From Synechococcus sp. CC9311 (GTDB taxonomy: Bacteria; Cyanobacteriota; Cyanobacteriia; PCC-6307; Cyanobiaceae), in NCBI RefSeq assembly GCF_000014585.1, contig NC_008319.1:620001-684000 (forward strand): a stretch of DNA of 64,000 bases, in the 5' to 3' direction. The stretch's first letter is position 1; the number at the start of each line of letters is the position of its first letter. Under the pieces are notes generated by a model. It was given only the letters and a program-made list of their open reading frames with translations. It did not search any database and was not told the origin of the DNA. Both the position numbers and the translations under genes were made by a program. Below are positions 1-64,000 of the stretch, one piece after another.

Positions 1-479
1 GGTGCTCCACAGCGTTCAAGGGCGTAGCCGTTGCCACGGGCACTGGTGCTCAGTCCATAAATCACTGGCCTGTCAAGCTCAGCCATGCGAATGCCGAAGG
101 CAGGTTGGAAAGCGCGTTTCCTATCAATGGCAATCGCTTCACATTCCTGGATCGAGGACGAATATTGTTGATGATTTAAATCTGTATGGGCTAGCTCAGC
201 TTTCGGCGTGTCTTTTGTCTTGATCAACAAGTGCAAGCCCCGTTGAACTTCTGATCCCATCAAGCGCAAGCCACCTGAGGCGTTCTGGCGAAGAGATGTT
301 TTTTCTCCCGTATGGCTGATGATGGACCCGGTTGTCGACAATGCAGCAGCTGAGGCGCTCACGAGAACAGCACTCGCACCAAGCGAGATCACGGCTTCGG
401 CCATGCCGAATCCGTTTGGACTCCTACGAGCTTTTCGTGCTGCGGTCAATCTTTGAGCAAGGGGCTTGCGCGAAAGCAT
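1..479 (-). CDS. PilW-like prepilin, N-terminal part (cut by window edge)
   Basis: The open frame starts at ATG 479 and runs off the left edge, giving 159 residues with no stop. A basic leader (MLSRKPLAQRLTAARKARRS) is followed by NGFGMAEAVISLG, a type III signal with cleavage after Gly, Phe at +1 and Glu at +5. The rest matches the first part of the 529-residue vWA-pilin at 5928-7517, sharing blocks such as TSLRQNASGGLRLMGSEVQR and the ending LERCGA. It occupies the last slot of the truncated pilin module, so the missing part probably carries a vWA domain too. That last step is inference; only the pilin half is visible. Confidence 0.85.
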   Translation of the reverse strand, partial: MLSRKPLAQRLTAARKARRSPNGFGMAEAVISLGASAVLVSASAAALSTTGSIISHTGEKTSLRQNASGGLRLMGSEVQRGLHLLIKTKDTPKAELAHTDLNHQQYSSSIQECEAIAIDRKRAFQPAFGIRMAELDRPVIYGLSTSARGNGYALERCGA

Positions 480-599
480 GAGACGAGTTATGCGCAAAGA
501 CGACAATCCATTGATAGACGCGTTGCGCAAATGCGGCGATGAACAACCAGCTTTTTTGTGCCACTTTCATGGCTGTCATCTGTGCTCAGGTCTATATGC

Positions 600-815
600 C
601 TGAGGCGTTAGCTCCCAATTGCCTCTACCGAGTAGCCGTTGCCATTTATCTGTAGGCATTGCGTCAGGCGTCCTGGGCCAGACTCGCTTTGAAGCTTTCC
701 TTGCACGTTTAGAAGGGTATTCGGCTAGCTGCTATTGGGTTGTTGGCGCTCTAATCCCATCGTTGATGAGGGAAGAGGCCGAATTATTTCAAGTGATCCA
801 GGGTTGTGGTGCCTG
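600..815 (-). pseudogene. Degenerate fragment of a GspH/FimT-like pseudopilin
   Basis: The minus strand here resembles two separated parts of the intact gene just upstream (827-1399). Bases 620-690 read as a broken version of its C-terminus (CLQINGNGYSVEAIGS against CLHMNGNGYLIRGNWN). Bases 725-800 resemble its middle (NNSASS... against NNWAPPSSMGLE) but carry a 2-base insertion and then a stop. The stretch between the two blocks in the intact gene is missing. It looks like a tandem copy of the gene that was deleted internally and frameshifted. The open plus-strand frame across this area is an artefact of the same duplication. Confidence 0.6.
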
Positions 816-826
816 CTCTTTTGTGG

Positions 827-1399
827 TTACCCCCATTTGGGTTGGCATGTTTGCGTCGATTGGTTCCAGTTGCCTCGTATCAAGTAGCCATTGCCATTCA
901 TGTGTAGGCATCGCACCAACAGGTTTGGGTCAGAATCGCTTTGGATCGATTTCAGTAGAAGCGTGAGCGTCTGAGGAGTGGCACTTGTCCCCGGTGGACT
1001 GATGCAAAATTTCGATTCCAGAGATCGTGCTTGCACTGTTTTACTCATGCGACTTCCCTCTAAATTCATGACCCTCAGACGGCTAGAAGGATCTTCTTCG
1101 CTGCAATGATTCAGAGGTTCGGCTTGGCTTCCATCAGGTTGTTGCCGCTCTAATCCCATTGATGATGGAGGCGCCCAATTGTTTGCCTCAAAGCAAATGC
1201 AGTGTGAGAGGCGCTCTTCACGCAAGCGCGTGCGCAGATTAAAAAGGCCTACTTCGACGAGACGCGAGTACTGGTCAACTTCTCCCTGAAGACGTTGACG
1301 ACGAAATGTCGGTAGCATCCAGCTTGCTGTGAGCGCTGCAATCGTCGCGATCACGAGAACCTCCAGCATTGTGAAGCCACCCGACCTTATGCCTCTCAT
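827..1399 (-). CDS. GspH/FimT-like pseudopilin, module A
   Basis: A 190-residue minor pilin. The prepilin motif RSGG|FTMLEVLVIATIAAL has Phe +1 and Glu +5 and is followed by the hydrophobic helix of type IV pilins. Its paralogue at 7614-8273 occupies the same slot in module B; both share EVDQYS/EVDRYT after the helix, a Cys-rich middle and a C-terminus ending in a Trp-Asn-Gln segment with a late Cys. ATG 1399 overlaps the stop of the preceding gene (ATGA), which fixes the start and suggests translational coupling. PilD-type processing in the inner membrane is expected from the family; the pilus role is inferred. Confidence 0.85.
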   Translation of the reverse strand: MRGIRSGGFTMLEVLVIATIAALTASWMLPTFRRQRLQGEVDQYSRLVEVGLFNLRTRLREERLSHCICFEANNWAPPSSMGLERQQPDGSQAEPLNHCSEEDPSSRLRVMNLEGSRMSKTVQARSLESKFCISPPGTSATPQTLTLLLKSIQSDSDPNLLVRCLHMNGNGYLIRGNWNQSTQTCQPKWG

Positions 1400-1866
1400 C
1401 GACAACGGGGAGCAAAGGTTGGATGAAGTTCAACCATTCTCTGTTCTGTGGAGATGGTTTGCTCTGGTGCTTGGAATTGATAAGCGACTTCAATGACATC
1501 CCACCCCTCTCCTAGAGAGGTGATCGTGAATGTGCGTTCGGCCATGGCTGGTCGTGGAACATGCTGAGTGGCGCCAGCCTGATTAATTCGGGAAATTAAA
1601 TAGGCTTCTGGTGCCGAGCACGCTCGCTCTCGATCGAGGGGTGGGATGGATTCCAGGGTGAGACGACTATTCGCTTGCTGAATGAGTTGCATATTGCTGT
1701 TGATCTCTGCTTCGATACGACTTCGCTGTTGTTCGATGCTGGTTCTGGTGAGTGCAGAGATTGAGACTCTGCTGATGCCGATCATCACCCCTGCCAGGAT
1801 TAGGGCTCCGATTAGCACCTCTAGGAGGGTAAATCCTTCGCAGGAGTTGCTGCATTGATTTCGCAT
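1396..1866 (-). CDS. PilV/GspI-like pseudopilin, module A
   Basis: A 156-residue minor pilin. I chose ATG 1866 over a longer in-frame start because it gives a normal short leader before CEG|FTLLEVLIGALILAGVMIG, and because it lies two bases after the stop of the upstream gene. Glu +5 is present. The paralogue at 8270-8809 shares the pattern after the helix (ALTRTS/ALSVSA, then an EAxIN motif) and the ending NPxFAxxC / HPTFAPRC. The 3' end overlaps the start of the GspH-like gene by four bases. Family knowledge points to a minor pilin priming or capping the pilus tip. Confidence 0.85.
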   Translation of the reverse strand: MRNQCSNSCEGFTLLEVLIGALILAGVMIGISRVSISALTRTSIEQQRSRIEAEINSNMQLIQQANSRLTLESIPPLDRERACSAPEAYLISRINQAGATQHVPRPAMAERTFTITSLGEGWDVIEVAYQFQAPEQTISTEQRMVELHPTFAPRCR

Positions 1867-1868
1867 AA

Positions 1869-3500
1869 CTACCACTGACGGAATGTGTCGATCCCAGTGC
1901 CAAGAATCCCCCGGTTGATGGTGCGTCCAATGCCAGTGAAACCACTGTTCTTCCACTCCCATAGTTCACCTGCTTGCATGCTGAGGTGTTGATTGCTGCC
2001 TATGTCGGTTGTGGTGAGTTTGAGTTGATGTCCATTCGCACAGAATGCATGGGACCAGATCATTCCTCGTAGTTGAGTATCACCGGTTAGATGGACGCTT
2101 CCACGGGGTAGAGACACCATGGCGGAAGGAAGGCTCACTCCTTGTATCTTCAGTTGCTGCTGTGATGGTTGGCAGTTTTGAGGTGAATCTCCAGAACTGG
2201 CTGTGATCACAAGGCGTTCAGGTCTGTTGTTACAGCTATCGTCGGATCCAGTATTGACCCCGCAAATTTGAGCGTTGTTTCCTAGCTGGATTCCTCCACT
2301 CATTCCGGATGGAGAGGGTGAAGCACCCTGGGGTAATTCCATGTGCAGCACCACTGGACGGCTGTCGTTTTCGATCAGCAATCGAGAGTTTTTTTGTAAG
2401 TTGATGTGCTCCACATAGATATGGCAGTCGCCACTGTGGCCAGGGCAAATCGCTGTTGCGGGAATGCGCACTGAATTGCCTTCCCGTATAACATCCATAG
2501 GTGCTCTCCGACGGCTATCTGTTTTGTCTCTAATGCAAATAGAGGAGCGATTCCTGCGTGGTCCGCATTGATTTTTTGTGTCATCAAAACTCCAAATATG
2601 CTCATCAATCTTGGGTCTGATTGCATAAAGGTTGCTCGGTGGAAGAGTTCTATTCAAGACAGGCCAGATCCGTAATCCCAATTGGTTGTCATTATCGGTT
2701 TGTCCACGTGCTTCTGTGAGCAGTGTGTCGCTTGAGCATCCGTCAGTACGGAGATAGGGCTGATTGGTTTGGACCAAATGAAGAATGCTTCCTGGCCCGA
2801 CGATCTGGGCTGGGCCTAAATCCAAATATTGGGCTGTTAATACACCCCAATCATTCTCATTTGAAACGCTTCCATTCACATAGAGGGAGCGGGTCAGGAG
2901 CGTACGAGCAAGCATCTGCTCTTCGCCAGAATTGTTGATGCGTTTGACGACGCCTTCAACCTCAAAGACTCCTTCTCCTACTCCAGTTTTGCTTGGGCTT
3001 GAGTAGCCTCGCATGCGATAAAAAGCCTGAATTTTCCCCTGTGAATCCTCCCGAAATAGTTTACGATCACTCGTATGAAAAGGTATTTCGTTGGTTGGCC
3101 AAGACCTTGATGCAATGGGATGATCGGGCATTCCTATACTGGTATCTGTGCAGATTTCCTCCAAATTAAGCTCAGGATTGTCTTGTAAATTCAACCAGGT
3201 TAATCCATTATTCGCGGCAGACGTATTTTCTTGATTGTCGATCGTGAAGAGGAATCCCCGATACTGATCTTTGTCTGGGTTGTTCAGTAGCGCCAATATC
3301 CTGTTAAATCCATTCAGTGCAGCAGCTTCTGATATTTGCTGATAGCTTTCTGAACTGCTTAGCCTTTTTGCGTATAATTGATTAATCAATAAAGCGCTCG
3401 CTCCGGCGCTCAGCACCAATCCCAGCATTAGCGCCAGTAATATTGCAATCCCGTTTTCGTCCTCCCGAAAATGTTTGTTTCTAGTGGTATTGATCTTCAC
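1869..3500 (-). CDS. Large PilX-like pilus protein, module A
   Basis: A 543-residue protein with an N-terminal segment ENGIAILLALMLGLVLSAGA, like the PilX N-terminus: a hydrophobic helix after a short basic leader, with no Glu +5. It is followed by SYQQISEAAALNGFNRIL, also conserved in its 588-residue paralogue at 8903-10669. The rest is a long, Cys-containing, probably surface-exposed domain; both copies end GxGxDTFRQW/RRW. It is much larger than classical PilX (about 200 residues), so the extra domain is special to this lineage or to this pilus type. Start overlaps the preceding pilin stop by four bases, consistent with one operon. Confidence 0.8.
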   Translation of the reverse strand: MKINTTRNKHFREDENGIAILLALMLGLVLSAGASALLINQLYAKRLSSSESYQQISEAAALNGFNRILALLNNPDKDQYRGFLFTIDNQENTSAANNGLTWLNLQDNPELNLEEICTDTSIGMPDHPIASRSWPTNEIPFHTSDRKLFREDSQGKIQAFYRMRGYSSPSKTGVGEGVFEVEGVVKRINNSGEEQMLARTLLTRSLYVNGSVSNENDWGVLTAQYLDLGPAQIVGPGSILHLVQTNQPYLRTDGCSSDTLLTEARGQTDNDNQLGLRIWPVLNRTLPPSNLYAIRPKIDEHIWSFDDTKNQCGPRRNRSSICIRDKTDSRRRAPMDVIREGNSVRIPATAICPGHSGDCHIYVEHINLQKNSRLLIENDSRPVVLHMELPQGASPSPSGMSGGIQLGNNAQICGVNTGSDDSCNNRPERLVITASSGDSPQNCQPSQQQLKIQGVSLPSAMVSLPRGSVHLTGDTQLRGMIWSHAFCANGHQLKLTTTDIGSNQHLSMQAGELWEWKNSGFTGIGRTINRGILGTGIDTFRQW

Positions 3501-4030
3501 CCGCTACTCCCTTGGCATTTTAACGAGTTAATATTTGCCGCCTCATCTTTGCGGCCAATGATTTGATCACTGGCGCCAGTTTGAAGATCAATGCAAGCAA
3601 TGATGTTTAAATCCGACGCTGCTGTGTTAGTTGCTATAGCTTCAAATACGTAGTATTTTTCTGCATTCATACTATTGATTCGATTCAATTGATAGCGTTC
3701 ACCAGGTAGGGTAATCGCCTTCGTTAAATCGCCGTCTTCTATCACGGCTGGGCCTTGATTTGTCATCAAGGTTGTCATGGTGTTCAGGTCAACCCATCGC
3801 TTAGGTTGCGTTCCAAACTCATCGGCAAATGCAGCGACCGTTGCCATCATCTGTGCCATCGTCGCGTTCGCTTCAGCCTGGTGCGTCTTTTGGATTTGAC
3901 GAAAATAATTGGGCAGGGCAATTGAGCTCAAAATGCCGACAATTCCCACGGTGATGATCACCTCTGTCAAGGTGAAGCCTTTCAGCCCAAGAGGCCTATC
4001 GGAATCAAGTCTTTTGAGCGAGGTGAGCAC
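3497..4030 (-). CDS. Type IV pilin-like protein, module A second position
   Basis: A 177-residue pilin beginning at GTG 4030. The motif LKG|FTLTEVIITVGIVGILSS fits class III signal peptides, and ALPNY follows as in major pilins. The globular part resembles its paralogue at 10670-11245 (ATVAAFADEFG / TTIAAYADEYG; NIIACIDLQTGASD / NVVACINLSNGASD). The upstream 600 bases contain no gene and a strong terminator for the PilA-like gene, so this gene probably has its own promoter in this copy. Function as a minor or alternative pilin subunit is inferred. Confidence 0.8.
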   Translation of the reverse strand: MLTSLKRLDSDRPLGLKGFTLTEVIITVGIVGILSSIALPNYFRQIQKTHQAEANATMAQMMATVAAFADEFGTQPKRWVDLNTMTTLMTNQGPAVIEDGDLTKAITLPGERYQLNRINSMNAEKYYVFEAIATNTAASDLNIIACIDLQTGASDQIIGRKDEAANINSLKCQGSSG

Positions 4031-4567
4031 GAACTCTCATCTTTTCCTCAGTCAATACTAAGGAGGAATTCAAGGAAAGGCCAGGGTAGGCACTAAAGAT
4101 TTTTTCATGTATCAATGCCATTAGGCTACGCATGGATGGGTTTTCAGTCGCTCCAGCTCCGACTGTTATCTTTCTTGTCGTGTCTCATTCATCATTGGTT
4201 TTTAAGGTTTGGAACCTAATTTATCAATGAAGTGGAGATTGTAGATAGAGTTGGAATGTGAGCTTTGATGGCTACCAATATCAAGTGCGATCATTCGTTA
4301 ATGCTTATCGTTTTTTGATAAGGACGCTAAAAAATAGATAGACAGAGATATCGATTTAATTGGTTCTTGGATCAGTGATTTGTTTGATTTTATTTGTACC
4401 TCGCTTAGCAGCTGATTGATGATTCGCTTCGAGGCTTTTCGCAATTTCTGGTTTTGATGATGTGTTAAATAAATTTGATGGAATATCCTGCTTGCCTATT
4501 GGTTCAGATACCGCTTGGTTGCTGTCAGCGGTTTATGAGGAAGTGTTTGATTGAAATATTATTTGTA
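4031..4567. other. AT-rich spacer between pilA-like gene and rest of module A
   Basis: No coding frame here looks real on either strand. The equivalent spacer in module B is only 88 bases. It presumably holds the promoter of the downstream pilin operon, but I could not single out promoter elements. Confidence 0.5.
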
Positions 4568-4610
4568 TAAAAAAGTCATCAACACTATCTCAACGATAGC
4601 CTTGATGACT
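4568..4610 (-). terminator. Rho-independent terminator of PilA-like gene
   Basis: On the minus strand AGTCATCAA pairs with TTGATGACT, with an inner CTATC/GATAG stem, directly followed by six T. It lies 30 bases after the stop of the PilA-like gene at 4640 and should uncouple it from the rest of the module. Confidence 0.85.
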
Positions 4611-4639
4611 ATTTACTTTAGACTTAGTTCGAAACTGAT

Positions 4640-5146
4640 TTACGCGCTGCAATCAAGATCCGAGTCGTCTTTAAATGATTTTCTTATCTCTATTTTTCCT
4701 GTTGTGAGATTTACGCATCCATCAAGGGGTGTTCCATCCGTCTCAGCCGTTACTAAGGTTGCATCACCGCCATCAGCGCTTGGATTGGCTTCTGCAGTAA
4801 CCGTTACTTGATCATCATCAGCCCCTTCGTCCGCTGTATATGTAAAATTGTCAGAATCATTTTCTTCTGCTTGTTCTTCAGCAGCAGCTATAGCAGTTGC
4901 TATCTCTCCATCAAGTTGATATTCAGCATGAGCGTCTTTTAAGATTGCGGAAATTTTAGTCTTGGCTTCAGTTGTCTTTGCTTTGGTGGTGTTATTAAGG
5001 AAATTTGGCAAAGCGATTGCGCTCAAAATCCCTACAATCACAATGACTATCATCAACTCCACTAACGTGAAGCCCTTTTGAACTAGACCAGGCTCCTTTT
5101 TTCTGCTGAGAATTGAAAGTTGAATGCGGCTGTTGAGGATGCTCAT
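4640..5146 (-). CDS. PilA-like type IV pilin, module A
   Basis: A 168-residue pilin. The leader ends VQKG|FTLVELMIVIVIVGILSA, the classic N-methylated pilin start with Glu +5, and continues IALPNFLNNTTKAK. The N-terminal half is nearly the same as that of the module B paralogue at 11334-11888, while the C-terminal domains differ completely: this copy is acidic (AEEQAEENDSDN...) and ends CVNLTTGKIE...DCSA with two Cys that may form the usual D-loop disulphide. It has its own terminator and an unusual upstream region with 11-bp repeats, so it may be expressed separately as the major subunit. Confidence 0.85.
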   Translation of the reverse strand: MSILNSRIQLSILSRKKEPGLVQKGFTLVELMIVIVIVGILSAIALPNFLNNTTKAKTTEAKTKISAILKDAHAEYQLDGEIATAIAAAEEQAEENDSDNFTYTADEGADDDQVTVTAEANPSADGGDATLVTAETDGTPLDGCVNLTTGKIEIRKSFKDDSDLDCSA

Positions 5147-5171
5147 TGCTTTTGGGGGTATTAGTGGATTT

Positions 5172-5184
5172 GCACGGTCCGTGC
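5172..5184. promoter_or_regulatory. Short perfect inverted repeat upstream of PilA-like gene
   Basis: GCACGG-T-CCGTGC lies 26 bases before the pilin start codon. It could be an operator or a hairpin in the mRNA leader. The module B pilin also has a GCAC...GTGC inverted repeat in its leader region, but the surrounding bases differ. Confidence 0.4.
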
Positions 5185-5233
5185 TTGCTCAGGCGGATTT
5201 TACTTTTGATCAGCGAGTGCGCAAGGGTTTGGT

Positions 5234-5266
5234 GAAAGTTGCCTGAAAGTTGCCTGAAAACGACGG
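5234..5266. promoter_or_regulatory. 11-bp direct repeats upstream of PilA-like gene
   Basis: Two perfect tandem copies of GAAAGTTGCCT (5234-5244 and 5245-5255) are followed by a partial third. Read on the coding strand this is TTTTCAGGCAA, CTTTCAGGCAA, CTTTCACCAAA. Direct repeats with 11-bp period are the usual binding architecture of OmpR/PhoB-family regulators. It lies about 90-120 bases before the start codon, a plausible activator position. Confidence 0.45.
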
Positions 5267-5506
5267 GTACTTGCCTGCATCCCAATGCTGCCAACGAGTT
5301 TTGGTTGATCCAGGGGCTGATTACTGGCTCAGGATTGCTGCTGGATTGTCTCGTTACCGTTATCTACATCGCAACGTTCGCTTCTTGGTTGCCTGATGTG
5401 CGTATGGATTCTCCTTTTAGTGGCTGCTATTGGTCATATGCTTTTTGATCGGCTTTTCCTTTCCACAGCATCTATTATTTGCAACGGTGCCAGCCTTTGC
5501 TTTCTT

Positions 5507-5552
5507 CTTCCTCTTCCTCTTCCTCTTCCTCTTCCTCTTCCTCTTCCTCTTC
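5507..5552. repeat. Hexanucleotide microsatellite (CTTCCT)n
   Basis: An uninterrupted run of 7.7 copies of CTTCCT, purine-rich GAAGAG on the other strand. It is in the gene-free stretch between the two pilin modules, 360 bases upstream of the module A PilA-like gene and outside any convincing reading frame. Confidence 0.9.
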
Positions 5553-5788
5553 AGGTCTGTTAATAGATTAGTTGTAATTTGTTGATGACTATGGTGTCGT
5601 CAAGTCATCAAAGATTTCGAGTTCGCGATTGTGAGTTTGTATTGCTTGGAAAAGCTTTTGAAATGTTTTTTGCGTATTTGTTTGTCTCCAGTTTTATTCG
5701 AGATATTTTCTTTAGGTTGTTTGCTCAACTGAATCTATTTTTGTTGGCCTCATTCCTTGTCTATTGAGCTTGCTTTGATTCTTTATGA

Positions 5789-5927
5789 TTAAATAAGAGG
5801 CCATTGTGTTCGCGCAACTTGGCTCTGCTTCAGTGCATCTTGTGATGTTGCTAAAATCTGATAGTTTGATTTAATCTGTTGAATCATTCTGTTTGGAATT
5901 GCCGTCTTAGTCTTTAGAGATTTCTCC
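5789..5927 (-). other. Open frame after the vWA-pilin stop, possible displaced C-terminus
   Basis: Immediately after the stop of the vWA-pilin at 5928 another minus-strand frame stays open for about 46 codons (ending SQVARTQWPLI). One frameshift near 5930-5950 would append it. It may be a true tail lost by mutation or simply noncoding sequence; I cannot decide. Confidence 0.25.
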
Positions 5928-7517
5928 TTAGCTGTTTTCTTGCAGATTTTCCTTGTCGATTTGATTGTAATAGCCTTGTGTCTTTTCTGACAGCATTTCC
6001 AACCACCTTGACTCAAGACCAAGCGATGTGGAGTTGACAATAAGAGCGCGATCTTTGCCATTATGGTTTCTGTCATGGTTTTCATTTGCGTAGTAATCTG
6101 CTGTTGATTGATGATCCCAATTGGACCATCCCCCACCATTCCTGTCTCGATTGGGTTGCCCATCAGACATGAGGTAGAGAGTGTCTGTCTCTGTATCATC
6201 AAAGGCTTTTTGTATTGCTTTCCATGGGTAAGTACCTCCCCATTTGGTTACTTTTGAATCATCAAGAGTGTTTACAAAGGCAATCGCTGAATCTCTCTTG
6301 CCCTCATTTCCAATCCTTACCAAGCCATTGCTTGATTCGCTCCATTCCCTGTTGTTCATGTAACCATCTGAACTAAAAGAGGTGATGCCCACTTTGGTGT
6401 TTACCGGCAATTGATCCAGGATCATCGTCATCTCACTGATGAGTGCCTCCATCCGAGTGAGAGCACAAATTCGACGCGTGTCGCGGTAGCGACCTTCTTT
6501 GGGATCGTAGAAGGTGCGCCAAGTCCCATAGCCCTCACCCCACATCACACAGGCACTCATGGAGCCCGACCCATCGACTGCAAAGCGCACCTTGTTGCTG
6601 GTGATGTTCTGGAAGAATGCACCACTCAAGGGTCCTCCTTGACCGTCGTCTCCGAAGTTGCCAATGCGCTTGTCCGCTCTTGCGAAGGCAGTGAAATAAA
6701 GGGGCTGTTCGGTTAGTTGCTTGTCACCAACTCCCAGCTTATTGATGAAGCTCTGAGTGATGCTGTCTTCCGTTGATTGGGTAGGATCTATGAATTTTAT
6801 AAGTTTGTAGTTTGTATCTGTTTCGATTCGAAGTCCCGGTTGTCGTTCACTGCGGTTTGGAGTCTTTCCGGCTGTAAATGTAAAGTTTGTGCTTGCAAGA
6901 ATCTGTGCCAATGTGGGAGCATTGTCTTCGCAGGCTGTGGACAAACTTTCCCCTTGATTGAGCTCGCTTTTCTGGCGGCAGGGAATGGCTCCAACGTGAT
7001 CGATGACACGTGATAAGAAGAGATTTTCCGTTTCTTTGTATTTGCCACCAGGATCAAGTGGTGCTCCACAGCGTTCGATGCTGTAGCCGCCTGATCCAAT
7101 GCTGACTCCGTAAAGTACTGGCTTAGTTAATTCAACCATCTTTACACCAAACATTGGCTTAAAGAGGCTATTCCCTGCAAGAGCTGCACATTCGCTGAGA
7201 AGAGAGCTATAGCGACTGTCGCTGAGATTGATGTGCGCTTGATCCTCTGAAGTACTTTCCGTTTTGTTGAGCACTAGATGCATACTGCGTTCCACCTCTG
7301 ATCGCATTAATCTCAAGCCATTGATTGAATTCTGGCGAAGGGTTGTTTTTACTTCTGACTGCTTAATCAATGTTCCAGTGGATCGCAATGCGGCGCCGGA
7401 AGCCATGATTAAAAGCGTTCCGACGCCAGATGCGATTATTAGCTCACTCATGCCAGCGAAACCATTCTGCTTCTGTGGTTTACGTGGAATCGTGGATAGA
7501 AATTGTTTTCGTGCCAT
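5928..7517 (-). CDS. PilW-like prepilin fused to a von Willebrand A domain, module B
   Basis: A 529-residue protein. Residues 15-40 are a prepilin-like helix (NGFAGMSELIIASGVGTLLIM), although Glu is at +6 if cleavage follows the first Gly; the module A copy has the canonical +5. Residues 40-300 are a pilin-type region with several Cys. From about 310 a vWA domain begins: the MIDAS is complete, with DGSGS, a Thr in GGTYPW and an Asp in LMSDGQP. Modular pilins with a vWA module are known (for example PilB of Streptococcus sanguinis) and act as tip adhesins, as does vWA-bearing PilY1. An adhesive tip role here is inference. It is last in its module, 96 bases after the GspH-like gene. Confidence 0.85.
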   Translation of the reverse strand: MARKQFLSTIPRKPQKQNGFAGMSELIIASGVGTLLIMASGAALRSTGTLIKQSEVKTTLRQNSINGLRLMRSEVERSMHLVLNKTESTSEDQAHINLSDSRYSSLLSECAALAGNSLFKPMFGVKMVELTKPVLYGVSIGSGGYSIERCGAPLDPGGKYKETENLFLSRVIDHVGAIPCRQKSELNQGESLSTACEDNAPTLAQILASTNFTFTAGKTPNRSERQPGLRIETDTNYKLIKFIDPTQSTEDSITQSFINKLGVGDKQLTEQPLYFTAFARADKRIGNFGDDGQGGPLSGAFFQNITSNKVRFAVDGSGSMSACVMWGEGYGTWRTFYDPKEGRYRDTRRICALTRMEALISEMTMILDQLPVNTKVGITSFSSDGYMNNREWSESSNGLVRIGNEGKRDSAIAFVNTLDDSKVTKWGGTYPWKAIQKAFDDTETDTLYLMSDGQPNRDRNGGGWSNWDHQSTADYYANENHDRNHNGKDRALIVNSTSLGLESRWLEMLSEKTQGYYNQIDKENLQENS

Positions 7518-7613
7518 GACCTATTAGCCTCTTGATCTTCTTATTATGATTGATACTTGAGGCTTGAATCTTTGCGCGTGATGATGATGAACTGAGTTCT
7601 GCCTGAGGGCTTT

Positions 7614-8273
7614 TCATCTATTTTTACAGCTTGACGTGGCTTGATTCCAGCTGGCGCTCAATACGGTACCGGTCCCGGATATTTGTAAGCAACGCGTGCG
7701 CAGCCTCTTCTCACTGGTGTTAGTTGAACGAATGAGAAAAATTAGATTATCAGACATTGTGCTGGTACCTGGCGGTGTTAATTCATAGGTTGCAGAATTA
7801 ACAGCAACCTCCACAACTTGTGATTCAGCAGTGCCTTCTCGGTCTATTAAACGCAAGGATCGGTCACGTTGTACTTTGCTTTTTTGTAGTGAATTAGTGA
7901 TGGATGATGCAAGCAAATCTCCGATCTGGGGTCCATTTGCGCAACCACTGGGTTCTCCTGCTGCCCTTATATCGCTATTGCAACATTCAAGACGTTCAGG
8001 ATGCTCGCCCATCTCCACCAGATCTGATGGAGGTACAAAGTTGTTTAGACCTGAGTGATCAAACCTGAGTGTGCAGCTTGTTTTTTGCTTGCCTAACTTG
8101 GCACGAAGTGCAAAGAAGCCAGCTTCAATTTGCTGGGTGTAGCGATCGACTTCGCCTTGTCGCATGTTGCGGATATAGGTGGGAATTGATGTTGATAGGC
8201 CAATCGAGATGATCACGATGCCCACCAGAAGTTCTAATAATGAGAATCCTTCAGTTGCGTGTTCTTGTGTCAT
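7614..8273 (-). CDS. GspH/FimT-like pseudopilin, module B
   Basis: A 219-residue minor pilin starting at ATG 8273, which overlaps the previous stop as ATGA. The motif HATEG|FSLLELLVGIVIISIG has Phe +1 and Glu +5. It shares with the module A copy (827-1399) the order helix, EVDRYTQQIEAGFFALRAKL, a Cys-containing middle and a C-terminus ending in SWNQATSSC. It is about 30 residues longer, mostly in the middle. Minor-pilin function is inferred from family and operon position. Confidence 0.85.
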   Translation of the reverse strand: MTQEHATEGFSLLELLVGIVIISIGLSTSIPTYIRNMRQGEVDRYTQQIEAGFFALRAKLGKQKTSCTLRFDHSGLNNFVPPSDLVEMGEHPERLECCNSDIRAAGEPSGCANGPQIGDLLASSITNSLQKSKVQRDRSLRLIDREGTAESQVVEVAVNSATYELTPPGTSTMSDNLIFLIRSTNTSEKRLRTRCLQISGTGTVLSASWNQATSSCKNR

Positions 8274-8809
8274 GTTTGGTAACACTGAGACGCAAAATTT
8301 GGATTCATTTCTATAACTCGTATTTCATCCTCGATTTGCTTTTCTGGCCCTTCAAAACTATAACTGATCTTGAGGATTCCTGGAATTGTACTGAAATCAA
8401 AGGTGCGGGTGATTGGTTTGTTCTTTGAGACAACTGTTGAGCTTGGCTCTGAGTCAACGTGAACTATAAGTCTTGGATCTTGGTCAATGGTTTTGAGGTG
8501 CTCACCTAACGTTTCAGCTGGACTTGAGCAGGCCGTTTCGAAATTATATTTGTCATTGTTTTTGATCCACTCTTGTGTGAAATAAGAATCTTCTTTTTGC
8601 ATGGTCTGAATGTTGTCATTGATCGCTGCTTCCATGCTTGCCCTGGCGGATGAATGTGCACTCACGCTGAGGGCTGCTACGGAAAGTCTCCCCACTGCTG
8701 TGAGGGCAGAGGCCATTAAGATTCCAGCAATCAAGACCTCCACAATGGTGAATCCATTGGCTGTCACCTTGTGTTGACTTTGGTGTCGATAGCGACCCTT
8801 GATATTCAC
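8270..8809 (-). CDS. PilV/GspI-like pseudopilin, module B
   Basis: A 179-residue minor pilin. After a 19-residue leader comes TANG|FTIVEVLIAGILMASAL with Glu +5. It corresponds in position and pattern to 1396-1866 of module A, with the shared ending NPNFASQC / HPTFAPRC. The gap to the preceding large gene is 93 bases, while its end overlaps the next gene by four, so coupling is tighter downstream than upstream. Confidence 0.85.
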   Translation of the reverse strand: MNIKGRYRHQSQHKVTANGFTIVEVLIAGILMASALTAVGRLSVAALSVSAHSSARASMEAAINDNIQTMQKEDSYFTQEWIKNNDKYNFETACSSPAETLGEHLKTIDQDPRLIVHVDSEPSSTVVSKNKPITRTFDFSTIPGILKISYSFEGPEKQIEDEIRVIEMNPNFASQCYQT

Positions 8810-8902
8810 TCTGTGTTTTTTAAATCAATGCGTGATTCGTGACTTCTCTTTCATTTTAAATGTCATTACTGTCCTCGTTCTGAGGCGATAATGAGAGTTG
8901 AA

Positions 8903-10669
8903 TTACCAACGGCGGAATGTATCCAGGCCACTGCCCCGAATGCCGCGGGTCACCATCTGGCCATAGCCAGGAAAGTTTTTATTTTCCCAGCCCCAAAGAT
9001 CATTGAGATCGCGAACGACGCTGCTGCTTCCGTTGGTGTCGGTCATCAAGGAGAACGGTCCTGAGTTGGTGCAGATTCCATCAGCCCAGATCAGGCCGTT
9101 CAGTTTGGTTCCGCTGCTGCCTGTTTTTACAAACCCTGGAATGAGATGAACAGTTGCATTGGGCAGACTGTCGCCATCAAAGGCCAGCACGTATTGATCA
9201 GTTTGTGGAGAGACCGAATCACAACTGCGTACGCCTGAGGGTTTCGGTGCTGCCGAGAGAATCACCAGTTGCTCTGGTTCAGCGTTGCAGGTTGTTTCCT
9301 CATTGTTCACACCACAAAGTTCGCTGCCGTTGCCGAGACTGATGCTGCCGGTGATGCCAGTTTCTGAGGGTGCCACGGTGGATGTTCCTGGATATTCCAA
9401 ATGCAAGACCACGGGCCTGCTGGCGCTGGTTTCGATCAGCAACCTTGTGTTGGTGAGGTTGATGTGTTCAACGAATACGTGGCAGTCGGATCCTTTGCCA
9501 TTGCACAGTTCATTGGTACTGAGTCGGATCACTGCAGCGTTATCTTCTTCGATGTCTGGTCGGCTCTGCGCAGTGGCTGTATTGGTATCTCGACTGCAAG
9601 CAATGGATTGGCATTCCTGCAGGCCTTGTGTGTCATCAAAGGTCCAGATCCGTACGTGTTCTGAGCCTGGATGCTTGTCCTGGGTTAGACCTAAGTCCCA
9701 GATATTGCTTGTCGGAAGACCCCCCAGGATTGGAACGATTCTGTCCTTGAGATTATCGTTGTTATCACTGGCGCGAACGTCTTCAAGCAGATCGTCGGGA
9801 TCGCATCCTGTTTCCTTTTGATAGGGCTCAGCGCTACTTACATTGAGCAATACTTTTCCATTGCCGATATCTAGGTTGCTTTTCAGGATTTTGGTGTCAC
9901 CGAGGGAGAGTGTGGGGCCTGACAATACAGCCCAATCTCCCTCGCCTACGACGATCGAGTTCACATAGAGGGAACGTAACAACAGCGTTCTCGCTAGGTA
10001 ATTTGTTTTGGGGTCATCACCATCCCGCAAAACAATGCCTTCGATTTGGAAGCGCCCTTCTCCTAATCCGTTGTTTTCGGCTGTTGCTGTTGTTGCATAG
10101 CCCCTCAGTCGATACTGGAGTTTGATGTTGTTCTGTCCATCCTTGCGTTGGCTGGTAGTGCCTGCTGTTAAATCCGTATGGGGAGGATTTGCGTTTCCTG
10201 CATCAGCGGGCACCGCTGCTGGTAGTTGACTTCGATCGGTGCAGAGCTCTCTGAGCAGGAAGTTTGTCTGGTTTGCAGGGTTCCAACCCCACTGCTCAGA
10301 TCCTGGATTTTCTGGATTGCCGCCGTTGTGATTGAGGGTGAAGAGGTATCCCTTGTATTTGCTTTTGACCTCCTCATCTCCACCGCCTTGTTTGTCCTTA
10401 TTTAGATCGCTATCGACCTCCCTGTGATTGTTCTCATTCAGCTCGCTGAGGATTCGGTTAAATCCATTCAAGGCTGCCGTTTCGGCCATCTGCTGATAGC
10501 TCTCGGCGGCTCCAAGTTTGCGTCCCATTAGTTGCCGTAGAAGCAATCCGCTCACCCCTGCGATTAGCACCATTCCCATCATCAAGGCGAGCAATAAAGA
10601 AAGCCCTTGTTCTTGTGCGGGAATCTTTAGACCCGATCTTTTAATGCCGAAGGCTCTTGGAAATTTCAT
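8903..10669 (-). CDS. Large PilX-like pilus protein, module B
   Basis: A 588-residue paralogue of the 543-residue protein at 1869-3500. The N-terminus has EQGLSLLLALMMGMVLIAGV then SYQQMAETAALNGFNRIL; later shared blocks include WAVLSG/WGVLTA, HVFVEHINL/HIYVEHINL and the ending GSGLDTFRRW. ATG 10669 directly follows the stop of the preceding pilin with no gap. About 45 extra residues, mainly an acidic Asn/Asp/Lys-rich insertion near residue 60, distinguish it. Expected to be an inner-membrane-inserted minor pilin with a large exposed domain; its ligand is unknown. Confidence 0.8.
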   Translation of the reverse strand: MKFPRAFGIKRSGLKIPAQEQGLSLLLALMMGMVLIAGVSGLLLRQLMGRKLGAAESYQQMAETAALNGFNRILSELNENNHREVDSDLNKDKQGGGDEEVKSKYKGYLFTLNHNGGNPENPGSEQWGWNPANQTNFLLRELCTDRSQLPAAVPADAGNANPPHTDLTAGTTSQRKDGQNNIKLQYRLRGYATTATAENNGLGEGRFQIEGIVLRDGDDPKTNYLARTLLLRSLYVNSIVVGEGDWAVLSGPTLSLGDTKILKSNLDIGNGKVLLNVSSAEPYQKETGCDPDDLLEDVRASDNNDNLKDRIVPILGGLPTSNIWDLGLTQDKHPGSEHVRIWTFDDTQGLQECQSIACSRDTNTATAQSRPDIEEDNAAVIRLSTNELCNGKGSDCHVFVEHINLTNTRLLIETSASRPVVLHLEYPGTSTVAPSETGITGSISLGNGSELCGVNNEETTCNAEPEQLVILSAAPKPSGVRSCDSVSPQTDQYVLAFDGDSLPNATVHLIPGFVKTGSSGTKLNGLIWADGICTNSGPFSLMTDTNGSSSVVRDLNDLWGWENKNFPGYGQMVTRGIRGSGLDTFRRW

Positions 10670-11245
10670 TTATCCACAGTTGGGAGTTGTTGCTTCTGCC
10701 TTAATTGACCCTCGATTGATGTCACTGGCACCGTTGCTGAGATTTATGCAAGCGACCACATTCAGCTTTGATTCTTCGCGATTTGCTGTAATCGTGAATA
10801 AATTAATATTATTTGATATTCCCACTTTGTAGTTCCCATTGGCAAGAATGATCTCATCGTCTTCAAAGCTTTGCGTATTATCATCAACGCTTTCAGGCTC
10901 ATCACCAAGACTTTTAGTCTCATCGTCTTTGAGCTCGGTTATGGGGCCTTCTACAGTCATTATGGCGCTAATGTTATGGAGATCGAGCCAACTTGTTGGT
11001 AGAATTCCATATTCATCTGCATAAGCGGCTATAGTTGTTTGCAGCTGTGAGACTGTTGCCACAACCTCATTTTGTGTTGTGCGGTTCACTTGATTGATGT
11101 AGTTTGGCAGTGCAATGCTTGAGAGTGTTCCGACGATTGCAACCGTTATAATGCATTCACTTAGTGTGAATCCGTGATCGCAAGTTATTTCCTTGATCGT
11201 GTTCGCTGCTGTCGAATAGGTTTTCCATCTGTTGGTTATGGCCAT
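10670..11245 (-). CDS. Type IV pilin-like protein, module B second position
   Basis: A 191-residue pilin from ATG 11245, preceded by AAAGG at a reasonable spacing; a GTG 12 codons upstream is an alternative. The motif DHG|FTLSECIITVAIVGTLSS has Glu +5 followed directly by Cys, unusual in a pilin helix, then ALPNYINQVNRT. An Asp/Glu/Ser-rich segment (residues about 105-135) is absent from the module A paralogue. The shared block NVVACINLSNGASD near the C-terminus marks the pair as paralogues. Confidence 0.8.
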   Translation of the reverse strand: MAITNRWKTYSTAANTIKEITCDHGFTLSECIITVAIVGTLSSIALPNYINQVNRTTQNEVVATVSQLQTTIAAYADEYGILPTSWLDLHNISAIMTVEGPITELKDDETKSLGDEPESVDDNTQSFEDDEIILANGNYKVGISNNINLFTITANREESKLNVVACINLSNGASDINRGSIKAEATTPNCG

Positions 11246-11277
11246 GATTCGTCGCCTTTGATTCCTTTCTTGTTGTC

Positions 11278-11314
11278 GCACTCTCTCGAGTGAATTATTC
11301 GCTTTAGAGAGTGC
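11278..11314. other. Hairpin between the first two pilin genes of module B
   Basis: GCACTCTCT and AGAGAGTGC form a perfect 9-bp stem around a 19-base loop. No T-run follows in either direction, so it is more likely an mRNA stability or processing element, or an attenuator, than a simple terminator. Confidence 0.5.
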
Positions 11315-11333
11315 GTAGTATTGTTAATCGCTT

Positions 11334-11888
11334 TTAGCTTTTGCCTGCTTCTGGATTACCAATTACAATGGTTCCGCTTGATAGGGCAGGGATATCTGGT
11401 GTTGGTGCTTGGTAACCGGCTTCTCCTTCTACACCACTTCCTGAGGATCCCGTTACAGCATTTTGAGCGGTTAAGTAAACGGAAGATGTGATTGTCGATT
11501 CTGAAAGACTTCCGCTGGTCGTATTTCCTGTTGCGATAATTTGATTTGTATCAGCATTTTCTGGATCTGGGCAGCTAAAAGTGAAATACCTTGTGTCTGC
11601 TGGACATGGGATGCTTCCAGTTCCAATAGCAGAATTTGCAGCTGACAAGCCGCCCTCTTGGTATGCGGCATAAATCTGTTTTAAATAGGAGCTAGATACA
11701 CTTTTGGCTTCGGTGGCTTTGGCTTTATCTGTTTGGCTTAAGAAGTTCGGAAGTGCAACAGCAGACAAAATCCCAACAATCACAATCACGATCATCAGCT
11801 CCACCAAGGTGAAGCCCTTTTCGAGAAGATTGCGGCTTTTCTTGCGGTTGATCAGGGCCAATTGCATGCGGCTATTCAGTGGATTCAT
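11334..11888 (-). CDS. PilA-like type IV pilin, module B
   Basis: A 184-residue pilin. LLEKG|FTLVELMIVIVIVGILSA gives cleavage after Gly, Phe +1 and Glu +5. The first 60 residues are very close to the module A PilA-like protein; the remainder is different, Ser/Thr/Gly-rich, with two Cys near PCPADTRYFTFSCPDP. It opens module B, with 88 bases and a hairpin before the next gene. Conserved assembly helix with diverged surface domain is the pattern expected of alternative pilus subunits under diversifying pressure. Confidence 0.85.
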   Translation of the reverse strand: MNPLNSRMQLALINRKKSRNLLEKGFTLVELMIVIVIVGILSAVALPNFLSQTDKAKATEAKSVSSSYLKQIYAAYQEGGLSAANSAIGTGSIPCPADTRYFTFSCPDPENADTNQIIATGNTTSGSLSESTITSSVYLTAQNAVTGSSGSGVEGEAGYQAPTPDIPALSSGTIVIGNPEAGKS

Positions 11889-11989
11889 GATGTTTAGTTT
11901 GTTTGTTGTTTCTTCGGCACGTTTTGTGCTCTCCTATTCATCGTCTCTTTTATGAATGGCCAGTAGCCGAGAAAACAGCTAGAGCTCTC

Positions 11990-12003
11990 TAAGAACGTTC
12001 TTA
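11990..12003. promoter_or_regulatory. Perfect 14-bp palindrome at the start codon of the histidine kinase
   Basis: TAAGAACGTTCTTA is a perfect palindrome whose last base is the A of the kinase start codon. It lies in the 114-base divergent region shared with the module B pilin promoter. A dimeric repressor site or a start-masking hairpin are both possible. Confidence 0.4.
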
Positions 12004-13313
12004 TGGTTCTGGCTTCATCGCGGAAACATCTGTTTTTACCGTCCCTGCGGATTGGCTTGCAGTCCGCTGCTCTGCTCTCCGTGATCGCTGGCTATGCCTT
12101 GTTCTTGGCGATTAACGCTGGTTTGGCGGATGTCCAGCGTCGTGACAATCACCAGCGCTTAGCTGCCTCCTTGATCCTGCAGCTCAGGGGTGCAACACCT
12201 CCTGCTTTGCCTTTGGAAAACGAGACGTTGCAGATTCGCCTGCATTCCGAGGGGCCTGATTTGCTCCCTCAGCAGCAATCACTTGCGGAAGGACAGCAGT
12301 GGCTGGTGAGTCGTCGTCGCGTTTCAACAGCGCAGGGCGATTGGCAGTGGTTGGAACTGCGTCAAAACATCACTCATTCCCTAGCCCAGGAGCGCTTCAG
12401 CCAGCTTTCGTTGCTCGCGCTGGCTGGTGGGTCAATCTTGTTGACCTTTGTTTTGTTGCGTCTTGTACATCGCCGTGAACTGGTGTTGCCGCTTCAAGAG
12501 CTTGATCATCAGTTCCAGACTCTTGATGCTGACAATCTTGGTGATCATTTGCTCGATCCGGATCATCAGCCGCATGAGTTGCGCCCAATCGCCTTGGCTT
12601 TCAACAACCTGCAGGAACGCCTGGCTGTCGAGTGGAAGCGTGAGCGCAGCTTTGTTGATGGAGTTGCCCATGAGCTGCGCACGCCCATCACATTGATGTC
12701 TGGCCACGCCCAACGTCTTCAGCGGCATCCGCTCCCACTTGAGTTACAACGCTCCATCTCGGTGGTTGCCTCAGAAGCCAAGCGGATGGGGGTGACTATC
12801 ACGATGTTGCGTGACTTGTCCCGCGCAACAGCGGGGCGTTTGGACTTGAAACTGGAAAACCTTGATGTCGATGAGCAGTTGCTGATTGCTTATGAACGTC
12901 TTTCCTTGGTTGCTGATGGACGTTTGCTGTTGCCAACACCTCTGTCTACAACGTCTACAACTTTGATCGGTGATCATTGCCGGGTTCAAGAGTGCCTTGA
13001 TGCCTTAGTTAAAAATGCGTTGCTCTACAGCGAAGGACCTGTCTGTTTGGAGGCCTCCTTAGAGGAGGATTGCTGCGTGCTGCATGTGCTTGATTCTGGA
13101 TGCGGAACTTCCTCATCAGAGCGCTCTTTTGAGTTGCAGCGGTTCAGGAGAGGAACCAGCTCGGCTGGCAGTCGTGGCTCGGGGATTGGCTTATCACTGG
13201 TGGATGCCCTGCTGAAAGCGATGGATGGCAGCTTGCAGATTGCTGATGTGCCCGGCGGTGGCGCAGATTGTCAGATGCGCTTCAGGCGCTCGTTTTCTCC
13301 AGCCTCGCCATGA
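12003..13313 (+). CDS. Sensor histidine kinase
   Basis: A 436-residue membrane kinase. One membrane segment near residues 15-35 and a second near 140-160 enclose a periplasmic sensor of about 100 residues; a HAMP-like linker follows. The HisKA box is GVAHELRTPITLMSGH (phospho-His about 221), then the N box ALVKNALLYSEG and G boxes DSGCGT and GSGIGLSLVDALL. It is divergent from pilin module B and converges with the OmpR-type regulator at 13282-14013, overlapping it by 32 bases. The neighbourhood suggests it senses a signal for pilin expression; that is inference. Confidence 0.9.
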   Translation: MVLASSRKHLFLPSLRIGLQSAALLSVIAGYALFLAINAGLADVQRRDNHQRLAASLILQLRGATPPALPLENETLQIRLHSEGPDLLPQQQSLAEGQQWLVSRRRVSTAQGDWQWLELRQNITHSLAQERFSQLSLLALAGGSILLTFVLLRLVHRRELVLPLQELDHQFQTLDADNLGDHLLDPDHQPHELRPIALAFNNLQERLAVEWKRERSFVDGVAHELRTPITLMSGHAQRLQRHPLPLELQRSISVVASEAKRMGVTITMLRDLSRATAGRLDLKLENLDVDEQLLIAYERLSLVADGRLLLPTPLSTTSTTLIGDHCRVQECLDALVKNALLYSEGPVCLEASLEEDCCVLHVLDSGCGTSSSERSFELQRFRRGTSSAGSRGSGIGLSLVDALLKAMDGSLQIADVPGGGADCQMRFRRSFSPASP

Positions 13314-14013
13314 ATCCAATCCCTCGAATGGTGTGGAGAAGTTGGGGGTGATCTGGCTTCTCTACTTTGCGGCGCAGGTAGCCCATATAGACATCCAGCG
13401 TGTTGGGATCACCCACGAACGGCGCACCCCACACTCCTTCCAAAATGTTTTTGCGGTGTAGCACCTCCCCATGGTGGCCAATCAGATAGCAAAGGAGATC
13501 GAATTCCCGTTGCGTTAGCGAGAGCTTGTGTTCGCCTCGATGCACCGCTCGTTTTAGGAGGTTGATGCGCAAGTCTCCGAGCTCCAACTGTTCCTTTTGT
13601 TTTTCGGCAGCGGCGAATGTGCCACGTCTAAGCCGTGCTCGAACCCGTGCATGGAGTTCCCTCAGTTCAAAGGGTTTGCTGATGTAGTCATCAGCTCCAT
13701 AGTCGAGGGCTTGCACCCGTGCGTCGAGATCATCGTGGGCCGTGAGCATCAGCACCGGTGTGGTGTTGCCACTGCTCCGCAGGCGCTGGCAGATCTCCAG
13801 GCCGTCGAAATCGGGCAGGTTCCAATCCAAAACCACAAGGTCAAAGCGTTGCTGCCGCAGAAGTGTTAGGGCTTTACTACCAGTTTTGCTGCACGTACAC
13901 GTCACTTTGTCGCTTGTGAACTCTTCATAGAGAAAGCTCAGCAGCTCTGGATCGTCATCAACGAGCAGCACTTGGGATTTGGGTTGTTGACCTTCGTGAT
14001 CGTGCTTGCTCAC
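13282..14013 (-). CDS. OmpR/PhoB-family response regulator
   Basis: A 243-residue regulator. I chose GTG 14013 because AGAGG lies 7 bases before it and the receiver domain starts soon after; an ATG far upstream would add a low-complexity tail. The receiver has the acidic pair in VDDDPELL, the phospho-acceptor in VVLDWNLPD, Thr in MLTAHD and Lys in ISKPF. The C-terminal winged helix ends LHTIRGIGFMARLE. Encoded opposite the kinase at 12003-13313 and overlapping its 3' end, so the two are a probable pair despite not sharing a transcript. Confidence 0.9.
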   Translation of the reverse strand: MSKHDHEGQQPKSQVLLVDDDPELLSFLYEEFTSDKVTCTCSKTGSKALTLLRQQRFDLVVLDWNLPDFDGLEICQRLRSSGNTTPVLMLTAHDDLDARVQALDYGADDYISKPFELRELHARVRARLRRGTFAAAEKQKEQLELGDLRINLLKRAVHRGEHKLSLTQREFDLLCYLIGHHGEVLHRKNILEGVWGAPFVGDPNTLDVYMGYLRRKVEKPDHPQLLHTIRGIGFMARLEKTSA

Positions 14014-14126
14014 ATTCAAACCTCTTCTTTTTTTTCCAGCTCTTTGTCCAATCTCACATTGATTTTCCTCTGAGACATCCCCCCTTTGGGGGATTGTCTT
14101 GACTCTTTGTGTCTCTCTGACGGGCG

Positions 14127-14714
14127 ATGGTCTGGAGTTTTTGTTGGATGCTCTTGCCCTTTCTGCCACTTTGTGATTCGCAGGGGGAACACTTCCTGCA
14201 GTTGCGTGTTGATCCTGTGCCTCTTGCGACGGCATCTCGGCCTCAAGCTCAGGCTGGTTTTGTCTTGCCCCTGGCTTTGTCTGCGTCAGCGGTGTTGCTT
14301 TTGGGTAGCGCTTCCATCTACACCCTCAGTCTTCAAGGACGTTTGCGCCTGCATGCACTTCTAAGGCGGGATGTCACTGCTGATCAGTTGCGTTCCGCGG
14401 CACAAGCGTTTGCTGCAGCTGCCCGTGGGCCTGAATCTTGTTTGCTGCCGTGGCCATTCACGGATTGGTCTGATATCGCCCAGTCCTGCGAAGGTGCCGA
14501 TCCATTCGCGGTGAGTCGTGGTGTGGTGGCTGAGATTCCATGGTCTCTACTCGATTGGCAGCCCAGCACTCGCAGTGGGCAATTGACACTGCAATTGGCG
14601 GACGGCCGAACCGGAAGCTTTCGGCTTGGGTTAGATCCCACTGCTCCTGCCGTACTCGGTATTGGTGATGTTCAGCTTCAGGCCCGAGTTCCTCAGCTGG
14701 AGGGCGAGTCATGA
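14127..14714 (+). CDS. PilX-like minor pilin, third pilin set
   Basis: A protein of up to 195 residues that opens a four-gene minor-pilin set on the plus strand. The segment QAG|FVLPLALSASAVLLLGSASIY near residue 43 is a PilX-like N-terminal helix, preceded by an unusually long leader; ATG 14148 (GGAG upstream) is an equally good start. Cys pairs occur in the exposed part (ESCLLPWPF; AQSCEG). The stop overlaps the next start as ATGA. Its slot matches the large PilX-like proteins of the two modules, but it is only a third of their length. Confidence 0.65.
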   Translation: MVWSFCWMLLPFLPLCDSQGEHFLQLRVDPVPLATASRPQAQAGFVLPLALSASAVLLLGSASIYTLSLQGRLRLHALLRRDVTADQLRSAAQAFAAAARGPESCLLPWPFTDWSDIAQSCEGADPFAVSRGVVAEIPWSLLDWQPSTRSGQLTLQLADGRTGSFRLGLDPTAPAVLGIGDVQLQARVPQLEGES

Positions 14715-15139
14715 CGTTGGTTGAAGTGGTGGTTTCGTCTGTTGTGTTGGCCGGTGGCAGCAGTGCCGCCCTGGGCGTATGGAATCAGGCTGCTCATGAA
14801 ATTCAACGCTCTACCCAGTTGGATGCTTTGTCACTTCAATTGGAGACCGCGCGTATCGCTACGGATCGTTGGCTTCAGTCAGCACCGGTATCCGCTGATT
14901 TGCTCGATCCAAGCTCACAAGACTGCAGCTTTAATGCAACGGCTTTAGAAGCAGCCCTTGCTGATCGCTTGCCGATTGGATCTGATGTTCGCAGCCGATG
15001 GACCCCCGATCCGCAGGGTCTTGGTTATTGGTTGGAACTCAGTGCTGTTCCCCAGAAACAAGCGTCTCCATTGATCAGGCGTTTGCTGTTTACGCCTGCG
15101 GCCTATGGCCTCTGCCAGCCCGAGGATCTGAGCTCATGA
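14711..15139 (+). CDS. PilV/GspI-like pseudopilin lacking a leader peptide, third set
   Basis: A 142-residue protein whose very first residues, MTLVEVVVSSVVLAGG, are the mature pilin N-terminus with Met in place of Phe +1 and Glu at +5. Upstream in frame there is a stop 16 codons before and no ATG, GTG or TTG in between, so no longer start is available without a frameshift. The rest resembles GspI/PilV proteins, with Cys in the exposed domain. It overlaps the genes on both sides by four bases. If the start is right, the protein would bypass peptidase cleavage. Confidence 0.7.
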   Translation: MTLVEVVVSSVVLAGGSSAALGVWNQAAHEIQRSTQLDALSLQLETARIATDRWLQSAPVSADLLDPSSQDCSFNATALEAALADRLPIGSDVRSRWTPDPQGLGYWLELSAVPQKQASPLIRRLLFTPAAYGLCQPEDLSS

Positions 15140-15654
15140 GCTTGATCGAGCAGCTGATGGTGGTGAGTGTCCTGGGGATTGTGCTGTCGGTTCCATTTGT
15201 GACGGGTCGCAGCGATCGTGATCAGCTTCAACTGGATGCCAGTGCGCGACGCTTGCAGATCGGTTTGGATCGAGCTCGCAGTATCGCCAAGCGTGAACAG
15301 CGAGCTTGCGGAATTGCTCTCACCGAGGAGGGGTTTCGTGCTCCTGATGAAGAGTTCCTGAGTGGTGCCATTCCCTCCTGTACTGGGATCGGCTTCTCGT
15401 TGCAGGAGGATTTTGAGCATGGCCCGATTGTCTTGAGTACCAACCTGCCGTCGGTGTTGCGCGTCACCGCCAATGGTTTGATTTTGGATGGAGGAATCGC
15501 GGTGCTCAGTCATCCACGTTTAGTCAAAGCTCGTTGTTTGGTGGTGAGCTTGCCCTTGGGAGTGAGTCGCATTGGCTCTTATCAGGATCCACTTCCTTCC
15601 AAGGGCGGGCGCCTAGGAAGTAGTCGTTGCTTGCCTCATGTCTCAGCGCGCTAA
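15136..15654 (+). CDS. FimT/GspH-like pseudopilin lacking a leader peptide, third set
   Basis: A 172-residue protein beginning MSLIEQLMVVSVLGIVLS, again the mature pilin start with Met at +1 and Glu at +5. The frame is open further upstream, but inside the preceding gene and without a Gly|Phe motif; ATG 15136 overlaps the previous stop (ATGA) and is the natural start. The middle has LDRARSIAKREQRACGIAL, typical of GspH/FimT proteins. Together with its leaderless neighbour this is an unusual pair. Confidence 0.7.
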   Translation: MSLIEQLMVVSVLGIVLSVPFVTGRSDRDQLQLDASARRLQIGLDRARSIAKREQRACGIALTEEGFRAPDEEFLSGAIPSCTGIGFSLQEDFEHGPIVLSTNLPSVLRVTANGLILDGGIAVLSHPRLVKARCLVVSLPLGVSRIGSYQDPLPSKGGRLGSSRCLPHVSAR

Positions 15655-16246
15655 GTGGATGATCAGGCAATTTCCTTCAACAAATGCCAATCGTGGCTTC
15701 ACGTTGATCGAGCTGCTGCTCTCCCTGAGCCTTGGCAGCATGCTGTTTGTTGTGTTGCTGCAGCTGATCGGCGCTGATCTACGCCTAGGTAAAAGTATGG
15801 CGAGTCGTTTGCGTGAATCGGCGCAGCGCCGCCGCACCTTGGAGCTGATTCGTGATGAATTAGCGATTGGCTCTACCTGGATGGTTGATCCTGCTGTCTC
15901 CCATCAATGGCCCTGTGCCATGGCTGGCCGGCAGCCCGTGTTGGCGATCGGCTTGGATTCAGCTCACACCCAGGCTTCAATTCAAACCATTGTTTACAGC
16001 GTGGGAGCTGCGCCCTCACCGATTTGGCGCGGCCAGGTTTTGATGCGTTGCGGGCCCGCCTACGGACTCGATGGTGTGATCAGGGCAGGGGGTAGGGCCC
16101 AAAATCGTGTTCTCATTGATGGATTACCTAAACAGGGTTTGGGGTTTCAAGCTCGCCTTGACTCTCAATCCAAAGTGCTGCATCTCGAGTTAGAGCAGCT
16201 GGCTGATGGTGGCTCTGGACGCCTTCGCTCTGTTGCGGTGTTTTGA
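15638..16246 (+). CDS. PilW/GspJ-like pseudopilin, third set
   Basis: A 202-residue minor pilin with a proper leader: ANRG|FTLIELLLSLSLGSMLF, Phe +1 and Glu +5. LRESAQRRRTLELIRDELAIG after the helix is characteristic of PilW/GspJ proteins. It overlaps the previous gene by 17 bases and ends the X-V-H-W set. Unlike the PilW-like proteins of the two modules it has no vWA domain. A single normal prepilin among leaderless partners is notable. Confidence 0.85.
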   Translation: MSQRAKWMIRQFPSTNANRGFTLIELLLSLSLGSMLFVVLLQLIGADLRLGKSMASRLRESAQRRRTLELIRDELAIGSTWMVDPAVSHQWPCAMAGRQPVLAIGLDSAHTQASIQTIVYSVGAAPSPIWRGQVLMRCGPAYGLDGVIRAGGRAQNRVLIDGLPKQGLGFQARLDSQSKVLHLELEQLADGGSGRLRSVAVF

Positions 16247-16313
16247 TGCTTGGAGACTTACGGGTCAAGCAGTTAGCGTTTCTTTCATTTTCATTCTGAT
16301 GGGTTCTGGAGCC

Positions 16314-16559
16314 TTATTCGTTGAAATAAACTTTGATTCTGATTTTCACCCAGCGCTTGTAAGGAAACACTCTCCAGAATCGCCATAATCCCCAGGCAAG
16401 TAGCCAGCCAAATAGCCCCACGACCAGTCCAACTAGGAATGAATGTCCAACTAAAAATGGTCCGCTGTATTCCAAATGAAACAGTTCAACTAAAAAGGCA
16501 GATGACACTGCAACCAAATAGGTGGGGATTTGAGGATGATGATTGGTTTGATTTTGCAA
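16314..16559 (-). CDS. Possible small membrane protein
   Basis: An 81-codon frame beginning with TTG. It encodes a hydrophobic stretch (FLVGLVVGLFGWLLAWGLWRFW) followed by a basic tail (YKRWVKIRIKVY), plausible for a single-pass or hairpin membrane protein. There is no clear ribosome site and I recognise no family. The rest of the gap 16247-16736 shows nothing else. Confidence 0.3.
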   Translation of the reverse strand: MQNQTNHHPQIPTYLVAVSSAFLVELFHLEYSGPFLVGHSFLVGLVVGLFGWLLAWGLWRFWRVFPYKRWVKIRIKVYFNE

Positions 16560-16736
16560 GTAGCTTGAGACCTATTGATTCAATTCTAAGCAAGTGTTCT
16601 TTGAAGGTTCTCTATCGTTACACCACTACACCGGCTATCTCTATGACGGCATCAAATAGTTTTAATTAATGCTGATTCAGCGATATCCAAGTATGTGGTC
16701 TCAGCAACTGCAGGCTACATCAAGCTCATATTGGTT

Positions 16737-17090
16737 TTAAGCTTTTTCGGATTCTGGTGCAGGCATGAACAGGAAGTAGGCACCTACGCTCGCCGCTGCT
16801 AGGGCAAGGAAAATGTGATCAATCCAGCCATTGCGCACCCCCATTCCCATGAAAGCAATCCAGGTGTTGATCACTACCATCACGCACAGAAAAATACTTA
16901 GAATAAAGCTAGTGATATGATTGAGATGTTTTCGTTGGATCCACAGGCTTGCCAGTAAAGGTAGCAGGATTACAGTTGAAGTTGCATGTAGGAGTTGCAT
17001 GCTTAGATCACTATGTATATGGGGTGTAGTAGCAGCCCATAAATTCACTGGAATGAGTAAAGAACTAAATACTAGGTAGTAGATCATCAT
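16737..17090 (-). CDS. Small four-helix membrane protein next to kinase
   Basis: A 117-residue hydrophobic protein with about four membrane segments, ending FLFMPAPESEKA. Its ATG overlaps the stop of the histidine kinase at 17087 by four bases, so it is almost certainly cotranscribed and translationally coupled with it. Small membrane partners encoded this way often modulate the sensor, but that is inference. I recognise no family. Confidence 0.65.
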   Translation of the reverse strand: MMIYYLVFSSLLIPVNLWAATTPHIHSDLSMQLLHATSTVILLPLLASLWIQRKHLNHITSFILSIFLCVMVVINTWIAFMGMGVRNGWIDHIFLALAAASVGAYFLFMPAPESEKA

Positions 17091-18559
17091 GAGAGTTTGT
17101 CTGAAGTTGTAGTTGGTTTGGGAAGGATTATTGAGAAGCAGCTTCCTTCTCCTTCTTTGCTTTGAACGTATACCTGCCCTCCCATAGCGGAGATCATTAG
17201 GGCAACAACAGACAGCCCGAGCCCTGTCCCACTGATTTCAGAGCTGTTTTTACCACGATAAAACCGCTTAAAAATATGCGGGAGATCGCCATCTGGAATT
17301 CCAATTCCCTCGTCTTTTACGTCAATTGCAATGCCATCCTTATGTGGGTACAGCAGCAACGTAATTAGAGAGCCTTGTGAAGAGTATTTGGCAGCATTAT
17401 CGATTAAATCCAAGAGTACTTGTTGCAGGCGTCCAGCATCAGCTAGTGCCACACTGCTTTCATCATAAGCGATTTTGTTCACCACTTTAAGCCTGTGATC
17501 CGTGAGATAGCTTCGGCTTAGATCAGCAGCTTTGCCTACCAATACATCAAGGTCTACCACTTCTTGGTTGAGTTGGAGTTGTCCGGAGTCACCGCGCGCG
17601 AGGTCGAGGAGATCATCGAGGAGCATTCGCATGCGAATGCTTTCTTCTTCTGCGGTTTTCAGTCCACGACGTTCGTCGTCGCTTAATCCCTTGCTGCGCT
17701 TAATCGTGCGATGCAGATATCCCTGAACAATGGTGAGGGGTGTTCGCAACTCATGGCTCACAGCACTCACAAAGCGACGTTGATCATCCCATGACAGGGC
17801 CAGGCGTTCGATCAATTCGGAATAGGTCATGGCTAACTGGCGCACTTCCTTTGGTGCCGTTGTGATCTTCGGAATCGGATCTTGATTGAGGGTTTCGGCG
17901 GTGAGGGCTGCACTGCGCTCACTGAGTTCTAGAAGAGGCCTCACGATTCTTCGCACCATCGCGTTAATTGTGATCAGTGAGATCAACATCGATCCCAACC
18001 CAACCAAGATCATCCAACCCAGAAATTCATTTTGGATGCGGCCGGTGTCTCTTGCTAAAGCTCCACTCCAAACCTTTTCTCCCGTTGGATAGGAACGACC
18101 CAGAAGCGTGAGGTAATTCTGGCCTCCTACATTGATCAGTTGGGTTGTGTGATCTTTTCTGTGAGCCTTCATGGTGGCTCTCATCATGTGAATTGGTATA
18201 GGGATGTGGCCAAATGTCGGCAGCACCAGGCGTCCATCCGCCAATTCGATCCAGATGGTGGTTCGCACGCTGGAGTGATCGCGTAGCTCCTGACGCACTT
18301 GTAACTGAATAGCTGGGCTCCAATCTTTGGCTGAGTGGCCTTGCCCTAGATAGTCATATGCCATGAGAGCGTTTGTCAGATGCTCCGCATTGGCCTGTAA
18401 ATCCGCTTCTCCATTTCGTATCTGAGTGCGATTACTGAGCCAAAGCCCTGTGGTGGTAGCTCCGGTGAATCCGATCAGAACGGCGATGTAGGTGGCCAGC
18501 TGGAGTTGGCCTTCAAGGCTTCCTAGAAGTTGCGATCTCCAGTTGGACTTAGATGCCAC
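17087..18559 (-). CDS. Sensor histidine kinase
   Basis: A 490-residue kinase. A membrane segment near residues 20-42, a periplasmic region of about 130 residues, a second segment near 180-202, HAMP, then HisKA with VSAVSHELRTPLTIVQGY (His about 270), the N box LLDLIDNAAKYSSQG and G boxes DEGIGI and GTGLGLSVVAL. All catalytic motifs are intact. No response regulator is adjacent; the only partner gene is the small membrane protein downstream. The start lies 60 bases from the divergent permease start. Confidence 0.9.
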   Translation of the reverse strand: MASKSNWRSQLLGSLEGQLQLATYIAVLIGFTGATTTGLWLSNRTQIRNGEADLQANAEHLTNALMAYDYLGQGHSAKDWSPAIQLQVRQELRDHSSVRTTIWIELADGRLVLPTFGHIPIPIHMMRATMKAHRKDHTTQLINVGGQNYLTLLGRSYPTGEKVWSGALARDTGRIQNEFLGWMILVGLGSMLISLITINAMVRRIVRPLLELSERSAALTAETLNQDPIPKITTAPKEVRQLAMTYSELIERLALSWDDQRRFVSAVSHELRTPLTIVQGYLHRTIKRSKGLSDDERRGLKTAEEESIRMRMLLDDLLDLARGDSGQLQLNQEVVDLDVLVGKAADLSRSYLTDHRLKVVNKIAYDESSVALADAGRLQQVLLDLIDNAAKYSSQGSLITLLLYPHKDGIAIDVKDEGIGIPDGDLPHIFKRFYRGKNSSEISGTGLGLSVVALMISAMGGQVYVQSKEGEGSCFSIILPKPTTTSDKLS

Positions 18560-18619
18560 GAAATCGGTTCCTTCCGTAGACGTATCGCTGCCTCAATTCT
18601 GGCAGCAGGACCAGGGAGA

Positions 18620-19519
18620 ATGGAACCCTTCGCTCGTTCTGTTGCCTTGAGCTTTGCGGTCTCGCCCTTAGGCATCTCACGCCCCACCCTCTCGGCGCGC
18701 ATGGCCCGATGGGGTCTTGTGATTGTGGGGATCTACATCGCCGTTGCCCTGCTCACGCCTGTTTTGATCAGCATTGGCTTCCTTCCAGATCCCAATGCCG
18801 GTTTGGACAGTGCGATTTATGCACCGCCGTCTCCGCAGCATTGGTGTGGCACCGACCGGCTTGGTCGCGATGTGTGCGTGCGCACACTCCAGGGGAGTGG
18901 CGTTGCCCTTCAAGTGGTGCTGCTGGCGGTTGTTCTTGCCTTGGTGGTGGGAGTACCGGTTGGAATGTTGAGTGGTTATTTGGGGGGAGGGGTCGACCGG
19001 GTTCTGGTTCTGCTCATGGACACGCTTTACACCTTGCCGGTGTTGTTGCTGTCTGTGGTGTTGGCGTTTCTGCTGGGTCGAGGGATTCCGAATGCCGCAG
19101 CAGCACTGTGTGTGGTGTACATCCCGCAGTATTTTCGAGTGGTGCGCAATCAAACAGCTCAGGTGAAATCGGAGCTGTTCGTGGAGGCTGCACAAACCCT
19201 CGGTGCCGGCCCAATCTGGATTCTGCGGCGCTATCTGTTCCGCAATGTGATCACCTCGGTGCCCGTGCTGCTCACCTTGAATGCTGCTGATGCGGTGTTG
19301 GTGCTCGGAGGCTTGGGCTTTCTAGGCCTGGGCTTGCCAGAAACGGTGCCGGAATGGGGAAGTGATCTGAATCTGGCGCTTGCGGCTGTGCCCACTGGCA
19401 TCTGGTGGACGGCTCTCTATCCAGGCCTGGCAATGTTTGTGTTGGTGCTGGGTTTGTCGTTCCTTGGTGAGGGACTCGAGGCTTGGGTGAGCAGTACGGG
19501 TCGCGACGCGGCAAACTGA
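18620..19519 (+). CDS. ABC transporter permease, dipeptide/nickel (OppC) type
   Basis: A 299-residue inner-membrane permease. The OppC N-terminal segment includes HWCGTDRLGRDVCVRTLQG, the family's GTDxxGRD hallmark, and the EAA loop reads EAAQTLGAGPIWILRRYLFRN. Five to six membrane helices are visible. ATG 18620 follows a purine-rich GGGAGA at very short spacing; ATG 18701 is an alternative and an upstream ATG would overlap the divergent kinase. No ATPase, OppB or binding protein is adjacent, so its partners must lie elsewhere. Substrate (peptide, nickel or other) cannot be told from the sequence. Confidence 0.85.
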   Translation: MEPFARSVALSFAVSPLGISRPTLSARMARWGLVIVGIYIAVALLTPVLISIGFLPDPNAGLDSAIYAPPSPQHWCGTDRLGRDVCVRTLQGSGVALQVVLLAVVLALVVGVPVGMLSGYLGGGVDRVLVLLMDTLYTLPVLLLSVVLAFLLGRGIPNAAAALCVVYIPQYFRVVRNQTAQVKSELFVEAAQTLGAGPIWILRRYLFRNVITSVPVLLTLNAADAVLVLGGLGFLGLGLPETVPEWGSDLNLALAAVPTGIWWTALYPGLAMFVLVLGLSFLGEGLEAWVSSTGRDAAN

Positions 19520-19539
19520 AAGCATTCGATGTCTCACGC

Positions 19540-19800
19540 ATGACGCTCTGGGCCACATTGATCTTGCTAGGCCTGATGACCTACTTGTGGTTGGCAGGGC
19601 GCAGCAATCCCGACGATGTGATTGGTTTGCTGGAGCAGATCTTGGCCATCACACTCGCTTTGGTGGTGCTGTTTATCGGTCGCAGCCTGTTTCTTGAGCT
19701 CATTGTGCTGGTCTTTGCTCTTCGTTTGCCGGCTGCGCGTCGCAACCACCCTGTGGCAGCTCGCTCCAAGGCTGGAAAGGATATGTTGATGCCCTTCTGA
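19540..19800 (+). CDS. Small conserved-looking membrane protein
   Basis: An 86-residue protein starting at ATG 19540, 20 bases after the permease stop. Two membrane segments (ATLILLGLMTYLWLAG and ILAITLALVVLFIGRSLFLEL) flank a short loop; the tail is basic. An earlier in-frame ATG at 19483 overlaps the permease and is less likely. No family recognised. It may be cotranscribed with the permease but nothing shows it is part of the transporter. Confidence 0.6.
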   Translation: MTLWATLILLGLMTYLWLAGRSNPDDVIGLLEQILAITLALVVLFIGRSLFLELIVLVFALRLPAARRNHPVAARSKAGKDMLMPF

Positions 19801-19967
19801 TCAACCGGTAGGAAGAGGGTTGTTTTCCTTAGAACCATTGCTTGGCTCTAAGGACATTTGTCTTCTAACTTGTTGGTATTAATTATAACAATGAATTAAT
19901 ACCTGAGATTGCTGTTTGAAGCTAATGGTATTCAGATTAGCTTTTGAAAAAATTATCGCCTAAGTTG

Positions 19968-19998
19968 AATCGATAGGATCAGTTAGATCCTATCGATT
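19968..19998 (-). terminator. Perfect 13-bp hairpin downstream of porin gene
   Basis: AATCGATAGGATC and GATCCTATCGATT pair perfectly around the loop AGTTA, about 60 bases after the porin stop. The nearest T-run on the minus strand is some 20 bases further on, so it may work as a terminator with a distal T tract or as a 3' stabiliser of the porin mRNA. Confidence 0.55.
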
Positions 19999-20056
19999 GT
20001 AAGTGCCTTAACGTTTACGATGAAGGTGATGTCAAGCTTTTAGAGTTTGACAATGG

Positions 20057-21748
20057 TCAGAATGTGAAAGTAGTTCTTAAAAGCCCGCCTAGTTGAGTAA
20101 AACTCTCATTGCTAGGAGTTAGCTGACCTAATGGGCGACTGAGATAAAACACTGCAGGAGTAACAGTAATGTTATCAGTTACTTGGAAGCTATACCAACC
20201 CTCCCAGGCATAATTGCCGTCATCAGGAGATTCACTACCAGTGAGATCTGTTGCGAAAGTAGCTTGACCAACGGCAAGTCCCGCTGTATTTCCCTTAACA
20301 AATGCATCCTGCCATTGCAGTGAGACTTGCCATGATTGGGAGGTAGAGACGTATCCGTCGGGAGCACTATTGCCATCAAAGTTGGTTGTATTGATACCCC
20401 AGCCAACACTGATAGCAGGAATAAAACCTGAACTTATTGGCTGCCAGTACCCTGAAAGTCCAAAAGCATTGACTGATTGATCAATGTCTTGAAGATAGCT
20501 TAATTGGGTAAAGGATGTGGAATACGGAACAACAGAGGCGTCTTGAACGTAACTGTAGATAGCGGCGATTGCCCACTGCTCAGACTGATAACCAATTTGA
20601 ACAGTACCTGTTGCAGCTGAATTATCGGTTGCAATGCCACCTTTTTGTGGATTACTGTCAGGTCCTTTGTCTAAGTTGGCTACATATTGCAAGCCAATCG
20701 TCCATCCATTTTTCTCCCAATTAAGCGCTACACCAGGCCCTTGATTTTTGTTGTATGCAGCAGGTGCACCGTTAAGAGTTAGAACATCAAGAACTGTTGA
20801 TGCATCACCTTGAGGATAAACAGAAGGCCATATCGGCAACATGTCATCTTGACCAACATTAGCCCCTATAAAAAATGTGAAATCCTCACCAATAGGAGTG
20901 TTGTAAAAGATCTTATCGATGAATACATCGTTTGGACCTCCTTCGGACTCAGAGGCAACTTCTAATGTTGAAAGTGTCGTAGGCCCACCACCAAAAGATG
21001 AGCTTCCAAAATTACCAGACCTGATAGTTGTCGTTAATAAATCTTTCCCCGTAAAACTAGTATTCAGGATCATCTGAGTATCATAGTTAAATACGGTTGC
21101 GCCAAAATTTTTCTTGGCGTAGTTCACATAATCTGATTTCGTCAAATCAACTTGTCCGGCGTCTCCCGCTGCCAAAAGCAAGTTTGAACCACTATTCCCC
21201 TCACCATCGTCTGGGAATCGTTGGTCAATCTCATTGATTTGCTTAGCAGAATAGTTCAGGTCACCGCCAAAATTATTGGCGCCAACAACAAAACTTGCTT
21301 GCACATCAAGCTTGGTGGTGGTGGAGAACTGAGTGGCTTCCAGTTCACCAACGCGGGCTTCAAGTCCGTCAACACGGCCCTTGAGGATGGCGAGTTCCTT
21401 TTCGAACTCTTTCATCAGGCGCTTCAGCTCATCGGTCACTTCGGTGACGCGGTCGAGACAGGCGTTCAACAGAGCAGCCGCTTCAAAGCGGGTCATGGCC
21501 CTGTTACCGCGGTAGGTGCCGTTGGGGTAACCAGCAACACAGCCGTAGCGCTCGATCAGGTTGCTAAGTGCCTGATAAGCCCAGTCGGTTGGGTAAACGT
21601 CAGAAAACTGAGTGATGCTGGTGACTTGCTCGCCAGAAGCGGCGTAGTCAGACACACCATTGATATTGAGCTCAGTGGCGTTTGCAGCCACAGGTGCCAA
21701 AAGGCCCAGGGCAGCTGGAGCCACCAGCAGTTGATGGAAAAGTTTCAC
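20057..21748 (-). CDS. SLH-domain outer-membrane porin (Som type)
   Basis: A 563-residue porin. GTG 21748 is the start: GAGGA lies just before it and it gives the expected KLFHQLLVAPAALGLLAPVA signal peptide, cleaved near ANA. An SLH domain follows (FSDVYPTDWAYQALSNLIERYGC, residues about 50-110), then a coiled-coil segment ELKRLMKEFEKELAILKGRVD and a long beta-barrel ending LLRTTFTF with a terminal Phe, the outer-membrane assembly signal. These porins are abundant in marine Synechococcus, tethered to peptidoglycan by the SLH part and carrying small solutes. A strong hairpin lies downstream. Confidence 0.92.
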   Translation of the reverse strand: MKLFHQLLVAPAALGLLAPVAANATELNINGVSDYAASGEQVTSITQFSDVYPTDWAYQALSNLIERYGCVAGYPNGTYRGNRAMTRFEAAALLNACLDRVTEVTDELKRLMKEFEKELAILKGRVDGLEARVGELEATQFSTTTKLDVQASFVVGANNFGGDLNYSAKQINEIDQRFPDDGEGNSGSNLLLAAGDAGQVDLTKSDYVNYAKKNFGATVFNYDTQMILNTSFTGKDLLTTTIRSGNFGSSSFGGGPTTLSTLEVASESEGGPNDVFIDKIFYNTPIGEDFTFFIGANVGQDDMLPIWPSVYPQGDASTVLDVLTLNGAPAAYNKNQGPGVALNWEKNGWTIGLQYVANLDKGPDSNPQKGGIATDNSAATGTVQIGYQSEQWAIAAIYSYVQDASVVPYSTSFTQLSYLQDIDQSVNAFGLSGYWQPISSGFIPAISVGWGINTTNFDGNSAPDGYVSTSQSWQVSLQWQDAFVKGNTAGLAVGQATFATDLTGSESPDDGNYAWEGWYSFQVTDNITVTPAVFYLSRPLGQLTPSNESFTQLGGLLRTTFTF

Positions 21749-21763
21749 AAAGTCCTCACACAA

Positions 21764-22101
21764 GATGACGCAAAATGCATCGACAAAACAATAACCAATC
21801 AGCTTGAATTCCTAGAAACAAATATTACATAGAAAGCAATCATGGTTTTTCAGGTCATCCTTGAGGGCTATCTCAAGTTTTCAATTCTTTCTCAGCAAAT
21901 TCTCAGTCATCCGAATGAAGGAGAAACCTAGAAAACAAATTCTTGCTCCATTCAAATTCATTATCAAATCAATAAGAAATTGATCGAGGCCGTATCATTT
22001 GTTTCGCCACTGTTGAAGTTGCTGTCAGCTTAGTTAGGATAGCTTAAGACTAGTAAATTGTTTTGACAAAAACCGAAGACTACAAGCATCTTACAAAAAA
22101 A
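21764..22101. other. Porin promoter region and TM2 gene leader
   Basis: An AT-rich stretch with no coding frame. It must hold the porin promoter on the minus strand and that of the TM2 gene on the plus strand. I see no clear operator. Confidence 0.4.
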
Positions 22102-22389
22102 ATGAGCGAAGTTAGTAAATTCGAATTTTACAATGATATTAGTCTGAGTAATAAAGAATATACGATTGGGATCGCTTTGGCTCTTACCCTTGGATGGTGT
22201 GGAGTCCACAGGTTCTGGCTTGGTGATAGCAAGGGAGGATTTATCTATTTAATATTTTTCTGGACTTTGCTTCCATTCATCTTTTCCATTGTGGACGCAA
22301 TATGCATGAAACGTACTTGCAAAAAAATTAATAACGATCATGCTGTCGATGCTTTTAAAAAATATTCAGAAGCTGGTTTGCCTATTTAG
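22102..22389 (+). CDS. TM2-domain membrane protein
   Basis: A 95-residue protein with two membrane helices joined by a short turn. The TM2 signature GWCGVHRFWLGDSKGGFIYL is clear, followed by FIFSIVDAICM. A TTG start 13 codons upstream is possible; ATG 22102 is preferred. TM2 proteins are widespread in bacteria with no settled function. It ends facing the ferritin gene, and the two share a symmetrical hairpin terminator. Confidence 0.75.
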   Translation: MSEVSKFEFYNDISLSNKEYTIGIALALTLGWCGVHRFWLGDSKGGFIYLIFFWTLLPFIFSIVDAICMKRTCKKINNDHAVDAFKKYSEAGLPI

Positions 22390-22400
22390 ATCACTGGAAA

Positions 22401-22449
22401 TTCAAAAGAAAACACTAGCCAAAATTATTCCTTGGCGCTTTCTTTTGAA
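22401..22449. terminator. Bidirectional hairpin terminator
   Basis: TTCAAAAGAAA and TTTCTTTTGAA pair perfectly (11 bp), with an inner GCCAA/TTGGC stem. It lies between the convergent TM2 and ferritin genes and is nearly symmetrical, so it should serve both strands. Confidence 0.7.
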
Positions 22450-22499
22450 CTTCAACTCACTTTTTAATGTTATTAAATCAACCTACTCCTAGCAAATAA

Positions 22500-23033
22500 T
22501 TATGCGGCAGTTGCAGGATTAAAGCCTGATGCGCTCTGCATATTAGCCAAGAATGTACCATCAAAGAATTGCTGGTCAAGCAAGAGCATTGCTGCAGTAT
22601 TTGTGTTGGCCAATTTAAGTCGTTTGCAGATAAAACGAGCTTCAGATTCTTCTTTAACCTGCTCATCAATAAACCAGTCAAGCATCACAGTTGCAGGTCT
22701 ATTGTTTAGGCGCTCTGCAATTCCATAAATATGATTAATTGAGGCTGTCACCTCTTTTTCCATAGAATAAACATTTGAAAACAGTGCCTCTAGGGACTCC
22801 CATTCGTGATCTGGAGCATTAATCGATGGAAGTTCGACTTTTTCATCGTTATCAACGAGAAAAGCAATCATGCGAGATGCATGCGTTCTTTCCTCATTGC
22901 TTTTAGTCTCCATATATGTTGAGAATCCAATCAGATCCTTTTCACGGAGCCAAATGGACATCGCAAGATAAGTATGACTTGCCTGAAATTCGCAAGCAAG
23001 GTGATTGTTGATAGCAGAGGTTAGTTCGTTCAT
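22500..23033 (-). CDS. Ferritin
   Basis: A 177-residue four-helix iron-storage protein. Ferroxidase-type ligands are visible: Glu in LACEFQASHTYLAMS, the ExxH pair in NEERTHASRM, Glu in MEKEVTASI and the late EQVKEES. It resembles prokaryotic ferritin (FtnA) rather than bacterioferritin; no haem Met can be assigned. Located directly downstream of feoAB, with their terminator between. It should oxidise and store the Fe(II) imported by FeoB. It is a different type from the second ferritin at 28708. Confidence 0.9.
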   Translation of the reverse strand: MNELTSAINNHLACEFQASHTYLAMSIWLREKDLIGFSTYMETKSNEERTHASRMIAFLVDNDEKVELPSINAPDHEWESLEALFSNVYSMEKEVTASINHIYGIAERLNNRPATVMLDWFIDEQVKEESEARFICKRLKLANTNTAAMLLLDQQFFDGTFLANMQSASGFNPATAA

Positions 23034-23087
23034 AATAGATTGAAAATTGTGGAATGAAGAGTTTAGAGTTAATGCAAATTTGGAATT

Positions 23088-23133
23088 AAGAAATCACACA
23101 GTGCTTTTCATAAAATGCTGTGTGTGACTTCTT
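23088..23133 (-). terminator. Hairpin terminator after feoB
   Basis: AAGAAATCACACA pairs with TGTGTGACTTCTT (one G-T pair) around an AT-rich loop, ten bases beyond the feoB stop and upstream of the ferritin start. The minus strand continues TTTCTTAATT. Confidence 0.65.
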
Positions 23134-23143
23134 GGCTAGTCAA

Positions 23144-24985
23144 TCAACCAAATATTAAGCCCCAGGATTGATAGAAACTAAACGCAACTACCCATGCCAC
23201 CACCATCGATACCGTTACCGAGAAAATAGTGAAACGAGCTGATTTGGTTTCCCCCCAAATGGTTGCGACAGTTGTCAAGCATGGTACATAAAGCAAACTA
23301 AAGAGGCAGTAACTAAATCCTTGTCGGAAAGTAATTACACCACCCAATGTTGTTTTTAAAGCATCACTTCCCTCACCAAGTCCATACATCGTTGCAACAG
23401 CTGCGAGTTGTACTTCCTTAGCAACGAACCCGATAATCAAAGAGACTGTAAGCAATGGGTTGATTCCTAATGGCGCCATCAACGGTTGGAAAAATGTACC
23501 AATTCGCCCTGCATATGTATTCATTCCTTCAGCCCCACCTGGATAATTTGTGAGATACCAAGTAATACATGTGCCAATAATCATGAATATTGCAAGATTC
23601 CTTACAAAGGTTGTCATTTCACTCCAAACATTTAAAGCAACCTGTTTGAAAGTGGGAGTTCTGTAAGGGGGCAATTCAATAACGAATGGATCTTTAGACT
23701 TGAACTGACCACTCAGGTTAAATATCATGGCCAAAACAAACGCAACTACGAAGCTAATAATGTAAAGCAACCATAGAGCGAATCCACCTGCAATCCCCGG
23801 TAGTATGATTCCTAAGAAGAATACAAAAACTTGTAATCTTGCTGAGCACAGAGCAAAAGGTATGATTAAAATTGAAAGTAATCTTTGAGTTTTAGATCTA
23901 ATCGTTCTGGTCCCCATGATGGCTGGAACATTACAGCCAAATCCAAACAATTGAAGAACAAATCCTCGACCATCTAAACCCGCAGAACGCATAAGTGCAT
24001 CCATTAAGTATGCAGCTCTTGATAAATAACCACTATCTTCTAATGCAGTCATAACGACAAAGAAGAAGGCGACTAGCGGAACAAATCCGAGCAATGCCGC
24101 GAATCCAGCGTAAGGACCATTAATAATAAAAGCACTAAAACCCTCAGGGAGAAAGGAAAGAGAAGGCTCGATAACTGCTCCTTGAAGCCAATCAGTGAAG
24201 TTTCCCACTGGATCTTGCAAGGGCATTCCCACGAACCAAATCGCCAGAAAAACTGCAAGCATGGATACAAAGAAAATTGGCAAGCCAACAACTCTGTTCA
24301 ATAAGATTGAATCCAATCGATTACTGAAGGTAGTAACATCTTCGGAGGGCATTTCAACGCCGATCCGAGTTACTTCATCCATATCGTTGTCAGTAACTTT
24401 ATTGTCTCGGAAAAAGGTAGCTATATCACTACACTTATAAGAATCATCGATTGTTTGCAATTTATCCCAAATACCCTGTATCGCTAATACGCACCCACTA
24501 CCGTATTTCGCACTGATCGTAAAAACAGGCATATTGAGCGTTTCAGATAACTCCTTAGTATTGATCTTTACTCCAAAGCGTTTGACTTCGTCTGCCATGT
24601 TTAGCATTAAGACGCATGGGAGACCTAATCTCTGTACTTGAAGAGGCATTAAAATCTGCCTATCAATTTGCGAAGCATTAATCACACAAACAATGAGATC
24701 GAAATTATAATTTTCCAGGAATTTCTGTACGACTAATTCATCTTCTGTAAATCCTTCTAAATCATAAATCCCGGGGAGGTCAACAAACTCATACGTTTTT
24801 CCATTATAGTCCAGATTAGCCTGCATAAAATCAACAGTTAATCCCGGCCAGTTAGCAACCCCAGCATTTGACTTGGTAACTGTGTTGAAAAAAGTAGATT
24901 TGCCTGTGTTCGGCTGCCCTATAAACACGATCCGAGGGATCTTGTTTTTGGTTTGGATTGACGAGGCTGAGCTTGCAACAATCAT
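23144..24985 (-). CDS. feoB: Ferrous iron transporter FeoB
   Basis: A 613-residue inner-membrane Fe(II) transporter. The N-terminal G domain has the P-loop GQPNTGKST, switch II DLPG and the G4 motif NMAD. The membrane part carries the Gate motifs, including GFGCNVPAIMGTRTI with its Cys and a second Gate around YVPCLTTVATI. It is shorter than the Escherichia coli protein (773 residues), mainly in the linker and C-terminus. feoA ends 38 bases upstream on the same strand, so they form an operon. The downstream ferritin and nearby transporters make this a metal-handling block. Confidence 0.95.
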   Translation of the reverse strand: MIVASSASSIQTKNKIPRIVFIGQPNTGKSTFFNTVTKSNAGVANWPGLTVDFMQANLDYNGKTYEFVDLPGIYDLEGFTEDELVVQKFLENYNFDLIVCVINASQIDRQILMPLQVQRLGLPCVLMLNMADEVKRFGVKINTKELSETLNMPVFTISAKYGSGCVLAIQGIWDKLQTIDDSYKCSDIATFFRDNKVTDNDMDEVTRIGVEMPSEDVTTFSNRLDSILLNRVVGLPIFFVSMLAVFLAIWFVGMPLQDPVGNFTDWLQGAVIEPSLSFLPEGFSAFIINGPYAGFAALLGFVPLVAFFFVVMTALEDSGYLSRAAYLMDALMRSAGLDGRGFVLQLFGFGCNVPAIMGTRTIRSKTQRLLSILIIPFALCSARLQVFVFFLGIILPGIAGGFALWLLYIISFVVAFVLAMIFNLSGQFKSKDPFVIELPPYRTPTFKQVALNVWSEMTTFVRNLAIFMIIGTCITWYLTNYPGGAEGMNTYAGRIGTFFQPLMAPLGINPLLTVSLIIGFVAKEVQLAAVATMYGLGEGSDALKTTLGGVITFRQGFSYCLFSLLYVPCLTTVATIWGETKSARFTIFSVTVSMVVAWVVAFSFYQSWGLIFG

Positions 24986-25022
24986 GAAATTTGAAGTTGA
25001 GAGAGATGAACAGTTGGAAGAT

Positions 25023-25280
25023 TTAAGATTTAGAAATCAAAACTAATTTTGCTTCTGTCTTCCGAATCGCAATTTCTGTTGTACTACCTACTCGTACCTG
25101 ATAAGGATCTCCAGCGGGGGCTTTACGCAGAACTTTGACTGTTTTACCTTTGCGTAAACCCATTGCGATTAGTCGATCCCTGAAGCCATCTCCTATTTGA
25201 GAACCATCGCTAACAATATCAACGACTGTTGCTGTGCCATCTGATACATCTAAATCGCTCAATGTAAATTCAGTAGTCAT
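25023..25280 (-). CDS. feoA: FeoA, SH3-like accessory protein of ferrous iron uptake
   Basis: An 85-residue cytoplasmic protein with the FeoA fold: DGFRDRLIAMGLRKGKTVKVLRKAP then DPYQVRVGSTTEIAIRKTEA, the usual core. FeoA is needed for FeoB activity in several bacteria. It leads the feoAB operon; the 284-base upstream region is AT-rich and likely carries a Fur site, but I found no convincing match. Confidence 0.93.
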   Translation of the reverse strand: MTTEFTLSDLDVSDGTATVVDIVSDGSQIGDGFRDRLIAMGLRKGKTVKVLRKAPAGDPYQVRVGSTTEIAIRKTEAKLVLISKS

Positions 25281-25564
25281 TTTGTGTTAGCAAAGAAATC
25301 AAGGTTGGGCATTAATGGCAGTGAAAATTGAATGAAGATCGGTAATATATTCGATACCAGCAAGTCAAACACTTGCTAATAGTAAACAAACGAGCAATTC
25401 AGGCAAGCAACAAATTACTACTGATGTTGAATCAAAGGCTACAAGTTGAAAGTCTTTAGAATTGGCATATATTTCTTTGTTATCAATTATTGCAATGTAA
25501 TCAATCATTTGACAACTTTAGCTTCTGCTCAAAGGTGTACGCTATTGAAAAATAAAGGAATTTA

Positions 25565-26056
25565 ATGTTTTTATTGGAATTCGAGATTATTGTTTTGATC
25601 GTTGTTCTTATTGTTGCGTATTCAAGGCGCTCAATCATTGCACGGTATCTTTCCAGGCAAAGATATGAAAAAGCCGCAAAAAAAGCGATTGTTGCCTTTA
25701 AGCAATTGGATCAAGCTGGAGGTCAGTTGGCAATATTTAATCATTTGGTTAAGCAGGGACATATCATCAAATCTAAAAGGCGTGTCGGCAAATTTTATAT
25801 GATTCCCAATTTTATCGTTAATGGAGAAAAGCAAGATATTATGCTGCGAATGTCGGACAGTAGCGAGCCATTCTGGATGGCTCTATTCAATATTTACAAT
25901 GCATCGATTCAAGATAACTATTTTACTTCTGAACTTTTAGTTCCAGATCTATGGAGCGATGAATTTGATCAGCTTTATATTCATTGGAATAATAATTTTC
26001 ATGAGAATTTAGTCTTTTCGGAGCTTAATAGTGTTTGGACTGAAGAAATTGCTTAG
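25565..26056 (+). CDS. Unknown membrane-anchored protein
   Basis: A 163-residue protein that starts with one membrane helix (FEIIVLIVVLIVAYSRR) and continues as a soluble domain rich in Phe, Tyr, Trp and Asn. AAAGGAA lies before ATG 25565. Codon usage is AT-rich like its feo neighbours. I recognise no family. Divergent from feoA, so it may share the iron regulation, but nothing in the protein indicates metal binding. Confidence 0.7.
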   Translation: MFLLEFEIIVLIVVLIVAYSRRSIIARYLSRQRYEKAAKKAIVAFKQLDQAGGQLAIFNHLVKQGHIIKSKRRVGKFYMIPNFIVNGEKQDIMLRMSDSSEPFWMALFNIYNASIQDNYFTSELLVPDLWSDEFDQLYIHWNNNFHENLVFSELNSVWTEEIA

Positions 26057-26093
26057 TTGCTTTCAATCACATCATTAGAAGTGAATGGCTGAA

Positions 26094-26813
26094 TTAAGTG
26101 GAGGAACTGTCTAGAAGCCAGACACAGAGTAAACCGATAAAGAAGGCCACATTCACGATACTTGAATCATTTTCTCCGCGAGAATGAGCTTCCTTCATGA
26201 CTTCTTCCACGACCAAATAAATCAGAGCTGCGGTGCCGAAGGCCAGCATTCCGGTTAAGGCCGGGCCATGGAGATCATTGGTCAGGTATTTGCTTAATGT
26301 CAAACCTACTAGGTATGTCAGAGCCATCACTCCACCAGCCAATCTGCTGCGCCATCGTCCAGCTCCCCGTCCCAATAATGTCCCGAGACCTAAGGTTGCT
26401 AGCCCCATTTCGAGTCCGACAGCTACAGGAATTACCCATTTCTGTTGGGCTGCCTCGTTACTGATTCCAACTACTAAACCATCTATCAGGCTGTCTACTA
26501 CAAAAGGGAATATCAGTAGGAGCATCGGTTGAGACTGATTGCCATTAGAGCTCGCTTTGGGACCATGCAGAAGAGTGTTGATCACCAACAGAAGAACGAA
26601 TCCGAGGCAGAAGCCAATTGCGAGAGCGTATGGATGATCATTGCGGCTAGCAGCTGGCATTAGATCCGCTGCGGCGATACCGAGAACTAAACCACCAACT
26701 AAATGGGCGACAATTCCGCGCAGGAGTTTGCCTGGATTGAATCGGCTAGCGAGAATCCCACCGATCGCCATGCTGATGGCAGGAAGAATCAGAATCACGT
26801 CATTATCATGCAA
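26094..26813 (-). CDS. ZIP-like metal transporter
   Basis: A 239-residue protein with about seven to eight membrane helices. Pattern and length fit ZIP-family transporters: FVVDSLIDGLVVGIS corresponds to the metal-binding fourth helix (HxxxDG in typical ZIPs, with Asp instead of His here) and VGLEMGLATLG to the fifth. The His to Asp change means metal choice cannot be assumed. Lies in the metal block between feoAB and the CDF efflux gene. Confident about membrane protein, moderately so about ZIP. Confidence 0.65.
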   Translation of the reverse strand: MHDNDVILILPAISMAIGGILASRFNPGKLLRGIVAHLVGGLVLGIAAADLMPAASRNDHPYALAIGFCLGFVLLLVINTLLHGPKASSNGNQSQPMLLLIFPFVVDSLIDGLVVGISNEAAQQKWVIPVAVGLEMGLATLGLGTLLGRGAGRWRSRLAGGVMALTYLVGLTLSKYLTNDLHGPALTGMLAFGTAALIYLVVEEVMKEAHSRGENDSSIVNVAFFIGLLCVWLLDSSST

Positions 26814-26880
26814 ACAATTAAGTTCATTTTGTTTTGATTGTTTTGTTTGGCGTGTTTAGATGAGATCAACCTTGCTCCAT

Positions 26881-27225
26881 CTAAGTGTATTTGTTTATAA
26901 ATTCAAATATCAAAGAAGAATAAAGCCTTGGAAGATGGCTGTCGTGAATTAAGTCTTTATCTATTGCTTTTTTGTACGCCGCAGCCCTTCGTCTGTAGTT
27001 GTCTTCTAAATCAACTGTTTTCTTCATGCAGTACTTAGTTGGTTGTCCATTGGAGGCAGCCTTGAAATTGTTTTCAAGATTCAAAGCAAGCCTCGCAGTT
27101 TCTGCGAGCCAGTCATTAAGCGCTGAAACATCCTGGGATTCAACAATTAATCTAAGTTCTTCCCATTCAATATTTTTACGTTTCTGAAATCTTTTTGTTA
27201 GCTTTTGAAGGTAACAAGCAATCAC
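26881..27225 (-). CDS. Unknown small helical protein
   Basis: A 114-residue, largely helical, basic protein from GTG 27225. It has a Leu-rich amphipathic segment (LNDWLAETARLALNLENNF) and an Arg/Lys/Tyr-rich middle (YRRRAAAYKKAIDKD). No family recognised. Between two transporter genes on the same strand but with gaps on both sides. Confidence 0.5.
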   Translation of the reverse strand: MIACYLQKLTKRFQKRKNIEWEELRLIVESQDVSALNDWLAETARLALNLENNFKAASNGQPTKYCMKKTVDLEDNYRRRAAAYKKAIDKDLIHDSHLPRLYSSLIFEFINKYT

Positions 27226-27327
27226 GTCTCATGATTTTCTGATTCTTTTAACTTTAATCGGGTTAGCAAGGGGACGCAAGTACATATGATTCGCAGCTCC
27301 TCTTCTGTAAGTTAATCAAAAGATTTA

Positions 27328-28197
27328 TTAATTATCACAGTTATCGTCAACACTTTCCACTTGAAACGTACAATGATCAATGCCTAAACTATTCATTTTG
27401 CTGCTTGCCGTTGAAATTAAATTATGATCAGCTTCGCTTTGCGATAAAGATCGCACTATATGAGCTGTTAGGGCAACTCTTGATGTACTCAAGGGCCAAA
27501 TATGTAAGTGGTGAATCGATTCAACCCCCTTTATGTTTTGGAGCGTAGATTTTACTTTGTTGATGTCAATATAATCAGGAATAGCATCCATTGTTTCTGC
27601 TAATGCTTTTCCTAAAAGTCCAATACCCATCCAGCCAATACTGCAACCTACGAGAAGTCCTGTGAGTGGATCTAACCAGTACCAACCTGTGGCTCCCACC
27701 AAAAGCGTGCTTAAAAGTACAGCCGCAGAAACTGCTGCATCACTGAGTAAATGAACTACAGCACCCTTCCTATTCAGATCATGATCATGATCTCCAAATA
27801 GTTTTGCTGATCCGAGATTCACAATTAGACCAGCAACTGCAGCCCAAGCAATTGGTCCGGTTACTAGAGGAACCGGATTGCTAAATCGTTGAAAGGACTC
27901 AACGCAAAGCACAGCAGAAGCCATCAAAATTAAAACGGCATTTGCTACCGCCGCTAATTGAGTCGAGCGTCCAAGTCCATAGCTAAAACGACTGGTTGGT
28001 GCTCGATGGCCAAGGGTCTCTGCTCCCCAGCCCATGATTAGTCCAATCACATCTCCGAAATTATGGATTGCATCACCGATGAGAGCAATTGAACCAAATG
28101 TGATGCCCACTACAATCTGAAGACCACTTAGGCCTGCATTCAGGGTTATTGACCAACGGAAGGCGTTACGGTGTGCCTGAGATGAATGACGGCTCAC
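27328..28197 (-). CDS. Cation diffusion facilitator (Zn/Fe efflux)
   Basis: A 289-residue CDF antiporter with six membrane helices. Metal-site residues appear as GDAIHNFGD in helix II and HLLSDAAVS in helix V; the His/Asp arrangement is the zinc-type site. A His-containing loop FGDHDHDLNR between helices IV and V and a cytoplasmic C-terminal domain (HHLHIWPLS) complete the family plan. It should export Zn(II) or a similar ion from cytoplasm, balancing the uptake genes nearby. Confidence 0.9.
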   Translation of the reverse strand: MSRHSSQAHRNAFRWSITLNAGLSGLQIVVGITFGSIALIGDAIHNFGDVIGLIMGWGAETLGHRAPTSRFSYGLGRSTQLAAVANAVLILMASAVLCVESFQRFSNPVPLVTGPIAWAAVAGLIVNLGSAKLFGDHDHDLNRKGAVVHLLSDAAVSAAVLLSTLLVGATGWYWLDPLTGLLVGCSIGWMGIGLLGKALAETMDAIPDYIDINKVKSTLQNIKGVESIHHLHIWPLSTSRVALTAHIVRSLSQSEADHNLISTASSKMNSLGIDHCTFQVESVDDNCDN

Positions 28198-28215
28198 AAA
28201 GAATTGTTAAACCAC

Positions 28216-28431
28216 TCATTTTAGTTCAGAATATAGTTTTGGTTGGAAGCCTGTGACATATGCTCTACCTATTTGTACATGAAGACTGAGGCTATTCTCA
28301 TGCCCCCTTGGTACATATTTGACTTCCTCGTAATTGTTATTGTGTAGTGCCACCTCGTTCTGTTCGCTTGGACTGTCTACGTATCCAATTTTGTTGTTCC
28401 ACAACTGAATTTCTCTCGATTTAAATTTCAC
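28216..28431 (-). CDS. Possible small protein
   Basis: A 71-codon frame from GTG 28431, ending YVTGFQPKLYSELK. Composition is protein-like and it lies just upstream of the efflux gene on the same strand, but there is no ribosome site or recognised family. Low certainty. Confidence 0.3.
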   Translation of the reverse strand: MKFKSREIQLWNNKIGYVDSPSEQNEVALHNNNYEEVKYVPRGHENSLSLHVQIGRAYVTGFQPKLYSELK

Positions 28432-28604
28432 TTTTGCTATGGATTGAATTTCTATTCTTTTCTTTGTTTAGGTTTTGAGGTGGTAGATGTTTTGATGTGT
28501 TCTTCGTTGTTTTGTTGGGTTCCCTTATCGTGTCGCCGCAGCTTTCCCTCTTCTTTTTGGTGTTCAGCATTTCAAAACTTTCTCTATGTAGCTGATCCAC
28601 AATG

Positions 28605-28628
28605 AAAAACCCCGCACTTGGCGGGGTT
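28605..28628 (-). terminator. Terminator of second ferritin
   Basis: AACCCCGC and GCGGGGTT pair around ACTTG; the minus strand then reads TTTTT. It lies 80 bases after the ferritin stop. Similar GC-stem terminators recur at 44053 and 45422. Confidence 0.85.
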
Positions 28629-28707
28629 AGGCAGTGTTGATCTGTTTATCAAGAAGCTACAACTTGAAGTGGCATGCTTTTAGTTTGTATAGCCCTTATT
28701 TCAGAAC

Positions 28708-29295
28708 TTATGATTGAAGCTTTGCTGGTTTTGCTTCTTCTTCCCTGAGCTCTGCGTCAATGATCATCATTGCCGCACGCTCATTATTGGCGTACTTGAC
28801 CCTTCCTAATAGATAGGCCGCCTCATGTTCAGAGATTCTCTGATCATCCACAACTGGATCAAGAAATACGGTTGTTCTCTGATCAGAGGCACGCTCAGCT
28901 ATTGAATACAGCAGAAGAACAGAGGTTGTGACGTCTGCTTCCATGCGGAAGACATTGGCGATCACCTCTTCTGGGTCAGGCCATGTCTGACGAGGTGCTT
29001 CAATCGTGTCTAATTCAACTGTCTGACCACGGGAGATCAGGTAGTCAGCGAATTTTGCGGCATGTTCTTGCTCTTGCTTACCCTCATTGCGCAAGTATTC
29101 AGCAAAGCCAGTCAGTTCGCGCTCTGCAAACCAGATCGCTGCTGCGAAGTAGGCCGCTGAAGACTGCCTTTCCAGATTGAGATGGGCTTGTAGCTGTTCC
29201 ACCATCTCTTGTGTCATCGTCTCTGCCATTGCACGACCAGAAGGGCCTGTTGCAATGGCGAGCCTGCCTTGAGCTGTTGCTGGTGTTTGAGTCAT
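28708..29295 (-). CDS. Ferritin of the Synechococcus SynFtn type
   Basis: A 195-residue ferritin. ATG 29295 is preferred over one four codons upstream. The layout matches the SynFtn protein described from Synechococcus CC9311: an N-terminal extension (GPSGRAMAE), NLERQSSAAYFAAAIWFAERELTGF, the ExxH pair QEQEHAAKF, MEADVTTSVLLLYSIAERASD and YLLGRVKYAN. Ferroxidase Glu and His residues are present. Two unlike ferritins in one 7-kb metal block suggest separate roles, such as storage and rapid Fe(II) detoxification; that split is inference. Confidence 0.9.
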   Translation of the reverse strand: MTQTPATAQGRLAIATGPSGRAMAETMTQEMVEQLQAHLNLERQSSAAYFAAAIWFAERELTGFAEYLRNEGKQEQEHAAKFADYLISRGQTVELDTIEAPRQTWPDPEEVIANVFRMEADVTTSVLLLYSIAERASDQRTTVFLDPVVDDQRISEHEAAYLLGRVKYANNERAAMMIIDAELREEEAKPAKLQS

Positions 29296-29798
29296 GATTA
29301 TGTCCAAAAGGAGGACTTCTCTGTTCTATTGCACTTTTGCCAATTTGTAAGGGGTATTAACCGAACATTATCGAGTGATAATATGCTGTTGAGAATCACA
29401 TTCAACTAGACCTTTCTTTCGATGCTTGTATCAAGTAATCCGAACAATTGCTGTTGATAATCTTTTTCAATTAGTGTTTGCCCGTGCTGTGGTTGGTCGA
29501 TTAATTCTCTCTTCAGTGTTTAGCCCTGGTAGGCCCATTGCCTCGATGCTGTGATGAGCCTTGGCTTTAAGCATCGTCATAAACTTATATCGATTAGAGT
29601 CATCGGCCTGATCGTTGACAGCTCTTATTGCAGTGCCTGTTGTCTCCATCGTTGAGGTTAAACGCGTCCTGTTAAAGCCTTTGCGTATCTATCAATACGA
29701 AATTATGAAACAAATAATGCTTCTTGGGCGTTCTGTCTTGCCCTCCTCTATCCTGATGAAGTTGGGACTGTCTCCTAATTTCCTAAGCGTTGATTCAA
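29296..29798. other. Gene-free region between ferritin and peroxiredoxin
   Basis: About 500 bases with divergent promoters implied. One 60-codon minus-strand frame here has no support. I see no clear operator or RNA. Confidence 0.4.
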
Positions 29799-30368
29799 AT
29801 GAAAAGCTTCGATCAAGTGCCAGATGTTGTATTCCATACTCGTGTTCGTGATGAAAGCGTAGGTGGAACCAATCCTTTTGTTTGGAAAGATCGTAGCTCG
29901 GCAGAAATCTTCCACAACAAAAAAGTTGTTCTTTTTTCTCTCCCCGGAGCTTTTACTCCAACCTGTTCTTCTAATCATTTGCCACGATACGAAGAGCTTT
30001 ATGATGAGTTCCGTTCCCAGGGCGTGGATCAGGTGATTTGCCTTTCTGTTAATGATGCTTTCGTCATGTTTCAATGGGGGAAGCATATTGGTGTAAAAAA
30101 TATATTTTTACTGCCTGATGGCAATGGTGAATTTACTCGTAAAATGGGAATGCTGGTTAGCAAAGACAACCTTGGGTTTGGCATGCGTTCTTGGCGATAT
30201 TCAATGCTGGTAGATAATGGGACTATCGAAAAGATTTTTATTGAACCTGGTTTCGCTGACTGCTGCCCTGATGATCCGTTTGAGGTCTCTGATGCCGATA
30301 CGATGATTGCATATCTCAAGGGATCTACTTCGTCGGGAATTGCCAAGCCAAATGATTTTGTGGGATAA
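29799..30368 (+). CDS. Peroxiredoxin, Prx5 type
   Basis: A 189-residue thiol peroxidase. The peroxidatic Cys lies in LPGAFTPTCSSNHLPRY, the Prx5 active-site form, with Arg in the later MRSWRYSMLVDNG. Further Cys occur in ADCCPDD near the C-terminus and could resolve the sulfenate. It reduces H2O2 and organic peroxides in the cytoplasm with glutathione or thioredoxin. Next to iron genes, a role against iron-driven oxidative stress is plausible. Confidence 0.9.
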   Translation: MKSFDQVPDVVFHTRVRDESVGGTNPFVWKDRSSAEIFHNKKVVLFSLPGAFTPTCSSNHLPRYEELYDEFRSQGVDQVICLSVNDAFVMFQWGKHIGVKNIFLLPDGNGEFTRKMGMLVSKDNLGFGMRSWRYSMLVDNGTIEKIFIEPGFADCCPDDPFEVSDADTMIAYLKGSTSSGIAKPNDFVG

Positions 30369-30616
30369 GTTTTATTCCTTAGTTATCGTTCGATAATCTT
30401 CTTTATGAAGCGATAATTTCTCTCCCTTGAGTTGTTTGCTTGCGTCTAGATATGTGTCAAGGCTGTGAAGATCTTTCATGGCCTTGAACCGTTCGAGTTT
30501 TCTCGGTTGATGCGTTTAATCTCGTTGATTGTTTGAAGGTTTTGAGACCATAATTTTTTGATTGTTTTTGTTGATTTGTTTGTCTCTTCGCTGTTTTCGC
30601 AATGCCTGGATCGTTG

Positions 30617-31306
30617 TTAATACTTCAATCTTGCGGTTCGTGGTAGTTCTTCTCGAATCTCACCCACTTCATTGAGTGTTGGATAAGGGCGTTCTTGTTC
30701 TCGGCACCACATCGCCACGTCCGGATAGGCCCACTCGAACAACACATTGTCGTAGTTCTCTGTTGGGATTCCCTCTCCATCGGAGGGGGCAAGTCCAGCT
30801 GCTTCTCGTTGACGCAGTGCCTCAAACAAAAGGGTGGCGGTGGCCACTGACACGTTGAGTGACTGCACCATGCCGCGCATCGGTATGAATACGTCTGTGT
30901 CCATCAGCTTGGTGGCGTTTTCGCTGAGTCCCCATTTTTCTGCTCCTAAAACAAAGGCGGTGGGACCTGTGAAGTCACAGTCGCGGTAATCGAGTGCATC
31001 CACGCTCAGATTGGTGCCATACAGGTGAAAACCTCTGTCTTTCAGTGTTTTAACGGCTTCCTCGATGTTGGGGTGGCTGTGCAAGGGCACCCAGCGTTGA
31101 CTGCCTTGGGCTGTGCTGTTGTAGGTACGTGAGCGGCCACTGAGGCTCACGGCATGAGCTTCAAGGACGCCAACCGCATCGCAGCTGCGCAGGATGGCTG
31201 AGAGGTTGTGGGGTTTGTCCACGTGCTCGACCAGAACGGTGAGGTTGGCCATGCGTTGGTTCAATACCGCACGCAACCGCTCGAAACGACGGGGAAGGAT
31301 GGGCAT
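30617..31306 (-). CDS. trmH: tRNA (guanosine-18-2'-O) methyltransferase TrmH
   Basis: A 229-residue SPOUT methyltransferase. Family motifs are visible in order: NLSAILRSCDAVGV (motif 1), FVLGAEKWGLS (motif 2) and PMRGMVQSLNVSVATATLLF (motif 3, the SAM-binding knot). It methylates G18 in the tRNA D-loop. Stands alone on the minus strand; the next gene is divergent. Confidence 0.93.
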   Translation of the reverse strand: MPILPRRFERLRAVLNQRMANLTVLVEHVDKPHNLSAILRSCDAVGVLEAHAVSLSGRSRTYNSTAQGSQRWVPLHSHPNIEEAVKTLKDRGFHLYGTNLSVDALDYRDCDFTGPTAFVLGAEKWGLSENATKLMDTDVFIPMRGMVQSLNVSVATATLLFEALRQREAAGLAPSDGEGIPTENYDNVLFEWAYPDVAMWCREQERPYPTLNEVGEIREELPRTARLKY

Positions 31307-31435
31307 GGCGCATCGTTCTCTATCCCTGAGGGTATGGGATGCCGCTCTCGGTCACATCCAGACGCATCGTGCGCTGGGCTCAGTCATTGATTTCCCGTTG
31401 GTTTGCAGAACCATGGAATCGTTGCTTCTCACACC

Positions 31436-31762
31436 ATGAAACGCGCCGGGTTTGCTGTTGCTTTGATGCTGCTGTCGGCTGCACCTTCTTTGGCTAGGCC
31501 AATCAATGTCTATGACGATCAATCTGTCTATGTGAATCAGCGTTATGGCGGTTCAGCTCGCGATCCTTGGATCGGTGCAAATCGTCGCGATGTCTATGTG
31601 AACAATCAAGACACCAATAGTTGCATTGAAGGCAGCGTGATCGGAGGTTTGTTGGGTGCTGGCATTGGCGCTGCATTGTCACGGGGCAACGGCCGCTGGG
31701 TGGGTGTTCCTGTTGGTGGTGCCGCTGGCGCTCTACTGGGTTGCCAGGTGGATGGGGGCTGA
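31436..31762 (+). CDS. Secreted glycine-zipper protein
   Basis: A 108-residue protein. ATG 31436 gives a clear signal peptide (KRAGFAVALMLLSAAPSLARP). The C-terminal half has a glycine zipper, GGLLGAGIGAALSRGNGRW then VGGAAGALLG, as in outer-membrane-associated 2TM glycine zipper proteins. Function unknown; likely associated with the envelope. Confidence 0.75.
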   Translation: MKRAGFAVALMLLSAAPSLARPINVYDDQSVYVNQRYGGSARDPWIGANRRDVYVNNQDTNSCIEGSVIGGLLGAGIGAALSRGNGRWVGVPVGGAAGALLGCQVDGG

Positions 31763-31767
31763 TGTCT

Positions 31768-31971
31768 TCATCGACCTCCTGTTGAGCCAAAATTGGCTTC
31801 CAAAATTGCGGCTTGTAAGAGGGTTTGCATGGTGTGTAAATCCTCTTGCTGATAGGGCTCGCCGCCTGGCCAACGCTCGAGTTGGTAGCTCACTGCATCC
31901 AACAGAAGCCTGAGGTCTGCTGGACTTAGGGACAGATCGATTCGTAAATCACCATTGTCTTGGGTTGTCAT
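31768..31971 (-). CDS. Small protein of unknown function
   Basis: A 67-residue protein from ATG 31971 (MTTQDNGDLRIDLSLSPADL), converging with the glycine-zipper gene five bases away. The sequence reads like a compact helical domain (LRLLLDAVSYQLERWPGGEPY). No family recognised by name. Confidence 0.65.
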   Translation of the reverse strand: MTTQDNGDLRIDLSLSPADLRLLLDAVSYQLERWPGGEPYQQEDLHTMQTLLQAAILEANFGSTGGR

Positions 31972-32075
31972 AAGACCTGGAAAGTAAACCTGATCGTTGA
32001 GGTGAGTCGGCCGAGCTATCGAACTGGCTCGCAACGAGCGACCTAGTGGTGGGTTGCTGAGGATTAAAACATTTG

Positions 32076-32453
32076 ATGCACACCACCACTGAAAGGAGTT
32101 TCGATGAGCGGGTTTGGCATGCCGTCAGCTTGATTCCTCATGGTCATTTGGCCACCTATGGCCAGGTGGCTGACTGGATCGGGGCTTGGGGCTGTGCGCG
32201 TCAGGTGGGGTGGGCTCTGCGCCGGCTGAGCTTGCCTTCTGAAGTGCCATGGCAGCGCGTTGTGAATGCCAAAGGACGGATTTCGATGAATCTCAGTCGC
32301 GAGGGGTCCGATTGGATGCAGCGGCAGCTTTTGATCGCAGAGGGAATCCCTGTGGATGGAGAAGGTCGGCTCCCTTTGAAGCGATTTCTCTGGAAGCCGG
32401 ACCTCGAGGCGCTAACTCTAGAGATCAACCAATTCGCCATTGCACGTGAGTGA
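32076..32453 (+). CDS. Alkyltransferase-like (ATL) protein
   Basis: A 125-residue protein of the O6-alkylguanine-DNA alkyltransferase C-terminal fold. It has the helix-turn-helix segment HLATYGQVADWIGAWGCARQVGWAL with the Arg finger, but where the enzymes have PCHRV this has PWQRV: the alkyl-accepting Cys is Trp. Such ATL proteins bind alkylated guanine without repairing it and flag it for nucleotide excision repair. Overlaps the rsmB start by eight bases. Confidence 0.88.
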   Translation: MHTTTERSFDERVWHAVSLIPHGHLATYGQVADWIGAWGCARQVGWALRRLSLPSEVPWQRVVNAKGRISMNLSREGSDWMQRQLLIAEGIPVDGEGRLPLKRFLWKPDLEALTLEINQFAIARE

Positions 32454-33789
32454 GCCCAAAGTCAACGGCGCAAAAATTGGTTTACCGGCCCGTCGTTTGG
32501 CCTTGGAGGTGCTTGAGGCCGTTGCTGCGGGTGCCTATGCCGATGTGGCTCTAGAGCGGGCCCTTCGTCAAAATCCGCTGTCTCCAGCGGATCGTGGCTT
32601 GGCCACCGAGCTTGCCTATGGATGTATTCGCTGGCGTCAATGGCTCGATGGTTGGCTGGATCGTCTTGGCAAAGTTCCAGCTCATAAACAACCGCCCCGG
32701 TTGCGTTGGCTCTTGCATCTCGGCCTCTACCAAGTCCTGCGCATGCAGCGCATCCCTGCTTCAGCTGCGGTGGACACCACGGTGGAGCTTGCTAAGCGTC
32801 AGCGGCTCTCCAAGCTGTCGCCCGTGGTGAATGGGGTGCTTCGCTCGGCCCTTCGCGCCAAGGAGGCCGGCGAGACCCTGCCCGTGCCTGACCAATCCGC
32901 CGAACGTCTGGCGTTGTGTCATTCCCTGCCTGTTTGGTTTGCTGAAAGCTTGTTGAGCTGGTCTGGTCCTGACAAGGCCGAGCGTGTGGCTGTCGCCTGC
33001 AATCAAGTGCCCCCCTTGGATCTGCGGGTGAATCGCTTGTGCAGCTCGCCTGATTTAGTGGCGGCTGAATTGGCTGCGGCGGGGGTACCTACGAAACCGA
33101 TCGATGCTTGCCCTGATGGGTTGCAGGTGCTTGCGCCTGCAGGAGATTTGCGACGTTGGCCTGGTTTTGAACAGGGGCATTGGAGCGTGCAGGATCGATC
33201 TGCCCAGGGGGTTGCTCCGCTGTTAGCGCCTCGGCCTGGAGATCGGATTCTTGATGCTTGCGCCGCTCCTGGCGGGAAGGCAACCCATCTGGCGGAGCTG
33301 ATGGGGGATGGGGGTGAGATCTGGGCGGTGGATCGCTCAGCGGGTCGCTTAAAGCGAGTGGCTGCCAACGCGGCACGCTTGGGATGTGGTTCGATCCATG
33401 CGCTGGCAGCGGATGCGACCAACCTCCTTGAGCAACAGCCCGAATGGCGTGGTTTCTTTCAACGCATCCTGCTGGATGTTCCCTGCTCGGGACTTGGGAC
33501 CTTGTCCAGACATCCAGATGCCCGTTGGCGCGTCACGCCTGCCACGGTGGAGGAGCTGTTGCCGTTGCAAGCGCAATTGCTGGCGGCGATGCTGCCGCTG
33601 CTCGCTCCTGGTGGGCGATTGGTGTACGCAACGTGCACGATTCACCCTGCCGAGAATCTGGCACAGGTCAACAAGCTGCTTCAGGATCATGCTGACTTTC
33701 AGCTGGAGTCCGAGCAGCAGCGCTGGCCAGATCCCGAGGGAGGTGATGGGTTTTACACCGCAGTGATCACTGCACCGGTAAGGGCCTGA
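32446..33789 (+). CDS. rsmB: 16S rRNA m5C967 methyltransferase RsmB
   Basis: A 447-residue protein: an N-terminal NusB-like RNA-binding domain (residues about 10-140) and a C-terminal methyltransferase. DACAAPGGKATHLAEL binds SAM, and the catalytic Cys lies in DVPCSGLGTLSRHPD, with a second conserved Cys in TCTIHPAEN. GTG 32446 is the likely start; a TTG two codons earlier is possible. It overlaps the ATL gene before it and, tail to tail, the penicillin-binding protein gene by 23 bases. Confidence 0.92.
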   Translation: MSEPKVNGAKIGLPARRLALEVLEAVAAGAYADVALERALRQNPLSPADRGLATELAYGCIRWRQWLDGWLDRLGKVPAHKQPPRLRWLLHLGLYQVLRMQRIPASAAVDTTVELAKRQRLSKLSPVVNGVLRSALRAKEAGETLPVPDQSAERLALCHSLPVWFAESLLSWSGPDKAERVAVACNQVPPLDLRVNRLCSSPDLVAAELAAAGVPTKPIDACPDGLQVLAPAGDLRRWPGFEQGHWSVQDRSAQGVAPLLAPRPGDRILDACAAPGGKATHLAELMGDGGEIWAVDRSAGRLKRVAANAARLGCGSIHALAADATNLLEQQPEWRGFFQRILLDVPCSGLGTLSRHPDARWRVTPATVEELLPLQAQLLAAMLPLLAPGGRLVYATCTIHPAENLAQVNKLLQDHADFQLESEQQRWPDPEGGDGFYTAVITAPVRA

Positions 33790-35788
33790 AGAATTCATCC
33801 ACCGGGGGACCGCCAGATGGGCTCACGTAGCGCGGTGTGGGTGCGGCTGAGTTGTTATTCGCTGGATCATCGGTGTCACCAAACAGATCACGATCCGGAA
33901 GGGGGCCATCACCAGGGTTTGGTTTGTTGGGGTTGCTCGCTTTCTTTTTCCCAGGTCGTGGAAGAACCGGTCGTACAGTTTTGGGCTTGGCAGGAAACTT
34001 CTGTGCCGGGAATTCAGACTTGATTTGATTCATGAATTGCTTCCAGGCCCACGCGGATTCGCCACTGTTGCTTTTGGTCTCGGCATTGTTGTCGTGACCA
34101 AACCAAACGGCAGTGGTGAGTTGGGGAATAGAGCCGATGAACCAGATATCTCTTCCTCCCTCTGATGTTCCAGTTTTTCCGGCCACCGGGCGATCATCCA
34201 GCTTGGCTGCAATTCCAGTGCCACCGCTCACCACCCGCTGCAGCATCCAATTCATGGTGTCGGCAACATCACTATCCATGGCACGCTTGCCGCGGTCGCC
34301 ATCCACTCTGCGGTTCCAAAGCACCTCTCCACCAGGACCAAGGATCTCTTCAAAGGCGGTTGGTTTCACGTACACACCGCGGTTGGTCACAGCGGAATAG
34401 GCGGCTGTCATATCCAGAACGGTTTGTTCATAGGCACCGATGGCCATCGGGTAATACCGGCCGAGAGGACGTTGGTTGCCAATCCCGAGATTGTTGGCCA
34501 TCGCAATGATGGGGTCAAAGCCCACCTTGTCTTGCAATTGCACTGCAACCGTGTTGAGCGAATTCTTTAAGGCATCGGCGAGAGAAATGTTGCCAAAATA
34601 TTTTTTACCAAAGTTTTTGGGGCAGTAACCGTTCCAGCAGCGCGGTTTGTCTAAGAAAATATCTTCTGGTTTAACGCCCGCATTAATCGCTGCGCTATAG
34701 GGAAACAGTTTGAAGGTGGAACCTGGCGATCTCAGTGCCTGTGTGGCGCGGTTGAACTGGCTGGAGTAAAAGTTTTTCCCTCCCACCATCACGCGCACTA
34801 ATCCGGTGCCGGGCGCAATCGAAACGATGACGCCCTCTGTGCCATTCGGTGCGATTTCACGCACCACCTTCTGGGCTTTGCGTTGCCAGTCGAGATTCAG
34901 GCTGGTGCGAATCTTGAGGCCTCCCACCTCCAGTTGTTCCGGGGTGAGCAAGGTAGGCAGCTGTTGGGCCACCCACGTTGTGAAATAGGGAGCCGTGCTG
35001 TTGTAGTACTTCGGTATGGCAGGTTTCAGTGCCAGGGGGCTGTTGCGAGCTTCTTCGGCTTCCCCCGAGGTGATGAACCCTTCCTGCTCCATCCTGCTGA
35101 GCACGATGCTGCGCCTTTGCAGGGCAATCTCGGGGTTGACCAGTGGGGAATAGAGCGAGGGAGCTGGTGGCATCCCAGCGATGAGAGCTGCTTCTGGGAG
35201 GGTTAGCTCCTCAGGTTGCTTGGAGAAATACACCCAAGCCGCATCGGAGACGCCATAGGCGCTGGATCCGAGATACACAAAATTTAGATATTGCTCGAGG
35301 ATCTGCTCCTTGCTCAATTGCCGCTCGAGCTTGTAGGCCAGCGCCGCTTCTTTGAGTTTGCGCGTGACTGTCCGGTCCTGGCTCAAGAACACCGTACGGG
35401 CGAGTTGTTGGGTGATCGTGCTCGCACCTTCGCGAACAGAGCCCTGCTTCAAATTTGTGACGACAGCCCGTCCGATTCCCCAGATATCAACACCGTCGTG
35501 ATCAAAGAAGCGGCGGTCTTCAGCTGCGATGAAGGATTGCATCACGAGCTGGGGCATTTGCCCTGGTTTGATTTTCTCCCGGGTCGCTGGCCCGAGTTTT
35601 TGGATCACCTTGCCGTTGGTCGAAAGGAGCGTGATCGTTCCAGGCCGATTGAAAAAATTGATCCCTCTTGCATCCGGCAATGTGGAATCAATTGCTCGCG
35701 TGATTGTGGCCTGCCCTAGCGCAGCAGCACTACCAATCGCAACGGCGACGCCTGCGATCAGGATCCAGTGACGACGGGTGCGATTCAC
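33767..35788 (-). CDS. Class A penicillin-binding protein (PBP1A type)
   Basis: A 673-residue bifunctional peptidoglycan synthase anchored by an N-terminal helix. The glycosyltransferase domain has EDRRFFDHDGVD and ASTITQQLARTVF. The transpeptidase domain has SxxK in SPGSTFKLFPY, SxN in SLNTVAV and KTGTSEGG. The C-terminus is a Pro/Lys-rich disordered tail. chlG lies upstream and overlaps its start by four bases, an odd functional pairing but tightly coupled. Confidence 0.93.
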   Translation of the reverse strand: MNRTRRHWILIAGVAVAIGSAAALGQATITRAIDSTLPDARGINFFNRPGTITLLSTNGKVIQKLGPATREKIKPGQMPQLVMQSFIAAEDRRFFDHDGVDIWGIGRAVVTNLKQGSVREGASTITQQLARTVFLSQDRTVTRKLKEAALAYKLERQLSKEQILEQYLNFVYLGSSAYGVSDAAWVYFSKQPEELTLPEAALIAGMPPAPSLYSPLVNPEIALQRRSIVLSRMEQEGFITSGEAEEARNSPLALKPAIPKYYNSTAPYFTTWVAQQLPTLLTPEQLEVGGLKIRTSLNLDWQRKAQKVVREIAPNGTEGVIVSIAPGTGLVRVMVGGKNFYSSQFNRATQALRSPGSTFKLFPYSAAINAGVKPEDIFLDKPRCWNGYCPKNFGKKYFGNISLADALKNSLNTVAVQLQDKVGFDPIIAMANNLGIGNQRPLGRYYPMAIGAYEQTVLDMTAAYSAVTNRGVYVKPTAFEEILGPGGEVLWNRRVDGDRGKRAMDSDVADTMNWMLQRVVSGGTGIAAKLDDRPVAGKTGTSEGGRDIWFIGSIPQLTTAVWFGHDNNAETKSNSGESAWAWKQFMNQIKSEFPAQKFPAKPKTVRPVLPRPGKKKASNPNKPNPGDGPLPDRDLFGDTDDPANNNSAAPTPRYVSPSGGPPVDEFFRPLPVQ

Positions 35789-36738
35789 ATTGCCTGCGTC
35801 AGGGGACTGTGGCCAATCGCCAAAGCTGTTACCAGCATTCCCAGCACAAGAAAGGGCTGGGCACTGGCTTGATATTTCACGTCAAATTCAACTGGATCGC
35901 GAAGCAGCCAGATGTCTTGAAAAGTGATCTGAGGCACGATCAACAACACCAGCAGAACCGCTGCAAAATGCTGCCCGATTGCGATCAGAACCGCAACCAT
36001 CAGGAGTTGGAAGAGGTCGATCATCCCAGCGCTGATCCAGCTTGCGGGCCCAATCCCAAATGCAACAGGGAGTGACTGAAGGCCTAGAGCGCGATCACCT
36101 TCCACACTTTTGAAGTCGTTTACTACCGCAATCCCCAAGCCAGCGAGGCTGTAGGCAAGCGTGAGCAGCGCCGTCGCCCAGGTGAGTTGGCCGAAGAGGG
36201 CCTGACCCGCCCACCAGGGCAGGGCGATGTAACTAGCCCCGAGAGCGTAATTGCCCAACCAGCCGTTCTGTTTCAGCTTGAGGGGAGGAGCTGAATAGAT
36301 GAAGCTCACAAAAGAGCCGCCAAGGGCGAGCAGAAACAACACGGGAGTGCTGTGCCCAGCCCACACGTCCAAACCCCAAGACACCGCTAAACCAGCGATC
36401 AGCAGGCCCCAGATCTGAACTTTGACTTGGCCGAGACTGATCTGCCCCGAAGGGATCGGCCGGTACGGCTCATTGATCGCATCGATCTCACGGTCGTAAT
36501 AGTCGTTAATGGTTTGGGTGTAGCCGGCGAGAAGAGGGCCACTCATCACCATGCAAACCAGCGCTGCGGCCACGTGCTCAAGACGCCATTCGTAATTGCC
36601 GCTGGCAGCGGCACCACAAACAACCCCCCAGATCAAGGGAATCCAGGTGACTGGCTTCATCAGCTGCAAGCGCAGCTTCCAAATGTTGGAGGTGCCACTG
36701 GCACCTTTCATTCCGAGCAGCTGACGGGCGTCACTCAC
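35785..36738 (-). CDS. chlG: Chlorophyll synthase ChlG
   Basis: A 317-residue UbiA-family prenyltransferase with eight to nine membrane helices. The first Asp-rich motif is NDYYDREIDAINEPYRPIPSG (positions about 97-117), the second DFKSVEGDR. It attaches the phytyl or geranylgeranyl chain to chlorophyllide in the thylakoid membrane. This is direct evidence for a chlorophyll-making phototroph. Confidence 0.95.
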   Translation of the reverse strand: MSDARQLLGMKGASGTSNIWKLRLQLMKPVTWIPLIWGVVCGAAASGNYEWRLEHVAAALVCMVMSGPLLAGYTQTINDYYDREIDAINEPYRPIPSGQISLGQVKVQIWGLLIAGLAVSWGLDVWAGHSTPVLFLLALGGSFVSFIYSAPPLKLKQNGWLGNYALGASYIALPWWAGQALFGQLTWATALLTLAYSLAGLGIAVVNDFKSVEGDRALGLQSLPVAFGIGPASWISAGMIDLFQLLMVAVLIAIGQHFAAVLLVLLIVPQITFQDIWLLRDPVEFDVKYQASAQPFLVLGMLVTALAIGHSPLTQAM

Positions 36739-36749
36739 TTGGTCAATCC

Positions 36750-36971
36750 TCAGCCTGGAGCGATTTCGTCTTCGAAGAACCAGCTGGTTGAGCCATCACT
36801 GAGCTGAACGATCACGCCAATTCCTTTTCCGTCGACAGTGCGGAAATCAACCACGGTGCCAGTGGAGTCTTTTTTGAGTAATTCCACAAGTGCAGCTGGA
36901 ATGCGATCGCGGACTCGGGTGACCCGGACCTTTGAGCCGATGTCGATCGTGACTGACGTCTGCTTTGACAT
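36750..36971 (-). CDS. Small cyanobacterial protein, SH3-like
   Basis: A 73-residue protein with a beta-rich sequence ([20 protein letters not shown] ... [19 protein letters not shown]) typical of small SH3-barrel proteins kept across cyanobacteria next to chlG. Ends 11 bases before chlG starts, so probably cotranscribed. Function unknown. Confidence 0.75.
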
Positions 36972-37025
36972 GGCCTGCGAGGCTTGAGAAGTGGCCGCAA
37001 CCCTAACAGCCTCTTTTCAACTGAC

Positions 37026-37817
37026 ATGGTCGCTCTTCGTTTGATTCCCTGCCTCGACGTGGCCAAGGGCCGGGTGGTGAAAGGTGTCAATTTTGTGGGC
37101 CTGCGTGATGCAGGCGATCCCGTGGAATTGGCCTGTCGTTACAGCGAGGCCGGAGCCGATGAATTGGTGTTTCTTGATATTGCGGCCAGTCATGAGGGAC
37201 GCGCCACGTTGGTTGACCTCGTGCGTCGTACGGCTGCGAGTGTGACGATCCCGTTCACGGTGGGAGGCGGAATCGCGTCAGTGGAGGGCATCACTGAACT
37301 TCTACGTGCTGGTGCCGACAAGGTGAGTCTCAATTCCTCGGCGGTGCGTCGCCCTGAGCTGGTCTCTGAAGGGGCTGAGCGGTTTGGATGTCAGTGCATT
37401 GTTGTGGCGATTGATGCGCGGCGTCGGCCTGGTGGTGGCTGGGATGTCTATGTGAAAGGAGGCCGTGAAAACACAGGATTGGATGCGGTGGACTGGGCGC
37501 GTCGGGTTGCGGCCCTTGGCGCGGGAGAGATTTTGCTCACGTCGATGGATGGCGATGGAACCCAAGCGGGGTACGACCTGGCGCTCACGAGAGCGGTGGC
37601 GCAGGCTGTAGCGGTTCCAGTGATTGCCTCGGGTGGGGCCGGGTGCATGGATCACATCGCTGCAGCCCTCGATTCCGGGCCGGAGGGTGGCCAGGCCTCG
37701 GCCGCTTTGCTGGCTTCACTCCTCCATGACGGAGTGCTCAGCGTTGAGCAAATCAAGCTGGATTTGCAAGGACGCGGTTTGCTGATCAGGCCCTTAGAGC
37801 CTGAGAGCGAGTCTTAA
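37026..37817 (+). CDS. hisF: Imidazole glycerol phosphate synthase subunit HisF
   Basis: A 263-residue TIM-barrel cyclase of histidine synthesis. Catalytic Asp residues lie in [13 protein letters not shown] and VVAIDARR; the phosphate loops are GGGIASVEG and ASGGAG. It works with HisH, which is not nearby. ATG 37026 is chosen because the family starts [12 protein letters not shown]; the upstream in-frame ATG is within the divergent promoter. Confidence 0.95.
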
Positions 37818-37863
37818 ATTAGAGGCATTGAGAAGGTGATTTTTGACAGGTGGTCTGCCATTT

Positions 37864-38064
37864 ATGACGCGTCAGCAGGCCTTGCCTGTGGGGATTCTCT
37901 TGGTCGTGGTGGTGATTGCTTTGCTGGTGTGGGCACTGCAATTGATGCAGTCGGCTATCGACCAACAAGAATTTTCGTTGATGCTTGCGGGCTGCTTGGT
38001 GTGTTCAGCTGCCGTTGGTTTGGCCACGGTGATGGTGATGACTTTGAACGGATTGCTTCTTTGA
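37864..38064 (+). CDS. Small two-helix membrane protein
   Basis: A 66-residue protein with two membrane helices (VGILLVVVVIALLVWALQLM and LAGCLVCSAAVGLATVMVM). It lies between hisF and menG on the same strand with 7 bases to menG, so likely one transcript. An ATG seven codons earlier is possible. No family recognised. Confidence 0.65.
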   Translation: MTRQQALPVGILLVVVVIALLVWALQLMQSAIDQQEFSLMLAGCLVCSAAVGLATVMVMTLNGLLL

Positions 38065-38071
38065 GCTGCTC

Positions 38072-38773
38072 GTGAAACCTCGTGATCCTGCTGCGGTGGA
38101 GGCGTTGTTCAACGCAGTAGCTCCTCGTTATGACCGGCTGAATGACCTGCTGAGTTTGGGGCTGCACAGACAGTGGAAACGTCAACTTCTGTCTTGGCTG
38201 AGTCCGCAACCTGATGAGCGTTGGTTGGATCTGTGTTGTGGAACAGGTGATCTCGCTCTTGCCCTGGCAAGAAAGTTGAGACCGGACGGTTCGGTTTTGG
38301 GGCTTGATGCCGCAGAGGCACCCCTGACCTTGGCTGCTGAACGAGCAGGCCGCGAGCCTTGGCTCCGGGTGCAATGGATGCAAGCGGATGCCCTTGAAAC
38401 CGGGTTGCCGGATCAAGACTTCGATGGGGTTGTGATGGCCTATGGCTTACGCAACCTGGCAGACCCGTTCTTGGGTTTTCAGGAGATGGCAAGGGTGCTG
38501 AAGCCCGGCGGGCGCGCGGCGGTTTTGGATTTCAACCGGTTGCCAGAAGGCAGTGCAGCGGCAGCTTTTCAGCGGATCTACCTGCGTCGGGTCGTGGTTC
38601 CTATCGCCGCTGGCATGGGGCTTGCCGACCAGTACGCCTATCTGGAAACGAGCGTGAATCAGTTCCTAACCGGAGCGGAGCAGGAGAGTCAGGCAGTTGC
38701 TGCTGGGTTTACATCGGCACAGCATCGACGTTTGGTCGGCGGACAGATGGGTGTGCTGCTTTTAATTCGTTAA
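38072..38773 (+). CDS. menG: Demethylquinone C-methyltransferase MenG/UbiE
   Basis: A 233-residue SAM methyltransferase from GTG 38072. The UbiE signature is present: YDRLNDLLSLGLHRQWKR, the SAM loop LDLCCGTGDLALALA, and YGLRNLADP. In cyanobacteria the enzyme methylates the naphthoquinone ring in the last step of phylloquinone synthesis for photosystem I. Confidence 0.93.
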   Translation: MKPRDPAAVEALFNAVAPRYDRLNDLLSLGLHRQWKRQLLSWLSPQPDERWLDLCCGTGDLALALARKLRPDGSVLGLDAAEAPLTLAAERAGREPWLRVQWMQADALETGLPDQDFDGVVMAYGLRNLADPFLGFQEMARVLKPGGRAAVLDFNRLPEGSAAAAFQRIYLRRVVVPIAAGMGLADQYAYLETSVNQFLTGAEQESQAVAAGFTSAQHRRLVGGQMGVLLLIR

Positions 38774-38856
38774 GGAAGTTTGAGGCCTGTTGAGATTTTC
38801 GCGACAGAGCTTGATTTGGGATTAGGAAGAAAACATTAAGAAACGGAGCTGTCCGT

Positions 38857-39210
38857 TTGGCCTTCCCGATCCCCTCGTTACTGGCTTCGATTGAAGATCT
38901 TTTAGTGGAGGTGGCCTGGCTAGACGGGATGATCCTGGTAACCGAGTCCCAAGAGGCCACCTTTCTTCCCGTGGCACAGGTGAATCCTGTGCTGGCCAGG
39001 CTGCGATCGAAGCCGAGAGGTGCGGAGGTCGCGGAGAAGCTCAGCCTGTCGTTGCTGAAATCCCAGGGAAAACGGGCGAGCAAGCCTGTACTGGTCGTTC
39101 AGGGAGACGGATGCTTTTGGTTGGGGATCATTAGACCAAGCATGTCCCGTTCTCGCTCGCGTCATCAGTACGCCATCGCACATCTTGATCGCTGCTTCGC
39201 AAAGGGTTAA
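38857..39210 (+). CDS. Unknown cytoplasmic protein
   Basis: A 117-residue protein beginning at TTG 38857 with GGAG upstream. It has a plausible folded composition (LLVEVAWLDGMILVTESQE ... LVVQGDGCFWLGIIRPS) and a basic Ser/Arg-rich stretch near the end (SRSRSRHQY). No family recognised. Confidence 0.6.
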   Translation: MAFPIPSLLASIEDLLVEVAWLDGMILVTESQEATFLPVAQVNPVLARLRSKPRGAEVAEKLSLSLLKSQGKRASKPVLVVQGDGCFWLGIIRPSMSRSRSRHQYAIAHLDRCFAKG

Positions 39211-39396
39211 GTCCAGACGTGTGGGTTGTTCCTCTTGATGGGACGACTTGCTCGAGCAAAATTGGATCGGTGTCGCAATCTTTGGTTTTGATCTGGTCTA
39301 AATCGATTGAATTGAGATCTTTGTTGTTTGCTTAAATCGTTGATTCTTATTCCTTGGCTGATGCCTGCTAGATTTTTATTGCTTGCTCGTTATTGA

Positions 39397-39993
39397 TTGA
39401 AAGGGCCCTCCACGCTGGCTTTATTCGTGGCCGTTGTCGGTAGCGGCTTGGTTGGCATGTTGATTTATGCGGGTCTCTTTTACTCCAACGCAAGGCGCAC
39501 AGTTCCTGCTTCAAGTGAGATTGATGGTTCCATTTTTCAGTCCAGGGAGGAGGCTGAAACTGCGGCGAATGAATGGATTTCCCGCGGCGGAGTTTATGTC
39601 GTGGAAACGCTTACAACGGTGCGGCGTACGGTGCCAGTGACGGCGATCGAAAAAAAGAAACTAAAATCTCAGATTGATCAATCTATGAGGCGAAAAATAG
39701 AGGCTGATTACAATCGTTGCCTTCAAAAGGCTGAAACTAACCTGGCTAAGGAGTTGTGTTCGTTTGGCCCGCATGAAGCAACTGTTGGCGACGCTGTCAA
39801 GATTCCTCAGAAAAAGACTATTCAGGATCGGAAAGTGAACAAAGTTGAATATCAGCGTCGAGAATGCATTGATGATCAAGAGCTGCGGTCTTTTGAATGC
39901 ATTGAATTGGATGTTGCGCGTGATGAAATCGTCAGTCGTTCAGAAGAAGGCAAAGAGACGCCTGTTAAGGTCTTTCAGCAGTTTCGCTACTAA
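39397..39993 (+). CDS. Unknown membrane-anchored, charged protein
   Basis: A 198-residue protein from TTG 39397. An N-terminal membrane anchor (LALFVAVVGSGLVGMLIYAG) is followed by a soluble, highly charged region with four Cys (NRCLQKAE, KELCSFG, ECIDDQE, FECIELD), perhaps two disulphides on the periplasmic side. No family recognised. It marks the start of the accessory region. Confidence 0.6.
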   Translation: MKGPSTLALFVAVVGSGLVGMLIYAGLFYSNARRTVPASSEIDGSIFQSREEAETAANEWISRGGVYVVETLTTVRRTVPVTAIEKKKLKSQIDQSMRRKIEADYNRCLQKAETNLAKELCSFGPHEATVGDAVKIPQKKTIQDRKVNKVEYQRRECIDDQELRSFECIELDVARDEIVSRSEEGKETPVKVFQQFRY

Positions 39994-40572
39994 CTGATGG
40001 CCAGTTAGTTATTCAGGCTCTTGAAGAGCTGATTGTTTGTTGTAGAGGTCTCTGGCCCTGAAGGACCTTTATGGATGAGGGCAGGGGCATGCGAAATGGT
40101 GAGCTGGTGATGTTGAAGAGACGGCAACTGTTGCGCCGTGGGAAGGCAGAGCCATCAACCTCAGTGGGGCCTCAATCAGGAGCCAATAAAAATGAGAGGG
40201 ATCTCAACCCCTCTCAGCGCGTCTTGCTTTCGCTCTGTCATTTTGGCTTTTCAGTCAGCGGAGGTATGACGAAATAGTGAGCAAGTCGCTACTAAATCAG
40301 TCTGTGGCGAGAGCGTGCTTCCATGCATCGGCTTGTTGTCCGGGTGGTGTGCTGATCAATTGCTTCTTTGTTTAGGTTAGAAGCCTGTGCCCTACAAAGA
40401 TCTTTAGCTCCCCCGGTCTGCGCTCCAAGGCTTGCGATCGTACGGAATGCAGTGAGCAATACCAACCATGCCCTCTAACCCCCTGATCGATATGCACTTC
40501 CAGGACATCAGTAGAAGACCGATGGTATCAACGATAAGTAAGTAGGTTCATACGCATACGAGTGCTTATCTA
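39994..40572. other. Gene-poor region with one terminator
   Basis: No reliable coding frame. It contains the minus-strand terminator at 40186-40216 and otherwise unassigned sequence. A 68-codon frame at 40071-40277 runs through the terminator and is not believed. Confidence 0.4.
40186..40216 (-). terminator. Minus-strand terminator without a known gene
   Basis: TGAGAGGG and CCCTCTCA form an 8-bp stem with an 8-base loop; the minus strand continues TTTTTATT. The nearest minus-strand gene to its right is more than a kilobase away, so it may end an unrecognised small RNA or be a relic. Confidence 0.7.
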
Positions 40573-40737
40573 ATGAAAACTGGCGTGTCGTTAGTGAGTG
40601 GGATGCACAAGGAGGCGTTAAGCAACTACCAACTTGACTTTGACGAGAATTTGGAGAAAGAATTCAACATCGCTGTGCTTGATTCCTTAACCTCTGTTAA
40701 AGCAGGACTAGACATTGGTTTTATACCAATCAATTGA
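40573..40737 (+). CDS. Possible 54-residue protein or gene remnant
   Basis: A short frame from ATG 40573 encoding MKTGVSLVSGMHKEALSNYQ and ending GLDIGFIPIN. Codon use looks protein-like and the frame is open ten codons upstream. It could be the tail of a lost gene. No family recognised. Confidence 0.3.
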   Translation: MKTGVSLVSGMHKEALSNYQLDFDENLEKEFNIAVLDSLTSVKAGLDIGFIPIN

Positions 40738-40805
40738 GAGTAGCGACAAATATCTCCTGCTAAGCTGAATCTCATATTAACAATCCAAGGCTATTGCAAG
40801 AAATC

Positions 40806-41096
40806 ATGAGAAGACTGCTTGCAACATCAATTGGATCATTGGCTCTGCTGAGCATCAGTATCCCTGCTCGTGCTGAAGCTAACCTTGATGATTTTAGTTT
40901 TTGGTATGGCTTTGTCTCTGGATCAGGGGCGTCAATATGCTCATTGCTGCAAGAAGGCATCGTATCTAAGTCAACAGCTGAGAAGTTTGCCGAGGGCTTT
41001 ATGAGGGGAGCTAAAGATGATGCACCAAGATTAGCGGTAGAGCAAGCAATCAAAATTGTTCAAAAACGATTTAAAGGATGCCCTTTCAAAGAATAA
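40806..41096 (+). CDS. Small secreted protein
   Basis: A 96-residue protein. ATG 40806 gives a signal peptide (MRRLLATSIGSLALLSISIP, cleavage near ARAEA). The mature part is about 70 residues with two Cys (GASICSLLQ and FKGCPFKE). No family recognised. First of several small exported proteins in this region. Confidence 0.65.
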   Translation: MRRLLATSIGSLALLSISIPARAEANLDDFSFWYGFVSGSGASICSLLQEGIVSKSTAEKFAEGFMRGAKDDAPRLAVEQAIKIVQKRFKGCPFKE

Positions 41097-41226
41097 AAAT
41101 AATCGAATACAGATGTCGCTGCGCGTTGTTAATAATCTGAAAAGCAAGTAGCATTTGTTACGTACGCGTTGCAATGGTTTGACTGCGATGATGCACGTAA
41201 TTAGCATGCGATTTTAAGGGTGCAAA

Positions 41227-41436
41227 ATGATTAAAATGATCGCGTTGTTAGTAGTAAGTAGCCTGATGGGTTCCAGTGCTGTACTTGCGGATAATGGAGT
41301 TCCGCCTGAAGTTCTTAGTAGCATTCAGCAGGAATGCAACGCTTCATTTGCTCAGAATACTTACCGTGATATGTCAGCTGAGAACTGCATCGGCTTAGCG
41401 GTTGAGAAATACAAGAGAGCTAACCCTTCAAAGTGA
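41227..41436 (+). CDS. Small secreted protein, short paralogue
   Basis: A 69-residue protein with a signal peptide (MIKMIALLVVSSLMGSSAVL, then ADNG). The mature part has two Cys (QQECNASF, AENCIGLA). Over about 114 bases the gene is nearly identical to 47675-47986. A one-base difference after AAATACAAG puts the two in different frames, so this copy ends four codons later while the other continues for about 40. Function unknown. Confidence 0.7.
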   Translation: MIKMIALLVVSSLMGSSAVLADNGVPPEVLSSIQQECNASFAQNTYRDMSAENCIGLAVEKYKRANPSK

Positions 41437-41530
41437 TTTGCCAACTTCATAAGTTGAGTATCATTATGTTTTTTTGAATATTATCGAGGAGATGTAGTAT
41501 CTATTTGTCTTCGTTCGGAATGTGGCTCCA

Positions 41531-42982
41531 TCAGGACTGACCCAATAACGGCAATTGCAGGCTAAAGATGCTGCCTTCGCCGACTGTTGAGCAAACACTA
41601 ACCGTGCCTCCCATCGCTTCCATCAGCATCTTCACGATTGAAAGCCCAAGTCCCGTGCTGCTTTCGCCGCTAGGCAAGACAACACCCTTGGCGCGGGTGA
41701 AGCGTTCAAAAATGTTGTCGAGTTGATCTGTGGGTATCCCCTGGCCACGATCGCTCACACTGACCGTGACCTTGGAATCATCCGAACTAACCTGTAGATC
41801 AATCGGTGATCCCTTCCCCGAATATTTCACGGCGTTACCAATCAGGTTGCCGATGCACTGCACAAGTCTGTCTGGATCACCGACCACCTCCAGATACGGA
41901 AGTTCTCTGAGGTTGTCGGTGATTGGATTGTCGTAGGCGGCGTTAGCCAATTTAAGAACTTGCTCCAAACTGGGGATCAGCTCAAAGATTTCGCGACGGA
42001 TCGAGAGCTGCTGGTTATCCGCTCGGCTTAGGTCGAGAAGGTCGCTCAGCATGCGGTTCAACCGTAGAACCTCCTTATCAGCAATCCCCAAAGCTTTTTT
42101 TTGTTGATCTTCAAGCTGGTCTTCTCCACGATTCAGCACCGATTGGATGAAGCCGGAGATCACCGTCAGCGGGGTGCGGAATTCATGGCTAATCGTTGAA
42201 GCGAACTGTTTCTGATTTGAGGAGGAGAGGCGTAGACGTTCCACCATCTCGTTGAACTCCTTAATGATCGGGAGCAGCTCTAGTGGAGCTTTATCTGTCG
42301 GAATCGTTGCGCCTTTGAGGTTACTCAGTTCTATCGTTGAGAGGTCTTGTTTGATTGCGCGTAGCGGGCGCTGGGCACTCAGGATCAGCACCGCACCTGT
42401 TAATAGGATCAAGATCAGTTCAGATCCCAGCTTCATCATGCGCTGGGATTTCAATAGTGGCATTCCGTACACAGGTCGGATGTAAACGAAATTGCCGGTT
42501 TCTGGCCCTCCAGGTAGTTTCACCTCCTGTACGGCTACAGATTCATTCGAGCTGGTGTCGATCACAGTGAATCCATCATCAGCTTGCATAGCCCGCTCAG
42601 CAAATTGTCTGAGCTTTTTTTCATCAAATAATGTGCGACTTGAGCGGCTGGTTGCCATGCCAGTGTCACCAACGATCAATGCCACCTTGCCGTTGCTGAG
42701 ATTTAGGTTTCTAAGAAAGCTTTCATAGTCGCTGATGGAGCAGCACACTTTTTTCTGCGCAGGTGTGAGTTGATTAAGTTCCTCAGTGATCTCATCCAGA
42801 ATCAAGAGGCCCTGCCGTTGCATCGTGCCTCGCAGAACATCATCGATTAGGTGCTGGCGCAGGCTGTGATTAATCGCAAGGCTGATCAAGGACTGACCTA
42901 GCACCACTGCCAGTGTGATCCAAAGAAGGCGGCGGCCTAATGACCAGTGAGAACTTGGTGAACCGATCAAATCTCTGAACAT
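41531..42982 (-). CDS. Sensor histidine kinase of a divergent two-component pair
   Basis: A 483-residue kinase. Membrane segments near residues 20-38 and 190-208 enclose a periplasmic sensor with a Cys pair (KKVCCSISD). HAMP, then HisKA with ASTISHEFRTPLTVISGF, the N box IGNLIGNAVKYSGKG, and G boxes DRGQGI and STGLGLSIVKML. Divergent from the response regulator at 43160 across 177 bases, the usual arrangement of a cognate pair. Confidence 0.92.
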   Translation of the reverse strand: MFRDLIGSPSSHWSLGRRLLWITLAVVLGQSLISLAINHSLRQHLIDDVLRGTMQRQGLLILDEITEELNQLTPAQKKVCCSISDYESFLRNLNLSNGKVALIVGDTGMATSRSSRTLFDEKKLRQFAERAMQADDGFTVIDTSSNESVAVQEVKLPGGPETGNFVYIRPVYGMPLLKSQRMMKLGSELILILLTGAVLILSAQRPLRAIKQDLSTIELSNLKGATIPTDKAPLELLPIIKEFNEMVERLRLSSSNQKQFASTISHEFRTPLTVISGFIQSVLNRGEDQLEDQQKKALGIADKEVLRLNRMLSDLLDLSRADNQQLSIRREIFELIPSLEQVLKLANAAYDNPITDNLRELPYLEVVGDPDRLVQCIGNLIGNAVKYSGKGSPIDLQVSSDDSKVTVSVSDRGQGIPTDQLDNIFERFTRAKGVVLPSGESSTGLGLSIVKMLMEAMGGTVSVCSTVGEGSIFSLQLPLLGQS

Positions 42983-43159
42983 CTTAGAATCCTTTAAAGG
43001 GGCTGGCGGTTACCTCTTCCTTGATCTCCATGAATATTTGAGATGCTTTGACAACCCCATTGCATAAGTGATCACTTGTAATGAAAGGCTTCTCATCTTT
43101 GAAGAGTGGTTGATGAATCAAATAATTCACATTAGGGTTTTTACAATTTCACAATATTG

Positions 43160-43882
43160 ATGCCTGGAACTACTTCAACGGTGCTTCTGGCCGACGATGA
43201 GGTCAATATCGTGACATTGCTTGAGATGGAGCTCCAGGCTGAAGGTTTCACTGTGGTGACTGCCACTGATGGAATCTCTGCCCTGAAGAAACTACGCGAA
43301 CCCGACACTCCTGTTGATTTGGCCCTCCTCGACTGGAACATGGCTGGAATAACCGGGCTGGACATCTGCCGTCGTCTGCGGGAAACCGACGTTTCATTAC
43401 CTGTGATCATCATGACCTCCAGAGATGAAATAGATGATCGTATTGCCGCGCTGGAGACTGGCGCCGATGACTTCATCTCCAAGCCTTTTAACGTACGCGA
43501 GGTTTTGGCCAGGGTAAAAGCTCTGATTCGCCGAGCCACTTTTTGCAAGAGCACATTCTCTAATGAATTCAGTTCCGATTTGCTTGAAATAGGCAAATTA
43601 GCTTTGAATAGGGCCGAACGCACATGCACCATTAATGGCACTGCACTGATACTCACAGTACGAGAGTTCGATCTTCTCGATTGCTTCATGCGCCACCCTC
43701 GGCAGGCGCTCTCTAGAGGGCAGTTGATTCAGCATGTCTGGGGTGACGACTACTTCGGAGACGAAAATGTAGTGGATGTATTTGTGCGATATCTGCGCAA
43801 GAAGCTTGAGGCAGGCGGCTCGGAACGGGTGATACAAACTGTGAGAGGAGTGGGCTTCGCACTTCGCATGAACGACCAATAA
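43160..43882 (+). CDS. OmpR/PhoB-family response regulator
   Basis: A 240-residue regulator. Receiver: acidic pair in LLADDEVNI, phospho-acceptor in LALLDWNMAG, Thr in IIMTSRDE, Lys in FISKPFN. The winged-helix output ends IQTVRGVGFALRMND. The next genes to the right carry 11-bp-phased direct repeats in their upstream regions (45004-45069 and 46731-46796), the kind of site this family binds, which makes them candidate targets. That link is inference. Confidence 0.93.
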   Translation: MPGTTSTVLLADDEVNIVTLLEMELQAEGFTVVTATDGISALKKLREPDTPVDLALLDWNMAGITGLDICRRLRETDVSLPVIIMTSRDEIDDRIAALETGADDFISKPFNVREVLARVKALIRRATFCKSTFSNEFSSDLLEIGKLALNRAERTCTINGTALILTVREFDLLDCFMRHPRQALSRGQLIQHVWGDDYFGDENVVDVFVRYLRKKLEAGGSERVIQTVRGVGFALRMNDQ

Positions 43883-43905
43883 CGCTTCATTCTTGATTGG
43901 AACTC

Positions 43906-44055
43906 ATGCTTCCAAACTACTCTTTAAAAGGCGGTGCAACCCGCGCCCAGAAAGCCCACAACTTCTTCCAGATCGCTGATGTGGATTCAGGCGTGATCCG
44001 CTGGGTCAACGCTGATCTGGTGACGCCCATCCTGCCGAAAGCTCCGGAGCAATAA
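43906..44055 (+). CDS. Small protein of 49 residues
   Basis: A frame from ATG 43906 encoding LPNYSLKGGATRAQKAHNFF and ending TPILPKAPEQ. Codon use is normal for the organism and it ends exactly at a hairpin, which argues for a real gene or the conserved end of a lost one. It follows the response regulator by 23 bases, so may share its transcript. No family recognised. Confidence 0.5.
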   Translation: MLPNYSLKGGATRAQKAHNFFQIADVDSGVIRWVNADLVTPILPKAPEQ

Positions 44056-44075
44056 AAACCCCGCTCATGGCGGGG
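44053..44075 (-). terminator. Terminator of RTX gene
   Basis: CCCCGC and GCGGGG pair around TCATG; the minus strand continues TTTTTATT. It lies 34 bases after the RTX stop and abuts the end of the small plus-strand gene. Nearly the same as the terminator at 45422. Confidence 0.85.
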
Positions 44076-44108
44076 AATGTTTGGTGTGTAGATAAGGGAG
44101 CAAGAAAC

Positions 44109-44849
44109 TTAGGTGACAAGATTGAAGTTCCATGTTCCTCCCCATGGAAGGCCTATGTAAGAATTAGAATCCATAATTGACCTACTAACATCTAATTGCG
44201 TGGCATCTTGAATCAACATTGTGTCGCCTGCCATGAGGTCAATGCCTGTCGCAGTCGTAAGGAATACATCAGAACCGATTTCGAAAATAAGCAGTTGACT
44301 TATATCCTTCACGAAGATTTTGTCCCCATCTTCGATTCTGAAGTCTGTAATTGTATCTCGCCCATTTGACATGACAAAGACGTCCGCGCCAACACCGCCA
44401 GTCAATGTGTCATTGCCATCGCCGCCGTTCAACACATCCATACCTGCACCGCCAGCCAATGTGTCATTGCCCCAGCCGCCGAGCAACTTATCATTACCGT
44501 CGCCGCCATCAAGGATGTCATTTCCAACCTGGCCAATCAAATAATCTTGTCCAGATCCGCCATAAAGCCTGTCATTGTCTACGCCGCCGTACAAATAATC
44601 TGCTCCGGATCCACCCCAAAGCGTGTCATCTCCATCCGACCCCTCAAGATAGTCATTGCCATCATCGCCAAATAGCTTGTCATTGCCCGTATAGCCATTA
44701 AGCCGGTCGTTTCCTGAGCCTCCCGAAAGACGATCATCTTGTACTGAACCATATTTCTTGTCATCACCGTCAGTGCCTGTCCAAACCCATCCGGCTAGAA
44801 AAGACTGGACAAACTGTTCCCAACTGTTAGGGGGTCGAAATTCAGACAT
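44109..44849 (-). CDS. RTX-type calcium-binding repeat protein
   Basis: A 246-residue protein. ATG 44849 is preceded by AAAGGAG at ideal spacing; a longer frame is rejected. There is no Sec signal. About 12-13 glycine/aspartate nonapeptides ([27 protein letters not shown]) form a calcium-binding beta-roll between residues about 40 and 165, and a non-repeat C-terminal domain follows. RTX proteins leave by a type I system recognising the C-terminus; none is encoded here. A near-identical 104-bp repeat with phased motifs lies 140 bases upstream. Confidence 0.9.
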
Positions 44850-44989
44850 TGTTTTTCTCCTTTGACTTTGAATGTGTGAATTAAAAGTTTGGACTGGTTG
44901 TTCGCACATCAGTCTTTTCGACTTACTTTGTGCTTCTTGGAAATATTTAGTAGTGGGTCATCAGCCGTTTCCTTGATTTCGATATTTCA

Positions 44990-45093
44990 AAGATGACTGC
45001 GCTCTTGGTGATTCCCTGGTGATCTCCTGGTGGAGACAGGGTGGAGATCTGGTGATTTTCTGGTGAAACCTGAAAACCATTGCAACCACTGAG
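44990..45093. repeat. 104-bp repeat R, copy 1
   Basis: Matches 46717-46820 at all but two of 104 positions. It contains six direct repeats at 11-bp spacing and lies upstream of the RTX gene. The copies form part of a larger duplicated block that also includes a small gene and a terminator. Confidence 0.95.
45004..45069 (-). promoter_or_regulatory. Six 11-bp phased direct repeats upstream of RTX gene
   Basis: Consecutive 11-mers CTTGGTGATTC, CCTGGTGATCT, CCTGGTGGAGA, CAGGGTGGAGA, TCTGGTGATTT and TCTGGTGAAAC; the core CTGGTGA (TCACCAG on the coding strand) recurs once per helical turn. Phased 11-bp direct repeats are typical of OmpR/PhoB-type sites. About 155-220 bases upstream of the RTX start. 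Confidence 0.65.
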
Positions 45094-45105
45094 CTTTATT
45101 CCGCC

Positions 45106-45384
45106 TCAGGACCTCTTTATGCAGCATCTGAGGGATCGTCCCAGCTCGTCAGCGCTCTCAACGATCTCGAGGCTCATACCCAGCTGCCAACCAATCAGCC
45201 TGTCCCTCTCCTCTTCAACCAATAAGGGCACCATGCAGTCGGACTCGACTTCACCAGCCACATCCCTTCCAAGCTTTTCAATGCCAAGGGCTAGCCAAGC
45301 CTTGTAGCCATCCGCGTCATTAGCCCTCAGCGCCATCAGTAGCTCTTGCAGTAGAGCAAGCGTCATCTGAGGGTCGAGGGGCAT
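45106..45384 (-). CDS. Small protein X of unknown function
   Basis: A 92-residue acidic helical protein (MTLALLQELLMALRANDADG ... LLVEEERDRLIGWQLGM). It lies between the terminator of the 395-residue gene and repeat R copy 1. A frameshifted second copy sits at 46830-47108 in the same relation to repeat R copy 2. No family recognised. Its duplication together with the repeat suggests it belongs to a cassette with the exported-protein genes. Confidence 0.65.
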   Translation of the reverse strand: MPLDPQMTLALLQELLMALRANDADGYKAWLALGIEKLGRDVAGEVESDCMVPLLVEEERDRLIGWQLGMSLEIVESADELGRSLRCCIKRS

Positions 45385-45421
45385 TGGTTATGGGTAACTG
45401 CATAAAGCATTCACCGCTGCA

Positions 45422-45445
45422 ATAAAAACCCCGCTCGTGGCGGGG
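45422..45445 (-). terminator. Terminator of 395-residue gene
   Basis: CCCCGC and GCGGGG around TCGTG, then TTTTTATT on the minus strand. On the plus strand a T-run also follows after a few bases, so it may act both ways. Lies 36 bases after the stop at 45481. Confidence 0.85.
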
Positions 45446-45480
45446 CTGGTTTTTGTTCTGCGGAGATGTGAGCAAACAAC

Positions 45481-46668
45481 TCAGAAAAGGACATCGGAGG
45501 ATGCCTCGGATGCCTCCACCCAATCAAGGAATAGATTTCCAGCGTCCTCCTGATTAAAACTTTCAGAACCTCCAATAGAAACCCCTAATGACTCTTGCAT
45601 AGGCTCTATTACTGTTACACTAACACCATTCATATCCAAAGGATTGATTATCAAGCTAACTTGATCAGATTCCAATGGATGAAAAGACGTATTTACATCA
45701 GTCAGTACGTCGTATCCATCTTTGGCCACCTCAGGCGATGAGAGAAAATATAGATCTTGAAAGTGATTTTGAGCAAGGAAGTCGTAGTCTGCAGCAAGCC
45801 CCGTCAGACTAGAGGCAGGATTACGCTCATCATCTACACCTGTACTTGCAAATATTTGTCGGACATTGTAAGCAGCATCCAGCATGAGACCTGCTATTTC
45901 CCTGTAATCATCAGCAGGAACTGTGCTTAAAGCTGCCTGGTATATCCGATACTGATCATAAATTTCATCTTTCATTTTAAATGAATCAACGCTTCGAGCA
46001 AGTGACACTATCTCGAGTCTGAAATTACTCTGTATTTGGGCTGAATCAGGAATTAAATCAATCTGACTAGGATTAACCCATCCATTGTTTTCGCTCGAGT
46101 AAGTCGAATTGAATGAATTGCTATCGCTTGAATCGGTGGATTTAAGAACGCTATCAAAGGATTTTGAAGGTCCTAGGTTGCCTGCGTCAAGATCACCAAG
46201 GTACTGACCGCCGTTGGGATAGCTGCCTGGGTCTCTCACAACGGCATCGGTGATCATGAGCGCAGCATGCTCTGGTGAGATTCCGCCATAACGATCTTGT
46301 ATCAAGGCATAAGTTGCTTTCCAGCTGGCTTGGTGATCGTTACCCATGTTCCTCATTAAGCAATAAATTTCTGCGCCATTTATTCCTAAATTTGAATCAC
46401 TGGGATCTTGTTTTGCTTGAGGTTTATAAGTCTCTGGTTCTGGCTGATCTGACGTTTCTGCCTCAAATTCTCCTCCTATTAAATCATTTGGGGCGACATC
46501 AATAGGAGTGCCTCCTCCTCCAGTCAATTCATTTGGGTCTTGATTAATTACAGTGCCCTCTCCTCCTGTTAATTCATCTATTTTCGGCTCAAAATTGGTC
46601 AGCGGGTCGCCAACAAACTCGAGGACTGGTTCCTTGATAGTGACCAAAGCCTGTGTTGTAGTCGTCAT
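45481..46668 (-). CDS. Unknown 395-residue acidic protein with ELTGG repeats
   Basis: ATG 46668 is chosen; upstream the frame runs into repeat R. Residues about 28-70 contain three imperfect repeats with DELTGGEGT, NELTGGGGT and NDLIGGEFE, each followed by an acidic stretch. A Ser/Asn-rich low-complexity segment lies near residue 200, and the C-terminus is acidic. There is no signal peptide or membrane helix. Sharing of upstream repeat R with the RTX gene suggests common control, and it may likewise be exported by a non-Sec route; function unknown. Confidence 0.75.
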   Translation of the reverse strand: MTTTTQALVTIKEPVLEFVGDPLTNFEPKIDELTGGEGTVINQDPNELTGGGGTPIDVAPNDLIGGEFEAETSDQPEPETYKPQAKQDPSDSNLGINGAEIYCLMRNMGNDHQASWKATYALIQDRYGGISPEHAALMITDAVVRDPGSYPNGGQYLGDLDAGNLGPSKSFDSVLKSTDSSDSNSFNSTYSSENNGWVNPSQIDLIPDSAQIQSNFRLEIVSLARSVDSFKMKDEIYDQYRIYQAALSTVPADDYREIAGLMLDAAYNVRQIFASTGVDDERNPASSLTGLAADYDFLAQNHFQDLYFLSSPEVAKDGYDVLTDVNTSFHPLESDQVSLIINPLDMNGVSVTVIEPMQESLGVSIGGSESFNQEDAGNLFLDWVEASEASSDVLF

Positions 46669-46716
46669 GGTTCTAAAGAGCGAAGAATGAGGAAGGGTGG
46701 CTCCCCCGACAACTTG

Positions 46717-46820
46717 AAGATGACTGCGCTCTTGGTGATTCCCTGGTGATCTCCTGGTGGAGACAGGGTGGAGATCTGGTGATTTTCTGGTGAAATCTGA
46801 AAACCATTGCAAACACTGAG
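46717..46820. repeat. 104-bp repeat R, copy 2, with six 11-bp phased repeats
   Basis: Differs from copy 1 at two positions, both in the non-repeat tail. The same six 11-mers occupy 46731-46796. It lies 50-150 bases before the start of the 395-residue gene, compared with 140-245 bases before the RTX gene for copy 1. Confidence 0.95.
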
Positions 46821-46829
46821 GTCTACACC

Positions 46830-47108
46830 ACATCAGCCGCACTCAGGGCCCCCTTCTCGTTGTGTTCTCAGCTGACCAATCACCTCAATGGACTAGAGGT
46901 TCACCCCAGCTGCCGCGTCATCAGCCTTTCCCTCTCTTCTTCAACCAACAAGGGCACCATTCACTCCAACTCAATCACTGCGGCTTATCTCTTCCAAGCT
47001 CATCAATCTCCAGGACCAACCAAGCTTGTAGCCATCAGCGTCATTAGCCCTCAGTGTCATCAATAGCTCCTGAAGCAGAGCCAGCGTCGTCTGAGTGTCA
47101 AGGGTCAT
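46830..47108 (-). pseudogene. Broken copy of small protein X
   Basis: Starts at ATG 47108 with MTLDTQTTLALLQELLMTLR, very like protein X, and agrees to RANDADGYK. Then one base is missing compared with the intact gene and further small indels follow, with an early stop. The downstream part still aligns at DNA level (CCTTTCCCTCTCTTCTTC, CAAGGGCACCAT). Its flanks match those of the intact copy. Confidence 0.75.
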
Positions 47109-47435
47109 TGGTTGAAAGCTACTAGTTAAAGCACTCCACCTTCAGAAAACCCCACTCTTGGCGTGGTTGCAATCTCCCTAGTTGACACCCTTATTTTAGT
47201 GATCACTTTATATCTAATTTCTGCTCATTAGCGCCAGGCACTGAAGGACGATATGGGCAGTTATTAGAGCTAATAAAGAAATAAAAATCCCCTGAAGTTT
47301 CAAGGACTTTGGGGGCTTCTCATGGCGTGGTAAATACTCACCCTTCCCGTCATGCCAAATAATTCAAACCGGATCGGCAGATTTGGTCATAAATACTCAC
47401 ATCCCTGATAGCAGGTGTTGATTTCATAGCATTAA
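47109..47435. other. Gene-free region with degenerate and intact terminators
   Basis: Holds a decayed GC-stem hairpin near 47142-47165 (AACCCCACTC...GCGTGGTT) that corresponds to the terminator beside the intact X gene, and the good terminator at 47282. Nothing else is seen. Confidence 0.45.
47282..47315 (-). terminator. Minus-strand terminator
   Basis: CCCC...GGGG with an inner AAGT/ACTT stem; the minus strand continues ATTTTTATTT. The only candidate gene feeding it is the doubtful frame at 47436-47636. Confidence 0.6.
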
Positions 47436-47636
47436 TCACAAGGAGGAGAAATTCTTTGTGCTGCACAGTTGTACTCGCACAACCAAACGAACTTTGATAT
47501 CTGCAGAAACTCTGGTTTCAAATGCCTCGTCGGAGGAGATGTTTACTCCTGCTGTTGAGCCATTGTTGATTCTGTAGGCAACTCGACCGAGCACACTATT
47601 ACCATCTGCAGATCCAATGAAACGATTAGACTGCAA
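47436..47636 (-). CDS. Possible small protein
   Basis: A 66-codon frame from TTG 47636 ending RVSADIKVRLVVRVQLCSTK plus a few residues. The only support is the terminator 120 bases downstream. No family recognised, no ribosome site. Confidence 0.25.
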   Translation of the reverse strand: MQSNRFIGSADGNSVLGRVAYRINNGSTAGVNISSDEAFETRVSADIKVRLVVRVQLCSTKNFSSL

Positions 47637-47674
47637 TGGTGTCCATAGTTTGTATTAGGCTTTTAGGTCACCAG

Positions 47675-47986
47675 ATGATTGCAAGATCCATCGCATTGTT
47701 CACAGTAATCAACCTAATGGGTTCCAGCACTGCACTTGCGGACAATTCAATACCGCCTGAAGTTCTTAGTAGCATTCAGCTGGAATGCAACGCTTCATTT
47801 GCTCAGAATACTTACCGTGATATGTCAGCTGAGAACTGCATCGGTTTAGCGGTTGAGAAATACAAGGAGCTAATCCTTGCGAACATCAATGAGATTGCCG
47901 AGATTTATGAGGAAGATAATGTTGCCGACCTTGGGATAAACTCTCCTGCTTGGATGGTTAAAGCATTTGAAGATACTGAAGGCTAA
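47675..47986 (+). CDS. Small secreted protein, long paralogue
   Basis: A 103-residue protein. ATG 47675 gives a signal peptide (RSIALFTVINLMGSSTAL, then ADNS). The first 60 residues are almost identical to the 69-residue protein at 41227; the last 40 (ELILANINEIAEIYEEDNVA and on) are present only here. The two Cys are conserved. Function unknown. Confidence 0.7.
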   Translation: MIARSIALFTVINLMGSSTALADNSIPPEVLSSIQLECNASFAQNTYRDMSAENCIGLAVEKYKELILANINEIAEIYEEDNVADLGINSPAWMVKAFEDTEG

Positions 47987-48046
47987 TGCGTTTCTTTGGT
48001 GTGCCTACCTGGATAGCGGTGTTGCTTTCTAGCTGTAGAGTGAGGT

Positions 48047-48268
48047 ATGAAAAACCTAATCCCGTTCCTCGCTCTTCCCCTGCTTGTTGGTGGTTGCGTG
48101 AATACAGATACGCAAATCAAGATGAATTGTGCGTTGGGGTTAAGTCAGGAAAGTTTTAACCCTGAAAAGGCGGAGGAATATGCCAAGGAGTTAGAGCGTA
48201 TTACGGGTCTCAAAGGAACGAACTACGCCGAGGTGTCCGCATTCTGTAAGCAATACAGACAGTTCTGA
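48047..48268 (+). CDS. Small lipoprotein
   Basis: A 73-residue protein with a lipoprotein signal: MKNLIPFLALPLLVGGC, lipobox LVGGC. The mature part is about 57 residues with two further Cys (MNCALGL, AFCKQY). Follows the secreted protein by 60 bases on the same strand, so possibly cotranscribed. No family recognised. Confidence 0.65.
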   Translation: MKNLIPFLALPLLVGGCVNTDTQIKMNCALGLSQESFNPEKAEEYAKELERITGLKGTNYAEVSAFCKQYRQF

Positions 48269-48707
48269 TTCAAGACTATGAAAAGGATTATTCCTGTCTT
48301 CTGGGAAAATAAAGGTTGCATCTGGAGGCATCGGCAAAGGTAATGTCTTGCGAAGAGGCTATGCCGTTCATAGGTTTGTATTGCTCGCGTCGCAACTTGG
48401 GAACATAGGGCTGGTTGATAGACCGAGACCGTTGCTGGGTTAAGCGGTTCCACAGAGACGAGAAGACGTGGGGCCAGCATCTAAAGGTCTTCTGATGACG
48501 GCAGAGGTATGCCTGATGGTGAGTCTGCGTTGCTTAAAATGAGATTCCACCATCGCAAACAAGGTTGGAAACAGATGACTCCTGTGTGTGGCGATGCTGT
48601 TGAGCCATAAAAATTTGCATATTCTCAGCATCCTGACCCACACCAACACGAGCATGTGAGTTCGTCGGTGTCCTTAGAGATCGATGCCTATCTCCTAGGA
48701 AGGACAT
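48269..48707. other. Gene-free region with duplicated blocks
   Basis: No convincing gene. It contains GACCGAGACCGTTGCT near 48421 and the 50-base block at 48632-48681, both of which have counterparts in 49902-50686. Confidence 0.5.
48632..48681. repeat. 50-bp dispersed repeat, copy 1
   Basis: Begins CCTGACCCACACCAACACG and ends GTGTCCTTAGAGAT; matches 50335-50384 with a few substitutions. The ends contain ACACC...GGTGT, so it can form an imperfect hairpin. Confidence 0.8.
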
Positions 48708-48737
48708 AAAAAACCCCGTAAGGCAGATGCCTTGCGG
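48708..48737 (-). terminator. Minus-strand terminator, repeated element copy 1
   Basis: CCGTAAGGCA and TGCCTTGCGG pair, with six T following on the minus strand. Lies 47 bases beyond the frame at 48784. A closely similar hairpin occurs at 50127. Confidence 0.75.
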
Positions 48738-48783
48738 AGTGGGTGATGGGGAAACTGTAGTTTATTTAACTTTGTGAGTTTTA

Positions 48784-49071
48784 TTACCTCTTACTCATCA
48801 AATCCTCAGGGGATTGGTTCTGGAAGCGCTTGTTTCTCATCAAATACTCAGCAGAGCGGCTCTGGAAGCGCTTATTTCTCACCAAATACTCAGCGGAGCA
48901 ACTGCTCAGGCAGGGATGGAAGTAGGCAAAACATAATCGTGCAGTGGGTTTGAGGGTGCCGAGCTGTATCGCATCCCTGGGCACATGATGCCCAGCCCTG
49001 CCCCCTCCCAGACGCTTAGAAAGGGTGGTGTGTCCTCGTTGGTGACGCTCAATCTGATTCAGGGAATGCAC
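48784..49071 (-). CDS. Possible protein with 14-residue tandem repeats
   Basis: A 95-codon frame whose C-terminal half repeats the 14-residue unit SAEYLVRNKRFQSR about 2.5 times, reflecting the 42-bp DNA repeats at 48793-48902. The N-terminal half (LSKRLGGGRAGHHVPRDAIQ) has no recognised family. The terminator just downstream is the main support that it is transcribed. Confidence 0.35.
   Translation of the reverse strand: MHSLNQIERHQRGHTTLSKRLGGGRAGHHVPRDAIQLGTLKPTARLCFAYFHPCLSSCSAEYLVRNKRFQSRSAEYLMRNKRFQNQSPEDLMSKR
48793..48902. repeat. 42-bp tandem repeats
   Basis: Two full units, 48819-48860 and 48861-48902, starting TCTGGAAGCGCTT, and a partial diverged unit before them. The unit is 14 codons, so repeat number can change without shifting the frame. 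Confidence 0.85.
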
Positions 49072-49178
49072 CCCACCTCTGATGCTTTGCCTGATAAACC
49101 GAACTTCTTTGTTCGGTTTTAAGTAGTGACTTGGATGCTTAGCAGGTTTAGATCATAAAAGCCTCGGCAATTTATAGC

Positions 49179-49901
49179 ATGGTTTCTCGTAATGAATTAA
49201 AAGAGGATGCTTTTGAGTTGGCATTAGGCATTCTTCAAGTGGCCAGGGATCCTGAGCATGGGATTAAACACAGTAAGCATTTTTCACCAATTTTCAAGTG
49301 GGATCTACAAAGGGAATGGCTCAATAGATTTTTAACTCATCCTCAAATTAAGCCTCTTGTTGATGAGCGATTTGGTGTTTCATGGCCATCATTTGATGGT
49401 ATGCGTGTAATGCCAGTTGGAAGTCTGGGATTCTGCGCGCAGCAGATGTTTGGGCAGCTCGGCATTGATCCACTTCCACCGGTCAATAAAAACCTGAGGA
49501 AGGTTGCGAAAACCAATGAAAATGGGGATTATTTAACCCGCAGAATCCGAAGTACTCATGACATCCACCATTTAGTTCTTGGTGTTGATACTTCAGTGGC
49601 TGGGGAAGCTGCTGTTCAAGCCTATTACGCTGTTTCACAGCGTCAGCCTGGCGTAGTTGCAGGTCTCTCAGCTTTGATGACTCATAGTTTCATCGAACCC
49701 GATGAACATCGCATGATCTGGGAAGCCATCAGCTTTGGTGCTCAAGTAGGTCTTGCTGGAGTCTTCTTGGAAGGGTGCCGTTGGGAAGAAGGATGGGAGC
49801 GACCGTTGGCAGAATGGAGGTCTGAGCTTGGTCTTTCTCGTTTGCTGGAGAAATCTCCTTTTCAGGATGAAATACATCGGTGGGAGACTCTTCCTTCCTG
49901 A
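49179..49901 (+). CDS. Coq4-family protein
   Basis: A 240-residue protein. The Coq4 metal motif HDxxH-x11-E is exact: HDIHHLVLG...GE (residues about 128-144). Length and the helical pattern (AVQAYYAVSQRQPGVVAGLSAL) fit the family. In eukaryotes Coq4 acts in ubiquinone synthesis, binding lipids and decarboxylating the ring; cyanobacteria make plastoquinone rather than ubiquinone, so its substrate here is open. Confidence 0.85.
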   Translation: MVSRNELKEDAFELALGILQVARDPEHGIKHSKHFSPIFKWDLQREWLNRFLTHPQIKPLVDERFGVSWPSFDGMRVMPVGSLGFCAQQMFGQLGIDPLPPVNKNLRKVAKTNENGDYLTRRIRSTHDIHHLVLGVDTSVAGEAAVQAYYAVSQRQPGVVAGLSALMTHSFIEPDEHRMIWEAISFGAQVGLAGVFLEGCRWEEGWERPLAEWRSELGLSRLLEKSPFQDEIHRWETLPS

Positions 49902-50126
49902 CATCTTATTATTTCATGCATTAACAGATAAAGCCCTGATTAATCTGAATTGTGCAGCGAGCTCATTGCAGTTGAGTCATCTACAGGGGGGCTCTGTTTG
50001 ACCTATTCCCGGGTGGTCGTCATTGGCCTTTTCAGAATGAAGTGATATCGGTATGACCGATTGAAGATAAGACCGAGACCATTGCTAACCATTGCCTAGT
50101 GCTTCACTGGAGATAGCTGAAGCCAT

Positions 50127-50156
50127 AAAAAACCCCGTAAGGCAGATGCCCTGCGG
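50127..50156 (-). terminator. Minus-strand terminator-like element, copy 2
   Basis: Same hairpin as at 48708 with one substitution, which creates a stem mismatch, and the same A-run (T-run on the minus strand). No minus-strand gene feeds into it. Confidence 0.6.
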
Positions 50157-50334
50157 AGTGAGTAGGTGATGGGGCACTTATCAATCTCTGTGCTTTTTGC
50201 AGGTAAGTGATGACTAGTCCCAGACAATCTCTTTCCAGATGTTTCTAGGTCTGGCTGTGGCTGGCTGTGGCCATCCCATAAAAAAGAACGGGGGTATTCA
50301 CAACCGACCGTTCTAAGCAGGATGCTTCCCATCA

Positions 50335-50384
50335 CCCGACCCACACCAATACAAGCGTGTGAGTGCGTTGGTGTCCTTAGAGAT
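50335..50384. repeat. 50-bp dispersed repeat, copy 2
   Basis: Begins CCCGACCCACACCAATACA and ends GTGTCCTTAGAGAT, matching 48632-48681. Here the terminator-like hairpin lies about 200 bases to its left, not just to its right as in copy 1. Confidence 0.8.
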
Positions 50385-50686
50385 ACATACTCATCATTTA
50401 AAAAGAACAGACCTCCCCTCCGTTGTTTTCAGCAAGCATCAAGCATCGCTCGTCTTCAGTTTGGCTACTCCAGATGTGTTTGACCTTGGGCGCGCTCCTT
50501 TAGGACAACTGTTTGACGCAATCACTCAACAGCCAAAAGGCAAGTAATCGTCAAGCGTTCAAGCAGAAACGCTGTGCTGGTCTAGCCTCGTGTATTCAAA
50601 TCTCTGCCCTGCTTGTTGCCGTTTGACCGACACTCAAACAATCGTCAAACAAGTTAGGCAGTCGCCAAACCCAGTCATAGTCTTCG

Positions 50687-51604
50687 ATGTCCGCTGATAA
50701 AGCACCCTCAACCCACTTTCAGGACATCATCAGCACGCTGAATCGCTTTTGGGGTGAACAGGGCTGTGTGTTGTTGCAGCCCTATGACACTGAAAAGGGT
50801 GCTGGAACCATGAGCCCTCATACGGTGCTTCGGGCGATAGGACCTGAGCCGTGGGCTGTTGCTTATCCAGAACCTTGCCGTCGCCCCACCGATGGTCGTT
50901 ATGGCGATAACCCCAATCGGGCGCAGCACTACTTTCAGTACCAAGTGCTGATTAAGCCCTCTCCCGATGGCATTCAGGAAACTTATCTTGCATCCCTTGC
51001 GGCCTTAGGAATTTGCGCTGCGGATCATGACATTCGTTTTGTGGAGGACAACTGGGAGTCCCCAACGCTTGGTGCCTGGGGTGTGGGTTGGGAGGTGTGG
51101 TTGGACGGCATGGAGGTCACCCAGTTCACCTACTTCCAGCAATGTGGCGGTATCGACTGCAAGCCCGTCTCAATTGAGATCACTTATGGCTTAGAGCGCT
51201 TAGCGATGTACCTACAGGATGTGGAAAGCATCTGGGATTTGAGCTGGAACGAAGAACGTAGCTATGGGGATATTTGGCTCCCCTTCGAGAAGGGCCAATG
51301 TCAATTTAATTTTGAAGCATCCAATCCTGATCGACTTAAACAGCTCTTTGCTATTTATGAGGCAGAAGCCGCTGATCTGATTGAACAAAACTTGCCAGCG
51401 CCTGCTCTCGACTTTGTCCTGAAGTGTAGTCATACGTTCAATCTGTTGGAAGCTCGTGGCGTAATTTCGGTGACAGAACGTACCGCTACGATTGGACGGA
51501 TTCGTAATCTTGCGCGAAAAGTGGCTGAGGCTTGGCTGGCAGAACGGGAGGCTCTGGGATTCCCTTTGCTGCAGCCAATAGCGGCCGCGGCGGGGGATCA
51601 TTGA
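50687..51604 (+). CDS. glyQ: Glycyl-tRNA synthetase alpha subunit
   Basis: A 305-residue class II synthetase subunit. Recognisable blocks: [20 protein letters not shown], the [17 protein letters not shown] region, [17 protein letters not shown], and [15 protein letters not shown] (motif 3 with Arg). It joins glycine to ATP and works as an alpha2-beta2 complex with GlyS, which is not in the window. Probably followed by its own terminator. Confidence 0.96.
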
Positions 51605-51614
51605 CCTTGCTGTG

Positions 51615-51661
51615 CATGCATCAATCAAGCAGTATTGATTCATGATTTGAGATTATTTTTA
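51615..51661 (+). terminator. Probable terminator of glyQ
   Basis: CATGCATCAAT pairs with ATTGATTCATG (one mismatch) around an 8-base loop; seven bases on comes an AT-rich stretch ending in TTTTT. About ten bases after the stop. Confidence 0.5.
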
Positions 51662-51830
51662 AAATCCTATCTGTTGAATTGATTGAGTTGATACACATCT
51701 GTCAGTGATTGTTTTTCAACTCGCTCTGACCTGATGACAGTGAACTTGCTGAAAGAATGCACTTGAGGGCATCGCTACTCTCCTTTGTCTTTTAGGGGAA
51801 TGCTTTAACCAGCTTGATGGCTCAGCGTTG

Positions 51831-53771
51831 ATGAACGTTGCTCTTTGGCTGGTTCTATTGATGCTTGCCACTCAGCTCGGGGCGGCCTTTTCCCAGGGGA
51901 TTCATCACTGGATTGTGGTGTTGCTTGGTCTTGCTGCGGCTGTTCTAGTGATCTGCCACCGGTATGCGCTTCCAGGCTGGAAGCTGATTCTTTTTGTTGT
52001 CGTGCTGTGTGGCTTGTTTCTGCGCTCGTCTACGGGGCAAGAGGCCATACCCCCTACATCACTGGATCCGCTTCAGCTTGTGCCAAGCGGCTCCGATCAG
52101 AAGCCGCTGGTGATTGAGGGACGTGCCCTCGCTGATGCACATGTGCGTAGAGGGCGCTGCCAAGCCCTGCTGCAGGTGAATCATCTTGGTGGCAAGGTTC
52201 GCGATGGACGCACCGAACTGGTAGCGGACCCCTGCTTTCAGATGTTGCGCAAAGGCTCGTTGCTAAGGGCTCAGGGTCAGCTCGTGACTCCTGCAGTCGC
52301 AACCCATCCCCTGCTTCCCAATCCGGCTAAACGTTTGGCGGCTCGCGGATGTTGGACCCAATTCCGTACCAAGCAAGTGGAGCTGATTCATCAAGCACAC
52401 ACTCCTCTGGCTGATGCGCGTCGTCAGATCGCTGCTCGATTTCAAGATTCAGCAGGAGAGCATTCAGGTGGACTACTGGCGGCGTTGGTGCTTGGGGGTG
52501 CCCAAGTTGAGCTCAATTCGGAGCTCCGAGAGGCCTTTCGTGTGGCGGGTTTATCCCATGTATTAGCAGCATCTGGATTTCACCTTTCGGTGTTGTTGGG
52601 AACCACGCTTGCACTGACGCGCAGGGTTGACATGCTCTTGCGATTGGCGGCTGGAGTGGGCGCCATGGCTGTTTTCCTTGCACTGGCGGGTGTGCAGCCA
52701 TCGGTTGTTCGCGCTGTGTTGATGGGAGCTACCTCTCTCCTGATCCGAGAACGGGGCTCTCGAGCTCAACCCTTGGGCGTGTTGCTCACCACATTGGTTT
52801 TGATGCTGTTGGTGCACCCTTCCTGGGCAAGTTCTATTGGTTTTCAGCTCAGTGCCTCTGCGACAGCTGGTTTAGTGCTCAGTTCGCAGCCACTAGAGCA
52901 GTGGCTCCTCCAGTTGTGTCCTCAGCGTTGGATGCGAGTTATGGCCCCTGCCTTATCGGTGCCAGTGGCGGCGCTGCTCTGGACCCTTCCTCTGCAAATC
53001 CTGCATTTCGGATCTGTGCCTTTGTATGCGCTGGTTAGCAACCTGATCGCTGCACCATTGCTGGCACCGCTCACCCTTTCGGCCATGACCCTGGCGCTGT
53101 TGACCTTGCTGCTGCCAACTGCGATTACTGCGCTGGTGATGCCGGTGTTGGTTGCGCCGGTGCAGCAGTTGGCGTTGTTGTTGATCGCTTTGGTGCATTG
53201 GATCAGTTCTTGGCCCCATGCCCAGATGCTCACGGGACATCCGCAGCCTTGGGTGGTGCTGGTCGTTGTGCTGGCGCTTCTTCCTTGGGCCTTGCCGTCT
53301 CTGCATCGTTGGCGATGGAGAGCTTTCCCTCTTTTGCTCTGCGCCACGCTGGTGCAAGCCAGTGTTCAGCTCAGCGATGAGCTTGTCATGGTGCGGCAGT
53401 GGGGGAGACAGTGGCTACTGGCCCGTCACCAGGGGCGGGCTGCTCTGATAAGCAGTCACGGGGATTTGCTCAGTTGCCAGTTGGCTCAGCAACTTGGGCA
53501 TGGTTATGGACACCCTCGCTTGGACTGGGTGGTGGTGATGGATCCAGTGGCGAGTGATCACAGCCGTTGTTGGACTGAATTAGCGCATACCGTTAGGGCT
53601 GAGCATCAGGGGCAGCCTCCTTTGCTGCCAGGTCAACGTCTTCAAAGCCCTGGTTTGATGCTTCGCCCACTTGGAGGCCAAGATCGGCGTTGGTATTTGC
53701 GCGTGAGTGGTCAATCCCATCGCCTCAGGCAATCAAGCGGTGGAGCCTTAAGATGGGATAACGCTGGATAA
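51831..53771 (+). CDS. comEC: ComEC/Rec2 DNA uptake channel
   Basis: A 646-residue membrane protein. The competence domain is clear: an N-terminal membrane pair, an OB-fold region (DAHVRRGRCQALLQVNHLGG), and the core SHVLAASGFHLSVLLG within a row of ten or so helices. The C-terminal metallo-beta-lactamase part appears shortened: GQRLQ and LRPLGG follow HGDLL without a full HxHxDH motif. ComEC carries single-stranded DNA across the inner membrane during transformation. With type IV pili encoded in the same window, natural competence is plausible. Confidence 0.9.
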   Translation: MNVALWLVLLMLATQLGAAFSQGIHHWIVVLLGLAAAVLVICHRYALPGWKLILFVVVLCGLFLRSSTGQEAIPPTSLDPLQLVPSGSDQKPLVIEGRALADAHVRRGRCQALLQVNHLGGKVRDGRTELVADPCFQMLRKGSLLRAQGQLVTPAVATHPLLPNPAKRLAARGCWTQFRTKQVELIHQAHTPLADARRQIAARFQDSAGEHSGGLLAALVLGGAQVELNSELREAFRVAGLSHVLAASGFHLSVLLGTTLALTRRVDMLLRLAAGVGAMAVFLALAGVQPSVVRAVLMGATSLLIRERGSRAQPLGVLLTTLVLMLLVHPSWASSIGFQLSASATAGLVLSSQPLEQWLLQLCPQRWMRVMAPALSVPVAALLWTLPLQILHFGSVPLYALVSNLIAAPLLAPLTLSAMTLALLTLLLPTAITALVMPVLVAPVQQLALLLIALVHWISSWPHAQMLTGHPQPWVVLVVVLALLPWALPSLHRWRWRAFPLLLCATLVQASVQLSDELVMVRQWGRQWLLARHQGRAALISSHGDLLSCQLAQQLGHGYGHPRLDWVVVMDPVASDHSRCWTELAHTVRAEHQGQPPLLPGQRLQSPGLMLRPLGGQDRRWYLRVSGQSHRLRQSSGGALRWDNAG

Positions 53772-53777
53772 GCGTTT

Positions 53778-53864
53778 GGAGAGGTGGCAGAGCCCGGTTG
53801 AATGCGCACGACTCGAAATCGTGTAGGGGTAACACCCTCGTGGGTTCGAATCCCACCCTCTCCG
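53778..53864 (+). tRNA. tRNA-Ser(CGA)
   Basis: An 87-base tRNA. Acceptor GGAGAGG pairs with CCTCTCC, followed by discriminator G. The anticodon stem CACGA/TCGTG encloses CTCGAAA, anticodon CGA. A long variable arm (TAGGGGTAACACCCT) marks tRNA-Ser, and GGGTTCGAATCCC is the T arm. The CCA end is not encoded. It starts 7 bases after comEC and is followed by T-rich sequence and an accessory patch. Confidence 0.97.
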
Positions 53865-54245
53865 TTTTAAGTAGGTCTTGAAAAGTCTTCTGATGTCCCC
53901 AACCCGTTGTGGTTAGGCACTTTTTGAGTGCTTGGTGGTCCTTGGTGTGCTTGCAAACACCAGGGTGTCCAGTAAAAGTGTTTGGTGACTCCTGAAATGT
54001 CTCTCACTGACTGAGAAGTTCGTGCTCAGACTTCAGGCAACAAAAGACAGAAAAAGAGATGTGGTGAATTGTTGTATGTCGTCGTCGGACCCGATAAGCA
54101 GAGGTGTGGAACGTCGTTTATCGGCATCACTCGACTCCCTTCTAAAAGTCCCAAAAACTGGGGCGATTGGGTTGAGGTTTGAATCTCCCCTGGCGTCTGG
54201 GATGGTCAGGGTAATGATGCAGACCTTGATTGATGACCTTAAATA
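53865..54245. other. Region after tRNA-Ser without a firm gene
   Basis: Contains GTGCTTGGTGGTCCTTGGTG and nearby CACCAGGGTGTCC, imperfectly self-complementary. A plus-strand frame from ATG 54076 (SSSDPISRGVERRLSASLDS...) runs into the opposite-strand ribbon-helix-helix gene and could be a remnant. No integrase and no second copy of the tRNA 3' end are visible. Confidence 0.4.
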
Positions 54246-54425
54246 TTACTTGCTAATAGAGCGGTTATCCACAATTTTAATCATATGTGCTTCCTTGTCA
54301 TTGCAATAATCTTCCACACATTTGCGAATAGTGTCGCCTAGTTTTAGGTTTTCAGTGTAACAAAGTAATTTTAATCGTTGATATGACTCGTCTGGTAAAT
54401 CGACGGAGATACGCTTGCTCGCCAT
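54246..54425 (-). CDS. Ribbon-helix-helix (CopG/Arc-type) protein
   Basis: A 59-residue protein. The N-terminus ASKRISVDLPDESYQRLKLL has the beta strand and first helix of ribbon-helix-helix DNA-binding proteins, followed by NLKLGDTIRKCVEDYC, the second helix. The last 15 residues are a short tail. Such proteins serve as antitoxins, plasmid copy regulators or small repressors. No toxin frame is visible next to it. It starts 315 bases from the divergent unknown gene at 54741, which it may control. Confidence 0.7.
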   Translation of the reverse strand: MASKRISVDLPDESYQRLKLLCYTENLKLGDTIRKCVEDYCNDKEAHMIKIVDNRSISK

Positions 54426-54740
54426 GGAAATGCCGAATCAAGGCGGCCGTAAAAACATTCCTCACTGTAATGTGAAGAGGGACATAAAAGTGGGGAATCC
54501 TGTCAGATCCTTGAACCCTCACAAATAAAGGGGTATGCGTTTGTGCATGCAGCCGAGCACAGTATCTGTCTTGCCAGCCGTTAGGGCTTAATAGGGCGAT
54601 TGAGGGATAGTTGTTTGAGCGGATTTACATGAAAGTTCATGAGCTGAAATTGGCGCTACTAGCTTGATAAGATCTGGATACACAAATGTTCGTCTTTGCT
54701 CGAAAGATCCAGCAAAGTCTCAAGGACTTCTTTTTTTTTT
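54426..54740. other. Divergent promoter region ending in a T10 tract
   Basis: A gene-free stretch between the ribbon-helix-helix gene and the gene at 54741. Its right end is TTC followed by ten T immediately before ATG. No ribosome site is visible there. Confidence 0.5.
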
Positions 54741-55400
54741 ATGTCCGTTGAGTACCGAAAAAGCCAAATAAAAGAACTTGGCATCGGTGCTTTCTATTGC
54801 GTGGATTATCAAGACCTTACTGAAATGCGCTGGGTCCGTAACTCTTTCCAAACTTGGGAAGATGTCATCGCAATCATGGAGTCACTCCCGTATGGTTGTG
54901 ACCACGAAGGAGAGCAGGTTCCTCTCTTTGACAATTTTCGAATCACTCCCGAATCCTACCTTTCTGAGCTCGGTCAGAAGTATGACGAGACAGAAGAAAA
55001 GTATGTGAATGATTCCACCACGAATCGTCAGTACATACTTGACGAGAGATACGAAAATCTTGCTGAGAAGATCACTGGTCAGCAGTCACTTGCTCGCAAG
55101 ATCAAAGAACCTCTGGACGAATATGAGTCACGCATTCGTGAGCACACAGAGGAGGAGGAAAGCAAATGGTTGCTCCCTTCCGAAGAGAGCAACACTCCTT
55201 ACCAGAATCTCCAAAAGAAACTTGTAAAGGATTATCGAGCAAGCAATCCAGCACCCAGTCCATTCCTCCAGGGAAATGGAACCTTCCGTGAGGAAATGGA
55301 TGGTGCTGAGAGACTGAAGAAGCAGCTGTTAGAAGCACAATTCCTTGAGCTTGAACCACTCCCACGCACTCTCGAGTGCCTGGTTGATGATTGGTCTTAG
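54741..55400 (+). CDS. Unknown charged protein
   Basis: A 219-residue, mostly helical and strongly charged protein. It has a Trp/Tyr-rich N-terminal third (GIGAFYCVDYQDL, WVRNSFQTWEDV) and a Glu/Lys-rich remainder (RIREHTEEEESKWLL). ATG 54741 follows ten T; the frame is open for 15 codons upstream, so the true start is uncertain. No family recognised. Its setting beside a small DNA-binding protein and a tRNA suggests acquired DNA. Confidence 0.6.
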   Translation: MSVEYRKSQIKELGIGAFYCVDYQDLTEMRWVRNSFQTWEDVIAIMESLPYGCDHEGEQVPLFDNFRITPESYLSELGQKYDETEEKYVNDSTTNRQYILDERYENLAEKITGQQSLARKIKEPLDEYESRIREHTEEEESKWLLPSEESNTPYQNLQKKLVKDYRASNPAPSPFLQGNGTFREEMDGAERLKKQLLEAQFLELEPLPRTLECLVDDWS

Positions 55401-55607
55401 GGGGGCTGGAGAGCCCTCTGAAGCAACTCACCCCCTTACGAGGAAACAGGGGTTTCGGGACACCCTTCTGCTGCCAGGTTTAGTAAGCAGGTATTGGCCC
55501 TGCACCTTATGGGAGATGGATGGTTGATGAGCTCTGAAAGCCGCTGAACCCTTCAGTTTCAGAGGGATGAGAAAGTATGGGCAAAGGGCTTAAGGGCTTT
55601 TGTTGAT

Positions 55608-56000
55608 ATGGCTCGACCATTTAAGGGTTTGTATTTGAGATTGACAGGAGCCCCTCTTTTCTTCTCGTTTGTCACCTATACCCCTCAGTCAAAGGAGCAA
55701 ATGATTGCTTGTGGTGACCTTCTTCAAGGAGAAGAGTTCTTGAGTCAGGTTGTTTGTGATTTCCTATTGTTTGTCTCAGAAGGCATTCTTGGCCGATCTT
55801 TAACGCCTGATTTCCCAATTTCTTACGATGATGTCATTATTGTTTGCTCTCGTCAGCGTGGAGATGGTGTTCAGCATGAATACCTGATTCAGATTATCGA
55901 TCGCAGTTGGACCCATGAAGGTCAGCTGCTACTTCTCAGTGACTTGGCTCTGGTTTTGTCGAATCCGCTTTGGGATGGCGCAATGTTAAGGCGTGATTGA
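55608..56000 (+). CDS. Unknown protein
   Basis: A 130-residue protein starting MARPFKGLYLRLTGAPLFFS, with hydrophobic segments (LSQVVCDFLLFVSEGILG, LLLLSDLALVLSN) that look like a compact soluble fold rather than membrane helices. No family recognised. About 200 bases downstream of the previous unknown gene. Confidence 0.55.
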   Translation: MARPFKGLYLRLTGAPLFFSFVTYTPQSKEQMIACGDLLQGEEFLSQVVCDFLLFVSEGILGRSLTPDFPISYDDVIIVCSRQRGDGVQHEYLIQIIDRSWTHEGQLLLLSDLALVLSNPLWDGAMLRRD

Positions 56001-56208
56001 TGGCTATGAATTGCGGATAGCAGGGTGTTTTATGCCAGTAGTTCTTATGGGATTTAGTTTTTATCTGATAGAAATAATTGCATAAAATAAAAGCATCAAT
56101 GCGGTGAATCCTCCAAGCCAGTATTTTGCGACGATGAGCAGGTGCTTTTTCAAATTGATTGCTTGTGTGGGCTGTTTAAAATGTTTGTTTGGTAAGTTTT
56201 TCGACCGA

Positions 56209-56466
56209 CTAAGAATGAAACAAGAGAACTAGCCCCTGGCTGACTTGATGGAATTCACGCTCTTCCCGGCTTAAATCCAGCCCAATCTCTAAACCTTCCT
56301 TTAAAGCGATTTCAAATGGTGGCGTGGAAGGCGGAGACGCGTCGATCGATAACGCTGCGATTCCAATCGCAGTGGCATGCCACCGAAAGCGACCTGTTTC
56401 TCCGATCGTTGGCTCTTGGAGAGCTTCCTCGAGAAGGGCGCTGATGGACGTGTCGGTGGAAGTCAT
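56209..56466 (-). CDS. Small protein of unknown function
   Basis: An 85-residue protein (SISALLEEALQEPTIGETGR ... LEIGLDLSREEREFHQVSQG). The composition is protein-like and balanced, and it lies alone before the divergent sugar transferase. No family recognised by name. Confidence 0.6.
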   Translation of the reverse strand: MTSTDTSISALLEEALQEPTIGETGRFRWHATAIGIAALSIDASPPSTPPFEIALKEGLEIGLDLSREEREFHQVSQGLVLLFHS

Positions 56467-56680
56467 GCCCCAGCTTCGGAATTCTTGCTCTTGGCCGCAA
56501 TTGGCTGAGAGACTTCTTGACCTGTTTCTGTCAGCAAATGCTGTTATCTGCTGATCCGGCGGCTGCGCGCACGCGGGCCGAGCTCAGCAGTTCGTGCTGT
56601 GCCGTTGCGGTGACTGGCCCTTTTACTCTTTTGGTTGTGCCCTGTTGCGGTTCAGTAGATTGAGACTCAAGGGACACTGG

Positions 56681-57439
56681 ATGCATGTCAGTCTGCGTCG
56701 GACGTCATTTCAGGCTGGTGGATCCACTCTGAGACGGCGCGCGACGAAGCGGCATCTCGAGTTGTTGTCAGCTCCTCCCTCGGTGCTCACGTCAGTGGCA
56801 TTGGTACGAAAGCAAAGCCGGTTGGGACGCTCGCTGAAGCGAAGCGGTGATATTGCCTTCTCCTTGCTGGCCTTAGGCCTTGGATCGCCTGCTTTTCTCT
56901 TAATTGCCGCCTTGGTGAGCCTGAGTTCGCCCGGCCCCGTGTTCTATGTCCAGAAACGGGTTGGTCGTCGATATCGTCATTTTGGTTGCATCAAATTCCG
57001 CACGATGCGCGCAGATGCCGACGCTGTTCTGCAGCGCGTGTTGGCTGAGTCACCTGAAATGCGTGCTGAGTTTGAGCGTGATTTCAAGCTCCGTCAGGAC
57101 CCTCGCATTACCCCGATTGGCCGTTTTTTAAGGCGTTCGAGCCTCGATGAACTCCCTCAGTTCCTGAACGTCCTCCTTGGTGAGATGAGCGTTGTAGGAC
57201 CACGTCCCATCGTGGATAAGGAAATCGAGCGCTATGGCCCCTTCATGGATGAGGTTTTGGCCGTTCGGCCTGGTTTAACCGGGTTGTGGCAGGTGAGTGG
57301 TCGCAACAATCTCAGCTATCCCAAACGGGTGAGGCTGGATTTGGCTTATTCGCGAGGTCGCTCTTTCCTTCTCGATTTGGCGATCATCCTGCGTACTTTT
57401 GGAGTGCTACTCCTGCCCATGGATCGTGGTGCCTACTGA
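56681..57439 (+). CDS. Undecaprenyl-phosphate sugar phosphotransferase
   Basis: A 252-residue bacterial sugar transferase (WbaP/WecA-unrelated PglC-like family). After a membrane helix (LLALGLGSPAFLLIAALVSL) come the hallmark blocks KFRTMRADAD, SLDELPQFLNVLLGEMSVVG, PRPIVDKE and PGLTGLWQVSGRNN. It moves a hexose phosphate onto the lipid carrier, the first step of exopolysaccharide or O-antigen assembly. ATG 56681 is preferred over one 29 codons upstream. No other polysaccharide genes are adjacent. Confidence 0.92.
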   Translation: MHVSLRRTSFQAGGSTLRRRATKRHLELLSAPPSVLTSVALVRKQSRLGRSLKRSGDIAFSLLALGLGSPAFLLIAALVSLSSPGPVFYVQKRVGRRYRHFGCIKFRTMRADADAVLQRVLAESPEMRAEFERDFKLRQDPRITPIGRFLRRSSLDELPQFLNVLLGEMSVVGPRPIVDKEIERYGPFMDEVLAVRPGLTGLWQVSGRNNLSYPKRVRLDLAYSRGRSFLLDLAIILRTFGVLLLPMDRGAY

Positions 57440-58407
57440 ACGAACGAGCACCCAGCGGCAACTAGCAACCAAGCACCTTCCAGCCTGAGGCCAAGGTTCA
57501 ACATTTTGCGCACACCTGAGGCCGTCGCCTTCCCGGATTGGCGGGAAAGCAGCGGTTTGTTGATCCAAGTGTTGCCGTAGCGATTGAACCCACCCATTTG
57601 CACATCGGCGCAGTGGGCAAAAATTGATTCTGAAAGTCCTGCATTTGGAGAGGGATCTGGTGTCCCATCCGCTGCGGCGGCAAGCACGGTTGTTCGCCAT
57701 TGGGTCCAGCTCAAGCTCACGAGTGGAAGCGTGATCAGGACCAATCTGCAGGGCAGCCAGGTCAGAAGATCGTCGAGCCGCGCTCCAGCAGTACCGAGCC
57801 AGCGCAGTCGTCCATGCTTGTAACCAAGCATCGAATCGAGGGTGCTGCTTGCTTTGAACGCCCATGCCAAGGCCAGGGGGCCTGGACCTTGGCTGAATCC
57901 CGCTTTCCAAAGGCCGGCTCCGATTAGCATCCAAAACAAGGGGGCAAACAGCCCATCCACTGCGTTTTCACTGGCTGTTTCTGCGCTGGCTCTGAGGATG
58001 TCGTCTTGATCCAATTGGCTCACATCCCTGCCCACAATCCAACTCAGGCAATCCCTTGCAGATGGGAGATCGGGCAGGGCCTGAATGACGGCCAGCACGC
58101 TGTCGCGAAGGCTGCGTGCTGCGAGGGCGCTCGCTAAGCCAATTACGACTAAAAGTACCGCCAACGGATGGGGCAACGGAGACTGCGGCAAAATCAGCCG
58201 CTCGAGCAGCCAGCCCGTTCCGCCGCTGCCCAACACCAAAACGAGTGTGATCAGGCCACCACCTGCCCGCAATCGAAAGGGCAGGTCTCCTGCCCAGGCT
58301 TCGATCCAGTGTCGGAGTCCAGTGATAACGCGACCCATGGCCACCACTGGATGGGGGCACCAGCGGGGATCGCCGACCAGCAGGTCAAGGCCTGCGGCGG
58401 CGATCAC
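57433..58407 (-). CDS. cobD: Cobalamin biosynthesis protein CobD/CbiB
   Basis: A 324-residue membrane protein that attaches aminopropanol to cobyric acid. Blocks LVGDPRWCPHPVVAMGRVI near the N-terminus and ASAETASENAVDGLFAPLFW in the middle are diagnostic. The 3' end overlaps the sugar transferase gene by seven bases, tail to tail. It follows ilvC by 17 bases on the same strand. Confidence 0.93.
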   Translation of the reverse strand: MIAAAGLDLLVGDPRWCPHPVVAMGRVITGLRHWIEAWAGDLPFRLRAGGGLITLVLVLGSGGTGWLLERLILPQSPLPHPLAVLLVVIGLASALAARSLRDSVLAVIQALPDLPSARDCLSWIVGRDVSQLDQDDILRASAETASENAVDGLFAPLFWMLIGAGLWKAGFSQGPGPLALAWAFKASSTLDSMLGYKHGRLRWLGTAGARLDDLLTWLPCRLVLITLPLVSLSWTQWRTTVLAAAADGTPDPSPNAGLSESIFAHCADVQMGGFNRYGNTWINKPLLSRQSGKATASGVRKMLNLGLRLEGAWLLVAAGCSFVQ

Positions 58408-58424
58408 CAGCAGAACGGGATCGC

Positions 58425-59453
<1,029 letters not shown>

Positions 59454-59476
59454 TTACGGATGGGCCGGATTGACCC

Positions 59477-60079
59477 TCAAGCTTCGTTGGGGTGGGAAAT
59501 CACCCGATCGATCAAGCCGTAATCCTTGGCTTCTGCCGCACTCAAGAAATAATCCCGGTCGGTGTCCTTCTCGATTTTTTCAAAACTCTGCCCCGTCATG
59601 TCGGCCATCGAGCGGTTAAGCATTTCCTTCATCCGCAGGATTTCCCTGGCTTCGATTTCGATATCGCTCGCCTGCCGTTGCGCCGTACCTCCGAGAGGCT
59701 GGTGAATCATGATTCGGCTGTGGGGAAGAGCCAAGCGCTTGCCTTTCGTGCCTGCCGTCAACAAGAAGGCACCCATCGATGCAGCTAGTCCTACGCAGAT
59801 CGTGACAACGTCACTCTTCACGTACTGCATGGTGTCGTAGATCGCTAAACCAGCGGTTACGGATCCACCTGGGGAATTGATATACAGGTAGATGGGCTTG
59901 CTGCTGTCTTCGGAATCGAGATACAGCATCTGGGCGACGAGGCTGTTAGCAACTCCGTCATTCACGTCTTGGCCAAGGAACAAAATCCTCTCGACTCCAA
60001 GGCGGGTGTAGATATCGACCCAGCGCTCCATTTGGCTGCCGGGGAGGCGATAGGGAACGCTGGGGGTACCGATCGGCAT
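59477..60079 (-). CDS. clpP: ATP-dependent Clp protease proteolytic subunit
   Basis: A 200-residue serine protease with an intact triad: Ser in GLAASMGAF, His in [10 protein letters not shown] and Asp in KDTDRDYF. It follows the clpR gene by 112 bases. In cyanobacteria ClpR and ClpP3 are encoded together and form a mixed ring served by ClpC, so this is most likely ClpP3. Confidence 0.94.
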
Positions 60080-60191
60080 GGGTCTTCAGATGGGTTGAAG
60101 GAGATAAAAAATGGTCTGGTTAAACACCCACGGCTGGTTCAAGAGCTTTGGTGTTTTCAACTACAAGCGCAGTTGGTATGTGGATGCGTGA

Positions 60192-60857
60192 TTAGCCCAC
60201 TGCAGCCGGCAGGTCCTTGCGACTATCCAAGACCCGATCAATCAGGCCGTAGGTCACCGCTTCTTGAGGGGTGAGATAACTCATCCTGTCTGAATCAGCA
60301 GAGAGTTCTTCCACGCTGCGACCGGTGTTGGTCGAGAGGATTTCGAGCATGGCCCGCTTGTTGTGCAGCACCTCTTTGGCGCGGATCTGAATGTCTGTGG
60401 CTTGGCCGCGCGCTCCGCTGCGGGGTTGATGCAACACGATGGAGGCATGGGGTAGGGCCGCTCTTTGACCCTTGGTGCCAGCGGAAAGAATCACGGCAGC
60501 TGTTCCCATCGCCTGCCCAATGCAAATCGTGTGGACAGGTGGCTTCACGTAGCGAAGCGTGTCGCAGATGGCAAAGGCTTCTGTCTCGAAGCCAATCGAC
60601 TCTCCCGAATACCAACTCGTACCCGTTGAGTTGATATAGAAGTAAATCGGTTTGTCTGGGTTGTCGAACTCCAAAAAGAGGAGCTGGGCAATGATCAGTT
60701 CAGTTACGTCAAGGCCCATCTGACGCTTGGCATCTCCGTCTGAAAACAGCGGCAGGCCCAGATACACGATCCGCTCTTTGAGCATCAAAGAGGGAAGGTC
60801 AGGTGGGGGTGTGCGCATCACGCCTGAGTCGCCGTAATAAGGCGCTGATGTGGTCAT
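60192..60857 (-). CDS. clpR: Inactive Clp protease subunit ClpR
   Basis: A 221-residue ClpP paralogue. Where active ClpP has GLAASMGAF this has GQAMGTAAV, so the nucleophilic Ser is missing; the His position (IVLHQPRSGARG) is kept. Loss of the Ser with retention of the fold defines ClpR. ATG 60857 is chosen because MTTSAPYYGDSG fits the family; one four codons earlier is possible. Upstream of clpP on the same strand. Confidence 0.93.
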   Translation of the reverse strand: MTTSAPYYGDSGVMRTPPPDLPSLMLKERIVYLGLPLFSDGDAKRQMGLDVTELIIAQLLFLEFDNPDKPIYFYINSTGTSWYSGESIGFETEAFAICDTLRYVKPPVHTICIGQAMGTAAVILSAGTKGQRAALPHASIVLHQPRSGARGQATDIQIRAKEVLHNKRAMLEILSTNTGRSVEELSADSDRMSYLTPQEAVTYGLIDRVLDSRKDLPAAVG

Positions 60858-60896
60858 TCCGCTAAGCATCCCTGTCGTAGAGCGAGCCTAGCGGGG

Positions 60897-62045
60897 TTAA
60901 GTGGATGGTTGCTCCTCAGTGCTGTCAGTCCGTGCAGCCTTGCTCTTGCTGCCCTTGCTGCTGCGGTTGCTCTTTGCGCCGTTTTTGTCACGTCGTGCAA
61001 ACACCATGCGCCCTGTTGGGGTCTGCAGAGCACCGGTCACCACAACGGGCTGACGGGATCCGATCAAGCTCCGGCCCTCCTCAACGACCACCATCGTCCC
61101 GTCTTCGAGATAGCCCACTCCCTGACTGTCTTCTTTGCCTTCGCGCACGATTTTGAGCAACAGCTCATCACCAGGCTGAACCTCAGGGCGCAGGGCGATC
61201 ACCAATTCGCTCAGATTCATCACTTTGATTTCTTTCACTTCGGCGACCTGGGCCAGGTTGAAGTCGGCTGTCACGAGCGTGCCGCCCGTGTCGCCTGCGA
61301 GGAGAAGCAGACGATCGTCTGTCCCCGTGCCTTCGTAACGGGTGCTGTTGATTACCAGTCGACGTCCGTATGTGTCGCGTAGATCGCGCAGAAGTTTGAG
61401 ACCACGTCGCCCCTTGGCTCGCTTCTCCAAGTTGGTGGAGTCGGCCAATTGCTGCATCTCGTCGATCACGGTTTGAGCAACGATCGCCTGACCTTCCAGC
61501 AAACCGCAGGCCAACATGCCGCGGATTCGCCCATCGATGATCACGCTGGTGTCGAGGATCTTTGGGGTCGCAGGGGTGAGAACACCATCTGCGACCAGCA
61601 AGGCTTCCGTGCTTGTTGGGTTAAACAGGCGCAGGAGAGTGCGTCCATGAACCTCAGCGAGGTTGTACCCCAGAACCCCAAAAAACACATTGCTGAGAAC
61701 CGCAGCCAAGGGTTTGACCAGCGTCACGCCACCGGCAAGTGGGAGCAGCAGAATGGGCGCCAGCAATAAGTTGGCGACTAACAAACCAAGGATCAATCCC
61801 ACCGATCGACTGATCAATAAATCGGTGGGCATCGTGCGCACCTGCTGCATCAGTTGCAGCCGCAGCCGCTTAAAAACGAGGCCTGCTACGAGGCCTATGG
61901 CGGTGCCAAGGCCTGTGAGCGCGAGGCGAACCTGTTGGACATCAGTGACATCGTCCAGCATCTCTTGCGGAAGGAGATGAACTCCCATCCAGCCGGTTGC
62001 TCCACCGGAGATCAGAAATAGGACCAGGATGAGAACTTCAACCAT
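60897..62045 (-). CDS. PIN-TRAM domain membrane protein (YacL-like)
   Basis: A 382-residue protein. Three to four N-terminal membrane helices (residues 1-120) are followed by a PIN nuclease domain with acidic residues in KILDTSVIIDGRI, and TGTDDRLLLLAGDTGGTLVTADFN, then a TRAM domain and a basic tail. This is the YacL family, suspected RNase-like proteins at the membrane. 39 bases before clpR. Confidence 0.88.
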   Translation of the reverse strand: MVEVLILVLFLISGGATGWMGVHLLPQEMLDDVTDVQQVRLALTGLGTAIGLVAGLVFKRLRLQLMQQVRTMPTDLLISRSVGLILGLLVANLLLAPILLLPLAGGVTLVKPLAAVLSNVFFGVLGYNLAEVHGRTLLRLFNPTSTEALLVADGVLTPATPKILDTSVIIDGRIRGMLACGLLEGQAIVAQTVIDEMQQLADSTNLEKRAKGRRGLKLLRDLRDTYGRRLVINSTRYEGTGTDDRLLLLAGDTGGTLVTADFNLAQVAEVKEIKVMNLSELVIALRPEVQPGDELLLKIVREGKEDSQGVGYLEDGTMVVVEEGRSLIGSRQPVVVTGALQTPTGRMVFARRDKNGAKSNRSSKGSKSKAARTDSTEEQPST

Positions 62046-62116
62046 GGCAATCAGTCGTGGCCGTTCACTCCGTATGCAGGCAGCATGCACCATCTTCCGT
62101 CGCTCTGCCTGCGCAG

Positions 62117-63355
62117 ATGACCGCATCTGCACCTCGCAGCGCCTATTTACATATTCCTTTTTGCCATCGGCGTTGTTTTTACTGCGACTTCGCTGTGGTT
62201 CCTCTCGGTGATCGGGCTAATCCATTTGGAGGGTCTGGTAGTGGCTCAATCGAGGCCTACCTGGATCTGCTCAGCGCAGAGATCAACCTGTCTCCCCAAG
62301 GCCCTGCACTGGCCACCGTGTATGTCGGGGGTGGGACGCCATCGTTGTTGAGGCCCGATCAAATTGCAGCACTGCTGCAGCAGCTCAAAGGTCGATACGG
62401 CTTCCAGGACGGTGCCGAAATCACTCTCGAAATGGACCCTGCCACGTTTGAGAGACGTGATCTTCTCGCCCTGATCGCTGCAGGCGTCACCCGCGTGAGT
62501 TTGGGAGGTCAAAGTTTTGACGATGTCAGGCTCGCGGCCCTGGGGCGTCGACATCGCAGGCAGGATTTGCTGGAGGCCTGCCATTGGCTCCAAGAGTCTT
62601 TGCAGGTTGGTGAACTCCAGAGCTGGAGTTTGGATCTGATTCGAAACCTTCCAGACCAAGGAAATCTGGAATGGGAGGCTCAGCTGGAGCAGGCCGTCGC
62701 TGTTCAAGCTCCCCATGTGTCGATTTACGACCTAAGCGTGGAGCCAGGCACTGTGTTTGCTTGGCGTGAGAAGCGAGGCGAGCTGGCTCTCCCTGAGGAA
62801 GATGCGGCCGCCGACCGCATCGCCTTCACCACCCACAGGCTCCGACGGGCCGGTTACAGCCGCTATGAAATCTCAAATTTCGCCAGGCCAGGCCATGCCT
62901 CCAGGCATAACCGCGTGTACTGGAGTGGTGTGGGCTGGTGGGCCTTTGGCCTGGGTGCGACCAGTGCTCCCTGGGGGGAGCGGATGGCTCGGCCTCGTAC
63001 CCGTGAGGCCTATGCCTCCTGGTTGAAGGAACAGAGTCAGAAACTAGATTCCAGCTTGCTTCAAGGGTCAGCGGGAAGCTTGGCTTTGGATGATCGGTTG
63101 ATCGTGGGGCTGCGCTGCCATGAAGGCGTAGATCTATGGGATCTTGCGAGACGCTGCGGATGGAGCGAACAGCGCTGCAGCCGTGATCTATCCGCCCTGG
63201 AGGCGCGCTGGCAACCCTTTTTGGAAAGGGGTCTCCTAGAACGCTTTGGCTGTCGCTGGCGCCTCAGTGATCCCGAGGGGATGGCCGTTAGCAATCAGGT
63301 GCTGGTGGAGGTGGTGGAGTGGTGGGAGTTGCTCTCTGATCCCGTTGCTCCTTAA
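62117..63355 (+). CDS. hemW: Radical SAM protein HemW (HemN-like)
   Basis: A 412-residue radical SAM protein. The cluster motif is [14 protein letters not shown] (CxxxCxxC), lacking the fourth Cys of true HemN, which points to HemW, a haem chaperone, rather than coproporphyrinogen dehydrogenase. [17 protein letters not shown] and a HemN C-terminal domain follow. ATG 62117 is chosen for its distance to the motif; an ATG 20 codons earlier overlaps the divergent gene's leader. Confidence 0.9.
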
Positions 63356-64000
63356 GCCAGCTTTTGAGAGCGTTAATGCTGAGTTCACGGCCTTGCATCC
63401 GGGCCGGAGTGAAGGGCGGTTGGCTTGGCGTTAAGCCCAGCAGGTCGGCGGTGACGCTGACCTGTCCATCGCAATCGGGTCCGGCGCCGATGCCGATCAC
63501 CGGGATGGACAACGTGCGTCTCAACCGACCGGCGAGTTCGCTGGGGACATGCTCCACAACAAGGGAGAAACAACCGGCGTCCTGTAGAGCTTGTGCTTGG
63601 CGATGCAGTTTGTCCTGGCTACGCGGATCGATGCCTTGACGCCGGTAGCCGAGTCGGTGCACGGCCTGAGGGGTGAGTCCGAGATGGCCCATCACTGGAA
63701 TACCCATGCGGACGAGGCGATCCACAACAGCAACGATCTCTGGCTCTCCACCTTCAAGCTTGATGGCAGCAGCATCCGACTCTTTGAGAATGGTGCCTGC
63801 AGCGGCGACGGCGCGATCGAGGCCGCACTGATAACTCAGGAACGGTAGATCGCAGACCACTAGTGGTTGCTGCGCGAGAGGTTTGCTCATTCCACGGCAT
63901 ACAGCCTGGGTGTGATGGAGCATGTGTTCAAGCGTGACCGGAAGGGTGGTCGCATGGCCAAGAACCACCATCGCGAGTGAATCACCCACTAAGACGACGT
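63288..64000 (-). CDS. panB: Ketopantoate hydroxymethyltransferase PanB, 5' end outside window
   Basis: The frame is open to the right edge, so the N-terminus is missing. Visible blocks are [15 protein letters not shown], the KLEGG loop ([12 protein letters not shown]), [25 protein letters not shown] and [13 protein letters not shown], all PanB. It makes ketopantoate for coenzyme A. The C-terminus is a Pro-rich tail ([13 protein letters not shown]) that overlaps the end of hemW by 68 bases on the opposite strand. Confidence 0.94.

Follow-up and report, generated by a model that had tools for sequence, protein, structure and literature searches.

The window analysed here, a stretch of 64,000 nucleotides from the genome of Synechococcus sp. 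CC9311, carries on its reverse strand a module of six pilin-like genes (module A), encoding, in order, a PilA-like (major) pilin (positions 11334-11888), a PilE-like pilin (10670-11281), a large PilX-like minor pilin of 588 aa that has no Glu5 (8903-10669), a PilV-like minor pilin (8270-8809), a FimU/GspH-like minor pilin (7614-8285; the GspH-type match is weak and the name is mainly by position) and, as the last of the six, a modular minor pilin of 529 aa with a vWA domain (5928-7517), which is thus the terminal gene of its module, as originally predicted. The names of the PilA, PilE, PilX, PilV, FimU and PilW kinds follow position and weak family hits. The set is doubled in the CC9311 genome, module B, also on the reverse strand, comprising PilA-like (4640-5146), PilE-like (3497-4030), PilX-like (1869-3500), PilV-like (1396-1962) and FimU-like (827-1405) genes and a paralogous vWA pilin, of which the window holds the N-terminal part (1-482), the rest, outside the window, being taken from the whole genome (L030:6394-8031). 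The two vWA pilins are 43% identical and belong to different older subfamilies of the tree, and a recent tandem duplication is thereby ruled out. In a near relative, the reading frame at 5928-7517 is conserved to 97% and shows a dN/dS of 0.13, and so represents a real, constrained gene.

Beside the PilA-like gene of module A, a histidine kinase is encoded divergently (12003-13313, forward strand), together with a response regulator (13282-14235, reverse strand). This pair flanks the module in many relatives, and the module adjoins lepA in almost every relative fetched. A third set follows on the forward strand (14127-16246), consisting of a PilX-like gene (14127-14714) and a PilV-like gene (14711-15139), both named through position and N-terminus, a FimU-like gene (15103-15654), the only one of these three with a family match, and a plain PilW-like pilin of 202 aa without an add-on domain (15638-16246), recognized by profile and hhalign comparisons. 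This set possibly serves competence. A scan of the module for promoters and terminators returned sites no more numerous than in shuffled sequence.

A prepilin with a C-terminal vWA domain

The 529-aa protein starts with a basic leader of 19 aa ending in Gly, MARKQFLSTIPRKPQKQNG (residues 1-19; 7461-7517, reverse strand, as are all features of this gene), and continues with FAGMSELIIASG, the Gly thus standing before a long hydrophobic helix, which is the arrangement of a class III (prepilin) leader of type IV pilins. The Gly is aligned in nearly all homologues, the exceptions being L010, which reads AGQIS, and L051, in which a leader is not readable, due to a frameshift or a wrong start. The pilin helix occupies residues 20-77 (7287-7460) according to AlphaFold2 models and the alignment, and it spans mature residues 5-58 in the model of the pilin module, the pLDDT of its first 26 residues being below 50. 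The first Glu is found at mature position +6, an unusual place for a type IV pilin, and this stems, as had been proposed, from a one-residue insertion relative to the paralogue (GFAGMSE versus GF-GMAE). The same position is seen in 13 of 41 homologues (FAGxxE, YASMSE, QISLTE, MVSLTE), which group together in the tree and require at least two changes; this tree was built quickly, and some of its branches are long. As the feature is clade-wide, a sequencing slip is ruled out. Glu5 is not strictly defining for type IV pilins, and tip pilins of the GspK/PilX type do without it.

The globular portion that follows the helix (about residues 78-250; 6768-7286) is modelled with a pTM of 0.72, and it carries the signature RCGxxxxxxGxY (residues 149-160; 7038-7073), whose RCG core is shared with the RTX-type and the plain PilW-like pilins described below. 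In a Foldseek search with the pilin module, the best PDB match was the entry of the Vibrio EpsI:EpsJ pseudopilin heterodimer, at a non-significant E of 0.14. None of the PilW models of Pfam matched the vWA-pilin homologues at E<=1, PRK10557 matched 5 of 28 of them weakly, and the Escherichia coli minor pseudopilins PpdB and PpdA, compared singly, aligned at the leader and the helix only. The protein is therefore called PilW-like by position, from the order PilX-PilV-FimU-PilW that recurs in three sets of this genome, in which the neighbours likewise owe their names to position and weak family hits. The PilW assignment draws on gene position and the two weak matches (EpsI:EpsJ and PRK10557), which counts against the reading proposed below, as does the unusual place of the Glu.

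The vWA domain (about residues 305-523; 5949-6605) is predicted confidently by AlphaFold2 for the full-length protein, using a 28-row alignment, with pLDDT mostly 80-93 and lower values near residues 321-370. Foldseek identified 17 PDB entries at E<=0.001, complement factor B and 16 TFIIH-containing entries, in which we take the matched chain, from a reading of the entries, to be the vWA subunit; all 17 look like vWA proteins, and RGLG1 and mussel PTMP1 come next, with E slightly over this threshold. The predicted fold is thus of the Rossmann-type vWA kind, and the structure prediction that had been proposed as a check bears out a single protein consisting of a prepilin helix, a pilin-like region with a moderately supported fold, and a C-terminal vWA domain. 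The MIDAS residues are complete, as the original prediction had claimed, comprising the first motif, D315-G-S317-G-S319 (6561-6575), Thr429 within WGGT (6231-6233) and Asp452 within SDG (6162-6164). All were present in 28/28 homologues and then, in a larger alignment, in 41/41 (DGSGS, Thr and Asp alike), so that a homologue missing any of them, which would have spoken against the prediction, was not found; this conservation and the fold rule out a chance match to the motif. The putative MIDAS would hold a divalent metal, most likely Mg2+, and would probably do so permanently in seawater.

The sole trace of the domain in Pfam is a VWA_2 score of 15.8 bits, below the curated cutoff of 27, so that the domain would probably go unnoticed in routine annotation. 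At E<=1, VWA_2 is found in 24 of 28 homologues, and the best VWA_3 match reaches 1.2e-5. With the 529-aa protein as the query, phmmer produced no match among PDB sequences; PDB sequence searches, including those by profile, gave nothing usable, and the Streptococcus sanguinis PilB was not found by profile. A separate observation is that of weak matches to CglB, the gliding lipoprotein of Myxococcus (NCBIfam), in 6 of the 28 homologues (best E 0.0025).

Distribution of the module and exchange of its outer domain

A full-length vWA-pilin profile matched 36 of 271 sampled genomes of the family at E<=1e-10, four of these (G107, G119, G145, G154) through short or weak pieces only, and no full-length match was found in the phylum sample searched beyond the family. 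Two of the four, G145 and G154, belong to one genus of the family (g22), have genomes of 1.7 Mb and give weak matches confined to the vWA half, the frames being 456-468 aa long. In L062 and L065, the reading frame examined shows no relative. The members of the six-gene module are recognizable, in order, in 20/20 relatives fetched, a count that is not one of complete modules, as several relatives have a gene cut at the fetched end or are missing one PilA- or PilE-like match. Of 31 congeners, 21 have the large PilX-like protein, and exactly these 21 have the vWA pilin, while ATPases of the assembly/retraction type are present in all 31.

Between CC9311 and the near relative G006, the two vWA genes have dN/dS values of 0.13 and 0.18, which is purifying selection, at dS of 0.11 and 0.25. 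The PilA- and PilE-like genes of both modules (11334-11888, 10670-11281, 4640-5146 and 3497-4030), in comparison, show dS of 0.6-1.8, suggesting that shaft genes may have been replaced through recombination while the tip gene was kept.

Six near-complete congeners do not have the vWA pilin, and lepA was located in five of them. In three (G003, G005 and G008), the lepA locus is occupied by another pilin set, made up of a PilA-like gene, a gene whose product begins like PilX and a gene for a large pilin (431-449 aa). The large, RTX-type pilin adjoins lepA in G003 and G008, while in G005 one further pilin-like gene comes after it, and the kinase-regulator pair is seen at the locus in G003 and G005. 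A repetitive RTX-like protein of 1870 aa is encoded inside the alternative module of G008 (L092:4351-9963). The lepA locus of G011 has no pilin genes other than a PilA-like one and those of the plain set, and in G019 the RTX form is located elsewhere in the genome. Four such RTX-type, PilW-class pilins were delineated (L091:12522-13829, L089:11875-13170, L092:1880-3229 and L097:1471-2679), the first three of them at the lepA locus with the same kind of neighbours as the vWA pilin. They possess a homologous pilin module, followed by C-terminal RTX calcium-binding repeats instead of the vWA domain: PF00353 scores above cutoff in L091 (E 4e-14), L092 (E 2e-13) and L097, and at 14.1 bits, under the cutoff of 23, in L089. 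Genomes with two vWA modules each (G007, G013 and G028) encode an additional large pilin of the RTX-type group; in the two of them scanned with PF00353, the model just passes in G013 and fails in G028.

Homology of the pilin parts is supported by hhalign for all three forms, vWA versus RTX type (96.9%, E 1.7e-10), vWA versus plain PilW-like (85.7%, E 5.5e-6) and RTX versus plain (97.2%), and a profile of three RTX pilins alone recovers the plain pilin of CC9311 (9.5e-6) and, in two relatives, the vWA pilin (4.1e-7 and 2.7e-6). The plain pilin at 15638-16246 thus has the homologous module, the RCG signature and the last place in the PilX-PilV-FimU-PilW order, and differs from the vWA pilin in having no add-on domain. 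As judged from sequence, these comparisons show an exchange of the putative tip domain, vWA for RTX or the reverse, on the same pilin module, which suggests that cells exchange what their pilus tips grip.

A proposed tip pilin with a metal-dependent binding domain

The protein is probably a PilW-class modular minor pilin that displays, at the tip of the pilus, a domain for metal-dependent binding, and this domain would be one of at least two interchangeable ones, the tip place, the ligand and the adhesive role being what we infer. Prepilin peptidase would cut off the 19-residue leader, and the pilin module would join the adjacently encoded PilX-, PilV- and FimU-like subunits in a complex that starts a type IV pilus and stays at its tip, the pilus being composed of the module's own PilA-like subunit. 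The order of the genes and their co-occurrence suggest this arrangement, as does the FimU-PilVWX tip complex, which is already known. With the pilin module in this complex, the vWA domain would face outward, and its MIDAS, on a predicted fold and with conserved residues, would hold the metal. An acidic group of a partner may then complete the metal coordination, leading to metal-dependent attachment to a cell, a particle or a polymer. The tip domain would be the replaceable part, and, as the pilin module bears RTX repeats in sister modules, strains may differ in tip binding.

The original prediction likened the protein to PilB of S. sanguinis, and aptly so with respect to architecture, as PilB likewise combines a type IV pilin module with one C-terminal vWA domain possessing a complete MIDAS and is proposed for the tip; its vWA module binds proteins, and such a two-module design can be a true adhesin (PMC8179133). 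The CC9311 protein differs in being PilW-class, in a PilX-PilV-FimU set of a Gram-negative cell, in its large globular pilin part with the RCG signature and in the exchange for RTX in relatives. Modular pilins such as PilB are already known, and the CC9311 protein is a variant of that design. Tip proteins of the PilY1/PilC type are known from Pseudomonas, Kingella, Legionella and Neisseria. PilY1 carries a vWA domain with MIDAS on a FimU-PilV-PilW-PilX tip complex, as proposed for CC9311, but it is a separate protein with a beta-propeller, while the CC9311 domain is fused to the pilin.

One alternative is an assembly factor, in which the vWA domain would cap or nucleate the pilus and the MIDAS would serve folding or the binding of a partner subunit such as the large PilX-like protein, and an external ligand would not be involved. 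The sharing of the same 21 of 31 genomes by these two proteins agrees with such a role, as do the piliated cells of WH7803, which showed no aggregates (PMC7994388). PilY1, the supplier of such a part elsewhere, points the same way, its beta-propeller (PF05567) being absent from the vWA pilin and unmatched in the 31 congeners and in 292 phylum genomes, but these searches were run without a positive control. However, the plain PilW-like and the RTX forms have the same kind of partner genes alongside, so the vWA domain is unnecessary for a basic assembly role, and the metal of PilB, important as it is for function, can be dispensed with as far as structure is concerned (PMC8179133). We consider this alternative unlikely, yet the most serious of those weighed here.

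Considerably less probable is a role in sensing mechanical force or surfaces, like that of PilY1 or Caulobacter CpaL, with the adjacent histidine kinase and response regulator relaying the signal. CpaL/TadG of the Tad pili likewise joins a pilin-like module to a vWA domain with MIDAS, is predicted at the tip and has been proposed to act in surface sensing, but it belongs to another system, its vWA domain is split by beta-rich domains, and its deletion increased surface attachment. CpaL shows that the pilin-vWA design can instead restrain surface sensing (PMC12607857). The kinase gene, divergent next to the PilA-like gene and accompanied by the regulator in many relatives, would fit this reading, but the RTX-form genomes have the same kinase neighbour, and so the kinase is not specific to the vWA form. 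To our knowledge, no surface response is known in these planktonic cells.

A DNA-uptake (competence) tip protein is very improbable, as vWA domains mainly bind protein ligands, the plain PilW-like set at 14127-16246 would be the more natural competence set, and some congeners, G003, G005 and G011 among them, have retained the plain set while lacking the vWA form. In favour of this reading, the minor pilins PilA3 and PilW are required for transformation of Synechococcus elongatus, whose PilW is a plain cyanobacterial form with no add-on domain (PMC7125226).

What is known of the biology of these pili speaks against the preferred reading, of a metal-dependent binding domain at the tip. Pili of marine Synechococcus hinder sinking and grazing, and deletion of the PilA1/PilE pili in a related marine strain resulted in sinking and grazing defects, with neither aggregation nor twitching noted (PMC7994388), and an adhesion phenotype is thus not known from these organisms. 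Provided that genome G001 is strain WH7803, the orthologue of that strain lies within or close to the published pilA1-pilE cluster, whose description does not mention a von Willebrand domain, and searches of the open-access literature turned up no publication in which a vWA tip protein is named for marine Synechococcus.

Overall, the protein provides a concrete candidate for a tip protein, with one putative metal site and likely partner subunits, and the occurrence of vWA and RTX forms at one locus amounts to a natural experiment. The vWA domain of the tip would here be built into a pilin rather than carried by PilY1, while escaping Pfam's own cutoff. More tentatively, and with somewhat less than even confidence, we propose a picocyanobacterial tip-exchange locus between lepA and the two-component pair, at which one to three whole pilin modules would be gained, lost or swapped, the outer domain of the PilW-class pilin being either vWA, with its MIDAS, or RTX, with its calcium repeats, and the adjacent major pilin being replaced even faster. 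Strains may in this way rapidly change both the binding specificity of their pili and their coat, perhaps under the influence of grazers, phages or partners.
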